This document shows, in pieces, positions 1 to 64,000 of a stretch of DNA of 64,000 bases. The notes under the pieces are model-generated. The model saw only the letters and a list, made by a program, of their open reading frames with translations, made no database searches and was not told the DNA's origin. Source of the DNA: Candidatus Binatia bacterium (GTDB lineage: Bacteria > Desulfobacterota > Binatia > HRBIN30); NCBI GenBank assembly GCA_026415395.1, contig JAOAHD010000007.1, forward strand, positions 779,304 through 843,303, read 5' to 3'. How positions within the stretch are numbered: the stretch's first letter is position 1; each line of letters begins with the position of its first letter. A program made the translations under genes and the position numbers.

Positions 1-1
1 G

Positions 2-79
2 CGGCGTGTGCACGAGGAGGCCATCGAAGTCATTCGCGAGTGGATTGCTTCTCTGCCGGGTGATTGCTCTGCACAATAA
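2..79 (+). CDS. C-terminal end of a truncated gene, possibly a cytochrome c-type or surface protein
   Basis: Frame 2 is open from the window edge to a TAA at 77-79 and encodes 25 residues ending EWIASLPGDCSAQ. The stretch EEAIEVIREWIASLP resembles the last helix of many secreted c-type cytochrome or multi-domain oxidoreductase proteins, in which a sentence like VDxEAxxLIxxWIxSL closes the chain. Nothing upstream is visible, so the family is a guess from this short motif. The small downstream gene begins 43 bases later on the same strand. Confidence 0.45.
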   Translation, partial: RRVHEEAIEVIREWIASLPGDCSAQ

Positions 80-122
80 GCAACAGCAGTGGGACAAGCG
101 CGAGCTTGGTGAGGACAGGGCC

Positions 123-359
123 ATGACAGTGGGCCGAGAGGTGTTGCGTGATGAGCAGGCGTCGCCCAATTATCGCGTGCGCCTGGTGCGCTGGCGACGC
201 ACGGGCGAAGAATCGTGGGAAGTGGTGGATATTCACACTAACGTTGCCGTTGCGACCGGCCTTAGCCACCGCGACGAGGCGTTGCGGATTGTCCGCGGTT
301 GGGAGCGACTGAGCCAGCGGATTCCTGGAGGGTTGGAAGGGCACATCATCCCCCACTAG
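123..359 (+). CDS. Small hypothetical protein, 78 aa
   Basis: The ATG at 123 follows a purine-rich stretch (gaggacaggg) that could serve as ribosome binding site. The product is 78 residues, soluble and rich in Arg and Glu, with a strand-like core (YRVRLVRWRR, SWEVVDIHTNVAVAT) followed by a helix (HRDEALRIVRGWERL). No signal peptide, membrane segment or catalytic motif is seen. The frame is open upstream to position 6, but there it overlaps the C-terminus of the preceding gene, so the later start is preferred. It lies 35 bases before the SDR gene on the same strand and may be co-transcribed. The family was not recognised. Confidence 0.5.
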   Translation: MTVGREVLRDEQASPNYRVRLVRWRRTGEESWEVVDIHTNVAVATGLSHRDEALRIVRGWERLSQRIPGGLEGHIIPH

Positions 360-394
360 CGAAGGGGGTCAGAGACGCATGGCGGGGAGAGGCG

Positions 395-1177
395 ATGATG
401 GCGAGCGATAGAGAGCTGGAGCAGCATGGAGTACAAGCACCGCCGGGTGCGGCGTTGGTTACAGGAGTAGCGTCGGGAATAGGGCGGGCTGTAGCCATCC
501 GTTTGCTGCACTTGGGGTGGAAGGTTGCAGGGATCGACATCGATGATCGAGGCACCTCTTGGGCAGAGGGGGAAGGATTCGCAAGGGACCGTTGGGCATT
601 CGCACAGGCGGATGTCGCCGACCCTCGGGCCGTTGACCAGGCGGCGGCCGCGGTGCGCCAACAAGTGGGTCGTTTTGCCGGCCTCGTGCACGCTGCGGGC
701 GTCTGTACGTTCCGCCCCCTGGATTTATTGGATCCTGAGCTCTTCGACCGCACCATGGCTGTGCACGCGCGGGGGGCGTTCTTGTGTGCGCGTGCTGTCA
801 TTCCCGACATGCGAGCATTGGGTTGGGGGCGAATCGTGAACATCGCCTCCGTTGCCGGTTTAAACGGTGGCGGTCGTGGGATCGCTCACTACGCCGCAGC
901 CAAGGCCGCAATTGTGGGCTTCACCAAAGCGCTGGCGCTCGAGCTTGGTGGCGATGGAATCACGGCCAACGTAGTGGCTCCCGGTTTGATCGATACGCCG
1001 CTTGTGCGTGGTGCCGGAATGCCGCAAGAAGCGATTTTGGAGTACGCACGCCGGGCTCCGGTTGGCCGGGTGGGCCAGCCAGCGGATGTTGCCGCGGCGG
1101 TTGTTTACCTGTTCTCACCCGAGGCGAGTTACGTAACAGGGCAGGTGCTCAGCCCCAACGGTGGCGTGTACCTCTGA
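395..1177 (+). CDS. Short-chain dehydrogenase/reductase (SDR)
   Basis: Classical SDR of about 260 residues: an NAD(P)H-dependent oxidoreductase of a hydroxyl/keto group, probably cytosolic. The dinucleotide motif TGVASGIGRAVA lies near residues 20-31, the HAAGV motif (the NAG equivalent) about 100 residues in, then a serine in NIASVAG and the catalytic YAAAK, followed by the PGLIDTPLV loop typical of the family. The acidic residues after beta-2 (GIDIDD) suggest NAD rather than NADP preference. The start at ATG 395 (or the adjacent ATG 398) is preceded by ggggagagg; the frame is open further upstream but without a plausible binding site. The substrate cannot be told; FabG-like and steroid or alcohol dehydrogenases share this profile. 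Confidence 0.88.
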   Translation: MMASDRELEQHGVQAPPGAALVTGVASGIGRAVAIRLLHLGWKVAGIDIDDRGTSWAEGEGFARDRWAFAQADVADPRAVDQAAAAVRQQVGRFAGLVHAAGVCTFRPLDLLDPELFDRTMAVHARGAFLCARAVIPDMRALGWGRIVNIASVAGLNGGGRGIAHYAAAKAAIVGFTKALALELGGDGITANVVAPGLIDTPLVRGAGMPQEAILEYARRAPVGRVGQPADVAAAVVYLFSPEASYVTGQVLSPNGGVYL

Positions 1178-1190
1178 AAGGGCGAGGGCG

Positions 1191-1211
1191 GCGTCGCGGC
1201 GGACGCTCTTT
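1191..1211 (+). terminator. Short hairpin with T-rich tail after the SDR gene
   Basis: The arms gcgtc (1191-1195) and gacgc (1202-1206) form a five-base stem with a six-base loop, followed by tcttt. It lies 14 bases after the SDR stop and before the convergent gene ending at 1230. The stem and T tract are short, so it is a weak candidate. Confidence 0.35.
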
Positions 1212-1229
1212 GAAGTGACCCGAGGAGGG

Positions 1230-1481
1230 CTAAGCCTCGTCCCACACTAAGGGATCGTTGCGGAACGCATGCCGGAGCCGCTTGAGGGCAACCCGTTCCA
1301 GGTGGCGTACGTCCCAGGCGGTAAGGCCCAACCTCCGGGCAATCGCGGAGTAACTGAGCACTCGACCCGTGACCCTGTAGCGAAGCTGGAGAACGATTCG
1401 TTCAAGTTCCGTTAAGCGAGACTGACTTCGGGCGAGTGGGGCAAATCTTTTGTCCATACCGACTTTGGTCCACACCACCAT
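1230..1481 (-). CDS. Small protein resembling sigma-70 region 4 (helix-turn-helix)
   Basis: This 83-residue product is almost wholly a sigma-70 region 4 look-alike: LTELERIVLQLRYRV matches the L-x-x-x-E-R-x-V-L-x-L-R-Y start of region 4, and SYSAIARRLGLTAWDVRHLERVALKRLRHAF matches the helix-turn-helix that reads -35 elements in real sigma factors. There is no region 2, so it cannot act as a full sigma factor. It could be an anti-sigma, a phage-like regulator or a remnant. Start ATG 1481 or ATG 1457 (MDKRF) are both possible; neither has a strong binding site. It follows purA on the same strand, with a hairpin between them. Confidence 0.6.
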   Translation of the reverse strand: MVVWTKVGMDKRFAPLARSQSRLTELERIVLQLRYRVTGRVLSYSAIARRLGLTAWDVRHLERVALKRLRHAFRNDPLVWDEA

Positions 1482-1511
1482 GCTATGTACGCGGTGCAGA
1501 CCCCTTGCAAG

Positions 1512-1550
1512 AAAAAACTTTTCGTCGACCGCGTGCGCTGCCAGCGCACG
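1512..1550 (-). terminator. Stable hairpin plus T run downstream of purA
   Basis: On the minus strand a perfect eight-base stem (arms 1543-1550 and 1532-1539, three-base loop) is followed about 14 bases later by six T (complement of 1512-1517). It lies 45 bases after the purA stop. The gap between stem and T run is longer than usual for an intrinsic terminator, so it is a candidate only. Confidence 0.4.
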
Positions 1551-1594
1551 ACCTGCGGCACATTTACCTGCAAACCAGGAGGGTTCGCCCCACG

Positions 1595-2896
<1,302 letters not shown>

Positions 2897-4486
2897 TCAG
2901 AGTTTAATGAGTACGGCCGAGATAATGTTAGGGAGTTGCCGGAGTTTCTCGAGGATGGCTGGGGGCACGGGGTCGTCTACGTGAACCAAGGAAACGGCCA
3001 GACCACCCACGTGCTCGCGGCCAAGTTCAAGGCGCGCAATGTTGATTTTGGCCTCACCGAGCAACGTTCCCACAGCTCCGACCACTCCAGGAACGTCGCG
3101 ATTGTGCAACATCAAGATGTACCCCTCAGGATCGGCATCGAGGAAGAAATTGTTGATGCGCACGAGGCGGACCACCTTTTGGCCGAACACGGCGCCCGCA
3201 ACCACGTTGACGCTGCTTTCAGTCGTCGCCGCTACCGTAATGAGGTTGGAAAAACCCTTGGGTTGGGCCGTCTTTGCTTCTACCACGCGAATTCCGCGCT
3301 CGCGCGCGATGGTTGCCGCATTTACATAGTTGACCACGCTCGACTCAAGCACACGATTGAGGAGCCCGCGCAGGATCGCCAACGTCAACGCTTTCACGTC
3401 GTATTCGGCAATCTCCCCCGCATACTCGATGGCGAGTTCCCTCGGCGCCTGGGTGAGCATTTGCCCCTGCAGGCTGCCGAGTTTTTCCGCCAGAGTCAAA
3501 TACGGGGACAGCACTTGCAGCAGCTCGGGGCTCATCGACGGAACATTCACCGCGTCCTGAATCACCCCGCGGGTGAGGTAGTTTACCACTTGTTGCGCAA
3601 TCGCCACCGCAACATTGATCTGGGCCTCTTCCGTCGCTGCACCGAGGTGGGGCGTGCAAATGACCTGATCGAGCTTGAGGAGTGGATGGTCCGGTGGGGG
3701 TGGCTCTTGCGCAAAGACATCGAGAGCGGCGCCAGCGACTTTGCCCGCGGTGATCGCGTCGTGCAGTGCCTCCTCGTCGACGATGCCGCCGCGCGCGCAA
3801 TTGATGAGGCGTACTCCCGGCTTCATCCGGGCAAAAGCGCTGCGGCCGACGAGCCCGCGGGTTTCGTTGGTCAGCGGCGTGTGAATGGTGATGAAGTCGG
3901 ATCGCTCAAGAACATCTTCGAAGGGGGCAAGTTCCACCCCGAGTCGCTGCGCAGCCTCCCGCGAGATAAACGGATCGTAGGCGAGCACTTTCATCTTGAG
4001 ACCGAGCGCACGCTCGGCAACCAGGCTCCCAATGTTGCCGAGGCCGATAATGCCGAGAGTTTTATTGAACACCTCGGAGCCAACGAACTTGCTTTTCTCC
4101 CACTTGCCAGCCTTCATCGACGCCGTCGCTTGGGGGATCAGTCGGGCCAGCGCGAGCATCATACTGATCGTGTGCTCGGCGGTGGTGACGTTGTTGCCCG
4201 CTGGCGTGTTCATCACCACAATGCCGTGTTTCGTTGCCGCTTCGACGTCGATGTTGTCCACACCGATTCCGGCGCGGCCAATCACCTTGAGGTTCTCAGC
4301 GGCCGCAATGACGTCAGCCGTCACTGTTGTTCCGCTGCGGACAATCAAGCCGTGGAAAGGCCTGATCTTGGTGCGCAATTCTGCGGGCTTTAGGCTCGCC
4401 GTCTCCTCGACCTCGATTTCCGGGCAAGCGCGAAGAATGTCCAGCCCCGGCTTTGCCAATTTGTCAGCAACTAAGACGCGATACAT
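2897..4486 (-). CDS. serA: D-3-phosphoglycerate dehydrogenase (long form with ACT domain)
   Basis: SerA oxidises 3-phosphoglycerate to 3-phosphohydroxypyruvate, the entry to serine. At 529 residues it is the long type: N-terminal substrate domain, Rossmann fold with GLGNIG near residue 150, catalytic Arg in NCARGGIVDE, Glu in the DVFAQEP stretch, and His in TPHLGAATEEA, then the intervening allosteric domain and a C-terminal ACT domain (HNRDVPGVVGAVGTLL, about residues 458-529), where serine normally binds for feedback inhibition. The start ATG lies three bases before the aminotransferase stop region, which suggests translational coupling. With its neighbour it makes two of the three steps to serine; no serB-like phosphatase is seen in the window. 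Confidence 0.97.
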   Translation of the reverse strand: MYRVLVADKLAKPGLDILRACPEIEVEETASLKPAELRTKIRPFHGLIVRSGTTVTADVIAAAENLKVIGRAGIGVDNIDVEAATKHGIVVMNTPAGNNVTTAEHTISMMLALARLIPQATASMKAGKWEKSKFVGSEVFNKTLGIIGLGNIGSLVAERALGLKMKVLAYDPFISREAAQRLGVELAPFEDVLERSDFITIHTPLTNETRGLVGRSAFARMKPGVRLINCARGGIVDEEALHDAITAGKVAGAALDVFAQEPPPPDHPLLKLDQVICTPHLGAATEEAQINVAVAIAQQVVNYLTRGVIQDAVNVPSMSPELLQVLSPYLTLAEKLGSLQGQMLTQAPRELAIEYAGEIAEYDVKALTLAILRGLLNRVLESSVVNYVNAATIARERGIRVVEAKTAQPKGFSNLITVAATTESSVNVVAGAVFGQKVVRLVRINNFFLDADPEGYILMLHNRDVPGVVGAVGTLLGEAKINIARLELGREHVGGLAVSLVHVDDPVPPAILEKLRQLPNIISAVLIKL

Positions 4487-4489
4487 GAG

Positions 4490-5638
4490 TCACTCCGGTA
4501 GGCCTTGCATCAACACTTGTTGGGCGGCGCCAACACCACGGCCAAGTTCGATCGAGTAACCAAACTTCTTCAGCGCCATTTCCAATGCCCCAATCGCAAC
4601 AATGGTATCGAAGGCGTCAATGAAGCCCAAGTGCGCAATGCGCACGATCTTGCCTTTAAACTGGTCTTGGCCTCCAGCAAACGTGACCCCCATGCGGTCG
4701 CGCAAGTACGCCACGAGTTTCCCTCCCGGAAGCTCAGGCGGAACATAAATCCCAGTGGTGGCCGGGCTTGGGTGCTCGGGCGCAACAAGCTGGAGGTTCA
4801 GTGCTCGAGCTGCGGCGCGAGTCGCTTCTGCCTGCCGCGCCTGGCGCGCGAAGGCCTGTTGGAGCCCTTCTTCGCGCAGCATGGCCAGCGCTTCGCGCAG
4901 CCCGATAATGAGGGAGATGGCTGGTGTCCACGCCGTCGTGTCTTTGGCGAGATTTTCTCGCTCCTTGACCAAGTCGAAATAAAAGCGCGGGAGTTTGGCG
5001 GTTTTCGTTCGTTCCCAGGCTCGTTCACTGAGGGCAATGAAAGCAAGACCAGGCGGTAACATCAGTGCCTTTTGTGAACCGGTGACGAGAACGTCAATGC
5101 CCAGCCGGTCCATCGGTAGGTCGTACACTCCGACTGCGGTGATTCCATCGACAATGAGCAGGGTGTCCCGATTGCAAGTGAGGGCTGCAAGTTCGGCTAC
5201 GGGATGGCACACCGTCGTAGAAGTCTCACTTGCTTGGACAAATAAACCGCGAATGGCAGGGTGCCGCTCTAAAGTGCGGGCCACCTCTGCGGGCTCGACC
5301 GCCTTGCCCCACTCCACGCGGAGCTCGTGTACCGTAAGGCCGTACCGCCCTGCGATTTTCGCCCAGCGCTCGCCGAACTTGCCGCCATTGACCACCAAGA
5401 CTTCTTCGCCGGGGGAGAACAGGTTGGTCACAGCCGCCTCCATGGCACCGGTGCCCGAGGAAGCCAGCATGAGAACGTCTTGCTCGGTTTGGAAGAGCCA
5501 CTTCAATCCTGCTTTTGCCTGCGCAAATATCTCGCTGAATTGCGGCGTGCGATGGTGGATGATGGGTTGCGCCATGGCCAGAAGTACGCGCGCAGGAACG
5601 GGTGTAGGTCCGGGTGCGAGCAAGTAATGCTTCATCAT
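4490..5638 (-). CDS. Class V aminotransferase (serine/alanine-glyoxylate or phosphoserine type)
   Basis: A PLP enzyme of about 382 residues. The opening HYLLAPGPTPVP, the HHRTPQF substrate loop, the phosphate-binding SSGTGAMEAA and the Schiff-base lysine in VTGSQKALMLPPGLA are all typical of the alanine/serine-glyoxylate aminotransferase family. Because it is tightly followed by serA and purA, it may serve as the phosphoserine aminotransferase of the pathway, a role some class V enzymes are known to fill; this is inferred from position, not from residues. The ATG pair at 5638/5635 follows a good binding site (gggaggt). The frame is open to 5764, but that stretch is the leader region with a terminator-like hairpin, so the later start is chosen. 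Confidence 0.88.
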   Translation of the reverse strand: MMKHYLLAPGPTPVPARVLLAMAQPIIHHRTPQFSEIFAQAKAGLKWLFQTEQDVLMLASSGTGAMEAAVTNLFSPGEEVLVVNGGKFGERWAKIAGRYGLTVHELRVEWGKAVEPAEVARTLERHPAIRGLFVQASETSTTVCHPVAELAALTCNRDTLLIVDGITAVGVYDLPMDRLGIDVLVTGSQKALMLPPGLAFIALSERAWERTKTAKLPRFYFDLVKERENLAKDTTAWTPAISLIIGLREALAMLREEGLQQAFARQARQAEATRAAARALNLQLVAPEHPSPATTGIYVPPELPGGKLVAYLRDRMGVTFAGGQDQFKGKIVRIAHLGFIDAFDTIVAIGALEMALKKFGYSIELGRGVGAAQQVLMQGLPE

Positions 5639-5658
5639 GGGTCTTACCTCCCGTAAAC

Positions 5659-5694
5659 AAAAAAACCTGAACCTCTCGCGTTCAGAGGCCCAGG
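5659..5694 (-). terminator. Terminator-like hairpin in the leader of the aminotransferase-serA-purA operon
   Basis: On the minus strand the message would form an outer stem (CCTG with CAGG, 5691-5694 and 5666-5669) and an inner stem (CCTCT with AGAGG, 5684-5688 and 5672-5676), followed directly by seven T (complement of 5659-5665). It lies 20 bases upstream of the aminotransferase start and downstream of a good promoter, which is the arrangement of a transcription attenuator. It could also simply end folE transcripts. An alternative pairing that would break the stem exists between 5700-5710 and 5681-5691 (TTCAG with CTGAA plus flanking GG/CC pairs). Confidence 0.6.
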
Positions 5695-5779
5695 CGTACG
5701 GCCCACTGAAGGTCAGCACTCCACCGTGGTTAATTCCACGTTCAACGCCAGTCGTGCAGACCAATCAATGTGTGGCTCG

Positions 5780-5808
5780 TCGATAGTGAAGTCCCTCGGA
5801 GCTGTCAA
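5780..5808 (-). promoter_or_regulatory. Sigma-70 type promoter of the aminotransferase-serA-purA operon
   Basis: Minus strand: TTGACA (5803-5808), a 17-base spacer, and TATCGA (5780-5785). The -35 box is perfect; the -10 box keeps the TAT and the last position is A. It starts 12 bases after the folE stop, so the biosynthetic operon can be expressed on its own. Predicted transcription starts near 5773 and leaves a leader of about 135 bases that includes the short inverted repeat at 5726-5739 (GTGG/CCAC arms) and the terminator-like hairpin. Confidence 0.6.
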
Positions 5809-5819
5809 GCACGCGGATA

Positions 5820-6386
5820 TTAGCGGGATCCGTTCACCAACGTCATGAACTCTTCGCGCGTTTCTTGGTGCGTCCGGAAGACACCCAGCATCGCACTGGT
5901 GACCACCACGGAGTTTTGTTTCTCCACACCGCGCATCCGCATACAGAGATGTTCAGCGCGCAGGACCACGCCCACTCCCAGCGGATTGAGCTCCTCCATG
6001 AGTGTATTGGCAATTTGTGTTGTCATGCGCTCCTGCACTTGCAGGCGCCGGGCATACACATCCACTAACCGAGCAAGCTTGCTGATCCCAACAATCTTGT
6101 GGCGGGGGATGTAAGCGATTGTGGCTCGACCAAAAAACGGCAGGATGTGGTGCTCGCACAACGAAAAAAAGTCCACATCCTTCATGACAATCATCTCCGA
6201 GTAATCCTCAGTGAACAGGGCATTGTTGATGACGTGTTTGGGGTCCTCAGCGTAGCCCTTTGTGAGGTATTGGAGCGCTCGCGCCACCCGAGCCGGGGTC
6301 TTGCGCAAACCTTCGCGGTTTGGATCTTCTCCGATCAGCCGCAGCAGTTCGGCAACCACTTGCTCCAAACGACTTTCTTCTGCCAT
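5820..6386 (-). CDS. folE: GTP cyclohydrolase I
   Basis: FolE converts GTP to 7,8-dihydroneopterin triphosphate, the first step of folate and also of queuosine synthesis. The 188-residue product from ATG 6386 has the zinc ligands in [12 protein letters not shown] and the second cysteine in [13 protein letters not shown], with the intervening [20 protein letters not shown] substrate region, so it is the classical FolEI type and looks intact. The frame runs upstream to 6422, but [11 protein letters not shown] is the natural start. QueE lies three genes upstream on the same strand, which may reflect shared use of the product for queuosine, although QueD and QueC are not seen here. Confidence 0.96.
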
Positions 6387-6443
6387 GGCCCAAAACGTTA
6401 ACGGAACGAGCCAGCGAAGCAACCAACGTCGATCCGTTATTTG

Positions 6444-7466
6444 TCACGGAATCTCGCGGATTCGTTGGTACCGCCGGTACTCGTATCCCGTGGCCATGAA
6501 ATTGCGCAAGGTGCCGAAGCGCCCGTCGACCTCGCGGCGGAGGATGCGTAGACGCTCGAACCATGGGTGAAACCGCGACTCGAACGCTGCCCAGGACTCG
6601 GTTTGGTCTAAGAAAACGCGCTGAAGCCCGACGATCAGGAAGCGCGCTGCGCTGAACCGCAGGGCGTTAGGAAAAACATCCCACTCGAGCAGAGCGAGGA
6701 GACGGAAGGCATCGTAAGCGCGCACGAGGGTTTCGAAGCGCGAAGGGTCGTACGATCCCTGACTAAAGCACAAACGGTTCACGGCCTGCGCCAGGTCGAA
6801 AATGTAGGGTCCGCGGCAATCGGGGTCGCAGTGGAGAACGGTGATCAGGCGGTCGCCTTGAAAGCAGAATCGCTGTGGGTCCATATCCAACAGGAGCGGG
6901 CCGCGCGGCAGCTTTGTGAGGTCGAGGGCCCATGCAAGGTACTCGGTTTCTTCATCCAAGGCGCGGGTCGTTCGAGCGAGAAACGATGGCATCAAGGGGC
7001 GTATGGCCGCCCACAATTGCGTAAGTCGCTCCGGCGTGTGCCGCGTTTCTCCGCTTTTGCGGTACCCCCTACCCGCAAGGTGGTACCGCGCCATGCTTTC
7101 GCCCAGAGCACGGAGGTGCGGTGGGTGGTTTGGGTCGAGAGGCCGCAGCCGCCACTCGCGCACTGGATGTACGCTCCACAGTACGGGACCCAAGCCGTAC
7201 CAGTAGCGGCCGTTGCGGTCCGTCAATGGGGCGAGCACCGGACACCCGTGCTGACGCATGTAGACTAAGAATTGGGCATTGCGCTTGAGTTCGTGGTCCG
7301 AGCGCGGCGGGAGCCGTCGAACGACGAAGCGCCCCCGCGCGGTTTCCAGCAAGATGGTGCCTAAAGGAGAGTTGCGCAGTCGCCGAACCCGAATCACCCG
7401 CCGTAGGCCAAATGCTGCGGCAATCGCGGTAGTGCTGAGTCTGGCCTTCGTTTCAACGCATTCCAT
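6444..7466 (-). CDS. Aminoglycoside phosphotransferase/CotS-like kinase fold protein with altered active site
   Basis: About 340 residues with the APH-type kinase layout: N-terminal lobe strands (GTILLETARGRFVVRRLPP), a lysine/arginine-rich region, and a C-terminal lobe with DLAQAVNRLCF, which matches the DLA motif after the active site. The catalytic loop, usually HGDLHPGN, reads LLDMDPQRF, so the Asp is kept but His and the metal-binding Asn are lost; the following DFD reads HCD. It is probably inactive as a kinase or has changed chemistry. ATG 7466 is taken as start; the frame is open to 7634. It sits between queE and folE on the same strand, about 57 bases before folE. Confidence 0.6.
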   Translation of the reverse strand: MECVETKARLSTTAIAAAFGLRRVIRVRRLRNSPLGTILLETARGRFVVRRLPPRSDHELKRNAQFLVYMRQHGCPVLAPLTDRNGRYWYGLGPVLWSVHPVREWRLRPLDPNHPPHLRALGESMARYHLAGRGYRKSGETRHTPERLTQLWAAIRPLMPSFLARTTRALDEETEYLAWALDLTKLPRGPLLLDMDPQRFCFQGDRLITVLHCDPDCRGPYIFDLAQAVNRLCFSQGSYDPSRFETLVRAYDAFRLLALLEWDVFPNALRFSAARFLIVGLQRVFLDQTESWAAFESRFHPWFERLRILRREVDGRFGTLRNFMATGYEYRRYQRIREIP

Positions 7467-7766
7467 GCGCGCACCGCCTGGCCTGGCGCACTGCTCATTT
7501 CGCTCCGGGCTGGACGCTAGGGTACCATACGGTACTACGTTCATTGAAGTCAATAAAATGTTCGTCTTTTGTTCGCCCCCGCGGTTGGTTGCGCAGCTCA
7601 GGAGAAACCCATTGTGCCTGTAGTTGCTCGTCAACGGGAGTCCGCGCTACGCGCGTGGGCTGGGGCAATCCCTCGCTTAAAAGCGTCGCCCGTGGCGCAG
7701 CAAGGTTGGATGAGAGCGGGAGCGCTTGTTGCCCAACCGGTGTGACCCGGGGCAGCTTCCACTCCC
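7467..7766 (-). promoter_or_regulatory. 300-base gap between queE and the kinase-like gene, with candidate promoter and inverted repeat
   Basis: On the minus strand TTGACT (7548-7553) and TATGGT (7524-7529) are 18 bases apart. An inverted repeat with GTACC/GGTAC arms and a four-base centre (7522-7535) lies over the -10 box, as an operator would. It would drive the kinase-like gene and possibly folE. The rest of the gap, 7554-7766, holds no convincing gene or hairpin. Confidence 0.4.
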
Positions 7767-8507
7767 CTAGGGTATGCGCAGGAATTTGTGCATTTGAGGA
7801 AGGACCCGCACCTGCGCGTGGCGGCGATAGGCAAGGGAAAAGAGAGCAGAGAGCGTCTCCGTTCGGATGCAGAGGCGACCCTCCGGATCGACAATCGGCT
7901 GCAAGAACATGGGCGCCGCCGGTGCCTCTTCGTGGACGAGCGCTGCTGCCGCTTCCACTTCGTCTGGGGAAGTCTGTTCGTCGACCAACACCTTCACGTA
8001 GCACTCGCACTGCTTTGCCAGTTTGAGGAAGGCGCGGTGTTGGTCCCAGAACGCTCGCTCCCCGCTGTTGCTCGGCAATTTGATGTCCATACTGATCACG
8101 CGTACACCAGGGAGCACAAGGGCGAGTTGGTCGGGGAGGACCCCGTTGGTTTCTAGGAGAACAGGTAAGGCCAGGTGTCCCTGAGCAAGGAGCGCGCGCA
8201 GGAACTTGGCCTGTAAAAGGGGCTCACCGCCGGTGAGCGCCAGCATTTGGAGAGCTCGATCGCGCTCCCGGCAGTAAGCAACCAGTTGCGACAGTTCGTT
8301 CACGGGAACCGGGTTCTGGCGTTCCTCGACTCGGCCACTGCTGGGCTCGTGCCAGCGCCAAACTGGGTGGCGTTCAAGGCTGCCGGGTGTGTCGCAGTAC
8401 CGACAACGGAGGTTACAGCCGGCGAGGCGAACAAAGAGGTGGCGCTCCCCGACGTGGGCGCCTTCCCCTTGGAAGGAAACGAAAACCTCGCTCAAAAAAC
8501 CGATCAT
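7767..8507 (-). CDS. queE: 7-carboxy-7-deazaguanine synthase (radical SAM)
   Basis: QueE makes 7-carboxy-7-deazaguanine in the queuosine/preQ0 pathway. The 246-residue product starts [16 protein letters not shown], the hallmark of the family, and has the radical SAM cysteines as C-N-L-R-C-R-Y-C (CxxxCxxC) at about residues 31-38. The LTGGEPLLQ and LETNG motifs follow, and the [10 protein letters not shown] stretch is the substrate region. The start 8507 leaves 47 bases after the glycerate kinase gene. It is on the same strand as folE, whose product feeds this pathway. Confidence 0.92.
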
Positions 8508-8554
8508 TGGCTTTGTCCACGTAGCTGCTGGAAGTGCGCTGGCAAGACGCGGCC

Positions 8555-9868
8555 TTACCCGTGGACGACGGCAATCTGCAAGTCCATGACATTGGTGCCC
8601 GTAGGCCCTGTAATAAAAAGGTCTCCGAGTGCCGCAAAGAAATGATAGGAGTCATTCGCCTCCAGGTAGTGCTCGACGTTGAGACCCAGCGCGTGCGCAC
8701 GCTCTAGAGTCGTGCCGTCGACGAAAGCCCCGGCCGCTTCGGTGGGCCCGTCGACCCCGTCGGTACCCGCTATCAAAGCGGACACCGGCAGGCCCGCCAG
8801 AAGGGGCGCCAAGGCCAACGCAAATTCCTGGTTGCGGCCGCCTAGGCCCCGTCCCCGAACTGTTACCGTGGTTTCTCCACCGGCAATCACACAGAGTGGG
8901 CCTGAGTTGGCACACGCCGCAGCCATTTGTACTCGCGTAGCGAAGCGGCGAGCCGCCTCTCGCGCTTCACCGACGATGGGCTCTTCAATAACCTCGACGA
9001 ACCAGCCCTTGGATCGCGCGGCCGCGGCGCAGGCTGAGCGTGTCTCTCTGTTGCTGGCAATGATCCGGTAGTGAGCCAGGCGACTTGCTGATTCCCAGGG
9101 TTTCAGAGTTTCCGGGATTCGTCCGGCTAAGCCATCCTCGATGACCGTGCGCACAGACCTCGGCACGGTTTCCCAGAGTTCGTACTTGGCGAGGACTCTC
9201 TGGGCATCTGCAAAGGTGTTCGGGTCTGGGACCGTAGGGCCAGACCCGATCGTAGCCGGATCGTCGCCGACAACGTCGGAGATTGCGAGAGTAAAAACCG
9301 GCCGCTGAAGCTGTTGTAGTAGCCGGCCTCCCTTAATCCGCGAAAGATGTTTCCTGACCGTGTTGACCTCGCCAATGTTGGCGCCGCTGGTAAGGAGCAA
9401 ACGGTGAGTGGCGATTTTCTCCTCCAGAGTCACTGGCGGCCATGGGGCTGCCAAAAGGCTCGAAGCCCCTCCGCTCACCAGGAAGATCGCAACGGGTTCC
9501 CGGCTCGAGCGGGCTAAGCGCAGCAAATGCTTAGCCGCTGACAGCGAGCGGTGATCGGGAAGAGGGTGCGAGCCGACAAGAACTTCGACGCCAGGCACGT
9601 CGGCAGTGTGGCGCTCGGAGGTGACAATGGCTCCGCGGTATTGGCAGGGTGGCAGAATTTTCGACAGGCCCAGGGCCATGCGAGCCGCAGCTTTGCCCGC
9701 GCCGAGGACGAGAATTGGCAGGGGAAGTTGAGTGCAGATTCCGCCTGGTTCTTCCCAGAATACCTCCTCGCGCTCCACATGCAGCGCCCGCTCTACGCAG
9801 TCCTCAGGCCGCACCGTTTCGACGCCTCGCCAAAAGACTGCGACCAGCTCCTCCCGCCAAGTTGGCAT
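8555..9868 (-). CDS. Glycerate 2-kinase (TtuD/GckA, MOFRL family)
   Basis: About 437 residues, the length of the DUF4147/MOFRL family of glycerate 2-kinases, which phosphorylate D-glycerate to 2-phosphoglycerate. The family glycine-rich stretches are present: [14 protein letters not shown] near the N-terminus, [28 protein letters not shown], and the C-terminal MOFRL-type [23 protein letters not shown] followed by [17 protein letters not shown]. Old annotations call this hydroxypyruvate reductase. It lies in a leftward run with dksA-like and rimO genes, 73 bases after dksA. Together with the serine genes it could serve three-carbon acid metabolism. Confidence 0.9.
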
Positions 9869-9941
9869 GAAGGGAGGCTAGAGATTCACGGGCATCAAGG
9901 CGAGCGCTGAGGGACTGAAACCCAATGGATATGCTCGACTG

Positions 9942-10364
9942 CTAGCTCTCTTCTTCCACGTCGGCGGCGCCGAGCTGCCGGTAAGCCCGCTCATCGTCGT
10001 AACGCCGCTGGAGCTTGGCTTCTTTCTCCTCTTGCGCCTGGCAGGAGACACACAGCCGCGTGAATGGCATCGCGAGCAGCCGGCCCTCGGCGATCTCGGC
10101 ATCGCAGCTTTCGCAAATTCCATAGGTGCCCTGCTCGATCCGATCGAGCGCCTCTTGGATCGCCTGGAGTTTTTCCCGATCGCGGTCTGTCAACAAGAAC
10201 GAAATTTCGCGATCGCGTTCCTCGCTGGCGAGGTCATAGCTATCCATGCCGCCTTCTTTTGTGACCTCACGGCCTACCTGGCGCTCCTTGTCGATTTCGC
10301 GCAGCAGCTGACGGCGCATTTCCAGGAGCTTCGCTTGCATCTGTTTGAGGAATGCTTTTCTCAT
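9942..10364 (-). CDS. DksA/TraR-family zinc-finger regulator
   Basis: A 140-residue member of the DksA family, which binds the RNA polymerase secondary channel and, in E. coli, works with ppGpp. The N-terminal coiled coil (KQMQAKLLEMRRQLLREI) carries the DSYDLASEERDREIS tip, and the four-cysteine zinc finger is CESCDAEI...CVSCQAQEE. The tip lacks the usual D-x-x-D-x-A signature in part, so the exact subfamily is uncertain. ATG 10364 is used; an upstream TTG is less likely. It sits 30 bases after rimO and before glycerate kinase, so it is probably in their message. Confidence 0.86.
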   Translation of the reverse strand: MRKAFLKQMQAKLLEMRRQLLREIDKERQVGREVTKEGGMDSYDLASEERDREISFLLTDRDREKLQAIQEALDRIEQGTYGICESCDAEIAEGRLLAMPFTRLCVSCQAQEEKEAKLQRRYDDERAYRQLGAADVEEES

Positions 10365-10394
10365 GGCAGTCTCGCGCAAAAAGGGGCACGCAAG

Positions 10395-11747
10395 TTAAAG
10401 GCCAACGACGCAACTGTCAACACCGTCTGCCTCCAGCACCGTGCCGCGAAGATCGTACGTCGAAGCACCGACGATCCGTACCGGAACGATCCGGCCCACT
10501 GGCGCCGGATTCGATAGGTACACCACTCCGTCGATCTCAGGCGCTTGAGTCGGTGTTCGCCCGAACCACCTCCCACGGTGGTCCTGCCCGCAAACCAGCA
10601 CGGGAAGGACTTTGCCAATTTGTGACTTCTGGTACTCCGCAGAAATCTGAGCCTGGGTTTGCATCAATTCTCGGTAGCGGTGGCGTTTGATTTGCGCAGG
10701 CACTTGCTCAGGCAGATCAGCGGCTGGCGTGCCCTCCTCTTGCGAATAAACGAATGCGCCAAGACGCTCGAAACGCTGCTCCTGTACGAAGTCGAGCAGT
10801 GTGCGGAAGTCCTCGTCTGTTTCTCCGGGGAAGCCAACGATAAAGGCAGTTCGAATCGCCACCCCAGGCACGGCTGCTCGAATTCGTGTAAGAAGGCGCC
10901 GCAGTTCTTCGCCGCTGCGCTGCCGCCGCATGGCCCGCAGGATCCGGGTACTTGCGTGTTGCAAGGGCATGTCGATGTAGGGGCAGACTTTTTCCTCGCT
11001 CGCGATGGTTTCGAGTAATTCGTCGGTGACGTAGCGAGGGTAATTGTACAGCAGGCGGATCCACTGTAGCCCCGCGATTTTGGCGAGTTCTCGTAAAAGC
11101 CTCGCGAGTGTCGTCCCATCGCGCCGGTCGCGCCCATAGGCGGTGAGGTCTTGCGCGACTAAGTTGATCTCCACGACGCCCTCGCGGACCAAGTGCTCGG
11201 CTTCGGAGAGGACGGAATCGAGAGGCCGACTTTCATGCTGCCCACGGATCTTCGGAATGATGCAAAAGCTGCAGCGGTGATCGCAGCCTTCCGAAACCTT
11301 AAGATAAGCGCTGAAAAAGTCGCCTGTACGGAGCCGAGGAAGGTTGGTATCCGGAAGGAGATGCGCCGCTCCTCGGTAAATTGCAGTACGACGTTGGGAA
11401 TTTGCCTGCAAGAGCTCTGGGAGTCGCAGGAAGTCTCCGGTGCCGAGAAAGGCATCCACCTCGGGGAGCGCTTCAGCGAGTTCCTCGCCGTAGCGCTGCA
11501 CGAGGCAGCCGGTCACAATTAAGCGCCGATGAGGGGCCTCTGCTTTCCACTGTGCCCAACTGACAATACGGTTGATCGACTCGCGCTTGGCGGCGTCGAT
11601 GAACCCGCAGGTGTTAACCACGACGAGGTCGGCCACTTCGGGATCGGTGACAATTTCCGCCCCCTCCTGGTGCGCCAATCCCAGCATGATCTCGCTATCC
11701 ACGCGATTTTTGGGGCAGCCCAAGCTTTCTAGATAGACCCGCGGCAT
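10395..11747 (-). CDS. rimO: Ribosomal protein S12 methylthiotransferase
   Basis: RimO adds a methylthio group to Asp of ribosomal protein S12. From ATG 11747 the protein is 450 residues, the usual length. It opens MPRVYLESLGCPKNRVDSE, followed by the UPF0004 cysteines (SLGC, NTCGFI, GCLVQRYG), the radical SAM triad in SEGCDHRCSFCIIPKIRG, and a C-terminal TRAM domain. The TCGFIDAAKRESI motif separates RimO from MiaB. The frame is open upstream to 11987, but no start there gives a family-like N-terminus. It heads the leftward run rimO-dksA-glycerate kinase. Confidence 0.95.
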   Translation of the reverse strand: MPRVYLESLGCPKNRVDSEIMLGLAHQEGAEIVTDPEVADLVVVNTCGFIDAAKRESINRIVSWAQWKAEAPHRRLIVTGCLVQRYGEELAEALPEVDAFLGTGDFLRLPELLQANSQRRTAIYRGAAHLLPDTNLPRLRTGDFFSAYLKVSEGCDHRCSFCIIPKIRGQHESRPLDSVLSEAEHLVREGVVEINLVAQDLTAYGRDRRDGTTLARLLRELAKIAGLQWIRLLYNYPRYVTDELLETIASEEKVCPYIDMPLQHASTRILRAMRRQRSGEELRRLLTRIRAAVPGVAIRTAFIVGFPGETDEDFRTLLDFVQEQRFERLGAFVYSQEEGTPAADLPEQVPAQIKRHRYRELMQTQAQISAEYQKSQIGKVLPVLVCGQDHRGRWFGRTPTQAPEIDGVVYLSNPAPVGRIVPVRIVGASTYDLRGTVLEADGVDSCVVGL

Positions 11748-11878
11748 AATGCGAACGTTCTCGTTTAAGCAACGGCCTTCACCGCTGCAATGGCGCAGGG
11801 TGGCGTGCCCGCATTCGCTGGGGCCCCTTTCCGGCGGCTGGCCACTGCTGCTACACGCCGGGGCGTCGCGAGGGCACG

Positions 11879-12853
11879 ATGAGGGCGAGCGAAATGAAAG
11901 TGTTTCAAGGGCGTTCGATGATTGCCGTTGCAGTGGTGGCGATGTGTTGTTCGCCGCTTGCGAGACTGGCTGCCGCCCCGCTCGCACCCGACCAAGTGGC
12001 CGTGCGGATCAATGGCAAGCCGATCCTTGCTGCGGACGTTTATCGCTTGGCCAGCGAGATTGCCAAGAACGCGCAGGTGTCTGTAGAGGCCGCGTGGAGC
12101 GATGCATTGGAGCAAGCAATGACAACGGAACTGCTTGTTCAGGCGGCTGTTGCTGCAGGGATTAGGGTGACGAACAAAGAGGTTGAAACCGAACTGCAGC
12201 AAGCGCGGGCAGCGGGTCCGGGGCACCCGATGAACGAATGGCTCAGCCAAACGGATCCCGTTTTAGCGCGCAAGGAGCTGCAACGGAGTCTCCTGATTGA
12301 GAAGTTCCTCGATCAACGAATCAAGGTGAGGATCACTCCGGCCCAGGTGGAAGAGTATTACCGCGAGCACGGGGAACGGTTCGATCGCCCACCCATGGTC
12401 CGTGCAAGCCACATTCTCATTCGCATCCAGGGGAACGATCGAGAAGCAGCGCGCCGCAAGGCTGAAGAGATTCTGGCACGGGCTCGTGAGGGCGAAGACT
12501 TTGGGGAGCTTGCGAAACAATACTCACAGGACGCGTACACAGCCCGGAAGGGCGGCGATTTGGATTTTTTTCCGGAGCGGCCGACACCTGTGGCCCAAGC
12601 CGCGTTCCAGCTCGAGCTTGGCCAGATTAGCGACGTCGTGGAGAGCCCGTATGGGTTTCACATCATCAAAGTGACCGATCGCCGACCCGCTGGCCGAGCG
12701 CCGTTACACGAAGTGGCGGATGAGATCCGCTCCATGTTGGAAGACGATCAGCGGGAGGAAGCGGAGGAAGCGCTCATCGAAGATCTCCGCGCCAAGGCTA
12801 AAGTTGAGGTACTCTTGCCCAAGCTCGCTAATGATGGCCCGCAATCGCGGTAG
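11879..12853 (+). CDS. Periplasmic PpiC/SurA-type peptidyl-prolyl isomerase
   Basis: A secreted foldase of about 320 residues. The N-terminus has a signal peptide (from ATG 11894: MKVFQGRSMIAVAVVAMCC, then an Ala-rich region to AAAPL). Then comes a SurA_N-like helical region (INGKPILAADVYRL...) and one parvulin domain with the signature ASHILIRIQ...AEEILARAREGEDFGELAKQYS, KGGDLDFF and VESPYGFHIIKVTDRRP. It helps outer-membrane or periplasmic proteins fold. There is one parvulin domain, unlike SurA with two. Start 11879 or 11894 cannot be separated. It is divergent from rimO. Confidence 0.9.
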   Translation: MRASEMKVFQGRSMIAVAVVAMCCSPLARLAAAPLAPDQVAVRINGKPILAADVYRLASEIAKNAQVSVEAAWSDALEQAMTTELLVQAAVAAGIRVTNKEVETELQQARAAGPGHPMNEWLSQTDPVLARKELQRSLLIEKFLDQRIKVRITPAQVEEYYREHGERFDRPPMVRASHILIRIQGNDREAARRKAEEILARAREGEDFGELAKQYSQDAYTARKGGDLDFFPERPTPVAQAAFQLELGQISDVVESPYGFHIIKVTDRRPAGRAPLHEVADEIRSMLEDDQREEAEEALIEDLRAKAKVEVLLPKLANDGPQSR

Positions 12854-12934
12854 GTGCTGCAAACCGCAAAGATTGCTGTGCGCGCTCTAAACTTCTGAAG
12901 CCGCAATTGTCTTAGGACCGACCTCGAAGGGTAG

Positions 12935-12984
12935 GTGCGGACAGGCTGAACCACATTCACGATCGCGGTCCAGACTGTCCGCAC
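12935..12984. terminator. Ten-base perfect inverted repeat between convergent genes
   Basis: The arms GTGCGGACAG (12935-12944) and CTGTCCGCAC (12975-12984) match perfectly and enclose 30 bases. They lie between the PPIase stop (12853) and the stop of the convergent lysine-rich protein (12997). A two-way transcription barrier is likely, though there is no T run on either side. Confidence 0.5.
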
Positions 12985-12996
12985 TCAGGACAAACA

Positions 12997-13305
12997 CTAC
13001 ATCGTCGAAGGCGAAGCCTTCGGGGCAGCTTTTTTCGGCCGGCTTGCCGCCTTAGCCTTAGGAGCTGGTTTCGCTTTGGCCTTTGTTGCCTTCTCTAAAT
13101 CTTGCCGGACTTCGCGCGCGTATTTTTCCACCTGGGCAGCAACTGCTGCAGCTCGTTTGCGCAATTCGTTCGCGGTGGATTGCCATTGCTTCAGGATGCC
13201 CGTGCCCTCGACGCGCTTGCGGATCTCGTTGCGCAGTTGTTTGGCAACGTTCTCAACCTCGCGCACAAGCTGTGTGATTCGGTCGTTCCGCCCCTTGTCA
13301 GCCAT
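12997..13305 (-). CDS. Lysine/alanine-rich histone H1-like or phasin-like protein
   Basis: 102 residues from ATG 13305. The first 70 are a helical coiled-coil-like region (ITQLVREVENVAKQLRNEIRKRVEG...YAREVRQDLEKATK), and the tail is a low-complexity Lys/Ala/Pro region (KAKAKPAPKAKAASRPKKAAPK) like eukaryotic H1 tails and bacterial HupB or AlgP-type proteins. It probably coats DNA or a surface; helix plus AlaLysPro tail is also seen in phasin-like proteins. The frame is open to 13785, but that extension overlaps the divergent gene. It ends before a strong inverted repeat. Confidence 0.72.
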   Translation of the reverse strand: MADKGRNDRITQLVREVENVAKQLRNEIRKRVEGTGILKQWQSTANELRKRAAAVAAQVEKYAREVRQDLEKATKAKAKPAPKAKAASRPKKAAPKASPSTM

Positions 13306-13526
13306 GGCCGCTCTCCTTCTCCTGCGAGGAATTTGCGTTCGCTTCCTACCAGAATCGTGCTCGGCTGTATAGCGACAGTTGGTTGCAAAAGCGCAACGGC
13401 ACGGACTCGCCCTGACTACCGGGTGTGAGAAACGGTGCGAGCTCTGCGGCGGGCTTCCTTTGGCACTTGCGGACGTGCGCTGGTGGTGCGGCAATTGCTG
13501 CATCCCCGAGAAGAGAGGTTCCGGCA

Positions 13527-13928
13527 ATGTCGCCTTCAGAGCGGTGGATTTTCGAAGAGCTCTTTGCAGAGGACGTATTGTTGCCTTCGCAGTATTTTCG
13601 CGACTTGGCGGCGGATCGTCCGTTGAGGTCCGGAGAGTGTCACTTGCTGGCTGCATTGCTGGCGGATGCCATTCGTTGTTATCAGCGGAACTACTCTGCG
13701 CGTGATCGTGTCGGGCAACGCCTCTTTCGGGAGGCTGAGCAGTGGCTGATGGAACCCGATCCAGCCCCGCCCCGTGAGGGCGCATTTTCGTTCCAGTACG
13801 TTTGCGATGTCTTGCGGCTCGACCCGGACGACATCCGCCTGCGGCTGCGGCGTTGGAGTGCCTCCCAGCCGCCGCGGCCAGAACCAGCTCCCCGTGCGCG
13901 CCGAGGCCGCCGCGGCCGAGCAGCCTGA
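13527..13928 (+). CDS. Conserved hypothetical protein, 133 aa
   Basis: ATG 13527 follows agagagg at a good distance. The product is soluble and helical and has the stretch QRLFREAEQWLMEPDP...FSFQYVCDVLRLDPDDIRLRLRRW, which looks like a short conserved domain whose end reads like a DNA- or RNA-binding helix (FxFxxVCDxLxLDPDxIRxxL). The C-terminus is Arg/Pro rich (APRARRGRRGR). Similar small proteins are known to me only as unnamed; no function is given. It stands just before the ArsC-like gene on the same strand, 91 bases apart. Confidence 0.65.
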   Translation: MSPSERWIFEELFAEDVLLPSQYFRDLAADRPLRSGECHLLAALLADAIRCYQRNYSARDRVGQRLFREAEQWLMEPDPAPPREGAFSFQYVCDVLRLDPDDIRLRLRRWSASQPPRPEPAPRARRGRRGRAA

Positions 13929-14019
13929 TGTGGCACCGCCCCGTACGCCCGAGGTTCTGGGGAAACAGGATCTCGCCTGTCTCGACATCGAGGGGCTTCT
14001 GTTGGTAGCGTGGGAGGTG

Positions 14020-14370
14020 ATGAGCAAGCTAGTGATCTACCACAACCCGCGTTGCGTGAAGAGCCGGCAAGCGCTCGCGTTACTGCAAGAGCGACGGGTC
14101 CCTCTCGAAGTCGTCGAGTACCTGAAACAGCCGTTGTCGCTCGAGGAACTGAAGGCGCTTAGGCAGAAGCTCGGGATGCCAGCGTCGCAGTGGGTGCGCA
14201 AGAAAGAAAAAGAGTTTGCTCTGGCCGGTTTAAGCGCAAACAGCACGGACGAAGAAATTCTTGCTGCCATGGCCCGTTACCCAATCTTGATGGAGCGACC
14301 GATCGTCGTGCGGGGGAAAAAGGCGGTGCTGGGGCGCCCGCCGGAGCGGGTCCTCGAGCTCGTGGAGTAG
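14020..14370 (+). CDS. arsC: ArsC/Spx-family arsenate reductase-like protein
   Basis: 116 residues, thioredoxin-fold ArsC family. The N-terminal MSKLVIYHNPRCVKSR carries Cys12, the nucleophile of glutaredoxin-type arsenate reductases, and the C-terminal PILMERPIVVRGKKAVLGRPPERVLELV holds the RP motif. An enzymatic arsenate reductase uses this Cys with glutaredoxin. Spx-like regulators share the fold, but the CxxC of Spx is absent. A binding site gggagg precedes ATG 14020. There is no ars operon around it, so arsenate detoxification is inferred from the family only. The next gene is convergent RecQ. Confidence 0.85.
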   Translation: MSKLVIYHNPRCVKSRQALALLQERRVPLEVVEYLKQPLSLEELKALRQKLGMPASQWVRKKEKEFALAGLSANSTDEEILAAMARYPILMERPIVVRGKKAVLGRPPERVLELVE

Positions 14371-14433
14371 CAATTTTGAGGGTTGGCTCCCGTGCGCGCT
14401 GCAGAGGTTGGGCGCTGCCCGTACCGAAATTTC

Positions 14434-14467
14434 CCTCGGCACCGTGCAGCCGAAGAAAGAGCCGAGG
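14434..14467. terminator. Inverted repeat between convergent arsC and recQ
   Basis: Seven-base arms CCTCGGC (14434-14440) and GCCGAGG (14461-14467) flank 20 bases between the two convergent stops at 14370 and 14487. A bidirectional terminator is likely but lacks a T run. Confidence 0.4.
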
Positions 14468-14486
14468 TCAGGCGGCCTCGCGCCTA

Positions 14487-16715
14487 TCAGGGCTCGTCTG
14501 GCAGTTGAGGTAACGGCTCGGGCTCCGTGACCATGTCAGGCAGCGGTTCCTCAGGCGGCGGGGGTGCACCGCTACTGTGGCCTGCAGTGATCACCAACGT
14601 TGCCTTACCCTGTTTTGACTTTTTCCGCTTGCGCTTGCGTTTTTTCTTTTTTGGTTTCTCAGGTCGGGCAATGGGTTGGTAGAACGTTACCGGGCGCTCG
14701 CTTGCCCCGCGACAAATGTCGCAAAGGCCACAAGGAGTGCCGTCTTCCTCTCCGAAGTAACGCCGCAGGAACACCGCGCGGCATTCTTTCGAGCGCGCAT
14801 ATTCGGCAATCCGGTCCAACCGCCGTACATCCTGCGTTCGCAGCGTTACAAACCGGCCCGCCAAGGCACGAGCTTGCTCCTCGAATTCGTCGGCTGGCAC
14901 CACGATATGAATTTTGTCCTCTTCCAGACGTACGAGACCGGCTTCCTCGAGTACGACAAGCAGGGCTTTAGCTTGCCGCTCGTTCAGTTGCGCAGCCAGA
15001 GTCAGCGCCTCCATGTCCGGCTCACGTTGTTCGGCAGCGTAAGCAGCCAGCGCCGTGCTAATGCGGTAGAGTTGGTCAGGCCGAATTCTGCTTGCTTGCT
15101 GTAAGGTTTCGTGAACCTCCCGATCGCCGGGATCGAACAGCAGGATGCAGTTTGCGCGCCTCCCGTCCCGACCGGCTCTGCCTGCCTCCTGCACGTATTG
15201 CTCGAGGGATGCGGGTGCCTGGTAGTGGATGATGTAGCGAATATCCGGCTTATCTATGCCGAGGCCGAATGCGCTCGTCGCCACCATGATTGTGCGGCGC
15301 CCTTTGCGCATGAAGAGTTCTTGCTCGCGGTTCCGATCCTTGGCGGCCATCCGCCCGTGGTAACGGTGCACCGGCAGGCGCATGCGCGCCATGGCGCCGT
15401 AGAGGCGGTCCACCTCCTTGGTTGTTGCGCAATACACGATCCCCGGCCGGCGCAGGCGCTTGATGAAGCGGAACAGCGCGCGCAGGCGCTCGTTGCCTGT
15501 GGCATGGACCACTTCGAATGCCAGATTTGCCCGATGCGGCGAGGAGGCGACAATTGCCGGGTTGCGCATCCCTAAGTACCGAACGATGTCGTCGCGCACG
15601 GCTTGTGTGGCCGTAGCCGTGAGCGCAAGTACGGGTGGGTTTCCGAGCTCATGGAGCCGCTCCCCGAGCCGCATGTAGGCGGGCCGAAAATCGTGCCCCC
15701 ATTCAGAGATGCAGTGTGCTTCGTCAACCGCCGCGAGCGAGATACCACAACGCAGAAGGACTTCGCCGAGTTCTTCGCTGCTCAAAGTTTCTGGCGTGGT
15801 CATCACCAGGAGGGAGCCGCCGGCTTCAATGCGATCGAGCGCCTCCTTGCGCGCACGCCCGCGTACTGTGCCATCAATTCGCTCAACCGGGATGCGACGC
15901 GCCAAAAGCTTCTCGTGCTGATCTCGGAGCAAAGCCAACAACGGGGAAACGAGAACGACGGGCTTGGGCAGAATCATAGATGGAATCTGGTAGCAAGCGG
16001 ACTTCCCGAAACCGGTCGGCAGCACGACAAGCACGTCTTGCCCTTCCATCGCGGCAAAAATAGCGCGCTCTTGTTCCGGGTAGAGCTGCTGAATTCCGAG
16101 CCGCCGCGCAGCCTCGCGTACTTGCGCACGGCGCACGATTTCCTCGGGAGAGAGATTGTCCCCCACTGGTGGCGCAGCCAGCACATTCTCTGCAAGTACG
16201 GGCTCTTCTTCGTCCGCCTCTTCTTCGCGACCCTCGCTGTCTTCGTCCAAACCTTCCGGAAGTTCCTCGAACTGTTCGGTTCCTTCGAGTGCGGCTCCTT
16301 CTAAGGAGACCTCGTCGGGGGATGAAGCGTCTTCGGGAATCTCCTCGAACAACGCTTCCTCGTGTACTTCAAGAATTGGTGGTTCGGCTTGATCCTCCCC
16401 GTCGGTCGCAGTAGGAGCGCTCACAAACGTCGAGCCATCGCTAAAAACCGTCGCTGCCGTGGACTCATCCGGCGCCTGCGTACGTTGCTCGACTGCGGCT
16501 TCATCGCTCGTGGCGTGGGGTTCGGAGGCTGACGCAGCCTTCTTCCGCCGCGAACGTCGGCGAGGCCGCTCACTTGGTTGTGCCTCGCTCGCGTTTGCCG
16601 CACCGCCCTCGTTCACGGGCAGATTGCGCTCTGGATCTGGGGATTCTCCGCTGGCGGTGGTGGTCTGGTCGATGTCTTGCGGTGTCGTTTTTCGTTTGCG
16701 TGGCACCTTTCTCAC
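14487..16715 (-). CDS. recQ: RecQ-family DNA helicase with long acidic N-terminus and basic C-terminus
   Basis: A 742-residue 3'-5' DNA helicase. Residues 1-180 are low complexity, first basic then very acidic (EELPEGLDEDSEGREEEADEEEP). The helicase core then runs: Walker A TGFGKS at 234-239, DEAHCISEWGHDFRP from 331 with the typical aromatic loop, and the motif VI QEAGRAGRDGR. An RQC-type zinc cluster ends it (CRAVFLRR...CGLCDIC), and no HRDC domain follows; instead there is a Lys/Arg-rich tail (KKKKRKRKRKKSK). It starts with GTG 16715 after aggtgagag. The tails suggest protein or nucleic-acid contacts beyond standard RecQ. No neighbour gives its role. Confidence 0.9.
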   Translation of the reverse strand: MRKVPRKRKTTPQDIDQTTTASGESPDPERNLPVNEGGAANASEAQPSERPRRRSRRKKAASASEPHATSDEAAVEQRTQAPDESTAATVFSDGSTFVSAPTATDGEDQAEPPILEVHEEALFEEIPEDASSPDEVSLEGAALEGTEQFEELPEGLDEDSEGREEEADEEEPVLAENVLAAPPVGDNLSPEEIVRRAQVREAARRLGIQQLYPEQERAIFAAMEGQDVLVVLPTGFGKSACYQIPSMILPKPVVLVSPLLALLRDQHEKLLARRIPVERIDGTVRGRARKEALDRIEAGGSLLVMTTPETLSSEELGEVLLRCGISLAAVDEAHCISEWGHDFRPAYMRLGERLHELGNPPVLALTATATQAVRDDIVRYLGMRNPAIVASSPHRANLAFEVVHATGNERLRALFRFIKRLRRPGIVYCATTKEVDRLYGAMARMRLPVHRYHGRMAAKDRNREQELFMRKGRRTIMVATSAFGLGIDKPDIRYIIHYQAPASLEQYVQEAGRAGRDGRRANCILLFDPGDREVHETLQQASRIRPDQLYRISTALAAYAAEQREPDMEALTLAAQLNERQAKALLVVLEEAGLVRLEEDKIHIVVPADEFEEQARALAGRFVTLRTQDVRRLDRIAEYARSKECRAVFLRRYFGEEDGTPCGLCDICRGASERPVTFYQPIARPEKPKKKKRKRKRKKSKQGKATLVITAGHSSGAPPPPEEPLPDMVTEPEPLPQLPDEP

Positions 16716-17128
16716 CTCTCACCTGCCACCCTTTGGCGTGCGCTCGTTGCTCGTGAGTAAACGGCCCGACGACCTTGAAGAACAAGAGAAAGCGAACACC
16801 GTGAGGCTCACGCCGTTTGCTGCACTACGCCGCTAAACACCCTCAGCATGTGAGGAGAACAATTGTTGACACTGGCTGCCACCGAAGGTGGGCCGCTAAA
16901 CCCTTAGCTGTACGGCTTGCGCCCCCGTTCCCTCCAAGGGTACGCGAGCCAACGCGCTAACTCTTTGCAGAAATGCATAGGTTTAGCAACAGTCCACCAG
17001 CGGTTTCTTTAGCTGGGGGCCTGTACTAAGGACGCGCCTTTTGATGGGGATTGTTGCGCGGTGCCAGCTCATGGCGCAAACAACCTCAGGTTGAGTAACC
17101 GTTGGGTAAGAAGGGAGCACAGGAGACG
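16716..17128. promoter_or_regulatory. Divergent intergenic region with repeated GCTAAAC motif
   Basis: This 413-base gap lies between the divergent recQ and acyl-CoA dehydrogenase genes. GCCGCTAAAC occurs at 16829-16838 and 16892-16901, and the reverse GGTTTAGC at 16980-16987. A TTGACA lies at 16866-16871 but no clear -10 follows, and a small hairpin (CCAGC/GCTGG arms, 16997-17016) is present. The pattern could bind a regulator of the fatty-acid or steroid type, but no consensus is recognised. No gene is seen in it. Confidence 0.35.
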
Positions 17129-18331
17129 ATGCGGTTGGCGTTAGAACCTAAGCATGAGCGGCTACGGCAAGAGCTGCGCGACTACTACGCGAAGCTGTTA
17201 ACACCAGAAATTAAGGAGGAGATTCGGCGTAGTGAAGGAGTCGGCCCCACCGTTCGCCGCATTGTAAGGCAAATGGGCGAGGATGGATGGCTGGGGATCG
17301 GCTGGCCGAAAGAGTACGGGGGCCGCGGGATGACCGCAATTGAGCAGTTTATCTTCTTTGACGAGTCGATGCGTGCCGGCGCACCTGTTCCCATGCTGAC
17401 GATTAACTCAGTTGCGCCCACCATCATGCAGTACGGGACTGAGGAACAAAAGCAATATTACCTGCCGCGCATTCTCCGTGGGGAGATTTTCTTCGCGATC
17501 GGGTACACCGAACCGAATGCGGGTACCGATTTGGCTTCGCTGCAGTGTCGCGCAGTGCGGGATGGAGACGAATGGGTGATCAATGGGCAGAAAATTTTCA
17601 CCAGCCTCGCGACTGACGCCGACTACATTTGGCTAGCTGTGCGTACCGACCCTTGGCCCGACCCGAACGACCCAACGAAATCCAAGCACAAAGGGATCTC
17701 GATCATCATCGTACCCACGAATGTGCCTGGTTTTCGCTGTGTGCCGATTAAGAACATGGGCGATCTTAACACGAACTACACATTCTACGACGATGTGCGG
17801 GTGCCGGTGTCGAACCTTGTCGGCAAGGTCAACGGAGGCTGGAAACTGATTACGAACCAACTGAATTACGAACGCGTCACCCTCTGTAGCTCAGGGCTCA
17901 TCGAGGGGGTCGTGGAAGATGTATTGGAGTGGGCAAAGAATACACGGCTCGCCACCGGGCAGCGGGTCATTGACCTCCCGTGGGTACAAACCAACTTCGC
18001 GCGCATCTACGCTCGCCTGGATTTCCTCCGCTTGATGAACTTTAAGGTTGCGTGGCTTGCCGAGCAAAACGAGCCCCTGAATCCTGCTCATGCCTCCACG
18101 ATCAAAGTGTTCGGCACCGAGTTCTATCTCGAGGCCTGTCGGCTGCTGATGGAAATCCTGGGTACGGCGGCAACCTTCCGGCCTGGGTCGCCGGATGCAG
18201 CGTTGAACGGGCGCGTAGGCCAGCTCCTGCGATCGATCCATATCCTTACGTTCGGCGGCGGTACAAACGAGATGCAGCGCGACCTGATCTGCCTCTTTGG
18301 TCTGGGAATGCCAGTGCAACCCAGATTCTGA
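17129..18331 (+). CDS. Acyl-CoA dehydrogenase, FadE29-like large subunit
   Basis: About 400 residues. FAD-dependent alpha,beta-dehydrogenation of an acyl-CoA. The flavin motif YTEPNAGTDLASLQ and the strand WVINGQKIFTSLA are plain, and the helix with NQLNYERVTL carries a Glu at the place of the catalytic base of isovaleryl- and FadE29-type enzymes. The overall look (GEDGWLGIGWPKEYGGRG..) is that of the catalytic subunit of the two-subunit dehydrogenases known to act on steroid side-chain CoA esters. The next gene is the partner, so the heterotetramer idea is inferred from pairing. ATG 17129 has an aggaga site; the frame is open from a TTG at 17102. Confidence 0.92.
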   Translation: MRLALEPKHERLRQELRDYYAKLLTPEIKEEIRRSEGVGPTVRRIVRQMGEDGWLGIGWPKEYGGRGMTAIEQFIFFDESMRAGAPVPMLTINSVAPTIMQYGTEEQKQYYLPRILRGEIFFAIGYTEPNAGTDLASLQCRAVRDGDEWVINGQKIFTSLATDADYIWLAVRTDPWPDPNDPTKSKHKGISIIIVPTNVPGFRCVPIKNMGDLNTNYTFYDDVRVPVSNLVGKVNGGWKLITNQLNYERVTLCSSGLIEGVVEDVLEWAKNTRLATGQRVIDLPWVQTNFARIYARLDFLRLMNFKVAWLAEQNEPLNPAHASTIKVFGTEFYLEACRLLMEILGTAATFRPGSPDAALNGRVGQLLRSIHILTFGGGTNEMQRDLICLFGLGMPVQPRF

Positions 18332-18357
18332 GGGACAGCCTTCGGAGGAGTTCACCG

Positions 18358-19509
18358 ATGGATTTCTCGTTTACCGATGAGCAAAAGGCACTCGCGAATT
18401 TGGCCGGTGATATTTTCCGCGACCGATGCAGCTTGGACCGGCTGAAAGCAGTGGAACAAAGCGACGATGGCTACGACCGCGAACTGTGGTCGGCGCTGGC
18501 GAATGCTGGCCTGTTGGGTGCTGCCATCCCGGAATCGTTCGGGGGGAGCGGGGGCGGCTTTATCGAGGCGTGTTTGTTGTTCGAGCAGCAAGGGCGTCAC
18601 ACCGCGTTGCTCCCGTTGTTGCCCACCATCGTCAGTGCCATGGCGTTGGTGCGCTTTGGGCGGGACGAGCAGCAGCAACAGTTTTTGCCGAGTGTGTGCA
18701 CAGGGGAGACGATGCTGACGGCAGGCCTTTCCGAGCTCGGCGCGAGCGAGCGGTCGCCGACGACGATGGCGAGCCTCATTGAGGGTCAGTGGCGCCTAAA
18801 TGGCGTCAAAACGGCCGTGCCATGGGCACATCGAGCAAGCGCAATTGTGCTGCCAGCGCGGACGGTGGAAGGCAACACGTTGTTGTTCCTCGTTCCGGCC
18901 GATGCTCGCGGGCTACGGATGGAGCGCCAGCATACGATGAACTGGGAGCCACACTTTCGCATCGTACTCGACAATGTTGCCGTGCCCCCCTCTGCGATGA
19001 TTGGCGCCGAAGAAAACGGTGGCGAGGTGCTTAAGTGGATGGTGGATCGGTACACAGTTGGCTTGTGTGCCATCGCCGCAGGAGCTTGTGAGCGCGCGCT
19101 GCGAATTACGGCAGAGTATGCCTCGAACCGCAAGCAGTTTGATAAGCCGATTGCCATGTTCCAGGCGGTCGGGCAGCGGATGGCGGATTCGTACATCGAC
19201 AACGAAGCGGTGCAACTCACCATGTGGCAGGCAGCTAGCCGCTTGGCTGAGGAGCTGCCCTCGGCAAAGGAGGTGGCGACGGCCAAGTTTTGGGCTGCGG
19301 AGGCGGGGAGCCGCATTGGCCACGCTAGCCTGCACATCCACGGGGGGATCAGCATCGATGTGGATTACCCGATTCACAGGTACTTTCTCTGGTTGAAGCA
19401 AATCGAGTTTACGCTAGGGGCCGCGACTCCGCAGCTCGTGCATCTTGGAAGGTTGCTGGCTGGGCATGAGGATGAATCTCTCGACTCCGGCGGAATCCCC
19501 AGCGAGTAA
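18358..19509 (+). CDS. Acyl-CoA dehydrogenase, FadE28-like partner subunit
   Basis: 383 residues, starting MDFSFTDEQKALANLAGDIF at ATG 18358 with cggaggag upstream, 26 bases after the previous gene. The fold elements are those of an acyl-CoA dehydrogenase, but the flavin signature is weak (AGLSELGASERSPTT), and the helix that would hold the catalytic Glu reads VDRYTVGLCAIAAG, with no Glu there. Such non-catalytic partners are known for steroid-type heterotetramers, in which one subunit carries the base and the other shares FAD. Together with the upstream gene it suggests beta-oxidation of a bulky substrate. Confidence 0.88.
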   Translation: MDFSFTDEQKALANLAGDIFRDRCSLDRLKAVEQSDDGYDRELWSALANAGLLGAAIPESFGGSGGGFIEACLLFEQQGRHTALLPLLPTIVSAMALVRFGRDEQQQQFLPSVCTGETMLTAGLSELGASERSPTTMASLIEGQWRLNGVKTAVPWAHRASAIVLPARTVEGNTLLFLVPADARGLRMERQHTMNWEPHFRIVLDNVAVPPSAMIGAEENGGEVLKWMVDRYTVGLCAIAAGACERALRITAEYASNRKQFDKPIAMFQAVGQRMADSYIDNEAVQLTMWQAASRLAEELPSAKEVATAKFWAAEAGSRIGHASLHIHGGISIDVDYPIHRYFLWLKQIEFTLGAATPQLVHLGRLLAGHEDESLDSGGIPSE

Positions 19510-20095
19510 AGCGTTTCTTTGGGGAGCAGGCGTTCTCCTCATTGCCGCTGCTGGCGGTGCACTCGCGGCGCTAGCGGTCACCCTCTGGCTGCTCGGTCAC
19601 CCACTCCAACCGCTGGAACGCGGCACGAACAGTGAAGAGCTGCAAATCCTGTGGCAGCTCGAGGCGGAGTGGGACTCCGAGGCAATGATCGACAGGCGAG
19701 CCGAGGCGGGCTCGGCCTTGCTGGAACAGCGTGGGGCAGTCGCAGTAGAGGAGATTCTCCGCTTTCTCGACGAGGTCGGCTACGTCGTCCGCAAATACGA
19801 AATCGATCAGGAGCTAGTGTGGTACCGCCTTTACTGGCCGGTTGTTTGTTATTGGAAAGCGAGCGAGTTTCTCCGGCGCACGGAACCAAGGGGCAACCTA
19901 CAGCGCTACGTGCATTTGCGCTCGCTTGTCGATGCACTCCAAGCGGTCGAGCAGCAACGCTTTGGTGCTAGTGGGCGTGTTGGACCTACTCCGGATCAGG
20001 TGCGTGATTTCCTTTTGAACGAAGCGCGGGGGCGAAGTCGCGGTGAGGATGGGGGCGAGGCATCCGACGAGCCCGCGTACATGACGCCTCTATAA
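19466..20095 (+). CDS. Membrane-anchored hypothetical protein, DUF4760-like
   Basis: About 209 residues from ATG 19466 (or 19472), overlapping the end of the acyl-CoA dehydrogenase gene by 44 bases in another frame. One strong N-terminal membrane segment (FLWGAGVLLIAAAGGALAAL) is followed by a soluble part with QLEAEWDSEAMIDRRAEAGSALL and FLDEVGYVVRKYEIDQELVWYRLYWPVVCYW, which resembles the DUF4760 family of unknown role. The end is Gly/Glu rich. The overlap suggests coupled translation with the upstream genes, but no link to fat metabolism is shown. Confidence 0.65.
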   Translation: MRMNLSTPAESPASKAFLWGAGVLLIAAAGGALAALAVTLWLLGHPLQPLERGTNSEELQILWQLEAEWDSEAMIDRRAEAGSALLEQRGAVAVEEILRFLDEVGYVVRKYEIDQELVWYRLYWPVVCYWKASEFLRRTEPRGNLQRYVHLRSLVDALQAVEQQRFGASGRVGPTPDQVRDFLLNEARGRSRGEDGGEASDEPAYMTPL

Positions 20096-20096
20096 G

Positions 20097-20117
20097 AATC
20101 GAGCGGGCCACTCGATT
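20097..20117 (+). terminator. Seven-base hairpin after the membrane protein gene
   Basis: AATCGAG (20097-20103) and CTCGATT (20111-20117) enclose seven bases and begin just after the stop at 20095. There is no clear T run, so it may be a processing or weak termination structure. Confidence 0.35.
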
Positions 20118-20266
20118 GCTCGCTCGTGGGGCGGCGCAGCGCAGCCTGGGGCAACATTGCCATGTGCAATGTACCCGTTGCCCCGGCTTGGTTTGGGCAA
20201 TTAGAGACACCCGCGTGCGTGATAAGCTTCAGCGTGTTACGCACGAACAGGGAGACGGAGGGGCTG

Positions 20267-21682
20267 ATGAAACGCAGGACCGCAAAAGCGTCCAAGCTCG
20301 AAGGGGATATCATTCGCTGCCCGAAATGCGGCGCCAAGATCCCGATTTCTGCCGCGCTTGCCACTCAGATTCGCGCCGAGCTGGAGGACTCGCTCGAGCG
20401 GGAAATGGCTGAGCGGATGCAGAAAGCTGTGGAGATGGCCAAGGCACAAGCCCGTAGACAAGCCGAACAAGAAGTGCACCTCCTGCGCGAACAGTTGCAG
20501 GAGGTAGAGCGTAAGGCCGCCGAGGCGAGGCGCTCCGAGTTAGCACTGCGTAAGGAGAAGGCGGCGCTCGAGGAACGGGCGCGCGAGCTCGACCTCGAGA
20601 TCGCGCGACGGGTGCAAGCCGAAAGGGCGCAATGGGAACAAGAAACTCGGCAACTGCGAGAGCAGCTACAGAAGAAGATCCAAGCCGCGAAGGAACAAAG
20701 TCGGGAAGAGGTTGCGCAGGAGATCCAGGCGCTGCGGGAGCAGCTTGCTGAGCAGCGGCGCAAAGCAGCAGAAGCCCGCCGCGTGGAGCTCGAGTTGCGT
20801 AAGGAGAAGGCGGCGCTCGAAGAGCGCGCGCGTGAGCTCGATCTCGAGGTGGCTCGCCGGGTAGAAGCCGAGAAGGCCAAGGTGGAGGAGCAGGTGCGGC
20901 GCATCGCGGCGGAGCAGCAAGCGTTGAAACTGCGGGAGAAGGACAAGCAAATCGAAGATCTGCGCCGCGAGATTGCGGAGTTGCAGCGCAAAAGCCAGCA
21001 GGGGTCGCAAGAGGTGCAAGGCGAGGTTTTAGAACTGGACATCGAACAGGCGTTGCAAAGTCGCTTTCCGCAGGATGTGCTGCGGCCGGTTCCACGCGGC
21101 GTTCGCGGCGCCGACATTATCCAAGAAGTGCGCTCGGAGACGTCGCGCAACTGCGGGACGATTATTTGGGAAACGAAGAACACCAAGCACTGGCAGGCGA
21201 ATTGGTTGCAGAAGCTGAAAGATGACCAACGCGCAGTCGGCGCCAGCGTTGCGGTTCTGGTTTCCCTCGTCCTCCCCGATGGAGTTCGCTCGTTTGAATG
21301 CATCGAGGGTGTTTGGGTGACGGATATTCACTCGTTTTTGCCCCTGGCTGCAGCGTTGCGCGAACAACTGATTCACGTGGAGTTCGCTCGCAGTGCGGCG
21401 GAGAGCAAGGGCGAGAAAATGGACATGCTGTACCGCTATCTCGCTGGCGATGAGTTTCGCGAACGCGTGCGGGCAATTGTCGAAACCTTCCAGGCCATGC
21501 AAACCCAGCTTCTCCGCGAACGCCGCGCAATGGAGAAGCTCTGGAAGGAACGGGAAAAGCAAATTGAACGGCTCACCTTAAACACCGTGGGGATGTACGG
21601 CGCGATTCGCGGCATCATCGGATCGAGTTTGCCTGAAATTCCGGCGCTCGCACTCGAGGGGCCGGAGGAGCCTGAAGATTAG
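20267..21682 (+). CDS. DUF2130-domain protein with zinc ribbon and long coiled coil
   Basis: 471 residues from ATG 20267. The N-terminus has IIRCPKCGAKIPIS (one CxxC, zinc-ribbon half), then about 230 residues of Ala/Glu/Arg coiled coil with a duplicated 83-residue unit, and a C-terminal DUF2130 domain (SRFPQDVLRPVPRGVRGADIIQEV, NCGTIIWETKNTKHWQANWLQKLKDDQRAVGA) with IWETKNTKHW as its most conserved stretch. The fold of DUF2130 is nuclease-like in its D/E and K pattern (the E-x-K of WETKN), so a DNA- or RNA-cutting role is possible but unproven. It stands alone between the membrane protein and the P450. Confidence 0.85.
   Translation: MKRRTAKASKLEGDIIRCPKCGAKIPISAALATQIRAELEDSLEREMAERMQKAVEMAKAQARRQAEQEVHLLREQLQEVERKAAEARRSELALRKEKAALEERARELDLEIARRVQAERAQWEQETRQLREQLQKKIQAAKEQSREEVAQEIQALREQLAEQRRKAAEARRVELELRKEKAALEERARELDLEVARRVEAEKAKVEEQVRRIAAEQQALKLREKDKQIEDLRREIAELQRKSQQGSQEVQGEVLELDIEQALQSRFPQDVLRPVPRGVRGADIIQEVRSETSRNCGTIIWETKNTKHWQANWLQKLKDDQRAVGASVAVLVSLVLPDGVRSFECIEGVWVTDIHSFLPLAAALREQLIHVEFARSAAESKGEKMDMLYRYLAGDEFRERVRAIVETFQAMQTQLLRERRAMEKLWKEREKQIERLTLNTVGMYGAIRGIIGSSLPEIPALALEGPEEPED
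20483..20875 (+). repeat. Internal duplication of an 83-codon coiled-coil unit in the DUF2130 gene
   Basis: The stretches near 20483-20626 and 20732-20875 are offset by 249 bases and share LREQL, RKAAEARR, LRKEKAALEERARELDLE and ARRV in the same order; one 25-base run is identical. This indicates a past in-frame duplication of the coiled coil. Confidence 0.75.
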
Positions 21683-21749
21683 GTAGAGCGTCGAAGCAGG
21701 ACAGCCCTCGGCGTTTGCTTGGGACGACTAGATGCGATCTGGTCCTGGG

Positions 21750-21784
21750 TTGACGCAGCGGTGCCCTAGGCGTATCCACGCCTA
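21750..21784 (+). promoter_or_regulatory. Promoter of the P450 gene with an operator-like palindrome
   Basis: TTGACG (21750-21755), a 17-base spacer and TATCCA (21773-21778) form a promoter whose -10 box lies at the centre of a perfect seven-base inverted repeat with a four-base loop (TAGGCGT 21767-21773, ACGCCTA 21778-21784). The binding site gaggtg follows at 21787, so the leader would be about 15 bases. A repressor or activator bound there would control the gene directly. Confidence 0.5.
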
Positions 21785-21800
21785 CTGAGGTGAAGCTTCG

Positions 21801-23036
21801 ATGAATGCGGTTTCGGCGATGCCCGAAGAAACTTGGCGTGATGACCCTTGGCTTGGGGTCCATGCTGCGGACCCAGCGTTTCGTCATGATCCTTACCCCT
21901 TCTTAGCAAGGCTGCGGGCACACGCCCCCGTTCACGAAACTCCGGACGGTGTGTTCCGTTTGACGCGCTACGACGACGTGATCCGCATGCTCAAGGAGGT
22001 CCCGTCCGCCGTGCGGCGGCGAGACGGCACGGTGTGGGGCTCGCTTCCTGATCTAACCGGTGGGCCCGGACAATTCGTTTTGCGCTTGGATCCGCCGGAC
22101 CATACGCGCATTCGCAAATTAATGAATCAAGCGTTTCGGCCACGGGCCGTCGAACGGTTGCGGGAGCGCGTACGCTCGTTGGTCGACGAGTTGCTGAGTG
22201 TTGCGCAAGAGCGGCGCGAGATGGATTTGATTGCTGATCTTGCTTTGCCTGTGCCGAGCACTGTGATTTGCGAGATGATGGGCGTTCCGGTGGCCGACCG
22301 ACCCAAGTTTACCCGCTGGACCGCTCTAGCCACTCACTTGTTGGCGGCCGCGTTTTTGACGCCGGAGCAACTCCAAGACGCAATCCGCGCCGTGCAGGAA
22401 CTGGTGGCGTATTTTAGCGACCTGATCGCCGATCGGCGCCGCCACCTGGGTGAGGACATCCTGAGCAACCTCATTCGGGCCGAGGAGGAAGGCGATCGAT
22501 TGAGCGAACCCGAGCTGATGGCGCAGTCAGTCGGTTTGCTGATTGCCGGCTTTGAAACGACCATCGGGCTCATCGGCAACGGGCTGCGGGCGTTCGTGGA
22601 ACACCCGGAGCAATGGCGCTTGCTCCGTTCACGTCCGGAATTGGTTGCCAATGCTGTCGAGGAGTGTTTGCGGTTCGATGGTCCGATCGTGCTTACCATG
22701 CGGGTCACCCGCGGGGATACACGCTTTAGCGATGTCGTGATCCCCGACGACCGACCGGTGATGTGTTTTCTCGCAGCCGCAAACCGCGATCCCGAGCATT
22801 TCCCGGAACCGGATCGCTTCGACATTACTCGCTCGGATATCGATCATTTGGCGTTCGGAGGGGGCGTGCATTTTTGCTTGGGCGCACATCTAGCCCGGAT
22901 GGAGGCGCAAGAGGCGTTTGCAGGAATGGCTGCGCGGTTTGCGGAGATCGAGCCGCTGAGCGATCAGATCGTCTGGGGCCAATCGTTGTTTCGCGTTCTG
23001 GGCACCTATCCTGTCAGGTTGCGCCCAGCCCGCTAG
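21801..23036 (+). CDS. Cytochrome P450 monooxygenase
   Basis: 411 residues, soluble bacterial class. The I-helix oxygen-binding AGFETT motif is at about residues 250, ExxR is EECLRF, and the heme loop is FGGGVHFCLGAHLARMEA with the axial Cys. It opens MNAVSAMPEETWRDDPW, and the N-terminal YPFLARLRAHAPVHET is typical of CYP families that act on steroids, terpenes and aromatics. Electron partners (ferredoxin, reductase) are not beside it. No substrate can be given from this sequence, although the nearby paired dehydrogenases suggest a catabolic context. It has its own promoter. Confidence 0.96.
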   Translation: MNAVSAMPEETWRDDPWLGVHAADPAFRHDPYPFLARLRAHAPVHETPDGVFRLTRYDDVIRMLKEVPSAVRRRDGTVWGSLPDLTGGPGQFVLRLDPPDHTRIRKLMNQAFRPRAVERLRERVRSLVDELLSVAQERREMDLIADLALPVPSTVICEMMGVPVADRPKFTRWTALATHLLAAAFLTPEQLQDAIRAVQELVAYFSDLIADRRRHLGEDILSNLIRAEEEGDRLSEPELMAQSVGLLIAGFETTIGLIGNGLRAFVEHPEQWRLLRSRPELVANAVEECLRFDGPIVLTMRVTRGDTRFSDVVIPDDRPVMCFLAAANRDPEHFPEPDRFDITRSDIDHLAFGGGVHFCLGAHLARMEAQEAFAGMAARFAEIEPLSDQIVWGQSLFRVLGTYPVRLRPAR

Positions 23037-23065
23037 CGCTCGGACACAATCGAGCCTGGCCCTGC

Positions 23066-23611
23066 TCAGTCGCCCTGGCCGGCTTTCACGCGGTCGTCCT
23101 CTCGACACCGGCGCTCTTCGAGGATCGCCTCCTCGGGTGCGCTCATGGTCACAATGCACCCGGTGGGGCCGGTGATGTCCACCTTGACGCGCTTTCCTTC
23201 CCAGGTTGCGGTCCAAAACGGCTTCTGCGTGCCTTCGGTGCCGAGTTTGGTCTGGTCTTCGCCATAGCGGGCGCGCAGCGCCGAATACAAACGTGCACAG
23301 TGTTCCGGGCGGGCCGTGAGAGATACTAGGGTGAAGCGGTCGTTTTGAAAGGAATATTCGATTCCCGTGAGCGGCACCCCATCGAATTCGAGCTTGTCCC
23401 CGGAGCGGCTGTAGGCAATCTCGCATTCGCCGCGTTCCCCGATCTTTTTTAGGCCGGCGACGCGGTCCACGTCGGTGCCGAACAACACTCCGCGGAAGCC
23501 ATATTCAGCGTCGAGGGTTGCTAATCCGCTGTTTTCCGCAGTTGTTCTGCTGATAAATCCGACCAGTAGGAGCAACCACGCCCCGAGGACTACCCGCACT
23601 CCTGCCGCCAC
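23066..23611 (-). CDS. Secreted hypothetical protein, 181 aa
   Basis: GTG 23611 follows gggaggcg. The N-terminus is a signal peptide (VRVVLGAWLLLLVGFISRTTA) and the rest has a strand-rich fold with EYGFRGVLFGTDVDRVAGL, an opening seen in many unnamed periplasmic proteins that carry the F-R-G-x-x-x-G-T pattern. Two cysteines (GECEI and RPEHC) could pair. No enzymatic motif is visible. It is convergent with the P450 and divergent from the DUF1329 gene. Confidence 0.7.
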   Translation of the reverse strand: MAAGVRVVLGAWLLLLVGFISRTTAENSGLATLDAEYGFRGVLFGTDVDRVAGLKKIGERGECEIAYSRSGDKLEFDGVPLTGIEYSFQNDRFTLVSLTARPEHCARLYSALRARYGEDQTKLGTEGTQKPFWTATWEGKRVKVDITGPTGCIVTMSAPEEAILEERRCREDDRVKAGQGD

Positions 23612-23645
23612 TGCTTTTCGCCTCCCTTTCCCCTGAGGTCTCGTT

Positions 23646-23659
23646 CCCGGCTAGCCGGG
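23646..23659. repeat. Perfect 14-base palindrome CCCGGCTAGCCGGG
   Basis: This self-complementary sequence lies in the 258-base divergent gap between the secreted protein (start 23611) and the DUF1329 protein (start 23870). It could be a regulator site, or simply a restriction-type palindrome. The rest of the gap shows no gene. Confidence 0.4.
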
Positions 23660-23869
23660 GGGAGATCCAGTGTAGCAAGGGCTTGTTTTCCGACAATACG
23701 GCCTGTGACAGGAATTCGCCAGCTCCCTGTTCAAAAATGACGCTTGGGCCGTAGCGGCGCTCGTTCTGGGTGGAATGATAAAGCATTCACCTTGGCCCAT
23801 GCCTTGCTTTGGTCCACCGCGCCCCCAGCCGGGTATCAAAATGCCGGACTAGGGGGCGGGGGGAGGAAG

Positions 23870-25837
23870 ATGAGCAGGAGAATTGCGAAGGCGACATTGA
23901 TGGTGGGAGCGGCAACCTTCGTTGCGGTTGCGGTTCGAGCTCAGGTGGCAGAGGTGCGCCGCAATTCCAATTTGCGGCCGGACCCGTCGATGAGCCAACC
24001 GCCAATACGAGTGGTCACGCCGCCGGAACGAGTCGAGGTGCCGGGCTTGGTGTACCGCAATGGGTACTACCAAGTCAAAACGGAGCGAGGTGAAGAAGGG
24101 TGGCTGTGGGCGCGAAACCTCCGGGTGATCAAGGTAGGAGTGGCCGCCGGTTCGCTGGCGGAGGTTGCTCAGGCTAGCAACTTACGGCCTAGCCCGAGTA
24201 CGGCCGAGCCTCCAGTGGAAGTCTTAGACGCTGGGACTCAGCTCGAAATTGTCGAAGGCGAACCACAAAACGGGTATTACCGGGTGCGAACTCAAAGTGG
24301 CCAAGAGGGTTGGGTCTGGGGGCAAAACCTTGTGTTTGGCGCGAAGCGCCGGGCGGAGGTTGCTGAAATGCCCCCCGTGCCACGAGCGGCTGCCCCCACA
24401 CCTGCGGGAGTTGCCCCTCCCCAGGTGGAAATCGCCAAGGCCCCTCCTGCGACACCGACGGTTGAAATTCGCGAGCAAGGCGGGGTTCCCGAGGTGCCAA
24501 CAGCAACGGCGGTTCCAGCAACACCAACCCTTGCTAAGGTGAGCGAAGAGCCGACACCTCCACGCGTCGCTGCGGAGGTTGCACTGGCGAGAGATGGATT
24601 AAAGCCAGGGCTTATTCTCGATGCCAACACCGCTGAGCTGGCCAAAGGCTTGCTCCCTCCAGAGATTTGGGAGCACTACGCGCGTGGCGAGTACGTGAGC
24701 AAGATCGTCAGCTATCCCCTCGGAAACCCAAACTGGGAGAAGGCTTTTGTCGAAGCGACCAAGGAAAACGCTCACCGACTAACCGTCGATGAGAAGGGAA
24801 CGATCATCGACAAGTCGACAGGAAAGATGCCCGATTATTTGTATGGCCTGCCATTTCCCGACATCGACCCTTCCGATCCGCAGGCCGGAGTCAAGGTAAT
24901 CTGGAACTACTTTCTGGCGACTTGGTATGGCGGAAATGCCCATACGCGCACTCGCTTGATTATGATGAACAGTCGAGGTGTCGAGCGCGAGCTGGGTGCC
25001 GAGGGCTGGTTTATGTTCTACGATGGTCAGTCACCCAAGTATCGCCACCCGAACCCGATGAACTTGCAAAACCAGTTTCTCGCAGTGGCACTGTCGCCGC
25101 TCGATACGCAGGGAACAGCGGTGCTCTTCTGGCGGTATCGAGATCCGGATGTGCGCGACTCGCAGTGGGCCTTCGTTCCCGCGCTGCGGCGAGTGCGGGC
25201 CGTTTCGCCCGCAAACCGCTCGGATGGTTACTTAGGCTCAGATATCAGTTCGGATGACGGCTACTTGTTCGACGGCAAGCCCCAGGAGTTCCAGTGGCGA
25301 CTGTTGGAAAAGCGCGAAGGATTGCGCGTTGTCGATCCAGAATCCCTCCCGCCGAATTCTCTCAAGCCGCGGCCGGGCAAGGAAGGGGGGTGGGATTCTC
25401 TGCTCGACCGATCGAACTACTACGGGTACGAAATCCCGGGCTGGAAAGGGCTCCCTTGGGCGTTGCCCCAAGGAGGCTTGGCGCTCCGACCCATGTATCT
25501 GGTGGAAGCAATTCCGCGGGACAAATATTACCTGTACGGTCGTTTAGTCCTCTGGATTGACGCCGAAACTTACAGCGGCGCGTATCACCAGAAGTTCAAT
25601 TGGAAAGGCGAGCACGTCCTGACGTACGCCGTGCTTGGCCTACCCAACCATCAAACGCCGGACGGGCAGGAAACCGTTCCCGTGTCCACACAAACCTGGG
25701 CGGTGGCGGAGAACTTCAAGATGAAACGTGCCTCCTTGGCGGGCGCGCGGCTCGACGCCAAGTCTCCATTTGACCGTCGGGTGAAGATCGATCCGAGCAT
25801 CTTCGATGCTGGATCGTTGGTGCGATTCAGCAAGTAG
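23870..25837 (+). CDS. DUF1329 protein with two N-terminal SH3-like domains
   Basis: 655 residues from ATG 23870 with a strong gggaggaag site. A signal peptide (MSRRIAKATLMVGAATFVAVAVRA) is followed by two tandem bacterial SH3 domains (about 26-88 and 96-155: SNLRP..., YYQVKTERGEEGWLWARNL, then YYRVRTQSGQEGWVWGQNL), a long Pro/Ala linker, and a C-terminal DUF1329 domain (from about 250; GLPFPDIDPSDPQAGVKVIWNYF, LRRVRAVSPANRSDGYLGSD, DAETYSGAYHQKFNWKG). DUF1329 is a periplasmic or outer-membrane domain with LolB-like beta fold, often in steroid or hydrocarbon degrader clusters. Fused SH3 repeats are unusual and may bind peptidoglycan. Confidence 0.9.
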   Translation: MSRRIAKATLMVGAATFVAVAVRAQVAEVRRNSNLRPDPSMSQPPIRVVTPPERVEVPGLVYRNGYYQVKTERGEEGWLWARNLRVIKVGVAAGSLAEVAQASNLRPSPSTAEPPVEVLDAGTQLEIVEGEPQNGYYRVRTQSGQEGWVWGQNLVFGAKRRAEVAEMPPVPRAAAPTPAGVAPPQVEIAKAPPATPTVEIREQGGVPEVPTATAVPATPTLAKVSEEPTPPRVAAEVALARDGLKPGLILDANTAELAKGLLPPEIWEHYARGEYVSKIVSYPLGNPNWEKAFVEATKENAHRLTVDEKGTIIDKSTGKMPDYLYGLPFPDIDPSDPQAGVKVIWNYFLATWYGGNAHTRTRLIMMNSRGVERELGAEGWFMFYDGQSPKYRHPNPMNLQNQFLAVALSPLDTQGTAVLFWRYRDPDVRDSQWAFVPALRRVRAVSPANRSDGYLGSDISSDDGYLFDGKPQEFQWRLLEKREGLRVVDPESLPPNSLKPRPGKEGGWDSLLDRSNYYGYEIPGWKGLPWALPQGGLALRPMYLVEAIPRDKYYLYGRLVLWIDAETYSGAYHQKFNWKGEHVLTYAVLGLPNHQTPDGQETVPVSTQTWAVAENFKMKRASLAGARLDAKSPFDRRVKIDPSIFDAGSLVRFSK

Positions 25838-25892
25838 CTCAGGCAGAGGGCACAATGTTGCTCTGCTCATCACGCAGCGAGGCGCTTGAGTT

Positions 25893-28016
25893 ATGTTGGC
25901 GCGACTGAGCATCCCCCAGAAGTTCGTCCTCATGGGTGTGGTGTTTGGCATCGCCCTCGCAATCGTCACCTACCGCATGGTGGCGGGCATGCGGGCGCTG
26001 GGCACCGAATTCGCCCACAAGGAGCTGATTGGGCTGGATTACCAAATGCCGCTGGTCAGTTTACTCCGAGATTTACAGGCCCACCGTGGGCTGGCCATGG
26101 CGGTTCTTCAGGGGGAAAGTCAGTTTGTGGCCGAGCGGCAAGCGGTGGCGACGAGGGTTCAGGACCGAATCCGTACAATAGACGAAGTGAACAAGCAGCA
26201 TGGTGCAACGTTGGGGATCGCTGGCCAGTGGTCGAAGTTGCGCGCAGAAATCGAGAACCTGTTGCAGCATTGGCAAGAATACGGTCGTGAGCTGTTCGAG
26301 CGGCACACCGCAGTGAACGAAGACACCGTGGCGTTTGTTGCCCGAGTGGGGGATGCGTCGAACCTCGCTTTCGATCCGAATGCGGCGTCGTACTACCTTT
26401 CTGACGCCACGCGGGTGGTTGTCCCCGAACTTGCGGAGATCATGGGCCAGGTGCGGGACCTCGCGCTGCAAATCGCGGTGCAGGGTGGCGCCGTGCGCGA
26501 GGAGGAACTTAAGGCGTTTAGCCGCCGATACGCGAACGTGTACTATTTTACGGATCGGCTCCAGGCCGACTTGGCGAAGGTGTATGGCGCAGAACCCGCG
26601 CTGCGACAGCGGTTAGAGGGCAAGCTCGTCGAGGTGAGAGATGCGGCGCAAAATTTCCTGAACGCCTTGGACCGAGAATTCCTCAATGTCGAGTACGCCA
26701 AGATCCCGCCGGCAGATTGGTGGAACCTTTCCACGCAGGCGATTGAGGCTGCGCACGCCTTCCACGACTCTGCCGTGCCCGTGTTGCGGGAAGTGCTCGA
26801 AGCGCGGCTCGCCACCTTACAACAGCAGTTGGCGCTCACCATCGGGTTACTTGTCCTTGGCGGAATCGCCGTGGCGGCGTTGGCTGTGGCCATCATCCGA
26901 GACTTGGATCGCCCGCTTCAAGAAGCCGTGCAGGCTGCGGAGCGCCTAGCGATCGGCGATCTTGCCGTGCGCTTGAGCGCGAATGGGCGGCGCGACGAAG
27001 TGGGGGCGTTGGCAAACGCGTTCGAACGGATGGTAGGATCGCTGCAGGGGGTGGCGGAGGCGGCCGACCGAATTTCTCGAGGCGACCTTGCGGTAATCAT
27101 CCGGCCGCAGTCAGACCAAGATGTCCTGGGGCAAGCTCTGGCCCGCATGGTCAATACGTTGCAAGAACAAATCGGATTGTTGCTCGAGGGCATTCAGCGA
27201 CTAGGAGCCACAAACCGCAGTGTCACAGAGGCCTTGCGGCGCGTAATGAGCGAGGCTCACCGGGCTGCGCAGGCGGTACACGAGGCGGGGAAAACGGTTG
27301 AGGCGGTGAAGGAGACTGCAGAAGCGGCAAGCAAACGCGCAAGTGAAGTCGCAGCAGCGGGGGAGCAAGCGGTGGCCATCTCGGAAATCGGCGAGAAAGC
27401 CGTTCAAGATGTGGTTGCTGGGATCGAGAACGTTCGCGAACAAATGAAGGTGATTGCTAAGAAGGTCGCACAGTTGAGCGAGCAAACGCGGGCCATTGCC
27501 CAGATTACCGCGACCGTCAATGACCTTGCGGATCAGAGCGACCTGCTGTCTGTGAACGCGGGGATCGAAGCTGTGCGGGCCGGTGTCCACGGGAAAGGGT
27601 TTGCCGTCGTGGCGCAGGAAGTGAAAAACTTGTCTGACCGCTCAAAGCGAGCCACAGCGCAGATCACCAGCATCCTGAGCGATATTCAGAAAGCTGCGCA
27701 CGACGTCATCTTGGCGAGTGAACAGGCAGCTAAGGCTGCCGAGGCTGGCATCCAGCAGAGTCTCGATTCGGGTGAGGCGATCCGCACCTTGGCACAGAGC
27801 TTGGCGGAGGCCACCGCCTCGGTTGCCGCGATTACGCAGACGAGCCAGCGCCAACTCGTGGACATGGAGCAGGTGGCGGCGGCCATGAAGCTGATCGATG
27901 ATGCGAGCCGAGCGAACTTAGAGAGTGTGCGCGACATCGAACAGTCGATTCAGAGTCTGAGCGAGGTCAGCCGTAGCCTCGAGCAGCTTGTGCGCCGTTA
28001 CAGCGTGGCGGTGTGA
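25893..28016 (+). CDS. Methyl-accepting chemotaxis protein
   Basis: 707 residues. TM1 at about 10-30, a large periplasmic sensor of about 280 residues that starts with QAHRGLAMAVLQGE (like nitrate/nitrite-sensing domains), TM2 at about 310-333, then two HAMP-like units and the signalling coiled coil. The hairpin tip reads VNDLADQSDLLSVNAGIEAVRAG, close to but not equal to the canonical LLALNAAIEAARAG. No CheA, CheW or flagellar gene is nearby, so it is an orphan receptor. The ligand is unknown. Confidence 0.93.
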   Translation: MLARLSIPQKFVLMGVVFGIALAIVTYRMVAGMRALGTEFAHKELIGLDYQMPLVSLLRDLQAHRGLAMAVLQGESQFVAERQAVATRVQDRIRTIDEVNKQHGATLGIAGQWSKLRAEIENLLQHWQEYGRELFERHTAVNEDTVAFVARVGDASNLAFDPNAASYYLSDATRVVVPELAEIMGQVRDLALQIAVQGGAVREEELKAFSRRYANVYYFTDRLQADLAKVYGAEPALRQRLEGKLVEVRDAAQNFLNALDREFLNVEYAKIPPADWWNLSTQAIEAAHAFHDSAVPVLREVLEARLATLQQQLALTIGLLVLGGIAVAALAVAIIRDLDRPLQEAVQAAERLAIGDLAVRLSANGRRDEVGALANAFERMVGSLQGVAEAADRISRGDLAVIIRPQSDQDVLGQALARMVNTLQEQIGLLLEGIQRLGATNRSVTEALRRVMSEAHRAAQAVHEAGKTVEAVKETAEAASKRASEVAAAGEQAVAISEIGEKAVQDVVAGIENVREQMKVIAKKVAQLSEQTRAIAQITATVNDLADQSDLLSVNAGIEAVRAGVHGKGFAVVAQEVKNLSDRSKRATAQITSILSDIQKAAHDVILASEQAAKAAEAGIQQSLDSGEAIRTLAQSLAEATASVAAITQTSQRQLVDMEQVAAAMKLIDDASRANLESVRDIEQSIQSLSEVSRSLEQLVRRYSVAV

Positions 28017-28088
28017 GCTCGGCGCGTGTCTTCTGCCTACGACGGCTTCCGCCCGGGGTCAGTCGCCGGCGGCATGTCCCGTTCCAAG

Positions 28089-28337
28089 TCACCTATGGGC
28101 GAAAATCGCGTCAATGGCCTTTCCAGCCAACGTTTTCTGTAGCTGGCTCAACGCCTCGTCAATAGAGCTACCGATTGCCATGTGTTCGTGGGTTGCCAAG
28201 GTCATGGCAAGGCGGCAGGGCACCGCGGTGTAAAATCCGTTGGGTAATGAGGCGACCATGATCAAAATAGGCTCGCCTTCGGCTGTGCGCAGTTGATACC
28301 AGTCCACTTTCTGCACGATGAATTGAGACTCGGGCAT
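28089..28337 (-). CDS. Small hypothetical protein, 82 aa
   Basis: Starts ATG 28337 with ggaggaacgg upstream. Residues such as KVDWYQLRTAEGEPILIMVASLPNGFYTAVP and SIDEALSQLQKTLAGKAID suggest a strand-rich core and a C-terminal helix. No motif or family was recognised. It is convergent with the chemoreceptor gene and leads the aldo/keto reductase on the same strand. Confidence 0.55.
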   Translation of the reverse strand: MPESQFIVQKVDWYQLRTAEGEPILIMVASLPNGFYTAVPCRLAMTLATHEHMAIGSSIDEALSQLQKTLAGKAIDAIFAHR

Positions 28338-28375
28338 GTTCCGTTCCTCCCTTCGCGCATGTTTGGCCCGCCGCT

Positions 28376-29392
28376 TTAGCCCATCGGGTATGGAATTTCG
28401 CGGCTTACACGGTCGCAGGCTTGCAAAAGGTCGGCAGTTAAGCTGACCGCGGCCGCTGCTAGTGTGGGCTCAAGCTGCTCCGGTCGCGTGGCGCCAATGA
28501 TGGCGCTGCCGACGAAATCGCGCGACAACACCCAGGCAATCGCTAAAGTGGCCGGCGCAAGGCCGGCCTCCTTGGCTAACGCAGCGAATCGCTTCGTTGC
28601 CGCCAGCGTTCGTTCGTTGACGAATCGACGGGTCATCGCCTGTGAACGCTCGTTGTAGTCACGATACAGGGTAAAGCGAGCGCCTTCCGGCCACACGCCA
28701 CCGCTGTACTTCCCGCTCAGCACCCCGCCGGCCAGAGGGCTGTAAGCCAGCAAGCTTACCTGTTCGCGCCGACAAACCTCCGCCAGCTCGTCCTCGAAGC
28801 GCCGGTTCAGCAAGCTGAAGTTGTTCTGGATCGTTTCGTACCGTACCAGCCCGTTGAGATCCGATACCCACAGGCTTTTCGTCAGTCCGTAGGCGGTTTC
28901 ATTGGAGCAGCCGACGTAACGAACCTTTCCCTCGTCGACTAAACGGCTGAGCGCCTCGAGTGTTTCTTCGAGGGGCAAGTCGCGGTCAGGCCAGTGGGTC
29001 TGGTAAAGATCAATGTAGTCCGTACCTAGGCGGCGGAGGCTTGCCTCAACCGCGCGGCGAATGTGGTGGCGGTCCAATGTTCCCTTGTTCTCGCGCACTG
29101 GGCTGACGAACCACCCGCCGCCAGGACCGGCGACCTTGGTGGCGATCATGACCGCATCACGCGGTTTTGAACGCAGCCATTTGCCAACAATTTCTTCACT
29201 CCGCCCGGCCCACTTTCGTTCCGGCGGAACTGGGTAGACCTCGGCCACGTCCAGGAAGTCCACACCCGCGTCAAAGGCTCGGTCAAGAATGGCAAAGCTC
29301 GTTGCCTCATCCGCCTGGTTGCCAAAGGTCATAGTCCCAAGGCAGATCTCGGAGACGATTAAACCGCTCCGTCCCAAACGTTTCCGCTTCAT
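28376..29392 (-). CDS. Aldo/keto reductase
   Basis: 338 residues, TIM-barrel family, NADPH-dependent reduction of aldehydes or ketones. The pattern DVAEVYPVPPERKWAGRSEEIVGKWL carries the catalytic Asp and Tyr, KVAGPGG the Lys, and THWPDRD the His. GSAIIGATRPEQLEP near the end is the NADP-binding loop. It looks like the YajO/Tas type. Start ATG 29392 overlaps the stop of the UDG gene (ATGA), so the two are coupled. Confidence 0.93.
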   Translation of the reverse strand: MKRKRLGRSGLIVSEICLGTMTFGNQADEATSFAILDRAFDAGVDFLDVAEVYPVPPERKWAGRSEEIVGKWLRSKPRDAVMIATKVAGPGGGWFVSPVRENKGTLDRHHIRRAVEASLRRLGTDYIDLYQTHWPDRDLPLEETLEALSRLVDEGKVRYVGCSNETAYGLTKSLWVSDLNGLVRYETIQNNFSLLNRRFEDELAEVCRREQVSLLAYSPLAGGVLSGKYSGGVWPEGARFTLYRDYNERSQAMTRRFVNERTLAATKRFAALAKEAGLAPATLAIAWVLSRDFVGSAIIGATRPEQLEPTLAAAAVSLTADLLQACDRVSREIPYPMG

Positions 29393-30123
29393 CCGTGGTC
29401 CTTTCTTCTACGTTCCTTTCGAACTTCTTCGTCTTGAGCGTCCAGCAGCTCGGCCGCTTTGGCGAATACCCGTTCGAACATGGATTGCGTCAGGAATCCA
29501 GTTTGGGTGTTGCGCTGACTAGGATGGTAGGAAGCCAGAAGGAAGATGCTGCCGAGTCGGTACATCGCCGCATGAGCGAATTTTGGGCGTGGCCGTACTT
29601 TTGTTCCCTGCAATTCTTCCCACGCCTCCAGTATGCCGCGAAACGCAACTTCCCCGAGCGCGATGACAACCCTGGTTGGAAGGAGCTCCCACTCCCGTTT
29701 CAAATACGGGCGGCAGTTGCGCATCTCCTCGGGGGTCGGCTTGTTGCCTGGCGGAGCACATCGCACCACCGCGGTGACGTACGCGTCGCGTAGCTCCAGT
29801 CCGTCGTTACGATGGGTGGACGTGGGCTGATTCGCGAAACCGTAGCGGTAGAGTGTCCGGTAGAGCCAGTCGCCACTGCGGTCACCGGTGAAGATGCGCC
29901 CCGTGCGATTGCCACCATGCGCCGCCGGGGCGAGCCCCACGACCAACAGCCGGGCTTTGGGGTCGCCAAAACCGGGGACGGGCTTGCCCCAGTACTCCCA
30001 GTCTTGGAAAGCACGGCGTTTTTTCGCCGCTACTTCTTCCCTATAAGCGACGAGCCGTGGGCAAAGGCGACAATGAATGACCTGTTCGCGCAACTGCTGG
30101 AGAGCGCTGGCGCCGTCGGCCAT
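29389..30123 (-). CDS. Uracil-DNA glycosylase, UdgB (family 5) type
   Basis: 244 residues from ATG 30123. It removes uracil and related lesions from DNA. Motif A GLAPAAHGGNRTGRIFTGDRSGDWLY and motif B ASYHPSQRNTQTG are the family-5 signatures, and four cysteines (CRLC near the N-terminus, and in RCAPPGN.. and RNC) fit an iron-sulfur cluster. Motif A lacks the polar base of family 4, as expected for UdgB. The frame is open to 30345 but the extension is low quality. It overlaps the aldo/keto reductase start. Nth nearby makes a small base-excision region. Confidence 0.93.
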   Translation of the reverse strand: MADGASALQQLREQVIHCRLCPRLVAYREEVAAKKRRAFQDWEYWGKPVPGFGDPKARLLVVGLAPAAHGGNRTGRIFTGDRSGDWLYRTLYRYGFANQPTSTHRNDGLELRDAYVTAVVRCAPPGNKPTPEEMRNCRPYLKREWELLPTRVVIALGEVAFRGILEAWEELQGTKVRPRPKFAHAAMYRLGSIFLLASYHPSQRNTQTGFLTQSMFERVFAKAAELLDAQDEEVRKERRRKDHG

Positions 30124-30176
30124 GAGTACGCGAGCAGGAGCGTGCCTACAGGAGCCAATGTTTGCCGAAAACCGCC

Positions 30177-30437
30177 TCAGTGCGTCGTCACCGTACCGTC
30201 GGGGTTCGTCTGAACGATTTGGCTCAACGACTCGTAAGCTGGGGTAAGGGCCCCGTCGAGCAGCTCGGTGAGCATGTGCTCGACGTCGGCCAAGTCCTCC
30301 GGGGTAAGCGCCGAGATGTCTTGGTGCATACCGTGAAGCGCCCAAATCGCCGTGCGTAAACGACTGCGGGCTTCGTCAATCAGCCGCAAAACCTCTTGCG
30401 GATCCAACACCACCGGGTCCTGGGGTTTTTGCGCCAT
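30177..30437 (-). CDS. Small hypothetical protein, 86 aa
   Basis: ATG 30437 (MAQKPQDPVVLDPQEVL) follows a purine-rich region ctcgaaga-type in the message. The product is helical, with LRLIDEARSRLRTAIWALHGMHQDIS and ADVEHMLTELLDGALTPAYESLSQIV. No family was recognised; it has no signal or membrane segment. It lies on the same strand as the UDG, 53 bases before it. Confidence 0.55.
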   Translation of the reverse strand: MAQKPQDPVVLDPQEVLRLIDEARSRLRTAIWALHGMHQDISALTPEDLADVEHMLTELLDGALTPAYESLSQIVQTNPDGTVTTH

Positions 30438-30664
30438 CTTCGTCTCCTTGCTCTTACTATCTCGAACTCGCGCGTTGCCGAGCCGTCGGCAGTGCTCATT
30501 CTCGGAACGCGTAACGGCAAAACCAATTGCGCTTACCAGATGACAGCGCCCGGTCGAAGAAAACTTGCTTGCATGGTCGCTCGCCACTCAGCCTCTGCCA
30601 CTGGCCCATGCCCAATCGAAGCAACTTTTGGAACCTCGCATTCAGAGTGCTGCCTAGTTATTGC

Positions 30665-31066
30665 TCATTTCCGCCGCTGCTTGGCTGGCGCGGGCTTCGT
30701 AGGAGTGGGTGTAGGCACAAGCGCAATGGCTGAGTTGGCCCGCGCGTATTCCAAGAGCGCCTCCCGGACCTTTTCCACTAGCCGGGGATTGTCCTGAATA
30801 CGCCGCTCTAGGGCTCGGAACTCCTCAACGGTGACCCCGTGTGGCCGCACAGCATCCTCGATGGTGAGGCTGTGATCGGCGTGCATCGCTTGGTAAACGG
30901 CAATGTACCGTTCTAATTCTCCCGGACTTACCGTTGGCGTTGCTACCGGAGCTGCCTCCTCGGCTTGCTGCCGGTTGTTCCAGAAGCCGAGGGGGAAAGT
31001 CACGGAAAGAACTAGTCCGGCAAGCAGCCACGGCCAAAGAGCGCGTCGACGTGAGTGGTCAATCAC
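30665..31066 (-). CDS. Single-pass membrane protein with helical domain
   Basis: About 133 residues from GTG 31066. A basic N-terminus and membrane segment (ALWPWLLAGLVLSVTFPLGFW), then a Pro/Ala linker and a helical domain LERYIAVYQAMHADHSLTIEDAV...LVEKVREALLEYARANS, ending in a Pro/Thr/Lys tail (VPTPTPTKPAPAKQRRK). It resembles DUF4168-like small helical secreted domains. It is divergent from nth, 88 bases away from the chosen start of that gene. Function unknown. Confidence 0.6.
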   Translation of the reverse strand: MIDHSRRRALWPWLLAGLVLSVTFPLGFWNNRQQAEEAAPVATPTVSPGELERYIAVYQAMHADHSLTIEDAVRPHGVTVEEFRALERRIQDNPRLVEKVREALLEYARANSAIALVPTPTPTKPAPAKQRRK

Positions 31067-31154
31067 AACGGGACGGTATCTTCGCTTTGAACGTGTGATG
31101 GGTCAAGGCCAGAAGAATTGCAAGAAGGCGCGCGCTGGCATACTTGACGCTCGC

Positions 31155-31865
31155 ATGGGGAATCCCAGCGAGCAGCGCCGGGTGTTGGAGATCTTGCGCC
31201 GGCTGAAGCGAGCGTACCCGAATGCCAAATTGGCTTTGAACTATCATTCGCCGTTCGAACTCCTCGTGGCGCTGATCTTGGCGGCACAGTGCACGGATGA
31301 AAAAGTGAACCAGGTCACGGCAAAATTGTTCCAGCGCTACAAGAAACCCGAAGACTTTGTCCGTGCCCCAAGAGAGGAGCTCGAGAAGGCAATCTACTCC
31401 ACCGGATTCTACCGGCAGAAAGCGAAAACGCTGCAAGCTTGCTGCGCTGCCTTGATGGAACGCTTTGGCGGGGAAGTACCAGATGACTTGGAAGACCTTC
31501 TGGCTTTGCCAGGCGTGGGCCGTAAGACAGCCAATATCTTGTTGGGCAATGCCTTCGGCAAACCAGCGATCGGCGTGGACACCCATGTGCTCCGGCTCGC
31601 ACAACGGCTCGGATTCTCGCGCCATGACGATCCAGACAAGGTCGAGGAGGATTTGAATCGCTTGGTCCCGGTGAAGGAGCGCACTCGGTTTTGCATCCTG
31701 ATGCAGGCTCATGGGCGTGCCGTATGCCTGGCTAGGAAGCCAAAATGTTACGAGTGCGTGATCGCCGACTTGTGCCCTTATCCGGACAAGACCAGACTAG
31801 AGCCTCCCAAAACCTCGAGAGGGAGCCGGGAGCAGCTTCGCGTTGCCCCGCCTAAGAAGAAGTAA
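31155..31865 (+). CDS. nth: Endonuclease III
   Basis: Nth is a DNA glycosylase/AP lyase for oxidised pyrimidines. From ATG 31155 it is 236 residues. The HhH motif LPGVGRKTANILLGNAFGKPAIGVDTHVLRL holds the catalytic Lys (VGRKTA) and Asp (VDTHV), and the 4Fe-4S ligands C-x6-C-x2-C-x5-C are at the end (CLARKPKCYECVIADLC). A Lys/Pro-rich tail follows. An upstream start at 31098 is possible. With the UDG nearby it forms part of base-excision repair. It is followed 16 bases later by the MBL gene. Confidence 0.96.
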   Translation: MGNPSEQRRVLEILRRLKRAYPNAKLALNYHSPFELLVALILAAQCTDEKVNQVTAKLFQRYKKPEDFVRAPREELEKAIYSTGFYRQKAKTLQACCAALMERFGGEVPDDLEDLLALPGVGRKTANILLGNAFGKPAIGVDTHVLRLAQRLGFSRHDDPDKVEEDLNRLVPVKERTRFCILMQAHGRAVCLARKPKCYECVIADLCPYPDKTRLEPPKTSRGSREQLRVAPPKKK

Positions 31866-31881
31866 AGAGAGGAGGAGCCAA

Positions 31882-33144
31882 GTGCCGCTCATGCTTACAC
31901 GCGACCCGAGGGCTGCCGAGCCGTGCTTCTTTTGCGAGGCGCACGAGGTGGCACCCGGTGTACTGATGTTTGCCAACTTCGTGAACAACTACGCGCTGGT
32001 GCTCGGGGACGAGCTTGTCTTGGTTGACCCCGGCTTCGAGCACCTGGCGCCGACCTTTTACGAGGCCGTGCGGGCGTGGACCAAAGCACCCCTCGTTGTG
32101 GCCGTGTACACGCACGGCCATGCGGACCACGCCTTTGGGCTGCGCCCGTTTTTGGAGGCCGGTGAACGGCCTTTAATCGTGGCTCAAGAAAACTGCATGG
32201 CGCGCTTCCGGCGCTATGAGCGGACGCACGGGTGGAACGCCTTCATCAACCAGAGGCAGTTCAGTCTGCCCCAACCTATGTTCCCGCGTTCCTTTGTTTG
32301 GCCAAACCTCACCTTTCAGCGGCGGTTGATCTATCAGCTTGCCAAACACCGCCTAGAGTTCACGGCAGCACGCGGTGAGACCGACGATGCCTGTTATTTG
32401 TTTGTCCCGGAGAAGCGCTACCTGTTTTGTGGCGACCTGATCATTTGGATGTCTCCAAACTGCGGCAATCCCCAAAAGGTACAACGCTACCCTGAAGAGT
32501 GGGCGGAAGCACTGGAGGCAATGGCCGGGCTTGGGGCTGAGTACCTATTCCCGGGGCACGGACTGGTTGTGTGCGGAGAAGACGCAGTGCGGACTGTGCT
32601 GCTCGACACCGCGCGTTACCTGCGGGTGCTCATTGAGCAGGTCATCGAGCGGATGAATCGAGGGGAACAACCGGAAGAGATCTTCCACGGCGTCGAGCCG
32701 GATCCAGAGCTGAGTCAGCGCCCCTACTTGCGGCCCACGTATGACCATCCGAAGTTCATCGTGCGGAATTTGCTGCGGCTGTGGGGCGGTTGGTGGAATG
32801 GAAACGCTGCGGACCTCCTACCTGCTCGATGGGAAGAACAAGCGAGGGAAGTCGTGCGCCTCGCGGGTGGCGCGGAGGCCGTGGTGGCGCGCGGGCGGGA
32901 GCTGCTGGCTGCAGGGGAGACAAAGCTGGCCGCACACCTGGCCGAGTGGGTGACTCGAGCCGATCCGAGTGGTCGTGCGGGCCAAGAGCTCAAGCGCGAT
33001 GTCTACGCCCAGCGCCTTGCGGAGGAAACCTCCCTTATGGCGCAGGGCATTTATCGGGCAGCGATGAACGACGCCCGGCGTGCGCTGGGAGAAGAGCCGC
33101 TGCCTCCATCCGGTGCTAGCCTTGGCCTCGTCCGCCCCGTATAA
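31882..33144 (+). CDS. MBL-fold hydrolase with alkyl sulfatase-like dimerisation domain
   Basis: About 420 residues. The N-terminal metallo-beta-lactamase fold has the metal motif THGHADHAFG, a later Asp in FCGDLIIWMSP and His in YLFPGHGLVV. The C-terminal half, with IVRNLLRLWGGWWNGNAADLLPA and EVVRLAGGAEAVVARGRELLAAGE, looks like the dimerisation domain of SdsA1-type alkyl sulfatases. The GTG at 31882 fits the ggaggag site 4-6 bases upstream; ATG 31891 is an alternative. It may hydrolyse a sulfate ester or similar bond. Confidence 0.88.
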   Translation: MPLMLTRDPRAAEPCFFCEAHEVAPGVLMFANFVNNYALVLGDELVLVDPGFEHLAPTFYEAVRAWTKAPLVVAVYTHGHADHAFGLRPFLEAGERPLIVAQENCMARFRRYERTHGWNAFINQRQFSLPQPMFPRSFVWPNLTFQRRLIYQLAKHRLEFTAARGETDDACYLFVPEKRYLFCGDLIIWMSPNCGNPQKVQRYPEEWAEALEAMAGLGAEYLFPGHGLVVCGEDAVRTVLLDTARYLRVLIEQVIERMNRGEQPEEIFHGVEPDPELSQRPYLRPTYDHPKFIVRNLLRLWGGWWNGNAADLLPARWEEQAREVVRLAGGAEAVVARGRELLAAGETKLAAHLAEWVTRADPSGRAGQELKRDVYAQRLAEETSLMAQGIYRAAMNDARRALGEEPLPPSGASLGLVRPV

Positions 33145-33178
33145 TGCGGGAAAAGGCGCCTCTTGCGACTGAAGCGGT

Positions 33179-34216
33179 ATGGCGATTCCGTCAGCGTCTA
33201 CTCTCGCTCTTGTCGATACTCAATCGGAGCAACGCTCCCGCATCATCGCCGGGTTAGTTTCGCTCGTTGTCGGCAGCGTGCTCTTGGGTGCGAAATTTCT
33301 CGCATATAAGTTGACTGGCTCGGCCGCCGTCTTCTCGGATGCGCTCGAAAGCATTGTGAACGTTGTCGCTGCGGTTTTTGCGTTGGGTGGCCTCGTTTTT
33401 GCGGGTCGGCCGGCAGACCGCAGCCATCCATACGGCCACGGCAAAATTGAGTTCTTTTCCGCTGCCTTCGAGGGCGGCTTGATTGCCTTTGCGGCCGTCA
33501 TGATTTTGTACGAGGCGCTGCGCGCACTCATCGAAGGAGTGGTGCCGAAGCAGTTGGACGTCGGAATTGCAATCACGGCGGGCGCAGGGGTGGCCAACTT
33601 GCTGCTGGGTCTTTATCTGGTTCATACCGGGAGGCGTTGCCAGTCGCTGGCGTTGGTGGCGGATGGCCAGCATGTGATTTCCGACTTTTGGACCAGTGCC
33701 GGGGTTGTCCTTGGACTCGCGGTCGTGGCCCTCACGGGCATTCCTTGGCTGGATCCCCTGGTGGCTGCTGCTATCGCGGTGCATTTAGGATTTACTGGGT
33801 TTCGGCTGGTTCGTTACGCTGCTGGCGGGTTACTCGACGAAGAGGATCGACCGCTCCTCGAGAAGCTGGTGCAGGCGATGAACACTGTGATGCGGCCCGG
33901 GATCATTCGCGTCCACAATACGCGTGCGATTCGCTATGGGCGTTCGACGCACGTGGATGCGCATCTGGTTGTGCCGGAGTTTTGGACGGTGAAGCGGGCG
34001 CATGACGAAGCGGACGCTTTCGAACGCGACGTGATTGCAGCAGGAGCCTTATCCGGCGAGATCGTATTTCACACGGATCCGTGTCGGCGGCTTTACTGTG
34101 CTCAATGTGAGTTGCCCGATTGTCCGATCCGTGTGGAACCCTTCCGCGAGCGTCAGGCGATGACCTTGGAAGAGATCATTCAGCCGGACCGCCCCCTCAC
34201 GGCCAACTTCGGTTAG
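33179..34216 (+). CDS. Cation diffusion facilitator (CDF) metal transporter
   Basis: 345 residues with about six membrane spans (e.g. IIAGLVSLVVGSVLLGAKFLAYK, VNVVAAVFALGGLVFAG). The transport site in TM5 reads HVISD (HxxxD); in TM2 the SDALESIVN stretch keeps the first Asp, while the usual second Asp place is Ser. A histidine-bearing linker is in HPYGHGKIEFFS. The soluble C-terminal domain ends with a cysteine-rich YCAQCELPDCPI. It exports Zn, Fe, Mn or like metals; the ion is not certain. Its stop overlaps the convergent hydrolase by a few bases. Confidence 0.93.
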   Translation: MAIPSASTLALVDTQSEQRSRIIAGLVSLVVGSVLLGAKFLAYKLTGSAAVFSDALESIVNVVAAVFALGGLVFAGRPADRSHPYGHGKIEFFSAAFEGGLIAFAAVMILYEALRALIEGVVPKQLDVGIAITAGAGVANLLLGLYLVHTGRRCQSLALVADGQHVISDFWTSAGVVLGLAVVALTGIPWLDPLVAAAIAVHLGFTGFRLVRYAAGGLLDEEDRPLLEKLVQAMNTVMRPGIIRVHNTRAIRYGRSTHVDAHLVVPEFWTVKRAHDEADAFERDVIAAGALSGEIVFHTDPCRRLYCAQCELPDCPIRVEPFRERQAMTLEEIIQPDRPLTANFG

Positions 34217-35085
34217 GGCTGGGCGAGGAAGTCACGCACGATTCGAAGGAACGCCTCGAGCTGATCGTGGTGTACCCAGTGCCCGGCATGAGGCACGTTG
34301 ACCACGGTGGCGTTGCGGAAGGCGGCAGCACGTCCATCTTTCGCCGGGTCCGATGCCCACGACTCCTCGCCGCGCACGAGCAACACCGGGCAAGTGATCT
34401 CACCCCAAAGTTCCCGAGCATCGCGCATTGCGGAGAGATAGGGGGCAGTGGCACGAACGTAGTTGTCGAACTTCCAAAGATAGGTGCCATCCTCGGCACG
34501 GTAGCAGCCGTGGACCGTCAGATGCCGTGCCTGCTCCTCTGTGAGTCGTGGGTTGGCTTCCCGCATGCGATCCATTGCTTGCTGGAGAGACGGATACCGG
34601 CGCGGGTGGCGACGCGCCAGCGCTTGCATTTCGGTGATCCATTCCCTCATGCGCTCCCGGGCCGGGCGTTCAACGATGAGCCACGGAGGGGGGCCGAGGC
34701 CCTCGATGGCCACAACTTTTTTCACTCGCTCCGGGTAAGTGCCGGCGAAATGGAGGGCGACTGAGCCTCCGAGCGAATGTCCAATCAGGACAAATGGCGG
34801 GAGCTCGAGTGCGTTGATCAGTTGCGCGAGGTCCAGGGTGTAATCGGCGACGGAGTACGAGCCACCTATTGCCCACTGGGAGTCACCGTGTCCGCGAAGG
34901 TCGGGAGCAATAATGTGGTACTCGTTGCGAAGCTGTAGGGCCACCCAATCCCAATTGCGGGCGTGGTCCCGGCCACCGTGAACTAACACCATCGGCGGCA
35001 GCTCTGGGTTGCCCCAGTCCACATAGTGGAGTTTCAGCCGCTGCGAGTAGTAGTAATGTGAGGTTGGCCCAATGACTTCGGGCAT
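34213..35085 (-). CDS. Alpha/beta hydrolase
   Basis: 290 residues. The nucleophile elbow is GHSLGG, the oxyanion loop is LVHGGRDHARNW, APDLRGHGDS follows, and the acid and His are near the end (EESWASDP and HAGHWVHHDQ). The type is similar to esterases, epoxide hydrolases or haloalkane dehalogenases; no closer role is shown. ATG 35085 follows aaggagga. It comes after the Nuo cluster on the same strand, 54 bases beyond NuoEF, so it may be at the end of that message, yet no link to complex I is known. Confidence 0.9.
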   Translation of the reverse strand: MPEVIGPTSHYYYSQRLKLHYVDWGNPELPPMVLVHGGRDHARNWDWVALQLRNEYHIIAPDLRGHGDSQWAIGGSYSVADYTLDLAQLINALELPPFVLIGHSLGGSVALHFAGTYPERVKKVVAIEGLGPPPWLIVERPARERMREWITEMQALARRHPRRYPSLQQAMDRMREANPRLTEEQARHLTVHGCYRAEDGTYLWKFDNYVRATAPYLSAMRDARELWGEITCPVLLVRGEESWASDPAKDGRAAAFRNATVVNVPHAGHWVHHDQLEAFLRIVRDFLAQP

Positions 35086-35139
35086 CGAAGAGCGTCCTCC
35101 TTGCCTGGGAGCGCGACGGTTGGAGCCGAGGGTAACGGT

Positions 35140-36981
35140 CTACATCTCGAAGCTATCGGGGAATGGACATGCCTTATGGGACAGGTGTGCCTCAAAATCA
35201 GCACGGAAGCGCCGCAAAAAGTTTCCGGCTGCCCAAGCTGCAGCGTCCGAGAGAGCACAAATTGTTTGCCCTTCCATGTACCCGCACACATCGGCGATCG
35301 TTTGTAGGTCCGCTTCTGTACCCTGTCCGGCTTCGATTCGTTTGAGTAGCTTGTAGAGAAAACCCGTACCCTCCCGGCATTGCGTGCATTGTCCACAGCT
35401 TTCGTGGCGGAAGAAGCGGGCGATCACTCCGGCAGCCCGAACGGGGCAGGCAGAGTCGTCCAAAACGACGATCCCCGCCGTGCCGAGTAAGCTCCCCGCA
35501 CGTTGGAGTGAATCGTGGTCCATGGGCACGTCTAGGTGCTCTGCCGTGAGTACCGGCATGGAAACGCCCCCGGGGATAATTGCTTTTGGTGGTCGCCCGT
35601 TGGCCATCCCCCCTGCATACTTCTCGATGATCTCGCGCAGTGGAGTTCCAAGGGGGAGCTCGTAGACGCCCGGACGCTTCACATGACCGCTAATTCCAAA
35701 GAGGGTATTGCCCGTGCTTCGCTCCGTGCCGTGGCGGCGAAACCACGCCGGCCCATGACGAAGGATTGCGGGCACATGAGTCAGGGTCTCCAAGTTATTC
35801 ACTGTCGTGGGGCAACCCCAGAGGCCGTACGCTGCGGGGAACGGCGGGCGTTTGCGCGGCTGGCCTTTTTTTCCTTCCATCGATTCAATCATGCCTGTTT
35901 CTTCGCCGCAGATGTATGCTCCCGCACCACGTTGAACGAACATGTGAAAAGAGTGTCCGGAACCAAACACGTTATCCCCGAGAAATCCGCGCTTGTAGGC
36001 CTCTTCGATGGCACGCATGAGCTTGAGGTAGGGAACGGTATACTCTCCGCGCAGGTACACGTAAGCGGCGACCGCGCGGATTGCCCTGCCCGCAATCAAG
36101 GCTCCCTCGATAAATTGGTGCGGGTTGCGTTCCAGGATCTGCCGATCTTTGAACGTTCCCGGTTCGCTTTCGTCGCCGTTAACGGCCAGGTAACAAGGCT
36201 TGTCGGAGTTCTTCGGCATGAACCCCCACTTGAGCCCGGTGACAAACCCGGCTCCTCCGCGACCACGCAGGCCTGACTCTTTCACGGTCTCGATGATCGT
36301 GTCGGGATCGAGCTCGCACCAAGCACGGCGGGCTTGTTCGTAGCCACCGGCCGCGAGGTAGTCCTCGATCGCAGTGCGGTTCACGCCGTTTGGCGGAAGC
36401 AAGTAGCCCTCGACACCCTCAGGGATCAGGGAAACCATCGGGCTCGGGCGCTCGACACGCTCGCCGCGAAGAATAGCGGCAATGTCTTCGGACGATGCTT
36501 GTTCGATGTACGGGTCGTTATTCACCTGCACTACGGGAGCGGTACCGCACGAGCCTAAACACTCGACCTCGGCGAGGGAAAATTTGCCGTCCGCCGTGGT
36601 CTCCCCGACACGAATTCCGAGCGCGTCTTCCACTTGGCGAACCAACTTGCGGGCGCCAGCGACCGCACAGGCAATGTTCGTGCAAACTTGGATGTGGCAG
36701 CGCCCTTTAGGCCGGCTGGAAAACATGGGGTAGAACGAAACAACCTCCTGAACCTGAATCGGTTGCAGGCCCAAGAGCTCTGCAATCTCCCGCACGAGAC
36801 CGGGGGAGATCCAGCCATGCTCTGCTTGCGCCAGGTGGAGGGCTGCAAGCAGCGCCGAGCGTGGCTGCGGATAGTTACTCGCTTCGGACAAAATTTTTTC
36901 TCGGACCGCGTCGGACAAGAGTTGGCCATCACGCCGCGGCGGTGGCGAAACTTTTTTTGCTGCAGGATGGTCAACGATCAC
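35140..36981 (-). CDS. Fused NADH dehydrogenase subunits NuoE and NuoF
   Basis: 613 residues join two complex I subunits. Residues 1-175 are NuoE, with the 2Fe-2S ligands Cys100, Cys105, Cys141 and Cys145 (CTNIAC and CLGSC). After a linker come the NuoF parts: GLRGRGGAGFVTGLKWGF (FMN/NADH binding), AVNGDESEPGTFKDR, GAGAYICGEETGMIESMEG, and the 4Fe-4S cluster SCGQCTQCREGTG with a later Cys in TICALSD. NuoF oxidises NADH and NuoE carries the N1a cluster. Start 36981 overlaps the NuoCD end by 11 bases. Fusion of E and F is rare; in most bacteria they are separate. Confidence 0.96.
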   Translation of the reverse strand: MIVDHPAAKKVSPPPRRDGQLLSDAVREKILSEASNYPQPRSALLAALHLAQAEHGWISPGLVREIAELLGLQPIQVQEVVSFYPMFSSRPKGRCHIQVCTNIACAVAGARKLVRQVEDALGIRVGETTADGKFSLAEVECLGSCGTAPVVQVNNDPYIEQASSEDIAAILRGERVERPSPMVSLIPEGVEGYLLPPNGVNRTAIEDYLAAGGYEQARRAWCELDPDTIIETVKESGLRGRGGAGFVTGLKWGFMPKNSDKPCYLAVNGDESEPGTFKDRQILERNPHQFIEGALIAGRAIRAVAAYVYLRGEYTVPYLKLMRAIEEAYKRGFLGDNVFGSGHSFHMFVQRGAGAYICGEETGMIESMEGKKGQPRKRPPFPAAYGLWGCPTTVNNLETLTHVPAILRHGPAWFRRHGTERSTGNTLFGISGHVKRPGVYELPLGTPLREIIEKYAGGMANGRPPKAIIPGGVSMPVLTAEHLDVPMDHDSLQRAGSLLGTAGIVVLDDSACPVRAAGVIARFFRHESCGQCTQCREGTGFLYKLLKRIEAGQGTEADLQTIADVCGYMEGQTICALSDAAAWAAGNFLRRFRADFEAHLSHKACPFPDSFEM

Positions 36982-38683
36982 ATTCGCCTCCGATCATGTT
37001 GATCATGTCGAATGTCGGTACGATGTCGGCGAGTAGCCGGCCGCGAACCATCTCCGCCAAGGGCTGGGTATTCGAGAAACTCGGTGTTCGTGCTCTGCAC
37101 TTGTACGGCTTTCCGCTGCCGTCGCTCACCAGATAGTAGCCCAGCTCACCATTGGCCGACTCGACCGCGAAGTACACCTCTCCGGGGGGCGGCTTGGGGC
37201 CCTCGGTCACCAACTTGAACTGGTTGATCATGTCCTCCATGCGCGTGAATACCCGGCCCTTCGGCGGAAAGCGCAACGCCGGATCGTCGATATCCACGGG
37301 GCCGGGAGGCAACATCTGCAGGCATTGCTCGACAATGCGGATACTCTGGCGGAGTTCCGCCAACCGAACCAGGAAGCGATCGAGATTGTCGCCTTGCGAG
37401 CCGAGCGGGACGTCGAAATCGAGCTGGTCGTAAATGAGATACGGCTCCGCACGACGAAGATCGAGGTCGACTCCTGCTGCCCGTAGCAAGGGGCCGGTCA
37501 CGCCATAGGCGATCAGGCGCTCTGCCGGCATGATCGACACACCTTCCATCCGCGCGCGGAAGATCGGGTTTTCCAACAACATCCCTTCCGCGTCGCCAAC
37601 GAGCTCTAAGATGCGCTTGAAATTTTGGCGGCAAAGTTCGGCAAAGCCCTCAGGAAGATCTGCACTCACGCCACCGATCCGTACGAAGTTGCTCGTGACA
37701 CGCGCGCCACACAGCGCGTTGATGAGATCCCACGCGAGCTCGCGCGCCTCGAGCGCGTAAAGGAACGGGGTGAAGGCATTCAGTTCGAGCGCCGTTGCTC
37801 CAATGCACAGGAGATGGTCGGCAATCCGCGAAATTTCGCCGCCGATGACCCGCACGAATTGCCCACGGATGGGAACCTCGACGCCGAAGAGTTTTTCAAC
37901 GGCAAGACAATACCCGACATTGCACAGGATCGCGGAGCTGTAGTTCAGCCGGTCCGTGTACGGGATCGCCTGGTAGTAGAAGCCACTTTCGCACTCCTTT
38001 TCGAAACCACGATGGAGGTAGCCGATCTCGACGTCAGCGTTGACAATGGTTTCTCCATCCAAGTCGAGGACAATTCGCACGGTTCCGTGCGTGGCCGGGT
38101 GCGAAGGCCCGAGTTGTACGCGCATGAGCTCCGCACCGAGCATTCCTTCGACCCGGCTTGCATTGGGAATTTCTGGGGGGCGAGGTCGGTAGGTGCCCTT
38201 GGAGCCCGGGCCGATTAACGGTTGCCGCTTTTCCTTGGGATAATCCTTACGCAGCGGGTGCCCTTCGAACTCCTCGTAAAGGTAGATTCGCCGAAGATCG
38301 GGATGACCGCGGAAACGGATTCCGTACATGTCGTACGTTTCTCGCTCCAGCCAATTCGCCCCCACCCACAAGGGCACGAGGCTATCGATCGTTGGGTCCG
38401 ATTCCGGCACCCGTGCTTTAACGCGCAGCCGGTGACGATGGCGGGTGGAATAAAAATGGTACACAACCTCGAATCGAGGCTCTTGGCCGAGGTAGTCCAC
38501 GCAAGTGACATCCAGGAGCAAGTCGAACGCGAGCTCCCGATCGTCGCGCAAAACCCGCGCTACCTCGAGCAAGCGTTCGCGACGAATGGTAACGGCAGCA
38601 TCTCCGCGGTAAACGTCGCTCCGAAGTACGGCATCGGCACACCGAGCTTGAACAATGGCGAGAAGACGCTCGTTGTCAGGCAT
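36971..38683 (-). CDS. nuoC/nuoD: Fused NADH dehydrogenase subunits NuoC and NuoD
   Basis: About 570 residues. Residues 1-160 are NuoC (FEVVYHFYSTRHRHRLRVKARVPES, NWLERETYDMYGIRFRGHPDLRRI) and the rest is NuoD, with QLGPSHPATHGTVRIVLDLDGE, YLHRGFEK, and the quinone site region GVDLDLRRAEPYLIYDQLDF, ending FDMINMIGGECDR. The fusion is known from E. coli. It docks to the quinone site together with NuoB. ATG 38683 is used over the open frame to 38704. It follows NuoI by 21 bases and overlaps NuoEF. Confidence 0.97.
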   Translation of the reverse strand: MPDNERLLAIVQARCADAVLRSDVYRGDAAVTIRRERLLEVARVLRDDRELAFDLLLDVTCVDYLGQEPRFEVVYHFYSTRHRHRLRVKARVPESDPTIDSLVPLWVGANWLERETYDMYGIRFRGHPDLRRIYLYEEFEGHPLRKDYPKEKRQPLIGPGSKGTYRPRPPEIPNASRVEGMLGAELMRVQLGPSHPATHGTVRIVLDLDGETIVNADVEIGYLHRGFEKECESGFYYQAIPYTDRLNYSSAILCNVGYCLAVEKLFGVEVPIRGQFVRVIGGEISRIADHLLCIGATALELNAFTPFLYALEARELAWDLINALCGARVTSNFVRIGGVSADLPEGFAELCRQNFKRILELVGDAEGMLLENPIFRARMEGVSIMPAERLIAYGVTGPLLRAAGVDLDLRRAEPYLIYDQLDFDVPLGSQGDNLDRFLVRLAELRQSIRIVEQCLQMLPPGPVDIDDPALRFPPKGRVFTRMEDMINQFKLVTEGPKPPPGEVYFAVESANGELGYYLVSDGSGKPYKCRARTPSFSNTQPLAEMVRGRLLADIVPTFDMINMIGGECDR

Positions 38684-38704
38684 GGCTCCAGCAATCTTCC
38701 ACAA

Positions 38705-39283
38705 CTAGGGTTTTCTTTGTTGCACGTTGGCGGATCGCTCGTAGGTTCTGCGGATGTGCCGGAAGCGGGTTTTCTCGAGTTCCTTGACTGGCACCAAGAG
38801 ATCCGACTTGTGCCATACCGTTCCCCGTCGCGAGAAGGCTGCAATTTCCACATTGTGGCTCATCACGATGGCCTCCTCGGGGCACGCTTCTTCGCACAGG
38901 CCGCAGAACATGCAGCGGGACATGTCGATGTCGAACACTTGTGGGTAGCGTTCGATTTCGTCTTCGGTTTCTGCTGGGTAGATCGTGATACAGTCGGTCG
39001 GGCAGGCCCATTCGCAAAGCCCGCAGGCAACGCAACGCTCCTTGCCGTTCTCCATTTGCACGAGGACCGGCATGCCCCGGAAAGCTGGGGGTTGCTCGAG
39101 GCGCTCTTCTGGATACTGCACCGTGAATACAGTCGGCTTTCCCCGCAAAAACCCCAGGAGATTGCGCCAAAAGTGCCGGCTCGCGATCCACATGCCCTTG
39201 AGTACGGCAGCGCTGCTCCGCACCACGCCTTGTGGTGCGCTCATCGGTGTGGGTCGCTCAACCGTGACGGTTCGTGTTGCCAT
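38705..39283 (-). CDS. nuoI: NADH dehydrogenase subunit I (two 4Fe-4S clusters)
   Basis: 192 residues from ATG 39283. Two ferredoxin motifs, CVACGLCEWACPTDC and CMFCGLCEEACPEEA, carry clusters N6a and N6b, which pass electrons to NuoB. The N-terminal half has an amphipathic helix region (LKGMWIASRHFWRNLLGFLRG) that touches the membrane arm. The frame is open to 39328, but the start with MATRTVTVERP is better. The gene lies between nuoG and nuoCD. Confidence 0.95.
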   Translation of the reverse strand: MATRTVTVERPTPMSAPQGVVRSSAAVLKGMWIASRHFWRNLLGFLRGKPTVFTVQYPEERLEQPPAFRGMPVLVQMENGKERCVACGLCEWACPTDCITIYPAETEDEIERYPQVFDIDMSRCMFCGLCEEACPEEAIVMSHNVEIAAFSRRGTVWHKSDLLVPVKELEKTRFRHIRRTYERSANVQQRKP

Positions 39284-39296
39284 TGGCGTTCTCCCT

Positions 39297-40874
39297 TCAC
39301 GCGGCAAGCTCTTGTCCGTGCAGGCCAAGAGTCGCGAGCGACAAGCCAGAAAAGGCTGGGAGTTCCTGCGTCAGTTGCACGAACACCGCAGCGGGATCGA
39401 AATCCCATGTCCCTTCGGCCAATTTGCTCAAGATGCGGGAAAAGATCTCGCCGTCGCTGAGATGCCCGGTGGGAGGTTCAAGGGCGCGATGAATTTGCTG
39501 CACTCGGCGCTTCCGGTTCGTGAACGTTCCACTTTTCTCTGCCCAGCTCAGAGATGGCAGGAGCACAGTGGCAAATGGACCAAGCGGCTCTTCGAACAGG
39601 TCTTGAACAATCACTGTGGGCACGGCACGGAGTGCGGACTGCCACTCGGTGGCAGGGAAAAGCTGGGTGATATCCGAGCCGCAGAGGTACAGCACATCCA
39701 ACTGACCTTGACGTGCTAGCGAGAGAATGCCGTGCACATCGCCACCATTCTGCCGTGGGGCGAGGCCGATGACTCGTGCGCCGGTGAAGTTGGCCGCCTT
39801 CTCCGGCTGGATCAGGAAGCCGTCGCCCTTCCCCACCACCACAGGAACGTCCACGTGCCCTACACCAAGAACATCCGCCAACTGGCGGAAGCGGTACAAC
39901 TCTTCGTTGGTAAAGTGGGGCGACGCCAACAATGCGATCCGCTCCGAGGACTGCTTTTTCACCGCGCTTCGTAGGGCTTGCGCAACGGCATCTAAGGCTT
40001 GCTCCCAGCCGCATGGTTCCAACTTGTCGCCCCTGCGGATCATGGGCAAACGCAACCGATTGGTATCGTGGGCGAAGGCGTACCGCAGCCGCCCATGGTC
40101 GCACATCCAAGTGTCGTTGACGGCATCGTTCCGTCGCGGCATAAGGCGCCAAATTTGGTTCCGGTAATGTTGGATGGTGATGTTGCAGCCGTTGCTGCAA
40201 CTCGGGCAGATACTGGCGGTTTTCTTGAGGAACCACACCCGGAGCTTGTGGTGGAAGTCTTTGGTCTCCAGGGCACCCACCGGGCAGATGTCAGCCGTGT
40301 TCATGGAGTAGTCGTTGGCCAGGGGTGCATCCGGCAGCACATCGAGCACGGAGCGATCTCCCATGTTGAACACGCCGAGCTCGTTCGTCTTAGTGATCTC
40401 GCGGCAGAAGCGCACGCAGCGCCGGCAGAGGATGCAGCGCTCCTGGTCGAGGATCATGCGCGGACCAATGTCCTTGCGCTTCTCAAGCTTACGCCGTGGC
40501 TCCTCGGTGCGGCACTCGCGCGTACCAAAGTTGTAGGAGTAGTCTTGCAGCAGGCACTCACCCGCCTTGTCGCAAATCGGACAGTCGATCGGGTGGTTGA
40601 CGAGCAGAAGCTCCATCACTCCCCTGCGGGCATTGATCACGCGCGGCGAATTGGTGCGGACGACCATCCCTTCACGAACCGGCGTGTTACAGGCAATGAC
40701 CAGTTTCGGGCTTCCCTCCACCTCGACCTGGCACATGCGGCAACTGCCATCGATCGAAAGCTTTGGATGCCAGCAATAGTGCGGCACGTGAATCCCCGCC
40801 TCGATGAGTGCCGGCAAGAGCATCGCATCCGCGGCAACCTCGATGTCGCGTCCGTCCACGTTGATCTTAACCAT
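39297..40874 (-). CDS. nuoG: NADH dehydrogenase subunit G, short form
   Basis: 525 residues, shorter than the 700-900 of E. coli or Thermus NuoG. The 2Fe-2S ligands are Cys34, Cys45, Cys48 and Cys62; N5 has His94, Cys98, Cys101 and Cys107; N4 has Cys147, Cys150, Cys153 and Cys197; and N7 ligands are present at Cys223, Cys226, Cys230 and Cys258. The molybdopterin-like domain after that is cut short at the C-terminus, with only part of its Rossmann lobe (about 280-525). It takes electrons from NuoEF to NuoI. N7 is a feature of E. coli-like NuoG. It starts 30 bases after NuoB. Confidence 0.94.
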   Translation of the reverse strand: MVKINVDGRDIEVAADAMLLPALIEAGIHVPHYCWHPKLSIDGSCRMCQVEVEGSPKLVIACNTPVREGMVVRTNSPRVINARRGVMELLLVNHPIDCPICDKAGECLLQDYSYNFGTRECRTEEPRRKLEKRKDIGPRMILDQERCILCRRCVRFCREITKTNELGVFNMGDRSVLDVLPDAPLANDYSMNTADICPVGALETKDFHHKLRVWFLKKTASICPSCSNGCNITIQHYRNQIWRLMPRRNDAVNDTWMCDHGRLRYAFAHDTNRLRLPMIRRGDKLEPCGWEQALDAVAQALRSAVKKQSSERIALLASPHFTNEELYRFRQLADVLGVGHVDVPVVVGKGDGFLIQPEKAANFTGARVIGLAPRQNGGDVHGILSLARQGQLDVLYLCGSDITQLFPATEWQSALRAVPTVIVQDLFEEPLGPFATVLLPSLSWAEKSGTFTNRKRRVQQIHRALEPPTGHLSDGEIFSRILSKLAEGTWDFDPAAVFVQLTQELPAFSGLSLATLGLHGQELAA

Positions 40875-40903
40875 AGAGCGTCCTCGATCTGGCCAGGTGC
40901 GCC

Positions 40904-41491
40904 TTACAAGGGGCGTCCACTCCCGTGTCGCTCGGGGACGCGCTGCCCCCCACGCTCGCGCTGCACCCGTTCCTGAAGCTTGATCAGCCCGTCGAGCACC
41001 GCTTCTGGGCGCGGTGGGCAGCCGGGAATGTACAAGTGCACGGGGATTATCGTGTCGATCCCTTGGACGACTGCGTAGTTATTGTACGGGCCGCCTGACG
41101 AGGTGCACGCCCCGAATGACACCACCCATTTCGGTTCAGCCATTTGTTCCCAGACGCGGCGGAGCACTGGCGCAATTCGGTGCGTGATCGTTCCGACGAC
41201 CATCAGGAGGTCGGCCTGACGCGGCGTGAACCGTGGGAGTGCAGCGCCAAAGCGGTCGATATCGAACCGCGGGCCGGCGGTAGACATGTACTCCATTCCG
41301 CAACAGGCGGTGACGAACGGGTAGGGGAAAAACGAGTACTTGCGTGCCCACTGTACCGCGTCCGCCAGCTTGGTGAGGAGAAAACTTTCACCAAAAGCAT
41401 CCGCATCCGCGAGCGGCTGCCCCGTGGCTGCCCGCAGGCGGGCGAGGAATCCCTCAGTGGTGTGGTTTCGCGTATCTGTCCCAATGGCCAT
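40904..41491 (-). CDS. nuoB: NADH dehydrogenase subunit B (cluster N2)
   Basis: 195 residues from ATG 41491. The N2 ligands are in FVTACCGMEYM (tandem Cys), FGACTSSGG and IPGCPPRPE. It carries N2, the last cluster before quinone. It is the first gene of this cluster, with an upstream RBS ggagaac. The Arg/Gly-rich C-terminus (RERGGQRVPERHGSGR) is unusual. A weak TTGAAC...TGATTA promoter may lie in the divergent gap before it. No nuoA is next to it, although nuoA normally precedes nuoB. Confidence 0.96.
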   Translation of the reverse strand: MAIGTDTRNHTTEGFLARLRAATGQPLADADAFGESFLLTKLADAVQWARKYSFFPYPFVTACCGMEYMSTAGPRFDIDRFGAALPRFTPRQADLLMVVGTITHRIAPVLRRVWEQMAEPKWVVSFGACTSSGGPYNNYAVVQGIDTIIPVHLYIPGCPPRPEAVLDGLIKLQERVQRERGGQRVPERHGSGRPL

Positions 41492-41704
41492 ACACGTTCT
41501 CCATTGCACGTTGGTGAGCATGCTATGCGTAACCAACTCTGCGCCGACGAACAACGTTGCATGCCGGCGGTGTCGAGGCAACGTGGTCGGACAAGACTTC
41601 GTCTAATCATTTCCGACAGGAACTCTGTTCAACGCTGTGTGAGTCGCGGTTCCACCAGGGGCAACGGATTGCCTGGCCAGAGACCGGGTGATAACCGAAC
41701 GAAC

Positions 41705-42085
41705 ATGGCTCAACTTCTCAGCATATCGGAGCAAATCGACCGTCTGTTTGACGAACTCGTGCATCGCCGGTGGGGCACAAAAACGGGCCTAACCCCAGCT
41801 CAAGTGAAAACGTTGGAGGATGGCTGGCAAATCGAGATCCCCGTGCCAGGCCTCAAGGCTGAAGAGATTGACGTGCATGTGGCGGGGCGTGAGCTGTGGA
41901 TCCGAGGGGTGTCGAGCCGCCAATCCGAACACCGGGCCGGTGTGGGTTCGTGGGCGCGGATGTCGAGGAACGTGAGTCTGACGCGCTATTTCCTCCTCCC
42001 GCAAACCGTGGATCCAGCGGATGTTGACGCGCGTTTGGAGGACGGAGTGCTGAAGATCCACATTCGCAGGCGGGAAGGCCGATGA
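41705..42085 (+). CDS. Small heat-shock protein (Hsp20/alpha-crystallin)
   Basis: 126 residues from ATG 41705. The alpha-crystallin domain is IEIPVPGLKAEEIDVHVAGRELWIRGV...SLTRYFLLPQTVDPADVDARLEDGVLKIHIRRREGR, with the D-G-V-L motif near the end. Such proteins hold unfolded clients. The N-terminal arm is short (MAQLLSISEQIDRLFDELV). Its stop overlaps the ATG of the Lon-like gene (ATGA), so chaperone and protease are made together. No CIRCE or sigma-32 box is seen upstream. It is divergent from nuoB. Confidence 0.93.
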   Translation: MAQLLSISEQIDRLFDELVHRRWGTKTGLTPAQVKTLEDGWQIEIPVPGLKAEEIDVHVAGRELWIRGVSSRQSEHRAGVGSWARMSRNVSLTRYFLLPQTVDPADVDARLEDGVLKIHIRRREGR

Positions 42086-44583
42086 GCGCGGAAGCGGTCA
42101 CAGCAATTTCCGCACCGACACCCAGGCCGCTGTCGGCCGAAGAAGCGGCTTTTGTCGTTGATCCAGCTACGTTGGGTTTTCGCACCACGGATGAACTGCC
42201 GCTGCTGCCGGAATGGTACGGCCAGGAGCGCGCGTTGGCGGCTTTGCAGCTCGCGGTCAACGTGAACGATTCCGGCTTCAACGTTTACGCCGTTGGCCTC
42301 GCGGGCACCCAGCGCGAGGAAAAACTTGGAGAACTGTTGCGGGAGTTCACCCGCAATAAGCCGGTGCCTGGCGATCGGGTGTTGGTGCAAAACTTCCAGA
42401 ACCGCGACCGCCCGCGCGCCTTTTACTTGCCGGCAGGGCAGGGCAAGCAACTGCGGCGCGATATGCAGGAGTTGATCGAAGACTTGCAGCGGTTACTGCC
42501 GGAAACCTTTCGCCAAGAAACCTTTGAGGAAGAAAAAGAACAGCTCGCCGAACGCTTTGGCAAAGAGGGAGAGGAGATTGCCCGCGCCCTTGAAGAGCGG
42601 GCCGCCGCACAAGGGTTCGCGCTGCAACCGCATCCGCAGGGAGGAATTTTATTTATCCCCCTCAAGCCTAACGGCGAGCCGATGAGCCCCCAGGAGCTGG
42701 AGCGGCTATCCCCGGCGGAGCAAGAGGAACTGCGACGGCGTGAGCGCGAGGTGGCGCGCGAACTCAAAGCGATGCTGCGCCGGCAGCAAGCACTTGGGAG
42801 AAGGCTGGCGCGGGAAATTAAGGCAATTGAGCGCCGGGTTGCAGCCGAGGTCGTGGCGCCTCTGATCGAGGAAATTGCCCAGCATTACCAAAGCCCCGAG
42901 GTCCGGCAGTATTTGGAAGAGGTTCGGGAACACATCCTGGATCACCTCGACTTGTTCCGCGAGCCCGTCAAGGAATTGGCGGCAATGTCCCCGCCGGTGC
43001 CGTTTCCTTTCCCGATGTCTCCCGCGGTGTTCGCCGAGAGCGCATTTGTTGATTACGAAGTCAATGTTCTCGTTGATAACAGCGAGAGCACTGGTGCCCC
43101 GGTCATCGTGGAAACCTCGCCCACATACAAAAACTTGTTTGGCGCCGTGGAGCGCATTGTTGACCCTTTTGGCAAGCTCGTGACCAATTTCACGCGGGTG
43201 CAGGCGGGGTCGCTCTTGCGGGCTCACGGCGGGTGCATTGTGGTGAACGTGGTGGACGTCTTGTCGGAGCCGCTGGTGTGGCGGGCGCTAAAGCGGTGCT
43301 TGAAGAGCGGGCGGTTGGAAATCGAAGCGTACGACCCGTTCGCGCTGCTCGCGACGACGACGCTGAAGCCGGAGCCGATGCAGATTTCGACCCGTGTCAT
43401 CCTCGTGGGCCCGGCCGATGTGTTTCAGCTTCTGTACTTTCTCGACGAGGAGTTTCACGACATTTTCAAGATTCGTGCGGATTTCGGCTACGAAACCGAC
43501 GCGGACACTGCTCGCGATCGCTTCGTTTCGCAGGTCGCCCGTGTCGCCCGCGAAGAAGGATTGGCGCCGTTTCGCGCCGGGGCGGTCGCACGGCTGCTGG
43601 AGTACGGCGCACGGCTGGTTGGGGATCGGCGCAAACTGCCGAGCCAGTTCGCCGAAGTTGCCGACGTCATGCGTGAGGCTGCGTTCTGGGCTGAGCAAGA
43701 TGGTGCCACGGAAGTGGACGGTGCACATGTGACGAGGGCCGTGGAGCAACGCATCTTTCGGCTCAATCGTGTGGAAGAAAAGATCCGCGAGTTGGTGCGT
43801 GACGGCACACTCCTTTTGGATCTTACAGGAGCACGTGTGGGACAAGTGAACGGCTTGGCGGTGCTCAATGTTGGCGGCTACGACTTCGGAAGGCCGTCCC
43901 GCGTTACCGCTGCCGTGTCGATGGGAAGTCAAGGAATCATCAACATCGAACGCGAAGTTCAGCTCAGTGGGCGAACGCATGACAAAGGGGTGTTGATCCT
44001 CACCGGGTACCTGCGCAGGACTTACGCGCAGAACTTCCCGTTGAGCCTCACGGCCAGCATTTGCTTCGAGCAGTCGTACAGCGGCATCGACGGGGATAGC
44101 GCCTCGTCCACCGAGCTGTTCGCGATCTTGTCGGCTTTAAGTGGGCTTCCCCTCAGGCAGGACTTGGCGGTGACCGGTAGCGTGAACCAGTGGGGCGAAA
44201 TTCAGCCCATCGGCGGAGTGAATGAAAAGGTTGAAGGATTTTTTGCGACCTGCTCCGCTGTTGGACTCTCCGGGTCGCAGGGCGTGGTTTTACCTGCTCA
44301 AAACGTGAAGGAGTTGGTGCTGCGCCCCGAGGTGGTGGAGGCCATTCGGAAAGGACAGTTTCACCTTTATCCCATCCGTACCATCGATGAGGGAATCGAG
44401 ATACTTACGGGGGTGAAGGCCGGCTCCATCGAAGAGCCCGGGACGGTTCACTACTTGGTTGCGCAGCGGTTGCGCAGCCTGGCAGAGGGATTGCGGCGGT
44501 TTGAGACTGCGGGCAGTAAGGAAAAGAACGTAGCGAGCGAAGGCGAGCGGGGAGAAAAGTCGTCTAGTGCCTTGACGACCTAA
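42082..44583 (+). CDS. Lon-family AAA+ protease (AAA_32/LonB-like)
   Basis: 833 residues. The C-terminal proteolytic domain has the Ser-Lys dyad: Ser673 in GIDGDSASSTEL and Lys716 in GGVNEKVEGFF, a 43-residue spacing equal to E. coli Lon. The N-terminal half has an AAA-type core, but the Walker A place reads VGLAGTQREEKL, without the usual GK(S/T), so ATP binding may be altered; many members of this Lon-related group are like that. A coiled coil (about 130-290) follows. It degrades damaged proteins together with Hsp20, with which it overlaps. The C-terminus is Ser/Glu rich. Confidence 0.93.
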   Translation: MSAEAVTAISAPTPRPLSAEEAAFVVDPATLGFRTTDELPLLPEWYGQERALAALQLAVNVNDSGFNVYAVGLAGTQREEKLGELLREFTRNKPVPGDRVLVQNFQNRDRPRAFYLPAGQGKQLRRDMQELIEDLQRLLPETFRQETFEEEKEQLAERFGKEGEEIARALEERAAAQGFALQPHPQGGILFIPLKPNGEPMSPQELERLSPAEQEELRRREREVARELKAMLRRQQALGRRLAREIKAIERRVAAEVVAPLIEEIAQHYQSPEVRQYLEEVREHILDHLDLFREPVKELAAMSPPVPFPFPMSPAVFAESAFVDYEVNVLVDNSESTGAPVIVETSPTYKNLFGAVERIVDPFGKLVTNFTRVQAGSLLRAHGGCIVVNVVDVLSEPLVWRALKRCLKSGRLEIEAYDPFALLATTTLKPEPMQISTRVILVGPADVFQLLYFLDEEFHDIFKIRADFGYETDADTARDRFVSQVARVAREEGLAPFRAGAVARLLEYGARLVGDRRKLPSQFAEVADVMREAAFWAEQDGATEVDGAHVTRAVEQRIFRLNRVEEKIRELVRDGTLLLDLTGARVGQVNGLAVLNVGGYDFGRPSRVTAAVSMGSQGIINIEREVQLSGRTHDKGVLILTGYLRRTYAQNFPLSLTASICFEQSYSGIDGDSASSTELFAILSALSGLPLRQDLAVTGSVNQWGEIQPIGGVNEKVEGFFATCSAVGLSGSQGVVLPAQNVKELVLRPEVVEAIRKGQFHLYPIRTIDEGIEILTGVKAGSIEEPGTVHYLVAQRLRSLAEGLRRFETAGSKEKNVASEGERGEKSSSALTT

Positions 44584-44646
44584 TCGGCCGAGTCTAAACG
44601 GCGCGACGGGTTTCCGGGGCCGGTGACGTTTCCCAGAGATCAAAGA

Positions 44647-44732
44647 GCGTTAGGTGCGATTCTCTCGAGTGGCCACAACCGGGGGTCGAACGATGCAGAG
44701 CGGTTGTGCGCGCTCGTGCCAGTACCTAACGC
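44647..44732 (+). promoter_or_regulatory. Nested inverted repeats between lon and rpoD
   Basis: An outer nine-base pair of arms (GCGTTAGGT 44647-44655; ACCTAACGC 44724-44732) encloses an inner eight-base pair (CACAACCG 44674-44681; CGGTTGTG 44701-44708), with a further possible G-U-containing pairing 44653-44659 with 44714-44720. It could form a branched RNA 52 bases upstream of the rpoD start. It may end the lon message or act in the rpoD leader. No known RNA family was recognised. Confidence 0.5.
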
Positions 44733-44784
44733 AGCGACTGGCAGCGACGTTAAACTTCGTGTTGCCGGCGGGTGAGGGACAAGT

Positions 44785-46617
44785 ATGCAGGCAAGGGAGC
44801 AGCTCGGGGTGAAGGGCAAGCGGCAAGTCGGGAAGAAGCGGGGAAAGGGCGAAAGATCGCAAAAGGCTGATGTGCGGTCCTCGGCGAAAGGGCCTGTTTC
44901 GGGGCCTCCGCAGGGAGAACTCGAGGGAGAGTTGGCTCCCGATGAAGCAGATGATTACGAGGGTGCGCTCAGCGTACTCGGCGATATCGAGGTCGATGCG
45001 GACGAGGCCCTGGATGCCGGTTTGAAGGACGACAAAGAAGACTGGACGGCGGACGAGGAAGTCGAAGAAAAACCGGCTTTAGAAGACACCTCGGACCCAG
45101 TGCGGATGTACCTGCAAGAAATGGGGTCCGTTCCTCTGCTGACGCGCGAGCAGGAAGTGGAGATCGCAAAACAAATCGAAGCGGGCGAGAACGAAGTCCG
45201 CAACCAGGTGCTCGCCTTGCCGTTCACCGTTCGGTACGTCCTCGAGCTGGAGGAGCGGATTCGGAACGGAGAAATTTCTGAACGTGCCCTGCTCGACGAG
45301 GAGCAAGAGCAGTCGTTGGAAGTCGAGCCGGTCGACGGTGAAGAGGAAGAGGAAGACACAGCCGAGCGGGAGCCGGACGGCGCCATTTTGAAGAAGCTTG
45401 AGCGCTTTCGCCGCTCGGCAGAGGCTCGAGACGCTGCGGCCAAGGAAGTGGCACGACGGCAGGAGCGCCGTGCTCAGGCGGCAGCCGAGCGGCGCCTGCG
45501 GGAAGCAGAGCGACGCCTGCGCAAAGCTCTGGAGGAGCTGGAAATCGGCCGTCGACATTTCACGAAAATCATCGAGGAACTGCGCAAAGCCCATGACACC
45601 ATTCAAGACAACGAACGAACGATCCGGCAGTACGAGCAGCGCTTTGGCCAGCGAGCGGCAGAAATTCTGCGGTTAGCGGCGCGAGGGCTCGGTATCGAAG
45701 GCGACGCAGGAGAGCGAAGGAGCCGCCGTTCTGCCGAAGAGGTCCGCCAAGCAGCCGAAGCCATCCGCACTGCGCGCAAGAAAATTCGCGAGGTGACGGA
45801 CCGAGTCGGGATGGAACCGGAGGCGCTTGGAGAAGCGTTGCGCGTGATTTCCGCGGGCGAGTACAAGGCCAAGGAAGGAAAGCGGAAACTCATCGAGGCC
45901 AACCTCCGCTTGGTCGTCAGCATTGCGAAGCGGTATACGAACCGCGGGCTCGGTTTTCTCGACCTCGTGCAGGAAGGGAACATCGGTCTCATGCGCGCGG
46001 TGGAAAAGTTCGAGTATCAGCGTGGCTACAAGTTCTCGACGTACGCCACCTGGTGGATCCGGCAGTCCGTGAGCCGGGCAATTGCGGATCAGGCCCGAAC
46101 GATTCGCATCCCGGTCCACATGATCGAAACGATTAACAAAGTTGTTCGCTCCTCACGTTACCTGATCCACCAGTTGGGCCGCGAACCGACTCCCGAGGAA
46201 ATTGCGGAAAAAATGGAAATGCCGCTCGATAAAGTCCGCAAGGTGCTCCGCATCGTTAAAGAGCCGGTGTCGCTGGAGACCCCGATCGGGGACGAGGACG
46301 AAAGCTCGCTTGGCGACTTCGTGGAGGACCAACAAACGATCTCCCCGGCGGACGCGGCGGTGTATTCGAACTTGGAGGAACAAACCCGCCGAGTGTTGGC
46401 GACGCTAACACCACGGGAGGAACAAATTCTCCGGATGCGGTTCGGCATCGGAGAAAAATCCGACTACACTCTGGAAGAGGTCGGGCAGCGCTTTGCAGTG
46501 ACGCGGGAAAGGATTCGGCAAATCGAGGCTAAAGCGTTGCGCAAGCTGCGGCACCCAAGTCGCGTCAAGGCGCTGGAGAACCCGCCGCGGGGGCAGTCGC
46601 AAGCCACTTCCAGGTAG
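44785..46617 (+). CDS. rpoD: RNA polymerase primary sigma factor
   Basis: 610 residues. A short basic then acidic N-terminus, region 1.2 at about 103-131 ([29 protein letters not shown]), a long charged non-conserved insert, region 2 ([76 protein letters not shown]), region 3 and region 4 with [31 protein letters not shown]. It directs polymerase to housekeeping promoters. Region 1.1 is not clearly present. dnaG is not upstream; a Lon-type protease gene is, and nested repeats lie between. Confidence 0.98.
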
Positions 46618-46848
46618 TGGGAGGAGCCCTAAGGCAAAGGAAACACGGCGCATCTCGCGTCGTTCCCCGCAGCCTGAGCTCGGCTTTGCGGCCCAACTGC
46701 GCACACTTCTAGCTCGACGGGCGCGTGGACGCACCCATGGCCGGTGGCAGGGCTGGCCCAGAAAGCGTGATGCAGCCTAGCGAGCGGGCCGTGCACACGC
46801 TCTCACGCCCCACGCGGAGCGCCGGAAGGAGCCAAGGTGCAACGCGTG

Positions 46849-47130
46849 TCAGGCGGCCGGTTGATCGCTCGCTTTACTGCTGGACGTCTCCGCAGATGAC
46901 GACTTTATTTCGCCAGCTTTCTCGGAGCCGTCGCTTTTCGTTTGATTGCTCCCTGCGCGGGCGTAGTCCGTCAGGTACCAACCCGAGCCTTTCAGTTGGA
47001 AGGAGCTTGCCGAAATCAGCTTCTGCACCTTGCTTCGACACCTTGGGCAGCGCTTTAAGGGGTCATCCGTGATGCGTTGCGTAACTTCAAATTCCCCACA
47101 TTTTGGGCACAGATACTCGTAAATCGGCAC
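46849..47130 (-). CDS. FmdB-type zinc-ribbon protein
   Basis: 93 residues from GTG 47130 (PIYEYLCPKCGEFEV...RCPRCRSKVQKLISASSFQLKGSGWYLTDYA), with a GGAGGG site in the message. Two CxxC knuckles make a zinc ribbon typical of the FmdB/putative regulatory family; the tail is Ser/Lys rich. The frame is open to 47322, but the natural start is the GTG. The role is unknown; such proteins are thought to regulate. It is convergent with rpoD. Confidence 0.86.
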   Translation of the reverse strand: MPIYEYLCPKCGEFEVTQRITDDPLKRCPRCRSKVQKLISASSFQLKGSGWYLTDYARAGSNQTKSDGSEKAGEIKSSSAETSSSKASDQPAA

Positions 47131-47221
47131 GGAAACCCTCCTTCGGCTGAGGTAGTGACGAGTCGCCGAACTAACCACGCGTGCAGACCGTGTCAACCGA
47201 GCGTCGCCGCCAACACTCCGA

Positions 47222-47518
47222 CTACAGCCGCCGTGCGACGTCGTACAGGCTGGAGACCAGGAAGGCCTGCAGGAAAAAAATGCCCAACAACACGACCAAC
47301 GGCGAAAGATCAAAGCCCCCATACGTGACAGGCAGAGTGCGCCTCACGCGTTGCAACACGGGCTCGGTTGACTGGTAGAGAAAGCGAACAATGGGATTGA
47401 AGGGATCAGCATTGACCCAGGTCACAATGACCCTGACGATCAAAATGATGGAGTAGAGGTGCAACAGCAGGTCCAGCACTTGAGCGAGTGCACGAATCAG
47501 GTTGGCAATCACGAACAT
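47222..47518 (-). CDS. YggT-family membrane protein
   Basis: 98 residues with two membrane spans (LLLHLYSIILIVRVIVTWV and LSPLVVLLGIFFLQAFLVSSL) and the conserved DPFNPIVRFLYQSTEPVLQRVRR middle. YggT proteins are linked to osmotic stress, division or protein insertion in other bacteria, without a defined reaction. It is 91 bases before FmdB on the same strand and divergent from the flippase-like gene. Confidence 0.92.
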   Translation of the reverse strand: MFVIANLIRALAQVLDLLLHLYSIILIVRVIVTWVNADPFNPIVRFLYQSTEPVLQRVRRTLPVTYGGFDLSPLVVLLGIFFLQAFLVSSLYDVARRL

Positions 47519-47583
47519 GATGGGATCAGCGGCGAGGAGCGTTTAGCTGGCTCTGTTGAGTGGAACAAGCCGGCAATGCCCGC

Positions 47584-47612
47584 TTGACGGCACCGTAGGA
47601 CCCCACTATTTG
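47584..47612 (+). promoter_or_regulatory. Sigma-70-like promoter before the flippase-like gene
   Basis: TTGACG (47584-47589), a 17-base spacer and TATTTG (47607-47612), 25 bases before the ATG at 47638. The -35 box is 5/6 and the -10 box is weak at its end. Confidence 0.45.
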
Positions 47613-47637
47613 CGCTCAGCTCTCCGTAGGCGAATGC

Positions 47638-48732
47638 ATGGCCGATAAACACTTGCGCAGTGGAGATGCCTTCGAAGCCGAGCTGACAGAGCGCCTGACT
47701 GGGAGGCCTCAATGGATTTCTTGGCTCCTGGTTGCTGGTTTAGCGGCGCTCGTCGCTCTGTTCGTGTTCTCGGACGCGCGGGAACTATGGCGCGTTGCCG
47801 CCGGCTTGAATTTGAAGGCTCTGCTTTTGCCGGTGGTCTGTTCCCTGCTCAGCTATGCGGCGATGGCGCGCTCGTATCAAGGAATCGCACGCGCAGCCGG
47901 ATGTCACGTGCCGTATTGGGAGATGGTGAAAATTACGTTCGTGGCCAATTCCGTCAATTACGTGATTACCACGGGCGGCCTCAGTGGCTTTGCTGTTCGG
48001 ATGTTCTTTTTTCTGCGCATGGGGATGCGCTCCGGCACAGCCGTAACCGTCTCTTTAGTGCAAACCTTTGTCACCAACCTGGTGTTGTTGTTCTTTGTCG
48101 TAGGAGGGGTTTACTACTTGTTGCGCACGCACGAGCTGCAAGGAGTCACCTTGGCGGTGATCGCGGCCCTACTCGTGCTTTTCGGCGTTGTGATGATCAT
48201 TGCTCTTTTTCTTCTGCTCCACCGGCAACTTCGGCGGCGAACGTTGTTCGTGCTCTCCGAACTGGGTGATTGGATTTTACGGCACGTAGCGCCACGCCAT
48301 AAGCCGCGCCGCGTGCGCATTTGGCGCTTTCAGCGGAATTTGGATCGCGGCATTGATTTTCTGCTGTCACGAAAACGTCACATGATCGGGCCGGTATTTT
48401 GGATCGTGGTGGACTGGTTGGGAACCTTATACATTTTGTCTACGGCCTTTTTGTGTGTTGGCGTCTCGGTTCCGATCACGTTCGTGGTCGTCGGGTTTGC
48501 TGTTGGCATCGTGTTGTCCTTGATTTCTCTGATTCCGGGCGGCCTCGGCGTGATGGAGGGATCGATGGCGGCAATTTTCGCGAGTTTGGGAGTACCCTTC
48601 GAGGCGGCCGTTGTTGCGGTCCTCCTGTTTCGCGTTGCCTATTACTTGCTGCCGCTTGTGATCAGCGTATTCTTTTTCCGCAACATGATGGCACAAACGG
48701 CGGAGGTGCGGTTGGCATTGGAAGAGTCCTGA
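47638..48732 (+). CDS. Lysylphosphatidylglycerol synthase/flippase-type membrane protein
   Basis: 364 residues of the UPF0104/LPG_synthase_TM family, with about eight spans (e.g. WLLVAGLAALVALFVFSDA, AVIAALLVLFGVVMIIALFLLL, GFAVGIVLSLISLIPGGLGVMEGSM). The pattern SLIPGGLGVMEG..MAAIFASLGVP is typical. Such proteins are found with glycosyltransferases as flippases or as MprF-type lipid flippase parts; the substrate is unknown. A promoter lies upstream. It is followed by the DacA gene, 122 bases later. Confidence 0.88.
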   Translation: MADKHLRSGDAFEAELTERLTGRPQWISWLLVAGLAALVALFVFSDARELWRVAAGLNLKALLLPVVCSLLSYAAMARSYQGIARAAGCHVPYWEMVKITFVANSVNYVITTGGLSGFAVRMFFFLRMGMRSGTAVTVSLVQTFVTNLVLLFFVVGGVYYLLRTHELQGVTLAVIAALLVLFGVVMIIALFLLLHRQLRRRTLFVLSELGDWILRHVAPRHKPRRVRIWRFQRNLDRGIDFLLSRKRHMIGPVFWIVVDWLGTLYILSTAFLCVGVSVPITFVVVGFAVGIVLSLISLIPGGLGVMEGSMAAIFASLGVPFEAAVVAVLLFRVAYYLLPLVISVFFFRNMMAQTAEVRLALEES

Positions 48733-48781
48733 CCGCTGCAAGGGCGACTGCGAGAAGCGGGGCATCCTGTGCGGTTTGCGG

Positions 48782-48811
48782 TTGACAAGGCGGGCCCGTT
48801 GCAAGCATGTT
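48782..48811 (+). promoter_or_regulatory. Candidate promoter before the carboxypeptidase gene
   Basis: TTGACA (48782-48787) and CATGTT (48806-48811) are 18 bases apart, and the gene starts at 48854. The -35 box is perfect, the -10 box poor. Confidence 0.3.
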
Positions 48812-48853
48812 GTGCTTGGGAGTGGATGGCGGAAATTCGTCGGAGGTGTGGCG

Positions 48854-50002
48854 ATGAGGAAGAAGAAAAGCATCATCGTGCTGACCTTGGCTGCAGGGTG
48901 CATGGTCCTTCCGCTCTTGGCTCAAGCGGCGCCGGTAGCTCGGGTCACTTCTCTCACAGCACGTTCCGCTATTGTGATGGACGCAGAGAGCGGAGCCGTA
49001 TTGTGGAGCCACAATCCCGATGAACCTTTGCCTCCAGCGAGTACGACGAAAGTGGTCACCGCCTTGTTGGCGTTGCAAAGTGGACGATTGACCGAGCCGT
49101 TTGTGGTGTCAAACACCGCAGCCCAGGCACCACCGTCGAAAATCGGGCTGAGACCTGGCATGACCCTGCGCCTGCGGGATCTCGTCTACGCCGTGATGTT
49201 GAACTCCGCGAACGATGCCAGCATTGTGATTGCGGAGGGCTTAGCTGGATCGGTTCCGGCTTTTGCGCGGCAAATGAACGCGCTCGCCCGCCGGTTAGGG
49301 GCGGAACGAACGAACTTCGTCAACCCCAACGGATTGCCTGCCGACGATCACTACTCTACCGCACGCGACCTCGCCACGATCTTTCGTTACGCAATTCGGC
49401 ACCCGGTGTTTATGGAGGTTGTCTCGACCCGTTCAGGCCAAATTCGCCCGGAAAGTGGCGGCACACGCCCGATTGCTCTGCGCAATCATAACCGGTTGCT
49501 CGGGGAATATCCGATCGAGGTGGTAGGCAAAACCGGCTACACACGCGCGGCCAAGCGCTGTTTTGTCGGAGCTGCGCAGTGGAACGGCCAACGAGTGACA
49601 TTTGCTGTGCTCGGTGCGACCGACCTTTGGGGCGACATTAAGAAGCTGTTGGCCGCTGTGTTCGAGCATGATCCATGGCCTCAGGTGCATCCTCGTGCCT
49701 TGCAGACGGCTCAAACTGGCGCAGAAGCGGTAGACGGAGGAGATGAGGCCGATCAACCTGGCGTTCGTGGCCGTTATGCGGTTCGTTTGGGCAGCTTCCG
49801 CAACTACGACGCGGCGCGCAAGGTGAGTGCTTCGCTCAAGCAACGGGGGTACTCCGTACGCTTGGAGCGGCGGCGGCGTAAGCGTGGCGCTTTGTACCAG
49901 GTAACTGTGGGTGGCTTTGCTGACCCGCGCGAAGCTCACAAGGTGGCTCAGGACTTACGTCGCAGCCACCATCGTGTGGGTGTTGCCGTCGTGCAGCGTT
50001 GA
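48854..50002 (+). CDS. D-alanyl-D-alanine carboxypeptidase with SPOR domain
   Basis: 382 residues from ATG 48854 (cggagg upstream). A signal peptide (KKKSIIVLTLAAGCMVLPLLAQA), then a penicillin-binding carboxypeptidase with SxxK in PPASTTKVV, SxN in NSANDAS and KTG in GKTGYT, and C-terminal SPOR (RYAVRLGSFRNYDAARKVSASLKQRGYSVRLE...VTVGGFADPREAHKVAQDL). It trims the last D-Ala from peptidoglycan in the periplasm. SPOR binds denuded glycan at the septum, so the enzyme is probably targeted to division sites. It converges on the REC-LpxC gene. Confidence 0.95.
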   Translation: MRKKKSIIVLTLAAGCMVLPLLAQAAPVARVTSLTARSAIVMDAESGAVLWSHNPDEPLPPASTTKVVTALLALQSGRLTEPFVVSNTAAQAPPSKIGLRPGMTLRLRDLVYAVMLNSANDASIVIAEGLAGSVPAFARQMNALARRLGAERTNFVNPNGLPADDHYSTARDLATIFRYAIRHPVFMEVVSTRSGQIRPESGGTRPIALRNHNRLLGEYPIEVVGKTGYTRAAKRCFVGAAQWNGQRVTFAVLGATDLWGDIKKLLAAVFEHDPWPQVHPRALQTAQTGAEAVDGGDEADQPGVRGRYAVRLGSFRNYDAARKVSASLKQRGYSVRLERRRRKRGALYQVTVGGFADPREAHKVAQDLRRSHHRVGVAVVQR

Positions 50003-50062
50003 CGGTCGAGTGTCGATCTTCGTTAGAACTTGACCCTGAGAACGCCAAGGCCAACGGCCCGG

Positions 50063-51364
50063 CTATTGCGCCCCCGATGCCAAATAGCGCCGCTGGATCT
50101 CGCGGAGCAGCGCGATGTTCTCCGAATGACCCGTCCGCCGTGCCGTGATTTTGCCTCGCAGCGGTCGGCCTAGTAAATACATGTCGCCCATAATGTCGAG
50201 GATCTTGTGGCGGGCGAGCTCGTCTGGGAAGCGTAGAGTTGTGTTGACGACCTTCTCGTCGTCGATGAGAATGCAATTATCCAGGCGGCCACCCGACGCC
50301 AGCCCCATCGCCGCCATTTGGGCAAGGTCCCGCACGAAGCCGAAGGTGCGCGCCGGCGCAATTTCATCACGGAAGGATGCCGGCCCGTGGTATACGTAGT
50401 GGTACAGCTGCTGGCCCACTGGCGGCGGATACTCGAGCAAGTAACTGATCGCAAAGCCGTCGAAGGGTTCAATGCGTATCCACTCGTTGGCTTCGCGGCG
50501 CACTTCGATCGTGTCATCGATCACGATCTCCTCTGCGGGCTCGTCCTGCTCCAACGTCCCGGCGCTCTCCAGCAGGTGGCAAAAGCCAATGGCAGACCCA
50601 TCCAAGATCGGCACCTCCCCTTGGACCTTCACCAACAAATTGGTGACCCGATAAGCGTGGAGCGCGGCGAGGAGGTGCTCCACCGTGCGGATGGTGACGC
50701 CGTGGCGGTGTAGCGTGGTCGCGTAACCCGTGGAATCAACATAGTCCAAATGCGCGGGAACGGTCGCCTCGGCCGACAGGTTGGAAAACACAATTCCCGA
50801 TCCCGCTGGAAGAGGCTGTAAAATGAGGCCAGTTTTCGCACCGCTATGTAGCCCGGTTCCCGTGTGCACCACGCTGCGCGCTACGGTTCGCTGCGCGGTC
50901 TGTTGTCCCTGCCGCCATGCACGGTTCGCGGCAACCGCGTCTGGAATTTGCCCCGATCCAAGCGCGCGGGGGGAACCAGCATCTCTGTGCTCTCGTTGGT
51001 GCTGGAGGGCGCGCTCAATTGTCGAGAGGAACCCGTCGAGAGAAAACGGCTTTTCGACAAAGTCGACGGCTCCGAGTTTCGTTGCCTTGACGGCGGTTTC
51101 GATGTTCCCGTGTCCGGAAATCATGACGACAGCGGGGCGGTGGGGCACATCTGGCGCCGCATTCAAGGCGCGGAGGAATTCCAAGCCATCCATTTCCGGC
51201 ATCCAGACATCGACAATCACCAGGTCCGGCGCCGTCTTTCGAATGGCGGTGAGTGCGGATTTCCCGTCCTCGGCTTCGACGACGTTCAATCCCTCCTCGA
51301 CAAGGATGCCCCTCAACGTAGCCCGAATTTCAGGCTCGTCATCCACCACCAAAACCGTTGCCAT
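50063..51364 (-). CDS. lpxC: Response-regulator receiver fused to LpxC deacetylase
   Basis: 433 residues from ATG 51364 (ggagg upstream). Residues 1-120 are a full receiver: acidic pair Asp8/Asp9, phospho-acceptor Asp52 (VDVWMPEMDG), Ser83 in MISGHGNIETAV and Lys105 in FVEKPF; MISGHGNIETAVKA..GAVDFVEKPF is NtrX-like. After a 38-residue linker, residues 158-430 are a complete UDP-3-O-acyl-GlcNAc deacetylase, with Glu229 and His230 (TVEHLLAAL), the VPILDGSA loop, ARTFGF, His386, Lys387, Asp390 (HKILD) and His413 (TGHSEN): the zinc ligands and catalytic residues. It makes the first committed step of lipid A. The upstream gene is an NtrY-like kinase. No AAA+ or Fis domain exists. The frame is continuous. 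Confidence 0.94.
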   Translation of the reverse strand: MATVLVVDDEPEIRATLRGILVEEGLNVVEAEDGKSALTAIRKTAPDLVIVDVWMPEMDGLEFLRALNAAPDVPHRPAVVMISGHGNIETAVKATKLGAVDFVEKPFSLDGFLSTIERALQHQREHRDAGSPRALGSGQIPDAVAANRAWRQGQQTAQRTVARSVVHTGTGLHSGAKTGLILQPLPAGSGIVFSNLSAEATVPAHLDYVDSTGYATTLHRHGVTIRTVEHLLAALHAYRVTNLLVKVQGEVPILDGSAIGFCHLLESAGTLEQDEPAEEIVIDDTIEVRREANEWIRIEPFDGFAISYLLEYPPPVGQQLYHYVYHGPASFRDEIAPARTFGFVRDLAQMAAMGLASGGRLDNCILIDDEKVVNTTLRFPDELARHKILDIMGDMYLLGRPLRGKITARRTGHSENIALLREIQRRYLASGAQ

Positions 51365-51503
51365 CGATAGACAACCTCCTCCCGAACTTCTCACACGCCC
51401 TAGAACGGACGGCCACACACCGCGATAGCATGGTTGCTCATAGCCTTGCTACCTCCCAGCACCGCTTGTGCAGAGACGCAGCCTGCAGTCCAATGCTGCA
51501 CGG

Positions 51504-53759
51504 TCAGCTCTGGGCGAGCCGAACGCGTACCGCCTGCGCCCGATCCGAGGCCCGTACCGGAAAGTCGATCACGAATCGCGTTCCGCGGGGAACATTGTCA
51601 AAGACGCGGATATACGCCTGGTGCTCGGAAAGAATCGAGGAAACGATCGCTAGGCCCAATCCCGTCCCATCCTTTTTGGTCGAGAAATATGGCTCGAATA
51701 GCCGCGCTTTGACCTCCGCGCTCATTCCGCAGCCCGTATCGGCAACTTCAAGGCGCACTGTCTGCAACTCCCCGAGCCACAAGGTGCTCACGGTAACCTT
51801 GGCCTCGCCATCTACCGCCTGGCATGCGGCCACGGCGTTATCCAAGAGATTCACGAGTGCGCGCTTCAGCGTTTCGCGGTCGAGATCGAGCGGAGGCAAG
51901 AGAGGATCCGCGACGAGCACAAATTCGAGGTCCGGATGTGCTTGCCGAAACAGAGCAACGGCTTCTTCCACGAGCTTGTTCAAGTCGCTGGCCTCCAGGC
52001 GAATTGCGGGCAGCCGAGCGAAGCGCGAAAACTCGTCGACGAGTTTCTTGACCTCCTCCACCTGTGTCACGATCACCCGCACGCACTCGTCTAAAATGGC
52101 ACGACCCTCGGCATCGAGCGCCACGGCGAGGCGCTTCTGCAATCGTTGGGCCGATAATTGAATCGGCGTAAGTGGATTCTTGATCTCATGAGCGAGGCGC
52201 CGGGCAACTTCACGCCAGGCCTCCATGCGCTGCACGCGCAAGAGATGGGTGACATCCTCGAAGAACAGGATCACGCCGTTCGGGCGCCCTTGCGCGTCGC
52301 CCAACGAACGAGCAGTGACGAGGGCGGCCAAAGGAGATTCCCCGCTTGCGAGCCGGAGTTGCTGTTGGACGTCACGCTGCGGGTATGCGGACACCTCTTG
52401 CACCATCTCCAGAAGCGGCGTCCATTGCTCTCCAACGAATACTTCTTCGCTGCGAGCTCCGGCAACTTGGGCGAGCCGAATCCCTAGCATCCGCTCCGCG
52501 GCAGGATTCACCGACGAAATGCGGCCCTCGCGATCGAGGGAAACCACACCCGCGGCAATATTTGCGAGCAGGCTTTCCACGTAGTTTCTGCGTTCAACCA
52601 GCTCCAAGTTGGTGCGCTCTAGCTGGTTGGTCATCTGGTTGAACGAGTCCACCAACACCGCAATCTCTTCGTCCGTGGCTGGCTCGATGCGGTAACTCCA
52701 ATTGCCGCGCGCAATTTCACGTGTTCCCTCCGCGAGTTGTAACAGCGGGCGGGTGATATTTCGTGCTTGGCGAATGCCGAACCAGGTGGCAGAGAAGATG
52801 AGCACCAGGGTGAGCAAAGCGAGGGTCAGGATGTAACTATTCTTGACCGGCTGGCGCATGATATTGAGCTGCCGGTATTCCTCGAACGACCGTGCAATCG
52901 TTCGTACCGTTTCCGCCACGCTGCGAGGGACAACGTAAGCGACCCAGACCGAGCCGATGACCTGACCGCCGTCGCCGTGGATCGGTACCCCTACCCGCAC
53001 CACGTCGGCCTTTCCCCAGCGGTGGGTCTCGGCAAAGTCATTGCCCCGCGCAACCCTCCGTGCGGCCTCGGTGGGTACCTCCGGTAAACGCGGTGCATCG
53101 CCCTCGCTCGCTTGCGCGAGAAGGCGCTGGTCGCTGCCGCGCAGCTCTATGTGCGCTAGTCCATATTCCGCGCGCTTTGCCTCGACCCATTGTTGCAAGG
53201 CTGCTGTCGGATCCGTCGCCAAGAGCCCGGCAGCTTGGCTTTGCCGACCCAACTCCCGCGCAAAGCGGAACGCCTGGTTTGCAGCAAACTGATAGTAGCT
53301 TTGCGCAATACTGACCGAGCCCTGTAACGCTGCCTCCACGCGACTGTTGAACCACGTTTGGAAGGCGAGTTGGAGGAAACCTTGCGCCACCCAAAACAGC
53401 AGGATACTGGGAGCCAGGGTCAAGGCCACAAAGGCTAAGACCAGGCGCGTGCGCAGGCGTGAGCCGAAGATCCCTCGCCGTCGCTCCCAAACGAGTTTTG
53501 CAACATTTCGTGTAACGAGGAAGACGAGAAGAATGAGCAGCAAGAGGTTGACGTTGATGAGCAAGAACGAGACTACGTTGTTGCTCATCGGGCCTGCATT
53601 CCTCGCCGGATCGTGGGACACCTCCCACCAAGCCAGGCCCACGAACAAGCAGCCGGCGACGATGAGCAGCCATGTCTCCCGGCGACGCCGTCGGCGCTCG
53701 TCTTCGGGTGGTTGCGAGTTGACTACCGTACCACCGCCCGTCGCGAATGGGGCACTCAC
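51504..53759 (-). CDS. NtrY-like sensor histidine kinase
   Basis: 751 residues from GTG 53759. Three N-terminal spans (about 30-48, 62-84, 105-130), an extracytoplasmic region to about 305, a fourth span (310-328), HAMP, a PAS domain (about 395-505), then HisKA with His524 in HEIKNPLTPIQLSAQRL and HATPase with the N-box NLLDNA (Asn641), DTGCGM and GTGLGLA. The layout and sequence are NtrY-like. NtrY usually pairs with NtrX; here the next gene on the strand, 139 bases on, is the receiver-LpxC fusion, so that is the likely partner. It is divergent from caiB. Confidence 0.95.
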   Translation of the reverse strand: MSAPFATGGGTVVNSQPPEDERRRRRRETWLLIVAGCLFVGLAWWEVSHDPARNAGPMSNNVVSFLLINVNLLLLILLVFLVTRNVAKLVWERRRGIFGSRLRTRLVLAFVALTLAPSILLFWVAQGFLQLAFQTWFNSRVEAALQGSVSIAQSYYQFAANQAFRFARELGRQSQAAGLLATDPTAALQQWVEAKRAEYGLAHIELRGSDQRLLAQASEGDAPRLPEVPTEAARRVARGNDFAETHRWGKADVVRVGVPIHGDGGQVIGSVWVAYVVPRSVAETVRTIARSFEEYRQLNIMRQPVKNSYILTLALLTLVLIFSATWFGIRQARNITRPLLQLAEGTREIARGNWSYRIEPATDEEIAVLVDSFNQMTNQLERTNLELVERRNYVESLLANIAAGVVSLDREGRISSVNPAAERMLGIRLAQVAGARSEEVFVGEQWTPLLEMVQEVSAYPQRDVQQQLRLASGESPLAALVTARSLGDAQGRPNGVILFFEDVTHLLRVQRMEAWREVARRLAHEIKNPLTPIQLSAQRLQKRLAVALDAEGRAILDECVRVIVTQVEEVKKLVDEFSRFARLPAIRLEASDLNKLVEEAVALFRQAHPDLEFVLVADPLLPPLDLDRETLKRALVNLLDNAVAACQAVDGEAKVTVSTLWLGELQTVRLEVADTGCGMSAEVKARLFEPYFSTKKDGTGLGLAIVSSILSEHQAYIRVFDNVPRGTRFVIDFPVRASDRAQAVRVRLAQS

Positions 53760-53819
53760 GGCGAGCGAGTTTAAGGGGACCCTATCGGGCCTGCAAGCCA
53801 GCCGCCGCGCGAGGCGACC

Positions 53820-55016
53820 GTGAGCAACGAGCTTCCGCTAGCAGGGATTCGAGTTCTCGACCTCGGCACCCGCATTGCCGCGCCATTTGCAGCAACGCTG
53901 CTCGCCGAGTTCGGTGCCGAGGTGATCAAGGTGGAGCTTCCAGGGAGTGGGGACTTCCTACGGCAGATTGGCCCGTTCGAGGGCGACTACTCCCTTTGGT
54001 GGGCGGTGGACAACCGCTGCAAGAAGTCGATCACGCTGGACCTGCGCAAAGCGGAGGGACGAGAGCTGTTCTTACGTTTGGTTCCTCACACCGATGTGAT
54101 TGTCGAAAATTTTCAGCCTGGGACTCTAGAGAGGTGGGGGCTGGATTTTCTTACGCTACGCGAGCGCAACCCGCGCCTGATTTTGGCGCGTGTGTCGGTG
54201 TACGGACAAACGGGCCCGTATCGAGACCGGCCGGGCTTGGATCGTATCGGAATTGCCTTTGGTGGGCTCTTGTACCTCACTGGGTATCCCGAGCATCCGC
54301 CTGTGCGCCCGGGAATCCTCGTGGCCGATTATTTGACGGGAGTGTTCAATGCCTTCGGGATCCTGTTGGCCCTGTTCCACCGGGAACGTGGCGGCCCGGG
54401 GCAATGGATCGACCTTGCGCTGTACGAATCCGTATTCCGTGTTCTCGAGTACACGGCTGCTGCCTACGACCGGCTGGGCTTGGTGCGCGAGCGCGAGGGC
54501 AACCGGCTGCGGAATTCGGCTCCGCTCGACAATTGGCAGACGAAAGATGGCCAGTTCATTTGCATCGTGGCTGCGGGTGACGTGCTGTTTCGTCGCTTAG
54601 CGCAAGCGATGGGACAGCCGGAGCTGGTCAACGATCCGCGTTTTGCGACGTTACAGGATCGTGCCGCTCACGCTGAGGAAATTCATGCCATCGTGGCTCA
54701 GTGGGTGGGCCAACATACCGCGACAGAGATCGAGGAAATTTTGGTAGCGGCCGAGGTTCCGGTGTCGCGGGTTTACTCGATTGCAGACATTTTTGCCGAC
54801 CCCCACTACCGTGCCCGGGGAAGCCTTACGGCGGTCGAGGATAGCGTGGTCGGCACGATTCGCATGCAGGGGGTGTACCCGCGCCTTTCGGAAACACCTG
54901 GGCGGATTACCCGGGGTGCACCTCGTTTAGGAGAACATAACAACGAGATTTACGGTGGCTTGTTGGGCCTCTCCTCAGAGGAGCAAGAACAACTGCGTAA
55001 GTTGGGGGTGATTTGA
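53820..55016 (+). CDS. CaiB/BaiF family CoA-transferase
   Basis: 398 residues from GTG 53820. Family III CoA transferase: opening LAGIRVLDLGTRIAAPFAATLLAEFGAEVIKVE, the catalytic Asp in GILVADYLTGVFNAFG, and C-terminal APRLGEHNNEIYGGLLG. It moves CoA between carboxylic acids; the acid is unknown. It fits the fatty or steroid acid metabolism seen elsewhere in the window. Its last bases overlap the rpiA start. Confidence 0.95.
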   Translation: MSNELPLAGIRVLDLGTRIAAPFAATLLAEFGAEVIKVELPGSGDFLRQIGPFEGDYSLWWAVDNRCKKSITLDLRKAEGRELFLRLVPHTDVIVENFQPGTLERWGLDFLTLRERNPRLILARVSVYGQTGPYRDRPGLDRIGIAFGGLLYLTGYPEHPPVRPGILVADYLTGVFNAFGILLALFHRERGGPGQWIDLALYESVFRVLEYTAAAYDRLGLVREREGNRLRNSAPLDNWQTKDGQFICIVAAGDVLFRRLAQAMGQPELVNDPRFATLQDRAAHAEEIHAIVAQWVGQHTATEIEEILVAAEVPVSRVYSIADIFADPHYRARGSLTAVEDSVVGTIRMQGVYPRLSETPGRITRGAPRLGEHNNEIYGGLLGLSSEEQEQLRKLGVI

Positions 55017-55711
55017 CGGTGCAAGACTCCGACAATGACCAAATTCTGACTGCCCTGGCGGAACGTGCCTTGGCCTTTGTTCCCCAAGCCGGAACGGTGG
55101 GGTTAGGAACTGGCCGGGCAGCTTCTGCATTCGTACGTGCTCTGGGCGCCTTGCCCGTAGAGCGAACGCGACGCCTGAGTTGCGTGGCCACCTCCGAGGC
55201 CACTGCCGAACTAGCCCGATCGGTGGGCTTGTCGCTCGTGACTTTGGCTGATGTGGAGTCGGTGGACGTGACCATCGATGGTGCCGACGAGGTGGCACCC
55301 AATCTCGACCTGATTAAGGGTTACGGAGGGGCGTTGGTCCGTGAAAAGGTGGTTGCGGCGACCTCCGCCAAGCTGGTCATTGTCGCCACACGAGACAAAT
55401 TAGTGCCTCGCCTGGGCATGCGCGGAAAGTTGCCAGTAGAGGTCGTGCCGTTTGCCTGGCCGTTTTGCCGTAGGAAATTGCGGGAACTGCTCGGCCAGGA
55501 ACCTTTATTGCGTCAAGACGGCAATCGACCTTACGTGAGCGACGGAGAAAACTACATTCTCGATTGTCCCATCGGACCCATCGATGATCCCCCACAGCTC
55601 GAGCTTGCGATCCGCGCCATCCCTGGCGTTGTCGGAACCGGCCTATTTCTCGGCCTCGCCAGCGTGGTTCTCGTTGGCGACCAACACGGCGTAGAGGAGC
55701 GCAAGCGGTAG
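55013..55711 (+). CDS. rpiA: Ribose-5-phosphate isomerase A
   Basis: 232 residues. Interconverts ribose 5-phosphate and ribulose 5-phosphate. GLGTGRAASAF holds the phosphate loop, TIDGADEV the catalytic Asp pair, and LIKGYGGALVREKVVA the Lys and Glu. Start TTG 55013 overlaps the caiB stop, or GTG 55019. It is co-directional with caiB, so coupled in translation, although the functional link is not obvious. It converges with the restriction gene. Confidence 0.93.
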   Translation: MTVQDSDNDQILTALAERALAFVPQAGTVGLGTGRAASAFVRALGALPVERTRRLSCVATSEATAELARSVGLSLVTLADVESVDVTIDGADEVAPNLDLIKGYGGALVREKVVAATSAKLVIVATRDKLVPRLGMRGKLPVEVVPFAWPFCRRKLRELLGQEPLLRQDGNRPYVSDGENYILDCPIGPIDDPPQLELAIRAIPGVVGTGLFLGLASVVLVGDQHGVEERKR

Positions 55712-55783
55712 GGGCAAGAACCGTGCACCATCGTACGCTCAGGAGCACCCACGGCGGTTCGCACCATCCAATGCATGCTGTCC

Positions 55784-58638
55784 TTAGCCTCCCGTCCGCG
55801 CTTCCTGGTATTTCATTACAAAGTCCCGAATCTCGCCAGGATGCTTCGCGACCGCCCAGTGCCAGAGGCCGAACCCACCATGGGTGTTCACTGCCTTTGT
55901 CCACTCGTCGAGATAGCGGCGCTTGACTTCGTCCTGTTCCGTATCCTGACCCTCCGTTTCCAACACGAGGTACTCACCGTTCTTGACCCGCACCAAGAAA
56001 TCGGACCGATACTTCCGCACGACGCCGCGATACACGTAGAGCACCTCAAAGCCCAGGTGGTTGTTTTTGACCCAGGCGGCCACCACGTGGCTGTGATCGA
56101 GCACAAAAGCGTCGGACGCCTCCCAGGTGCTGTCATAGACGCAGAAATTGATGTGAGATTTCTTCGTCCGCTCACACGGCTTGCCCGTGGACCAGGTGCG
56201 CATGTCCCCCGTTGAACGGATGGGATGATCGTGGTCGAAGACCGGCTCCAGCCGCTCGGTGTTCTCCTGCCGCACCGCCTCCCACACGTGTTGGACGACC
56301 CGGGACATATCTAGCGTGATGATTAGGCGTCGGCGTAACTCATCCTGATCGAAGGGCGGCGGCGTGATCGCAATGCGGTCCGACGCGATGAACTGCTCGA
56401 CGATCTGCACCAGTTGCGCGAGCAGCACTTCGCGGCTGCCTCGCCAGGTATGCTTCATCTGGTCGAACACGTCGCGCGCGGTCTCGAAGATGATGCGCTG
56501 GGTGCGGATCTCACGCGCCAGCCGCTCCAGCTCGATGCGATTGATCTTGGTCACGTCCGGCTTGCCTTCCAGGATGGGCGCCAGTTCGGCTACCTGCGCC
56601 GTTTGCGCCGCGTCCAGTTCCAGCGGACGCACGTTCGACCAGTCCAGCGTTAACCTGGGCTGAAACACGCGCTCGATGCGCACCACATTCGGCCAACAGA
56701 TTTCGAACTCTGCCTTCGCAGGATCGGGCTCGACCGCGGTCTTGGGCATTGGTGGCGGTGGTGGACCTTCTTCCCCGCCTTCGTGCGGCAAGAAGGTGAA
56801 GGGTACGCCGAAGATGTTGACGTACTCCGGCTCGAACAGCCCCGTCTTGGGGTTCACCTCGTAGGAGGTGCGCCTCAAGCCCCTCCCCACCACCTGCTCG
56901 CAAAGCAACTGGCTGGTGAAGGCCCGCAGTCCCATGATGTGGGTAACGGTCTTGGCGTCCCATCCCTCGGAGAGCATCCCGACGGAGATGACGTTTTGTA
57001 TCTTCTCCCCGGGTTGTCCTACCTTGCCCACCGTGTCAACAATCTGGCGAAGCCGCTCCGCCTGCTCCGCTTTGGTCAACTTGCGCGCCGCCGGGGTGAC
57101 GACCTCATCCTCCGCCGCGCTGTCTTCTTCTGAACCTTGCACAGCGACAAGCGGCGCTTCTTGCGCCTCGGCCTCACCGAGTACCTTCGAGTCGATATGC
57201 AACATGCGCTCGGGATCGCACAGCTCGTCGATGAGAATGCGCCGCGAATCGAATGCGTGCTTCACGCGTGCGGCCGTTTCAGTGCGGTTGCAGACGGTGA
57301 TCATCACGGGCGGTGTGGGTATTCCGGCTGCGCGCCATGCCTCCATCGTTTCGCTCCAGTCGTAGCCCAGCAGGTAGTAAGCGTTGAGCACCAGGTCGGG
57401 CAGCGGTTCTTCGGGGCTGGCGCGACGGTTGAGGTCGTCCTTGACCTCCGGGTCGTTGTAGATGTGGTAGAGGCGTGACTTGTAGGTCTTCGCATCCGGC
57501 CCCGCATCATCGCGCACCACGACGCGCGGGTCTTCACCAAGCCCGATTCGATGGCGTCGTTCAGTCCAAAGTCGCTGACGATCCAGCCAAAAAGCGCCTC
57601 GCCGCTGCTTTGCTTGCCCGATGGCGTGAAGGGTGTGGCGGAGAAGTCGTAGCACTTGAGGATTCCGCGCGAGCGGTGAAGCCGATCTAGGCCACCGATC
57701 CACACTGTCGCTTCCTCGGCGCTGTCCTTGAGGTCACGTTGGCGCAGGTATTTGCCTTCAGCCTCCCAATTGACGCGCCAGGCATGGTGCGCCTCATCGT
57801 TGATAACCAGGATGTTGCGGGCTTTGGCCATTTCGCCCAGCACCTCGCGGGTATAGGCCTCGTCGCTCTTCGCCCCCCGCTTGTCCACGCTCTTGCGCTT
57901 CTTGATCTGCTCCTCGCTCTCCCACGCGAGCGCGTGCCAGTTGCGCAACAAGACCTTCCCCTGCCGCAGCTTGTCGAGTAGGGCCGAGGGCACGATGTCG
58001 AAGGCCTCGTAGTAGTTGCCGGTTGCGGCCGGCTCCAGCACCTCCAGCCGCTTTTTCACCGTCAGGCCCGGGGCAATCACCAACACGTTCTTGGAAAAGC
58101 GCGCATCCTGCGGTGCAGCGACTTTGTTCAGGATGTGCCAGGCGATCACCATCGCCATCACGATTGTCTTGCCCGTGCCGGTGGCCATTTTGCAGCACTG
58201 GCGCACGAAATCCCCGCCGTCGCCGGGAATCTCGATGCCGACCCGCTCGGCGGCCGGCGATTCCGTGAGCCAGATGAGCGTCTCGACGGCTTCCAGTTGG
58301 CAGAAGAAGAACCGCTGGTCGCGCTCCGCATCGCGCCAGTGCCCGAGTAGACGCTTGGTGATGCTGGTGACATCCGGATAGCCCTTCTTGCGCCAGGCCT
58401 TCACGCGTGGACGGATTTGGTTGACCAGCGGAATCTCGACGAATATGCCGGGGTCATCAAAGGAGCGTGAACCCGGCGTCGCCACCACATAACCCGCCGG
58501 GCGCCGGCCTTCCACCAAATCGAAGGTGCGTGTCTCGCGGTCGTAGCGCCAGTGCCGTGCCGGCTCCTCGTAAGGCGAGTTGATAATCAGGCGGTCGATG
58601 GTGGTGCGCGGCGCCGCGATAGCCTCTAGCTGTTTCAG
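55784..58638 (-). pseudogene. res: Type III-like restriction subunit (DEAD/DEAH helicase-nuclease), frameshifted
   Basis: The N-terminal part (to about 57530) has Walker A MATGTGKTIVMAM and NDEAHHAWR; the C-terminal part has motifs GMLSEGWDAKTVTHIMG, VVGRGLRR, and a nuclease-like YRSDFLVRV..YLVLETEG. They lie in different frames: near 57528-57530 a GGG (CCC in the message) is one base short, so VKT-PRVVVRDDAG would be restored with four. The recognisable N-terminus RLIINSPYEEPARHW starts upstream of the first ATG/GTG/TTG, at a CTG (58636-58638) that overlaps the previous stop as CTGA. The nuclease Lys (E-x-K) reads E-T-E. It is probably non-functional, or has sequence errors. Confidence 0.82.
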
Positions 58639-58847
58639 GCGACTTCGGGGACGGATTCGAACAACAGCCGCCGGATGTCGATCCCGGGAGCGCGTTTCGA
58701 TAGGTAGAGCATCTCGATGCCCACGACGCGGTCCTGATCGTCGTAGTCGACAATAATGCCGGGCGAAACTTCCTCCGAACGGTGCGCGGGCGCTTCGCTC
58801 AGAGTGAGATACAGGGCATCGGCCTTCTGGTCCACTTTCAGCTTCAT
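58635..58847 (-). CDS. DUF2283 protein
   Basis: 70 residues (MKLKVDQKADALYLTLSEAP...GIIVDYDDQDRVVGIEMLYLSKRAPG) with the DUF2283 signature: D-x-x-A-D-x-x-Y and V-D-Y-D-x-x-x-x-V-G-I-E-x-L. DUF2283 proteins often pair with DUF4258 as a probable toxin-antitoxin set, here between the mod and res genes. The ATG overlaps the stop of the DUF4258 gene, and its stop overlaps the CTG of res, so the four genes form one coupled unit. It is intact. Confidence 0.88.
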   Translation of the reverse strand: MKLKVDQKADALYLTLSEAPAHRSEEVSPGIIVDYDDQDRVVGIEMLYLSKRAPGIDIRRLLFESVPEVA

Positions 58848-59088
58848 GGGAGCGTCCTCCTTCGATCGAAGAATGCCGTCACGACGTGCGGCGGCGTTTT
58901 TTCGCAGTTGACGATCACCCGCAATACCCGCGCGGAACGCCGATGCGCGCAAGGCGATGTTCCAGGTCCGGGTCCACCGGGTCCACCTCGGTCGCCTCCG
59001 GCGCGGTCAAGGCCTTTTCCAGCCAAACGGTCTGAATGCGTCGCTTCTGCAGAGCATCACGGGCATGTTCCGTAAGCACGTAGTCCAT
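58844..59088 (-). pseudogene. DUF4258 protein, frameshifted
   Basis: The first frame from ATG 59088 reads MDYVLTEHARDALQKRRIQTVWLEKALT and ends early at a TGA after RGYCG. The second frame gives RVLRVIVNCEKTPPHVVTAFFDRRRTLP, which is the usual DUF4258 end, and its stop overlaps the DUF2283 start. One base is missing between (about 58935-58950). The ATG overlaps the mod stop (TGATG). DUF4258 resembles RelE-like toxins. Confidence 0.75.
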
Positions 59089-61971
59089 CAGGCTTGCCTA
59101 TCCAAGGCGATGACCTTCAGGCTCTCGATCCCCCGGTCGTCCACGATCTTGACCGCGATGCGCTTGTGCTCGCCCGGCTCGAAGGGGAGCGACACCGTGC
59201 CGCGGTAGGCCTCGATGCGCTCTTCGTCGATCTCGGCCTTGAGGTTCCTTGCCAGCCGCGCGCAGCCCTCGTTGTCTCCGGCCATCGGGAAGAAGACCTG
59301 CCGCGGGTAGAGGCTGCGCCCGTCGTAGTCGGTATCGAGCATCCAGACCGCGATCCTGTCTGCGCCGCCCGATTCGATCTGGCCCCTCTTGGTGTTGTAG
59401 TAGTCGAATCCGTGCACAGAGACGCGGAGCTTGTCCTTGTCTTCGCCCTCGGCGATGCGCTCGACCTGCACGTCCGGCTGGCCGATGAGCCAGAAGGACT
59501 CGTTGCTCGCGCGCTTCTTCTTGAGGTCGTCGGTCAAGAGGTCGGCGTTCATCTGCACCTTGAGCAGCGTCACCCCCGGCCAGTTCGTCTCGTCGATGTC
59601 TTTCGCGGCCTCCGGGTCGAACTGGAAGGCGGCGAAGACGATGAGTTTTGGCTTAGGTACCAGCGTCTGCGCCTCCTCGATGGCCTGGGCCACCTGCCGC
59701 TGCTCGAGCGGCGCGTGCTCCGGGCCGAAGGAGACGACCACGCGCATTGGGTTGTACGCCGGCCCAGTCTCGCGCACCAAATCGGCGCCTTCGTCGTTGG
59801 GTTTGGTTTCGCCCTCGGCATGCAGCCAGCGGCAGCCGGGAAGCGGCTCCAGCCGGGCGAAGCGGATGTACTGCCCGTTCTTGCCGCGGATACCGGTCTT
59901 GAGCAATTCATCGCGCCATTCGGCCTGCCGCAGCGTCGCGCCGGAGCGGGCGATTGAGGCGTCCGCCGGCTGGGGCTTGTCCTCGAGAATCTCGTCCGGC
60001 GACTTGACAACCGGCGCCGGCACCGCCTCCACCGTGAAGGGACCGGTCACGCGCACCTTCTTGCGGTCCACGTAGGGCTGGTCGCAAAGCGTCTCCTGCG
60101 GTGCGTGGCGGGCGATGGCCTCGCCCATCTCCTGCTGCATCGCACGCCGGGCAGCGTGGAAAGCCTCGAAGGGCTCGCGCGCCGCCTTCGGCCAGTCGGC
60201 GGGAAACTCGAAGGGCACTTCCCATTCCACGAGTTCGTTGACCTTCACCACCTGGCCGCCCGGCATCGTGAAGGTCGCCGAGTCGGGCGCGAAGAAATCC
60301 ACGAACTGCCCGGCGCGGCCGCCCTGCGTGACCTTGAGCTTGAGCGGCTTGCCCCTGAGCGCGGCATTGAGATCGGCAAGCGCCCGCTCGATCGCCGGGT
60401 GCATGCGGGCATAGATGCCGTCGACCTCCCGATTGTTGGCGATGGACTTGAGCGTCACATGCGGCACGGTCTTGTACTTGAACCCGCTGCCCACGCCTTC
60501 TTTGGGATGCGCCAGCTCGTAGTAATCGAAGACGGCGGTCATCAGCCGCTGACGCGCGAGCGTGATCGCCACGCGCGAGGTGTCGCAGGTGATCCAGCGC
60601 CGGCCCCACTGTTCGGCCACGTAAGCGGTCGTGCCGCTGCCGCAGGTCGGGTCGAAGACCAATTCGCCAGGGTCAGTGGTCATGAGGAGGCAGCGTTCAA
60701 CGATTTTTGATGACGTTTGCACTACGTAAGTCTTGTCGTCTGAGCCCATGACATCCGCCCACAATGTCGTAATCGATGCTACTGGAAAATCGTCAAGATA
60801 ACGGATGAATCGCGGGGTCTTCCCGGAGGTGTAGATCCGCCCCGCGGTCGCTAGTCGCATCATGTTTGGTTTCGTCGTTGACCACTGACGGTTCGGCGGC
60901 AGCGAAAACCTCTTACCCTCCAACTCGAAATCGTAGAGGCAGGATTCCACACCAGCGAACATCGTGTGCAGGGCGGTCGGCTGGAAGACCCGAGCGTAGT
61001 TTGGTAGCTCGTGGGCTTCAGCGATTGCGATGTCCTTTCCGTTTGGAAGTCGGGCGTAGCGGTACTGCCCTGCGACGCCGCTATCCGTTTTGTCTAAATA
61101 GAGCTGTCTATACTTCAGCCGGGCTTTATCTTTGGCACACCAAACGATGAAATCAGCAATAGCGGTAAGACCAGCCGAGCCAAGACCCCCGTCTTTCGGG
61201 CAGTGATCAGGCCAGCGAAGTTGGCTGCTCCAAACACCTCATCCATCAACTCACGCACGTGGTGCACGTTCTCATCGCTGATCTGCACGAAGATGCTGCC
61301 GCTCTCGCTGAGCAGCTCCCGCGCCAGGAGCAGCCGGTCGCGCAGGTAGGTGAGGTAGGAGTGGATGCCCAGCTCCCAGGTGTCGCGAAAAGCGCGGATC
61401 TGCTCCGGCTCGGCGGTGAGGTCTTCGTCCTTGCCGTCTTTCAAGTCGCGCTTGTTGACGAAGGGCTGGAAGTTGGAGCCGTACTTGATGCCGTAGGGCG
61501 GGTCGATGTAGATCATCTGCACCTTGCCCGCCATGCCTTCTTTTTCCAGCAGCGAGTTCATCACCAGCAGCGAATCGCCGGCGATGAGGCGGTTGGTCCA
61601 GCCGTGCTTGTGCTGATAGAACTCGATCGCCTGCCGCAGCGGTTCCCTGGGCTCTTCCTCGAAGAGCCCGAGCTGCTGCGAGCCGCCGTTGCCGTTCTTC
61701 TTGCGCACCGCTTCGATGATGATGCGCGGGTCGATGCCCTCGTGAACGTGCAGCGAGACGGTGGGCACTTCGAACGAGGTGTGTTCGGTCTTGCCGGCCC
61801 AGACCAGTTGCGGGTCGAGGTGGGGATCGTACTGATAGCGCTTTTTCTTTTGGCCCGCGTCGGGGGCGGTGTTCGGCGTCACCAGCCCAACCGGAGGTTG
61901 TTAACGCGCTCCTTGTCCCGCTGCTCGTAGGATTCGATCGGGCGCTTGGCGTTTGTCTTCTTTGGTGCCAT
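59088..61971 (-). pseudogene. mod: Type III-like DNA methyltransferase (beta class), frameshifted twice
   Basis: Start ATG 61971 (MAPKKTNAKRPIESYEQRDKERVNN) is in one frame, then TPNTAPDAG...DPPYGIKYG... in a second, and the FDPTCGSGTTAYVA motif to the end in a third. DPPY (motif IV) before FxGxG (motif I) is the beta order. Two frame breaks: near 61896-61897 (a C run one short after GTTAACAAC) and at 61186-61190 (five C on the plus strand where six would keep ARKTGG-LGSAGL). Each needs one extra base. The methylase is thus likely inactive as written. It is followed by DUF4258, DUF2283 and res. Confidence 0.85.
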
Positions 61972-62015
61972 CGACTTCTTCCCGTCCGTCGTGTTATGCG
62001 CTGCTTCGGAAAGCT

Positions 62016-62055
62016 AGCCGGGGGCCTCGCCCCACTGCCGAGCACCGCCCCGGCT
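62016..62055. terminator. Inverted repeat between the acyl-CoA dehydrogenase and the mod gene
   Basis: Eight-base arms AGCCGGGG (62016-62023) and CCCCGGCT (62048-62055) lie 39 bases after the acyl-CoA dehydrogenase stop and upstream of the methylase start. It could terminate the incoming minus-strand message; no T run is present. Confidence 0.4.
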
Positions 62056-62093
62056 GCTCAGCCAATTCACCCTAGGAGAGATCGCGGCGGACC

Positions 62094-63329
62094 TCACGCT
62101 TCGCCGGCGAGCATTGAGCGAGCGATTTGCGACACTTGGATTTCGTCAGTGCCGCCATAAATTTGCAAGACCTTGGCATCGCGGCAGAGTTGCTCCACAC
62201 CAAACTCGGCCATGTAGCCGTTGCCGCCAAACAGCTGCACCGCTTCGAGGGTCACCTCCATCGTCGCTTGCGCTGCGTAGAGTTTGTTGGCTGAGGCCTC
62301 GGCAAAGCTTAGCGACTTTCCTTGCGCGGCAAGCTCGATTTGCCGGAAGAGCATGTTGCGGATGTTCATCCGCGCTACGTACATTTTGGCGAGCTTGAGT
62401 TGGATGAGCTGGAACTCGCCAATCGGCCGCCCGAATTGCACACGTGTGCGCGCGTACTCCGTGCAGAGTTGGATGCAGCGCTCCACGATGCCGTACGCCA
62501 TCGCCACCACACCGGAACGCTCGGCGCCAAACGTCGCTTTGGCTCCGCTTTTACCGCCGTAAGCATCTTCGCTCTCGCCCAGGAGGCGTTCCTTGCCAGC
62601 GCGGACATTGTCGAGAAACAGCTCGCCCGTCGGCGACGAGTGCATACCCATCTTCTTGAGCGGCTTCGATTGTTCCAAGCCCTCCATGCCGCGGTCGAGG
62701 ATGAACGCCACAATTTTGCGATCGCGGGGCGGTGTGACTCCGTCGTCCAGCTTGCAAATGAACACGATGGTATCCGCATAGGGGCCGTTGGTGATGAAGG
62801 TTTTTTGCCCGTTCAGGATGTACGTATCCCCATCGCGCCGCGCGGTGGACTTCATGCCACCAAAGGCATCGGATCCGGAGCCGGGTTCCGTGATTGCCCA
62901 AGCCCCGATCTTCTCCAAAGTGAGCAGGGGCAATCCCCAGCGATCCTTTTGTGCCCAGGTTCCTTTGCTCATGATCGCCCCGGCAGTCAGACCCATGCTT
63001 ACGCCCATGGCCGTGACTAAGCCTGGACAATATTTGCTGAGCTCGATTATGGGGATGATTTGCATGGCCATGGCCTCGGCAGCTTGCGGCCCAGCCTTAG
63101 GTGGGCCATCCTCGCTACCGCTCTCCCCGCGAAGAGCCTTGGCCTTTTGTGCCTCATAACGTGCCCGAGCAGCTTCCGCGATGCCGAATTGCTGCACCAA
63201 TTTGCGCATAATGCCGTAAGGCGGCAAATCGCCATGCTCGAGCTCTTTGAGGTTGGGAAGAACCTCGGCCTCGATAAATCGCCGCATCATGTCCTGGATC
63301 ATGCGGTGCTGCTCGCTCCACTCGATCAT
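62094..63329 (-). CDS. Acyl-CoA dehydrogenase
   Basis: 411 residues from ATG 63329 (ggaggaag). The flavin motif WAITEPGSGSDAFGGMKS is at about 144-161, YILNGQKTFITNG follows, and Glu270 in FGAERSGVVAMAYG is at the place of the isovaleryl/LCAD-type catalytic base, because the YGGT loop near the end has Gly where MCAD has Glu. An insert of about 30 residues (AQKAKALRGESGSEDGPPK) follows the N-terminal helices. It oxidises an acyl-CoA; the chain is unknown. It is divergent from the last gene. Confidence 0.93.
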   Translation of the reverse strand: MIEWSEQHRMIQDMMRRFIEAEVLPNLKELEHGDLPPYGIMRKLVQQFGIAEAARARYEAQKAKALRGESGSEDGPPKAGPQAAEAMAMQIIPIIELSKYCPGLVTAMGVSMGLTAGAIMSKGTWAQKDRWGLPLLTLEKIGAWAITEPGSGSDAFGGMKSTARRDGDTYILNGQKTFITNGPYADTIVFICKLDDGVTPPRDRKIVAFILDRGMEGLEQSKPLKKMGMHSSPTGELFLDNVRAGKERLLGESEDAYGGKSGAKATFGAERSGVVAMAYGIVERCIQLCTEYARTRVQFGRPIGEFQLIQLKLAKMYVARMNIRNMLFRQIELAAQGKSLSFAEASANKLYAAQATMEVTLEAVQLFGGNGYMAEFGVEQLCRDAKVLQIYGGTDEIQVSQIARSMLAGEA

Positions 63330-63704
63330 GAATCTTCCTCCTGAAGCGCTTGGCCTTGCCCGTACCTTCGTGCGGAATTCGTTGCAACACGGAGGGAGTG
63401 TGAGGTGGCGAGCTCTGCGCGTGCCTGCGCCGTTGGGGAAGATTGGATAGAGGCGACGTCGCCCCGAGGTCGGGCGCCTGAAGTATCTGTCTTCCACCGA
63501 GGGGGCTCTCGCGGTGTTGGCGTTTTGGGCAAGAAAGAAGGAAGCTCAGGGCTTGGTTGTAGGGGTTGCGGCTTGCAAGTAGCCTGCAGCGCGGTGGTGT
63601 GAGAGCGGTGGTGCGAGAAAGGTTCGTGTGGCAGTAGCGGCGGTCACAGCCGTGCCCACTCGTTGCTTGCTTGGGGAGTTCGATTGGGCGTAATCTCTTA
63701 ACCG
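63330..63704. promoter_or_regulatory. Divergent intergenic region, 375 bases, no gene seen
   Basis: No coding region or hairpin of note is seen. For the minus gene, TTGCAA and TACGGG lie 17 bases apart upstream (weak). For the plus gene, TTGCTT and TAATCT lie 18 bases apart shortly before its start. Both are low-quality promoter guesses. Confidence 0.3.
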
Positions 63705-64000
63705 ATGGCCTCTCCCCGCAGGCGACTATTCAAGCCCTTCCCTTTGGGAAAACGGGAACGGGTCCGTTCAGCGGCGGGCGCTTTGCTTGCGTTCAATGCC
63801 GCCGCGGGGATCGTTGCCGGAGTGCTGTTGTATCAAGTGGGTAAGGACCACGAATACCTGCCGCCGCTCTTTTTCGCCGTGAGCCAAGCACTCCTGTGGT
63901 TGTACTTGGGGGTATCCGTCCTCACCTGCTTGCGGTACCGCAGCGGCGAGTTCGGCCCGAGAACCGTGGCGTGTGACATCCTGACCACGTTGGCGGTGTT
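63705..64000 (+). CDS. N-terminus of a membrane protein, cut by the window edge
   Basis: ATG 63705 opens a frame with no stop to the end (98 codons). A basic N-terminus (MASPRRRLFKPFPLGKRER) is followed by two membrane segments (GALLAFNAAAGIVAGVLLY and PPLFFAVSQALLWLYLGVSVLTCL), then a polar stretch (RYRSGEFGPR) and the start of a third (DILTTLAV). No family was recognised. Confidence 0.6.
   Translation, partial: MASPRRRLFKPFPLGKRERVRSAAGALLAFNAAAGIVAGVLLYQVGKDHEYLPPLFFAVSQALLWLYLGVSVLTCLRYRSGEFGPRTVACDILTTLAV

Follow-up and report, generated by a model that had tools for sequence, protein, structure and literature searches.

An NtrX-type receiver domain fused to LpxC in the Binatia suggests phosphorylation control of lipid A synthesis

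In a genome of the Binatia, a receiver domain of NtrX type and LpxC are encoded as one protein, and we consider it probable, judging from sequence, that this protein is a response regulator derived from NtrX with LpxC as its output, and that phosphorylation by the kinase NtrY sets lipid A flux post-translationally. Lipid A is the lipid of the Gram-negative outer membrane, and LpxC catalyses the step that commits cells to making it. The fusion gene (50063..51364, minus strand; 433 aa) lies in the window, by which we mean the whole 64,000-nucleotide stretch of Candidatus Binatia bacterium contig JAOAHD010000007.1 that was analysed. Phosphorylation control had been proposed in an earlier note on this DNA; what would argue for it most strongly are the three-domain intermediates, the unfused lpxC-ntrY-ntrX cluster and the missing NtrX described below.

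Translation of 50063-51364 on the minus strand gives 433 codons and a stop, with an ATG start and no internal stop; by our own reading, a purine-rich, likely ribosome-binding site (51375..51382, minus) lies about 10 nt 5′ of the ATG. Residues 4-116 (51017..51355, minus) match the Pfam receiver family Response_reg (PF00072, 1.5e-30), with D52 as the phospho-acceptor. Residues 158-423 (50096..50893, minus) match LpxC (PF03331, 2.1e-86; 290.2 bits against a cut-off of 27), and the NCBIfam lpxC family TIGR00325 gives 258.8 bits against a curated cut-off of 187.25. The linker between them (residues 131-153; 50906..50974, minus) is predicted to be flexible (AlphaFold pLDDT < 50) in a model with an overall pLDDT of 86.4 and a pTM of 0.85. 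Thus the single 433-residue frame of receiver plus complete LpxC that the note had described stands, with D8, D9, D52, S83, K105, E229, H230, H386, D390 and H413 each where it had placed them. The receiver has the Asp pair, the phospho-acceptor Asp, the Ser/Thr and the Lys of two-component receivers, and the LpxC sequence has what we take to be the zinc ligands and catalytic residues of the enzyme.

The note had also called the receiver NtrX-like, and its best response-regulator family is indeed NtrX (NCBIfam NF051870, 119.7 bits), matched in the receiver part only and below the family cut-off of 600 bits over REC-AAA+-HTH. The protein appears to derive from NtrX but is not itself an NtrX. By sequence, the solved structures closest to the receiver are 4d6x and 5m7n, which we take to be NtrX of Brucella. 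The bifunctional LpxC-FabZ family (NF009667) is matched in the LpxC part only, at 211 bits against a cut-off of 465. A Foldseek search with the window protein returned LpxC structures, with many inhibitor structures, and none of its best 50 matches spans both the receiver and LpxC domains. The draft genome (3.69 Mb, 25 contigs) is 95.8% complete, and at that completeness a genome search for the stand-alone second lpxC that the note had suggested looking for found none, leaving the fusion as the sole LpxC match; the genome also encodes LpxB and LpxK. Convergent with the fusion gene is a D-alanyl-D-alanine carboxypeptidase with a C-terminal SPOR domain (48776-50002, plus strand).

An NtrY-like histidine kinase with NtrY_N, HAMP, PAS, HisKA and HATPase domains by Pfam (51504..53759, minus) is encoded 139 bp upstream of the fusion on the same strand, so that the fusion has the adjacent kinase expected of a response regulator. 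This kinase gives the genome's sole NtrY_N match (40.6 bits against a cut-off of 23.2, over profile positions 9-135 of 291), and we infer that it is the partner of the fusion. The note had asked whether such fusions always neighbour an NtrY-like kinase. Within the window's class they do, in that an NtrY match lies directly upstream in all 38 fetched loci with a kinship label (35 by rule; L114, L119 and L163 by eye). As a general rule the claim fails: outside the class NtrY is mostly distant from the fusion, and among the loci of the genome search it adjoins the fusion there only in L168, L170, L172, L177 and L184. By rule, NtrY is directly upstream in 49 of the 110 fused loci examined, a redundant set.

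The fusion is widespread. A contig scan found it unbroken in 16 further loci at 42-76% identity, three of which extend to the contig end; these loci include Bacterium HR30, Candidatus Binatia/Binatota, ‘Deltaproteobacteria’, Syntrophobacterales, Syntrophorhabdales and one spirochaete. When about 12 first-look candidates per genome were scored, among the matches listed, near full-length REC-LpxC was present in 131 of the 145 genomes of the class, and contig ends cut the fusion in 7 more. In the remaining seven (G317, G320, G326, G353, G372, G381 and G401) this search, which used no LpxC model, gave no LpxC match and only matches at receiver level. One of the 131 genomes (G354) has an in-frame stop and a Cys at position 83, and another class genome (G410) carries an extra unfused LpxC besides the fusion. 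Could two genes simply have been joined in assembly? The window does come from a draft in 25 contigs, but a frame of this kind recurs unbroken in 16 other loci and in 131 of the 145 genomes of the class, which excludes chance or misassembly, and REC-LpxC also occurs on a 2.68 Mb spirochaete contig; we put the probability of a join at practically nil and reject it. Nor did the class genomes show a stop and start between the two domains, which the note had named as grounds for abandoning its reading.

Across the phylum, at least 91 of 395 sampled genomes carry a fused LpxC (70 two-domain, 20 with a frame of 630-820 aa and one cut by a contig end), a lower bound because four first-look candidates were scored per genome, among the matches listed. 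Sixteen of the 70 belong to the class; also counted among the 70 are G438, which a contig end cuts, and G083, whose match begins at model position 43. In a tree of 65 LpxC domains, one branch with support of 100/100 split 39 fused (31 two-domain, 8 long) from 26 unfused domains; in a quick tree of 129 (79 fused, 50 unfused) the fused clade had support of 99. The unfused LpxCs in both trees come from the phylum, and within that sample the fused LpxCs form one clade. In a receiver-only tree, whose 119 columns are too few to show the fused receivers as a sister group of NtrX, no branch set fused receivers apart from unfused NtrX, nor from the six other receivers and seven regulators of the window genome that were included.

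Several genomes depart from the common pattern. The spirochaete REC-LpxC (L016, AP019861.1) forms a long branch inside the fused clade, and our guess is that it was acquired by horizontal transfer. G208 and G252 (loci L175 and L174) have a divergent REC-LpxC plus a stand-alone ordinary lpxC, and G047, with 5% contamination, likewise has both kinds. In G522, which is 75% complete, there are two REC-LpxC genes (L261 and L262), and no NtrY was found.

The 78 unique fused receivers all have D8, D9, D52, G84, H85, K105 and P106, with Ser at position 83 in 73 of them and Thr in 5; G354 stands outside this set, and L177, whose frame is broken ahead of its AAA+ part, was left out. E229, H230, H386, K387 and D390 are invariant in 79 of 79 fused LpxC domains, H413 is present in 78 (a contig end cuts the remaining one) and position 173 is His in 75. 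These counts come from fetched loci, mostly high-scoring matches, rather than from all fused genomes. The receiver's function in the fusion is a prediction, and one could regard the domain as an evolutionary remnant with no regulatory effect. We judge this very improbable, as all 78 receivers keep the phosphorylation site while the family's AAA+ domain decayed (see below), and as the class matches to fused-type LpxC that lack a receiver part, only G382, G426 and G337, are all cuts at a contig edge.

The same invariance bears on a docking role, in which the receiver would mainly tether LpxC to membrane-bound NtrY, placing the enzyme or withholding its substrate, with phosphorylation only tuning release. 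A tether would suit the predicted-flexible linker (the gap between receiver and LpxC in two-domain fusions is 20-62 aa, median 29) and the retention of NtrY, of which 29 of 30 fused genomes have exactly one homologue at E 1e-40. Docking alone, however, has no obvious need for phosphorylation residues that never vary, and we regard it as unlikely.

Fused and unfused LpxCs also differ after the last catalytic His, where the median number of residues is 16 in 70 two-domain and 16.5 in 8 long fusions, and 43 in 50 unfused LpxCs of the phylum. Since their tails are short, most fused LpxCs are unlikely to carry a long tail degron of the E. coli kind. E. coli LpxC is degraded by FtsH via a C-terminal degron (part of the review PMC12444477), and phosphorylation could instead decide whether a protease takes up the fusion. 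We hold such control of turnover to be distinctly unlikely. The tails overlap, with 32-34 residues in 9 of 70 two-domain fusions and at most 24 in 10 of 50 unfused proteins; moreover, a short tail may have arisen once and been inherited, given that the fused proteins form one clade, and the difference is no statistical proof. In the part of PMC12444477 used here, FtsH control of LpxC is also said to be largely restricted to Enterobacteriaceae.

The longer fusions bear on the origin we favour, from NtrX. Six long open reading frames scanned with Pfam contain a receiver, Sigma54_activat, AAA_lid and LpxC. In a seventh long form (L177, 2815-4983, minus) the AAA+ domain and LpxC share a frame and the receiver lies in another, reflecting either a read error or a real split, and two further long forms were recognised by homology. 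Nine of the 20 long-frame genomes were read directly, and the other 11 were assigned by frame length alone. In NCBIfam, L172 and L176 match NtrX best, with 304 and 345 bits along almost all of the profile, HTH included; two unfused NtrX of the phylum reach 498 and 487 bits, all four lying below the NF051870 cut-off of 600. We therefore read the long form as a whole NtrX joined to LpxC.

In these proteins the AAA+ domain seems no longer to work. Walker A is kept in 9 of 9 fused AAA+ domains; the sigma54-contacting GAFTGA loop, the Walker B Glu and the Arg-finger motif, as we take these motifs to be defined, are each found in 0 of 9. The 12 unfused NtrX of the phylum that were compared all retain the three, with one-letter GAFTGA variants in three proteins. 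As the AAA+ motifs are lost and the phosphorylation residues invariant, the transcription part appears to have decayed while the receiver stayed intact. Caulobacter NtrX also lacks GAFTGA (PMC10274813, in part), so the loss of this loop alone is possible in a working NtrX; that the Walker B Glu and the Arg finger are lost together is the stronger sign of decay. A single clade of two-domain forms is not rejected (p 0.185), and thus the AAA+ domain may have been lost once or several times.

We also compared 21 unfused lpxC loci, chosen for diversity. NtrY lies just downstream of lpxC in 16 and is absent from the locus in 5, and NtrX is beside the cluster in 12 (on the same strand in 11). A frequent order is lpxC-DUF4390-ntrY-ntrX; L238 and L239 have lpxC-DUF4390-ntrY-kdtA, to which L240 adds lpxK. 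Because unfused relatives often keep lpxC, ntrY and ntrX together, the link between lpxC and NtrYX is wider than the fusion, and we take it to be older. Judging from the cluster, LpxC may have been a target of NtrYX for a long time.

DUF4390, a protein of unknown function, is encoded between lpxC and ntrY in L240 (6622-7356, minus), L233, L235, L238, L239, L244, L245 and L253; among 20 distant NtrY loci from fused genomes, 8 have it upstream of NtrY. One search found it in 5 of 20 genomes, and it was not found in the window genome or in 8 other class genomes checked. It is a candidate partner of NtrY. In L253 (G134), an ordinary lpxC with ntrY-ntrX downstream is directly preceded by genes for a stand-alone 117-aa receiver and a hybrid kinase, an arrangement that appears to be a second, separate link between a receiver and lpxC.

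A profile of unfused NtrX gave an NtrX-level match (≥ 678 bits) in 1 of 35 fused genomes, G285; of two genomes with both kinds of LpxC, G208 has such a match and G252 has none. The remaining listed matches in these genomes score at most 554 bits, the level of paralogues. Twelve unfused genomes score 742-792 bits with this profile and only set its scale, giving no independent frequency, since NtrX next to lpxC was the reason for choosing them and the profile was built from 11 of them. The fair contrast is with the unfused-lpxC genomes, at least 13 of 21 of which have NtrX (12 beside lpxC; G208 elsewhere). All seven REC+AAA+ regulators found in the window genome were scanned, and NtrX is the best family of none. 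NtrX adjoins NtrY in 1 of 20 distant NtrY loci (again G285), some with flanks of only 0.6-2 kb. From the profile search and the regulator scans, NtrX is missing from nearly all tested fused genomes.

The simplest account is probably that the fusion stands in NtrX's place as the partner of NtrY. If so, then phosphorylation of D52 would act on LpxC itself, and a membrane sensor may control lipid A synthesis directly, as LpxC carries the NtrX-derived receiver. We picture an ancestral NtrX (REC-AAA+-Fis-type HTH), partner of the membrane kinase NtrY, that would have been joined to LpxC; its AAA+ domain would then have lost the ATPase and sigma54 parts and been deleted in most lineages, leaving REC-LpxC. 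NtrY would most likely sense a cell-envelope cue and phosphorylate D52, and the receiver would alter LpxC output, in activity first and in stability second, so that lipid A flux is set after translation. We infer the order of these events, NtrY as phospho-donor, the cue and the control of LpxC. Taken as a whole, the path from NtrX beside lpxC, through an NtrX-LpxC with a dead AAA+ domain, to REC-LpxC, with classwide lipid A synthesis under a direct phosphorelay that has no transcription step, is one we lean towards; a transcription factor would have turned, its intermediates still living, into the regulatory domain of an enzyme that its pathway once controlled. Counting against the explanation of the fusion as an NtrX-derived response regulator are the distance of NtrY from most fusions outside the class, the receiver-only tree, G285, with both NtrX and the fusion, G208, G252 and G047, with both kinds of LpxC, G522, with two fusions and no NtrY found, and the copy in G354, with its in-frame stop and Cys at position 83.

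Published work on NtrYX and lpxC, cited here for parts of each paper, points the same way independently. In Rhodobacter sphaeroides, loss of ntrYX gives 8.8-fold more lpxC mRNA and more LPS, and no NtrX site was found upstream of lpxC (PMC7240162). A 2025 review describes NtrYX as inhibiting lpxC transcription in R. sphaeroides and C. crescentus, within large regulons (PMC12444477), and lpxC is the single target of the Desulfovibrio vulgaris response regulator DVU2934 (PMC3333781). Because NtrYX lowers lpxC transcription in these two alphaproteobacteria, we would guess, and hold weakly, that phosphorylation lowers LpxC output.

How does the fusion compare with known systems? Response regulators with enzymatic output are known, such as CheB and PleD. 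Like them, the fusion joins a receiver to an enzyme, and in CheB and PleD phosphorylation switches the output; theirs, however, is a signalling enzyme, whereas here it is the committed enzyme of a biosynthetic pathway. The fusion shares with LpxC-FabZ the joining of LpxC to another domain, but LpxC-FabZ consists of two lipid enzymes and carries no receiver. It has the complete deacetylase domain of LpxC (PF03331 / TIGR00325), with zinc and catalytic residues, and differs from ordinary LpxC in its N-terminal receiver, linker and short C-terminal tail. It resembles the NtrY/NtrX system in its NtrX-type receiver and the NtrY-type kinase next door, but it has no AAA+ or DNA-binding domain, the enzyme itself being the output. 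NtrYX, for its part, affects lpxC transcripts and LPS in the sections of the published work used here (PMC7240162, PMC12444477). The described modes of LpxC control are FtsH/LapB/YejM, MurA binding, Lon or transcription (PMC12444477, in part), and the words ‘receiver’ and ‘fused’ are absent from the main text of two reviews of LpxC control (PMC12444477, PMC13333357). Our search of the open-access literature, with subscription papers mostly outside its scope and database annotation possibly existing, found no report of a receiver-LpxC protein or of NtrX-LpxC intermediates. Enzyme output of response regulators is thus known, and LpxC as that output, together with the NtrX-LpxC intermediates, is what we did not find reported.

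Control of LpxC outside E. coli is still emerging, according to part of the 2025 review (PMC12444477), and an LpxC controlled by phosphorylation, if true, would be a new answer to how it is achieved. The NtrX-LpxC intermediates, if they are what they seem, would document, as few cases do, how a DNA-binding regulator was absorbed into an enzyme. Throughout the class, lipid A synthesis would then be governed by a sensor directly rather than via gene expression.
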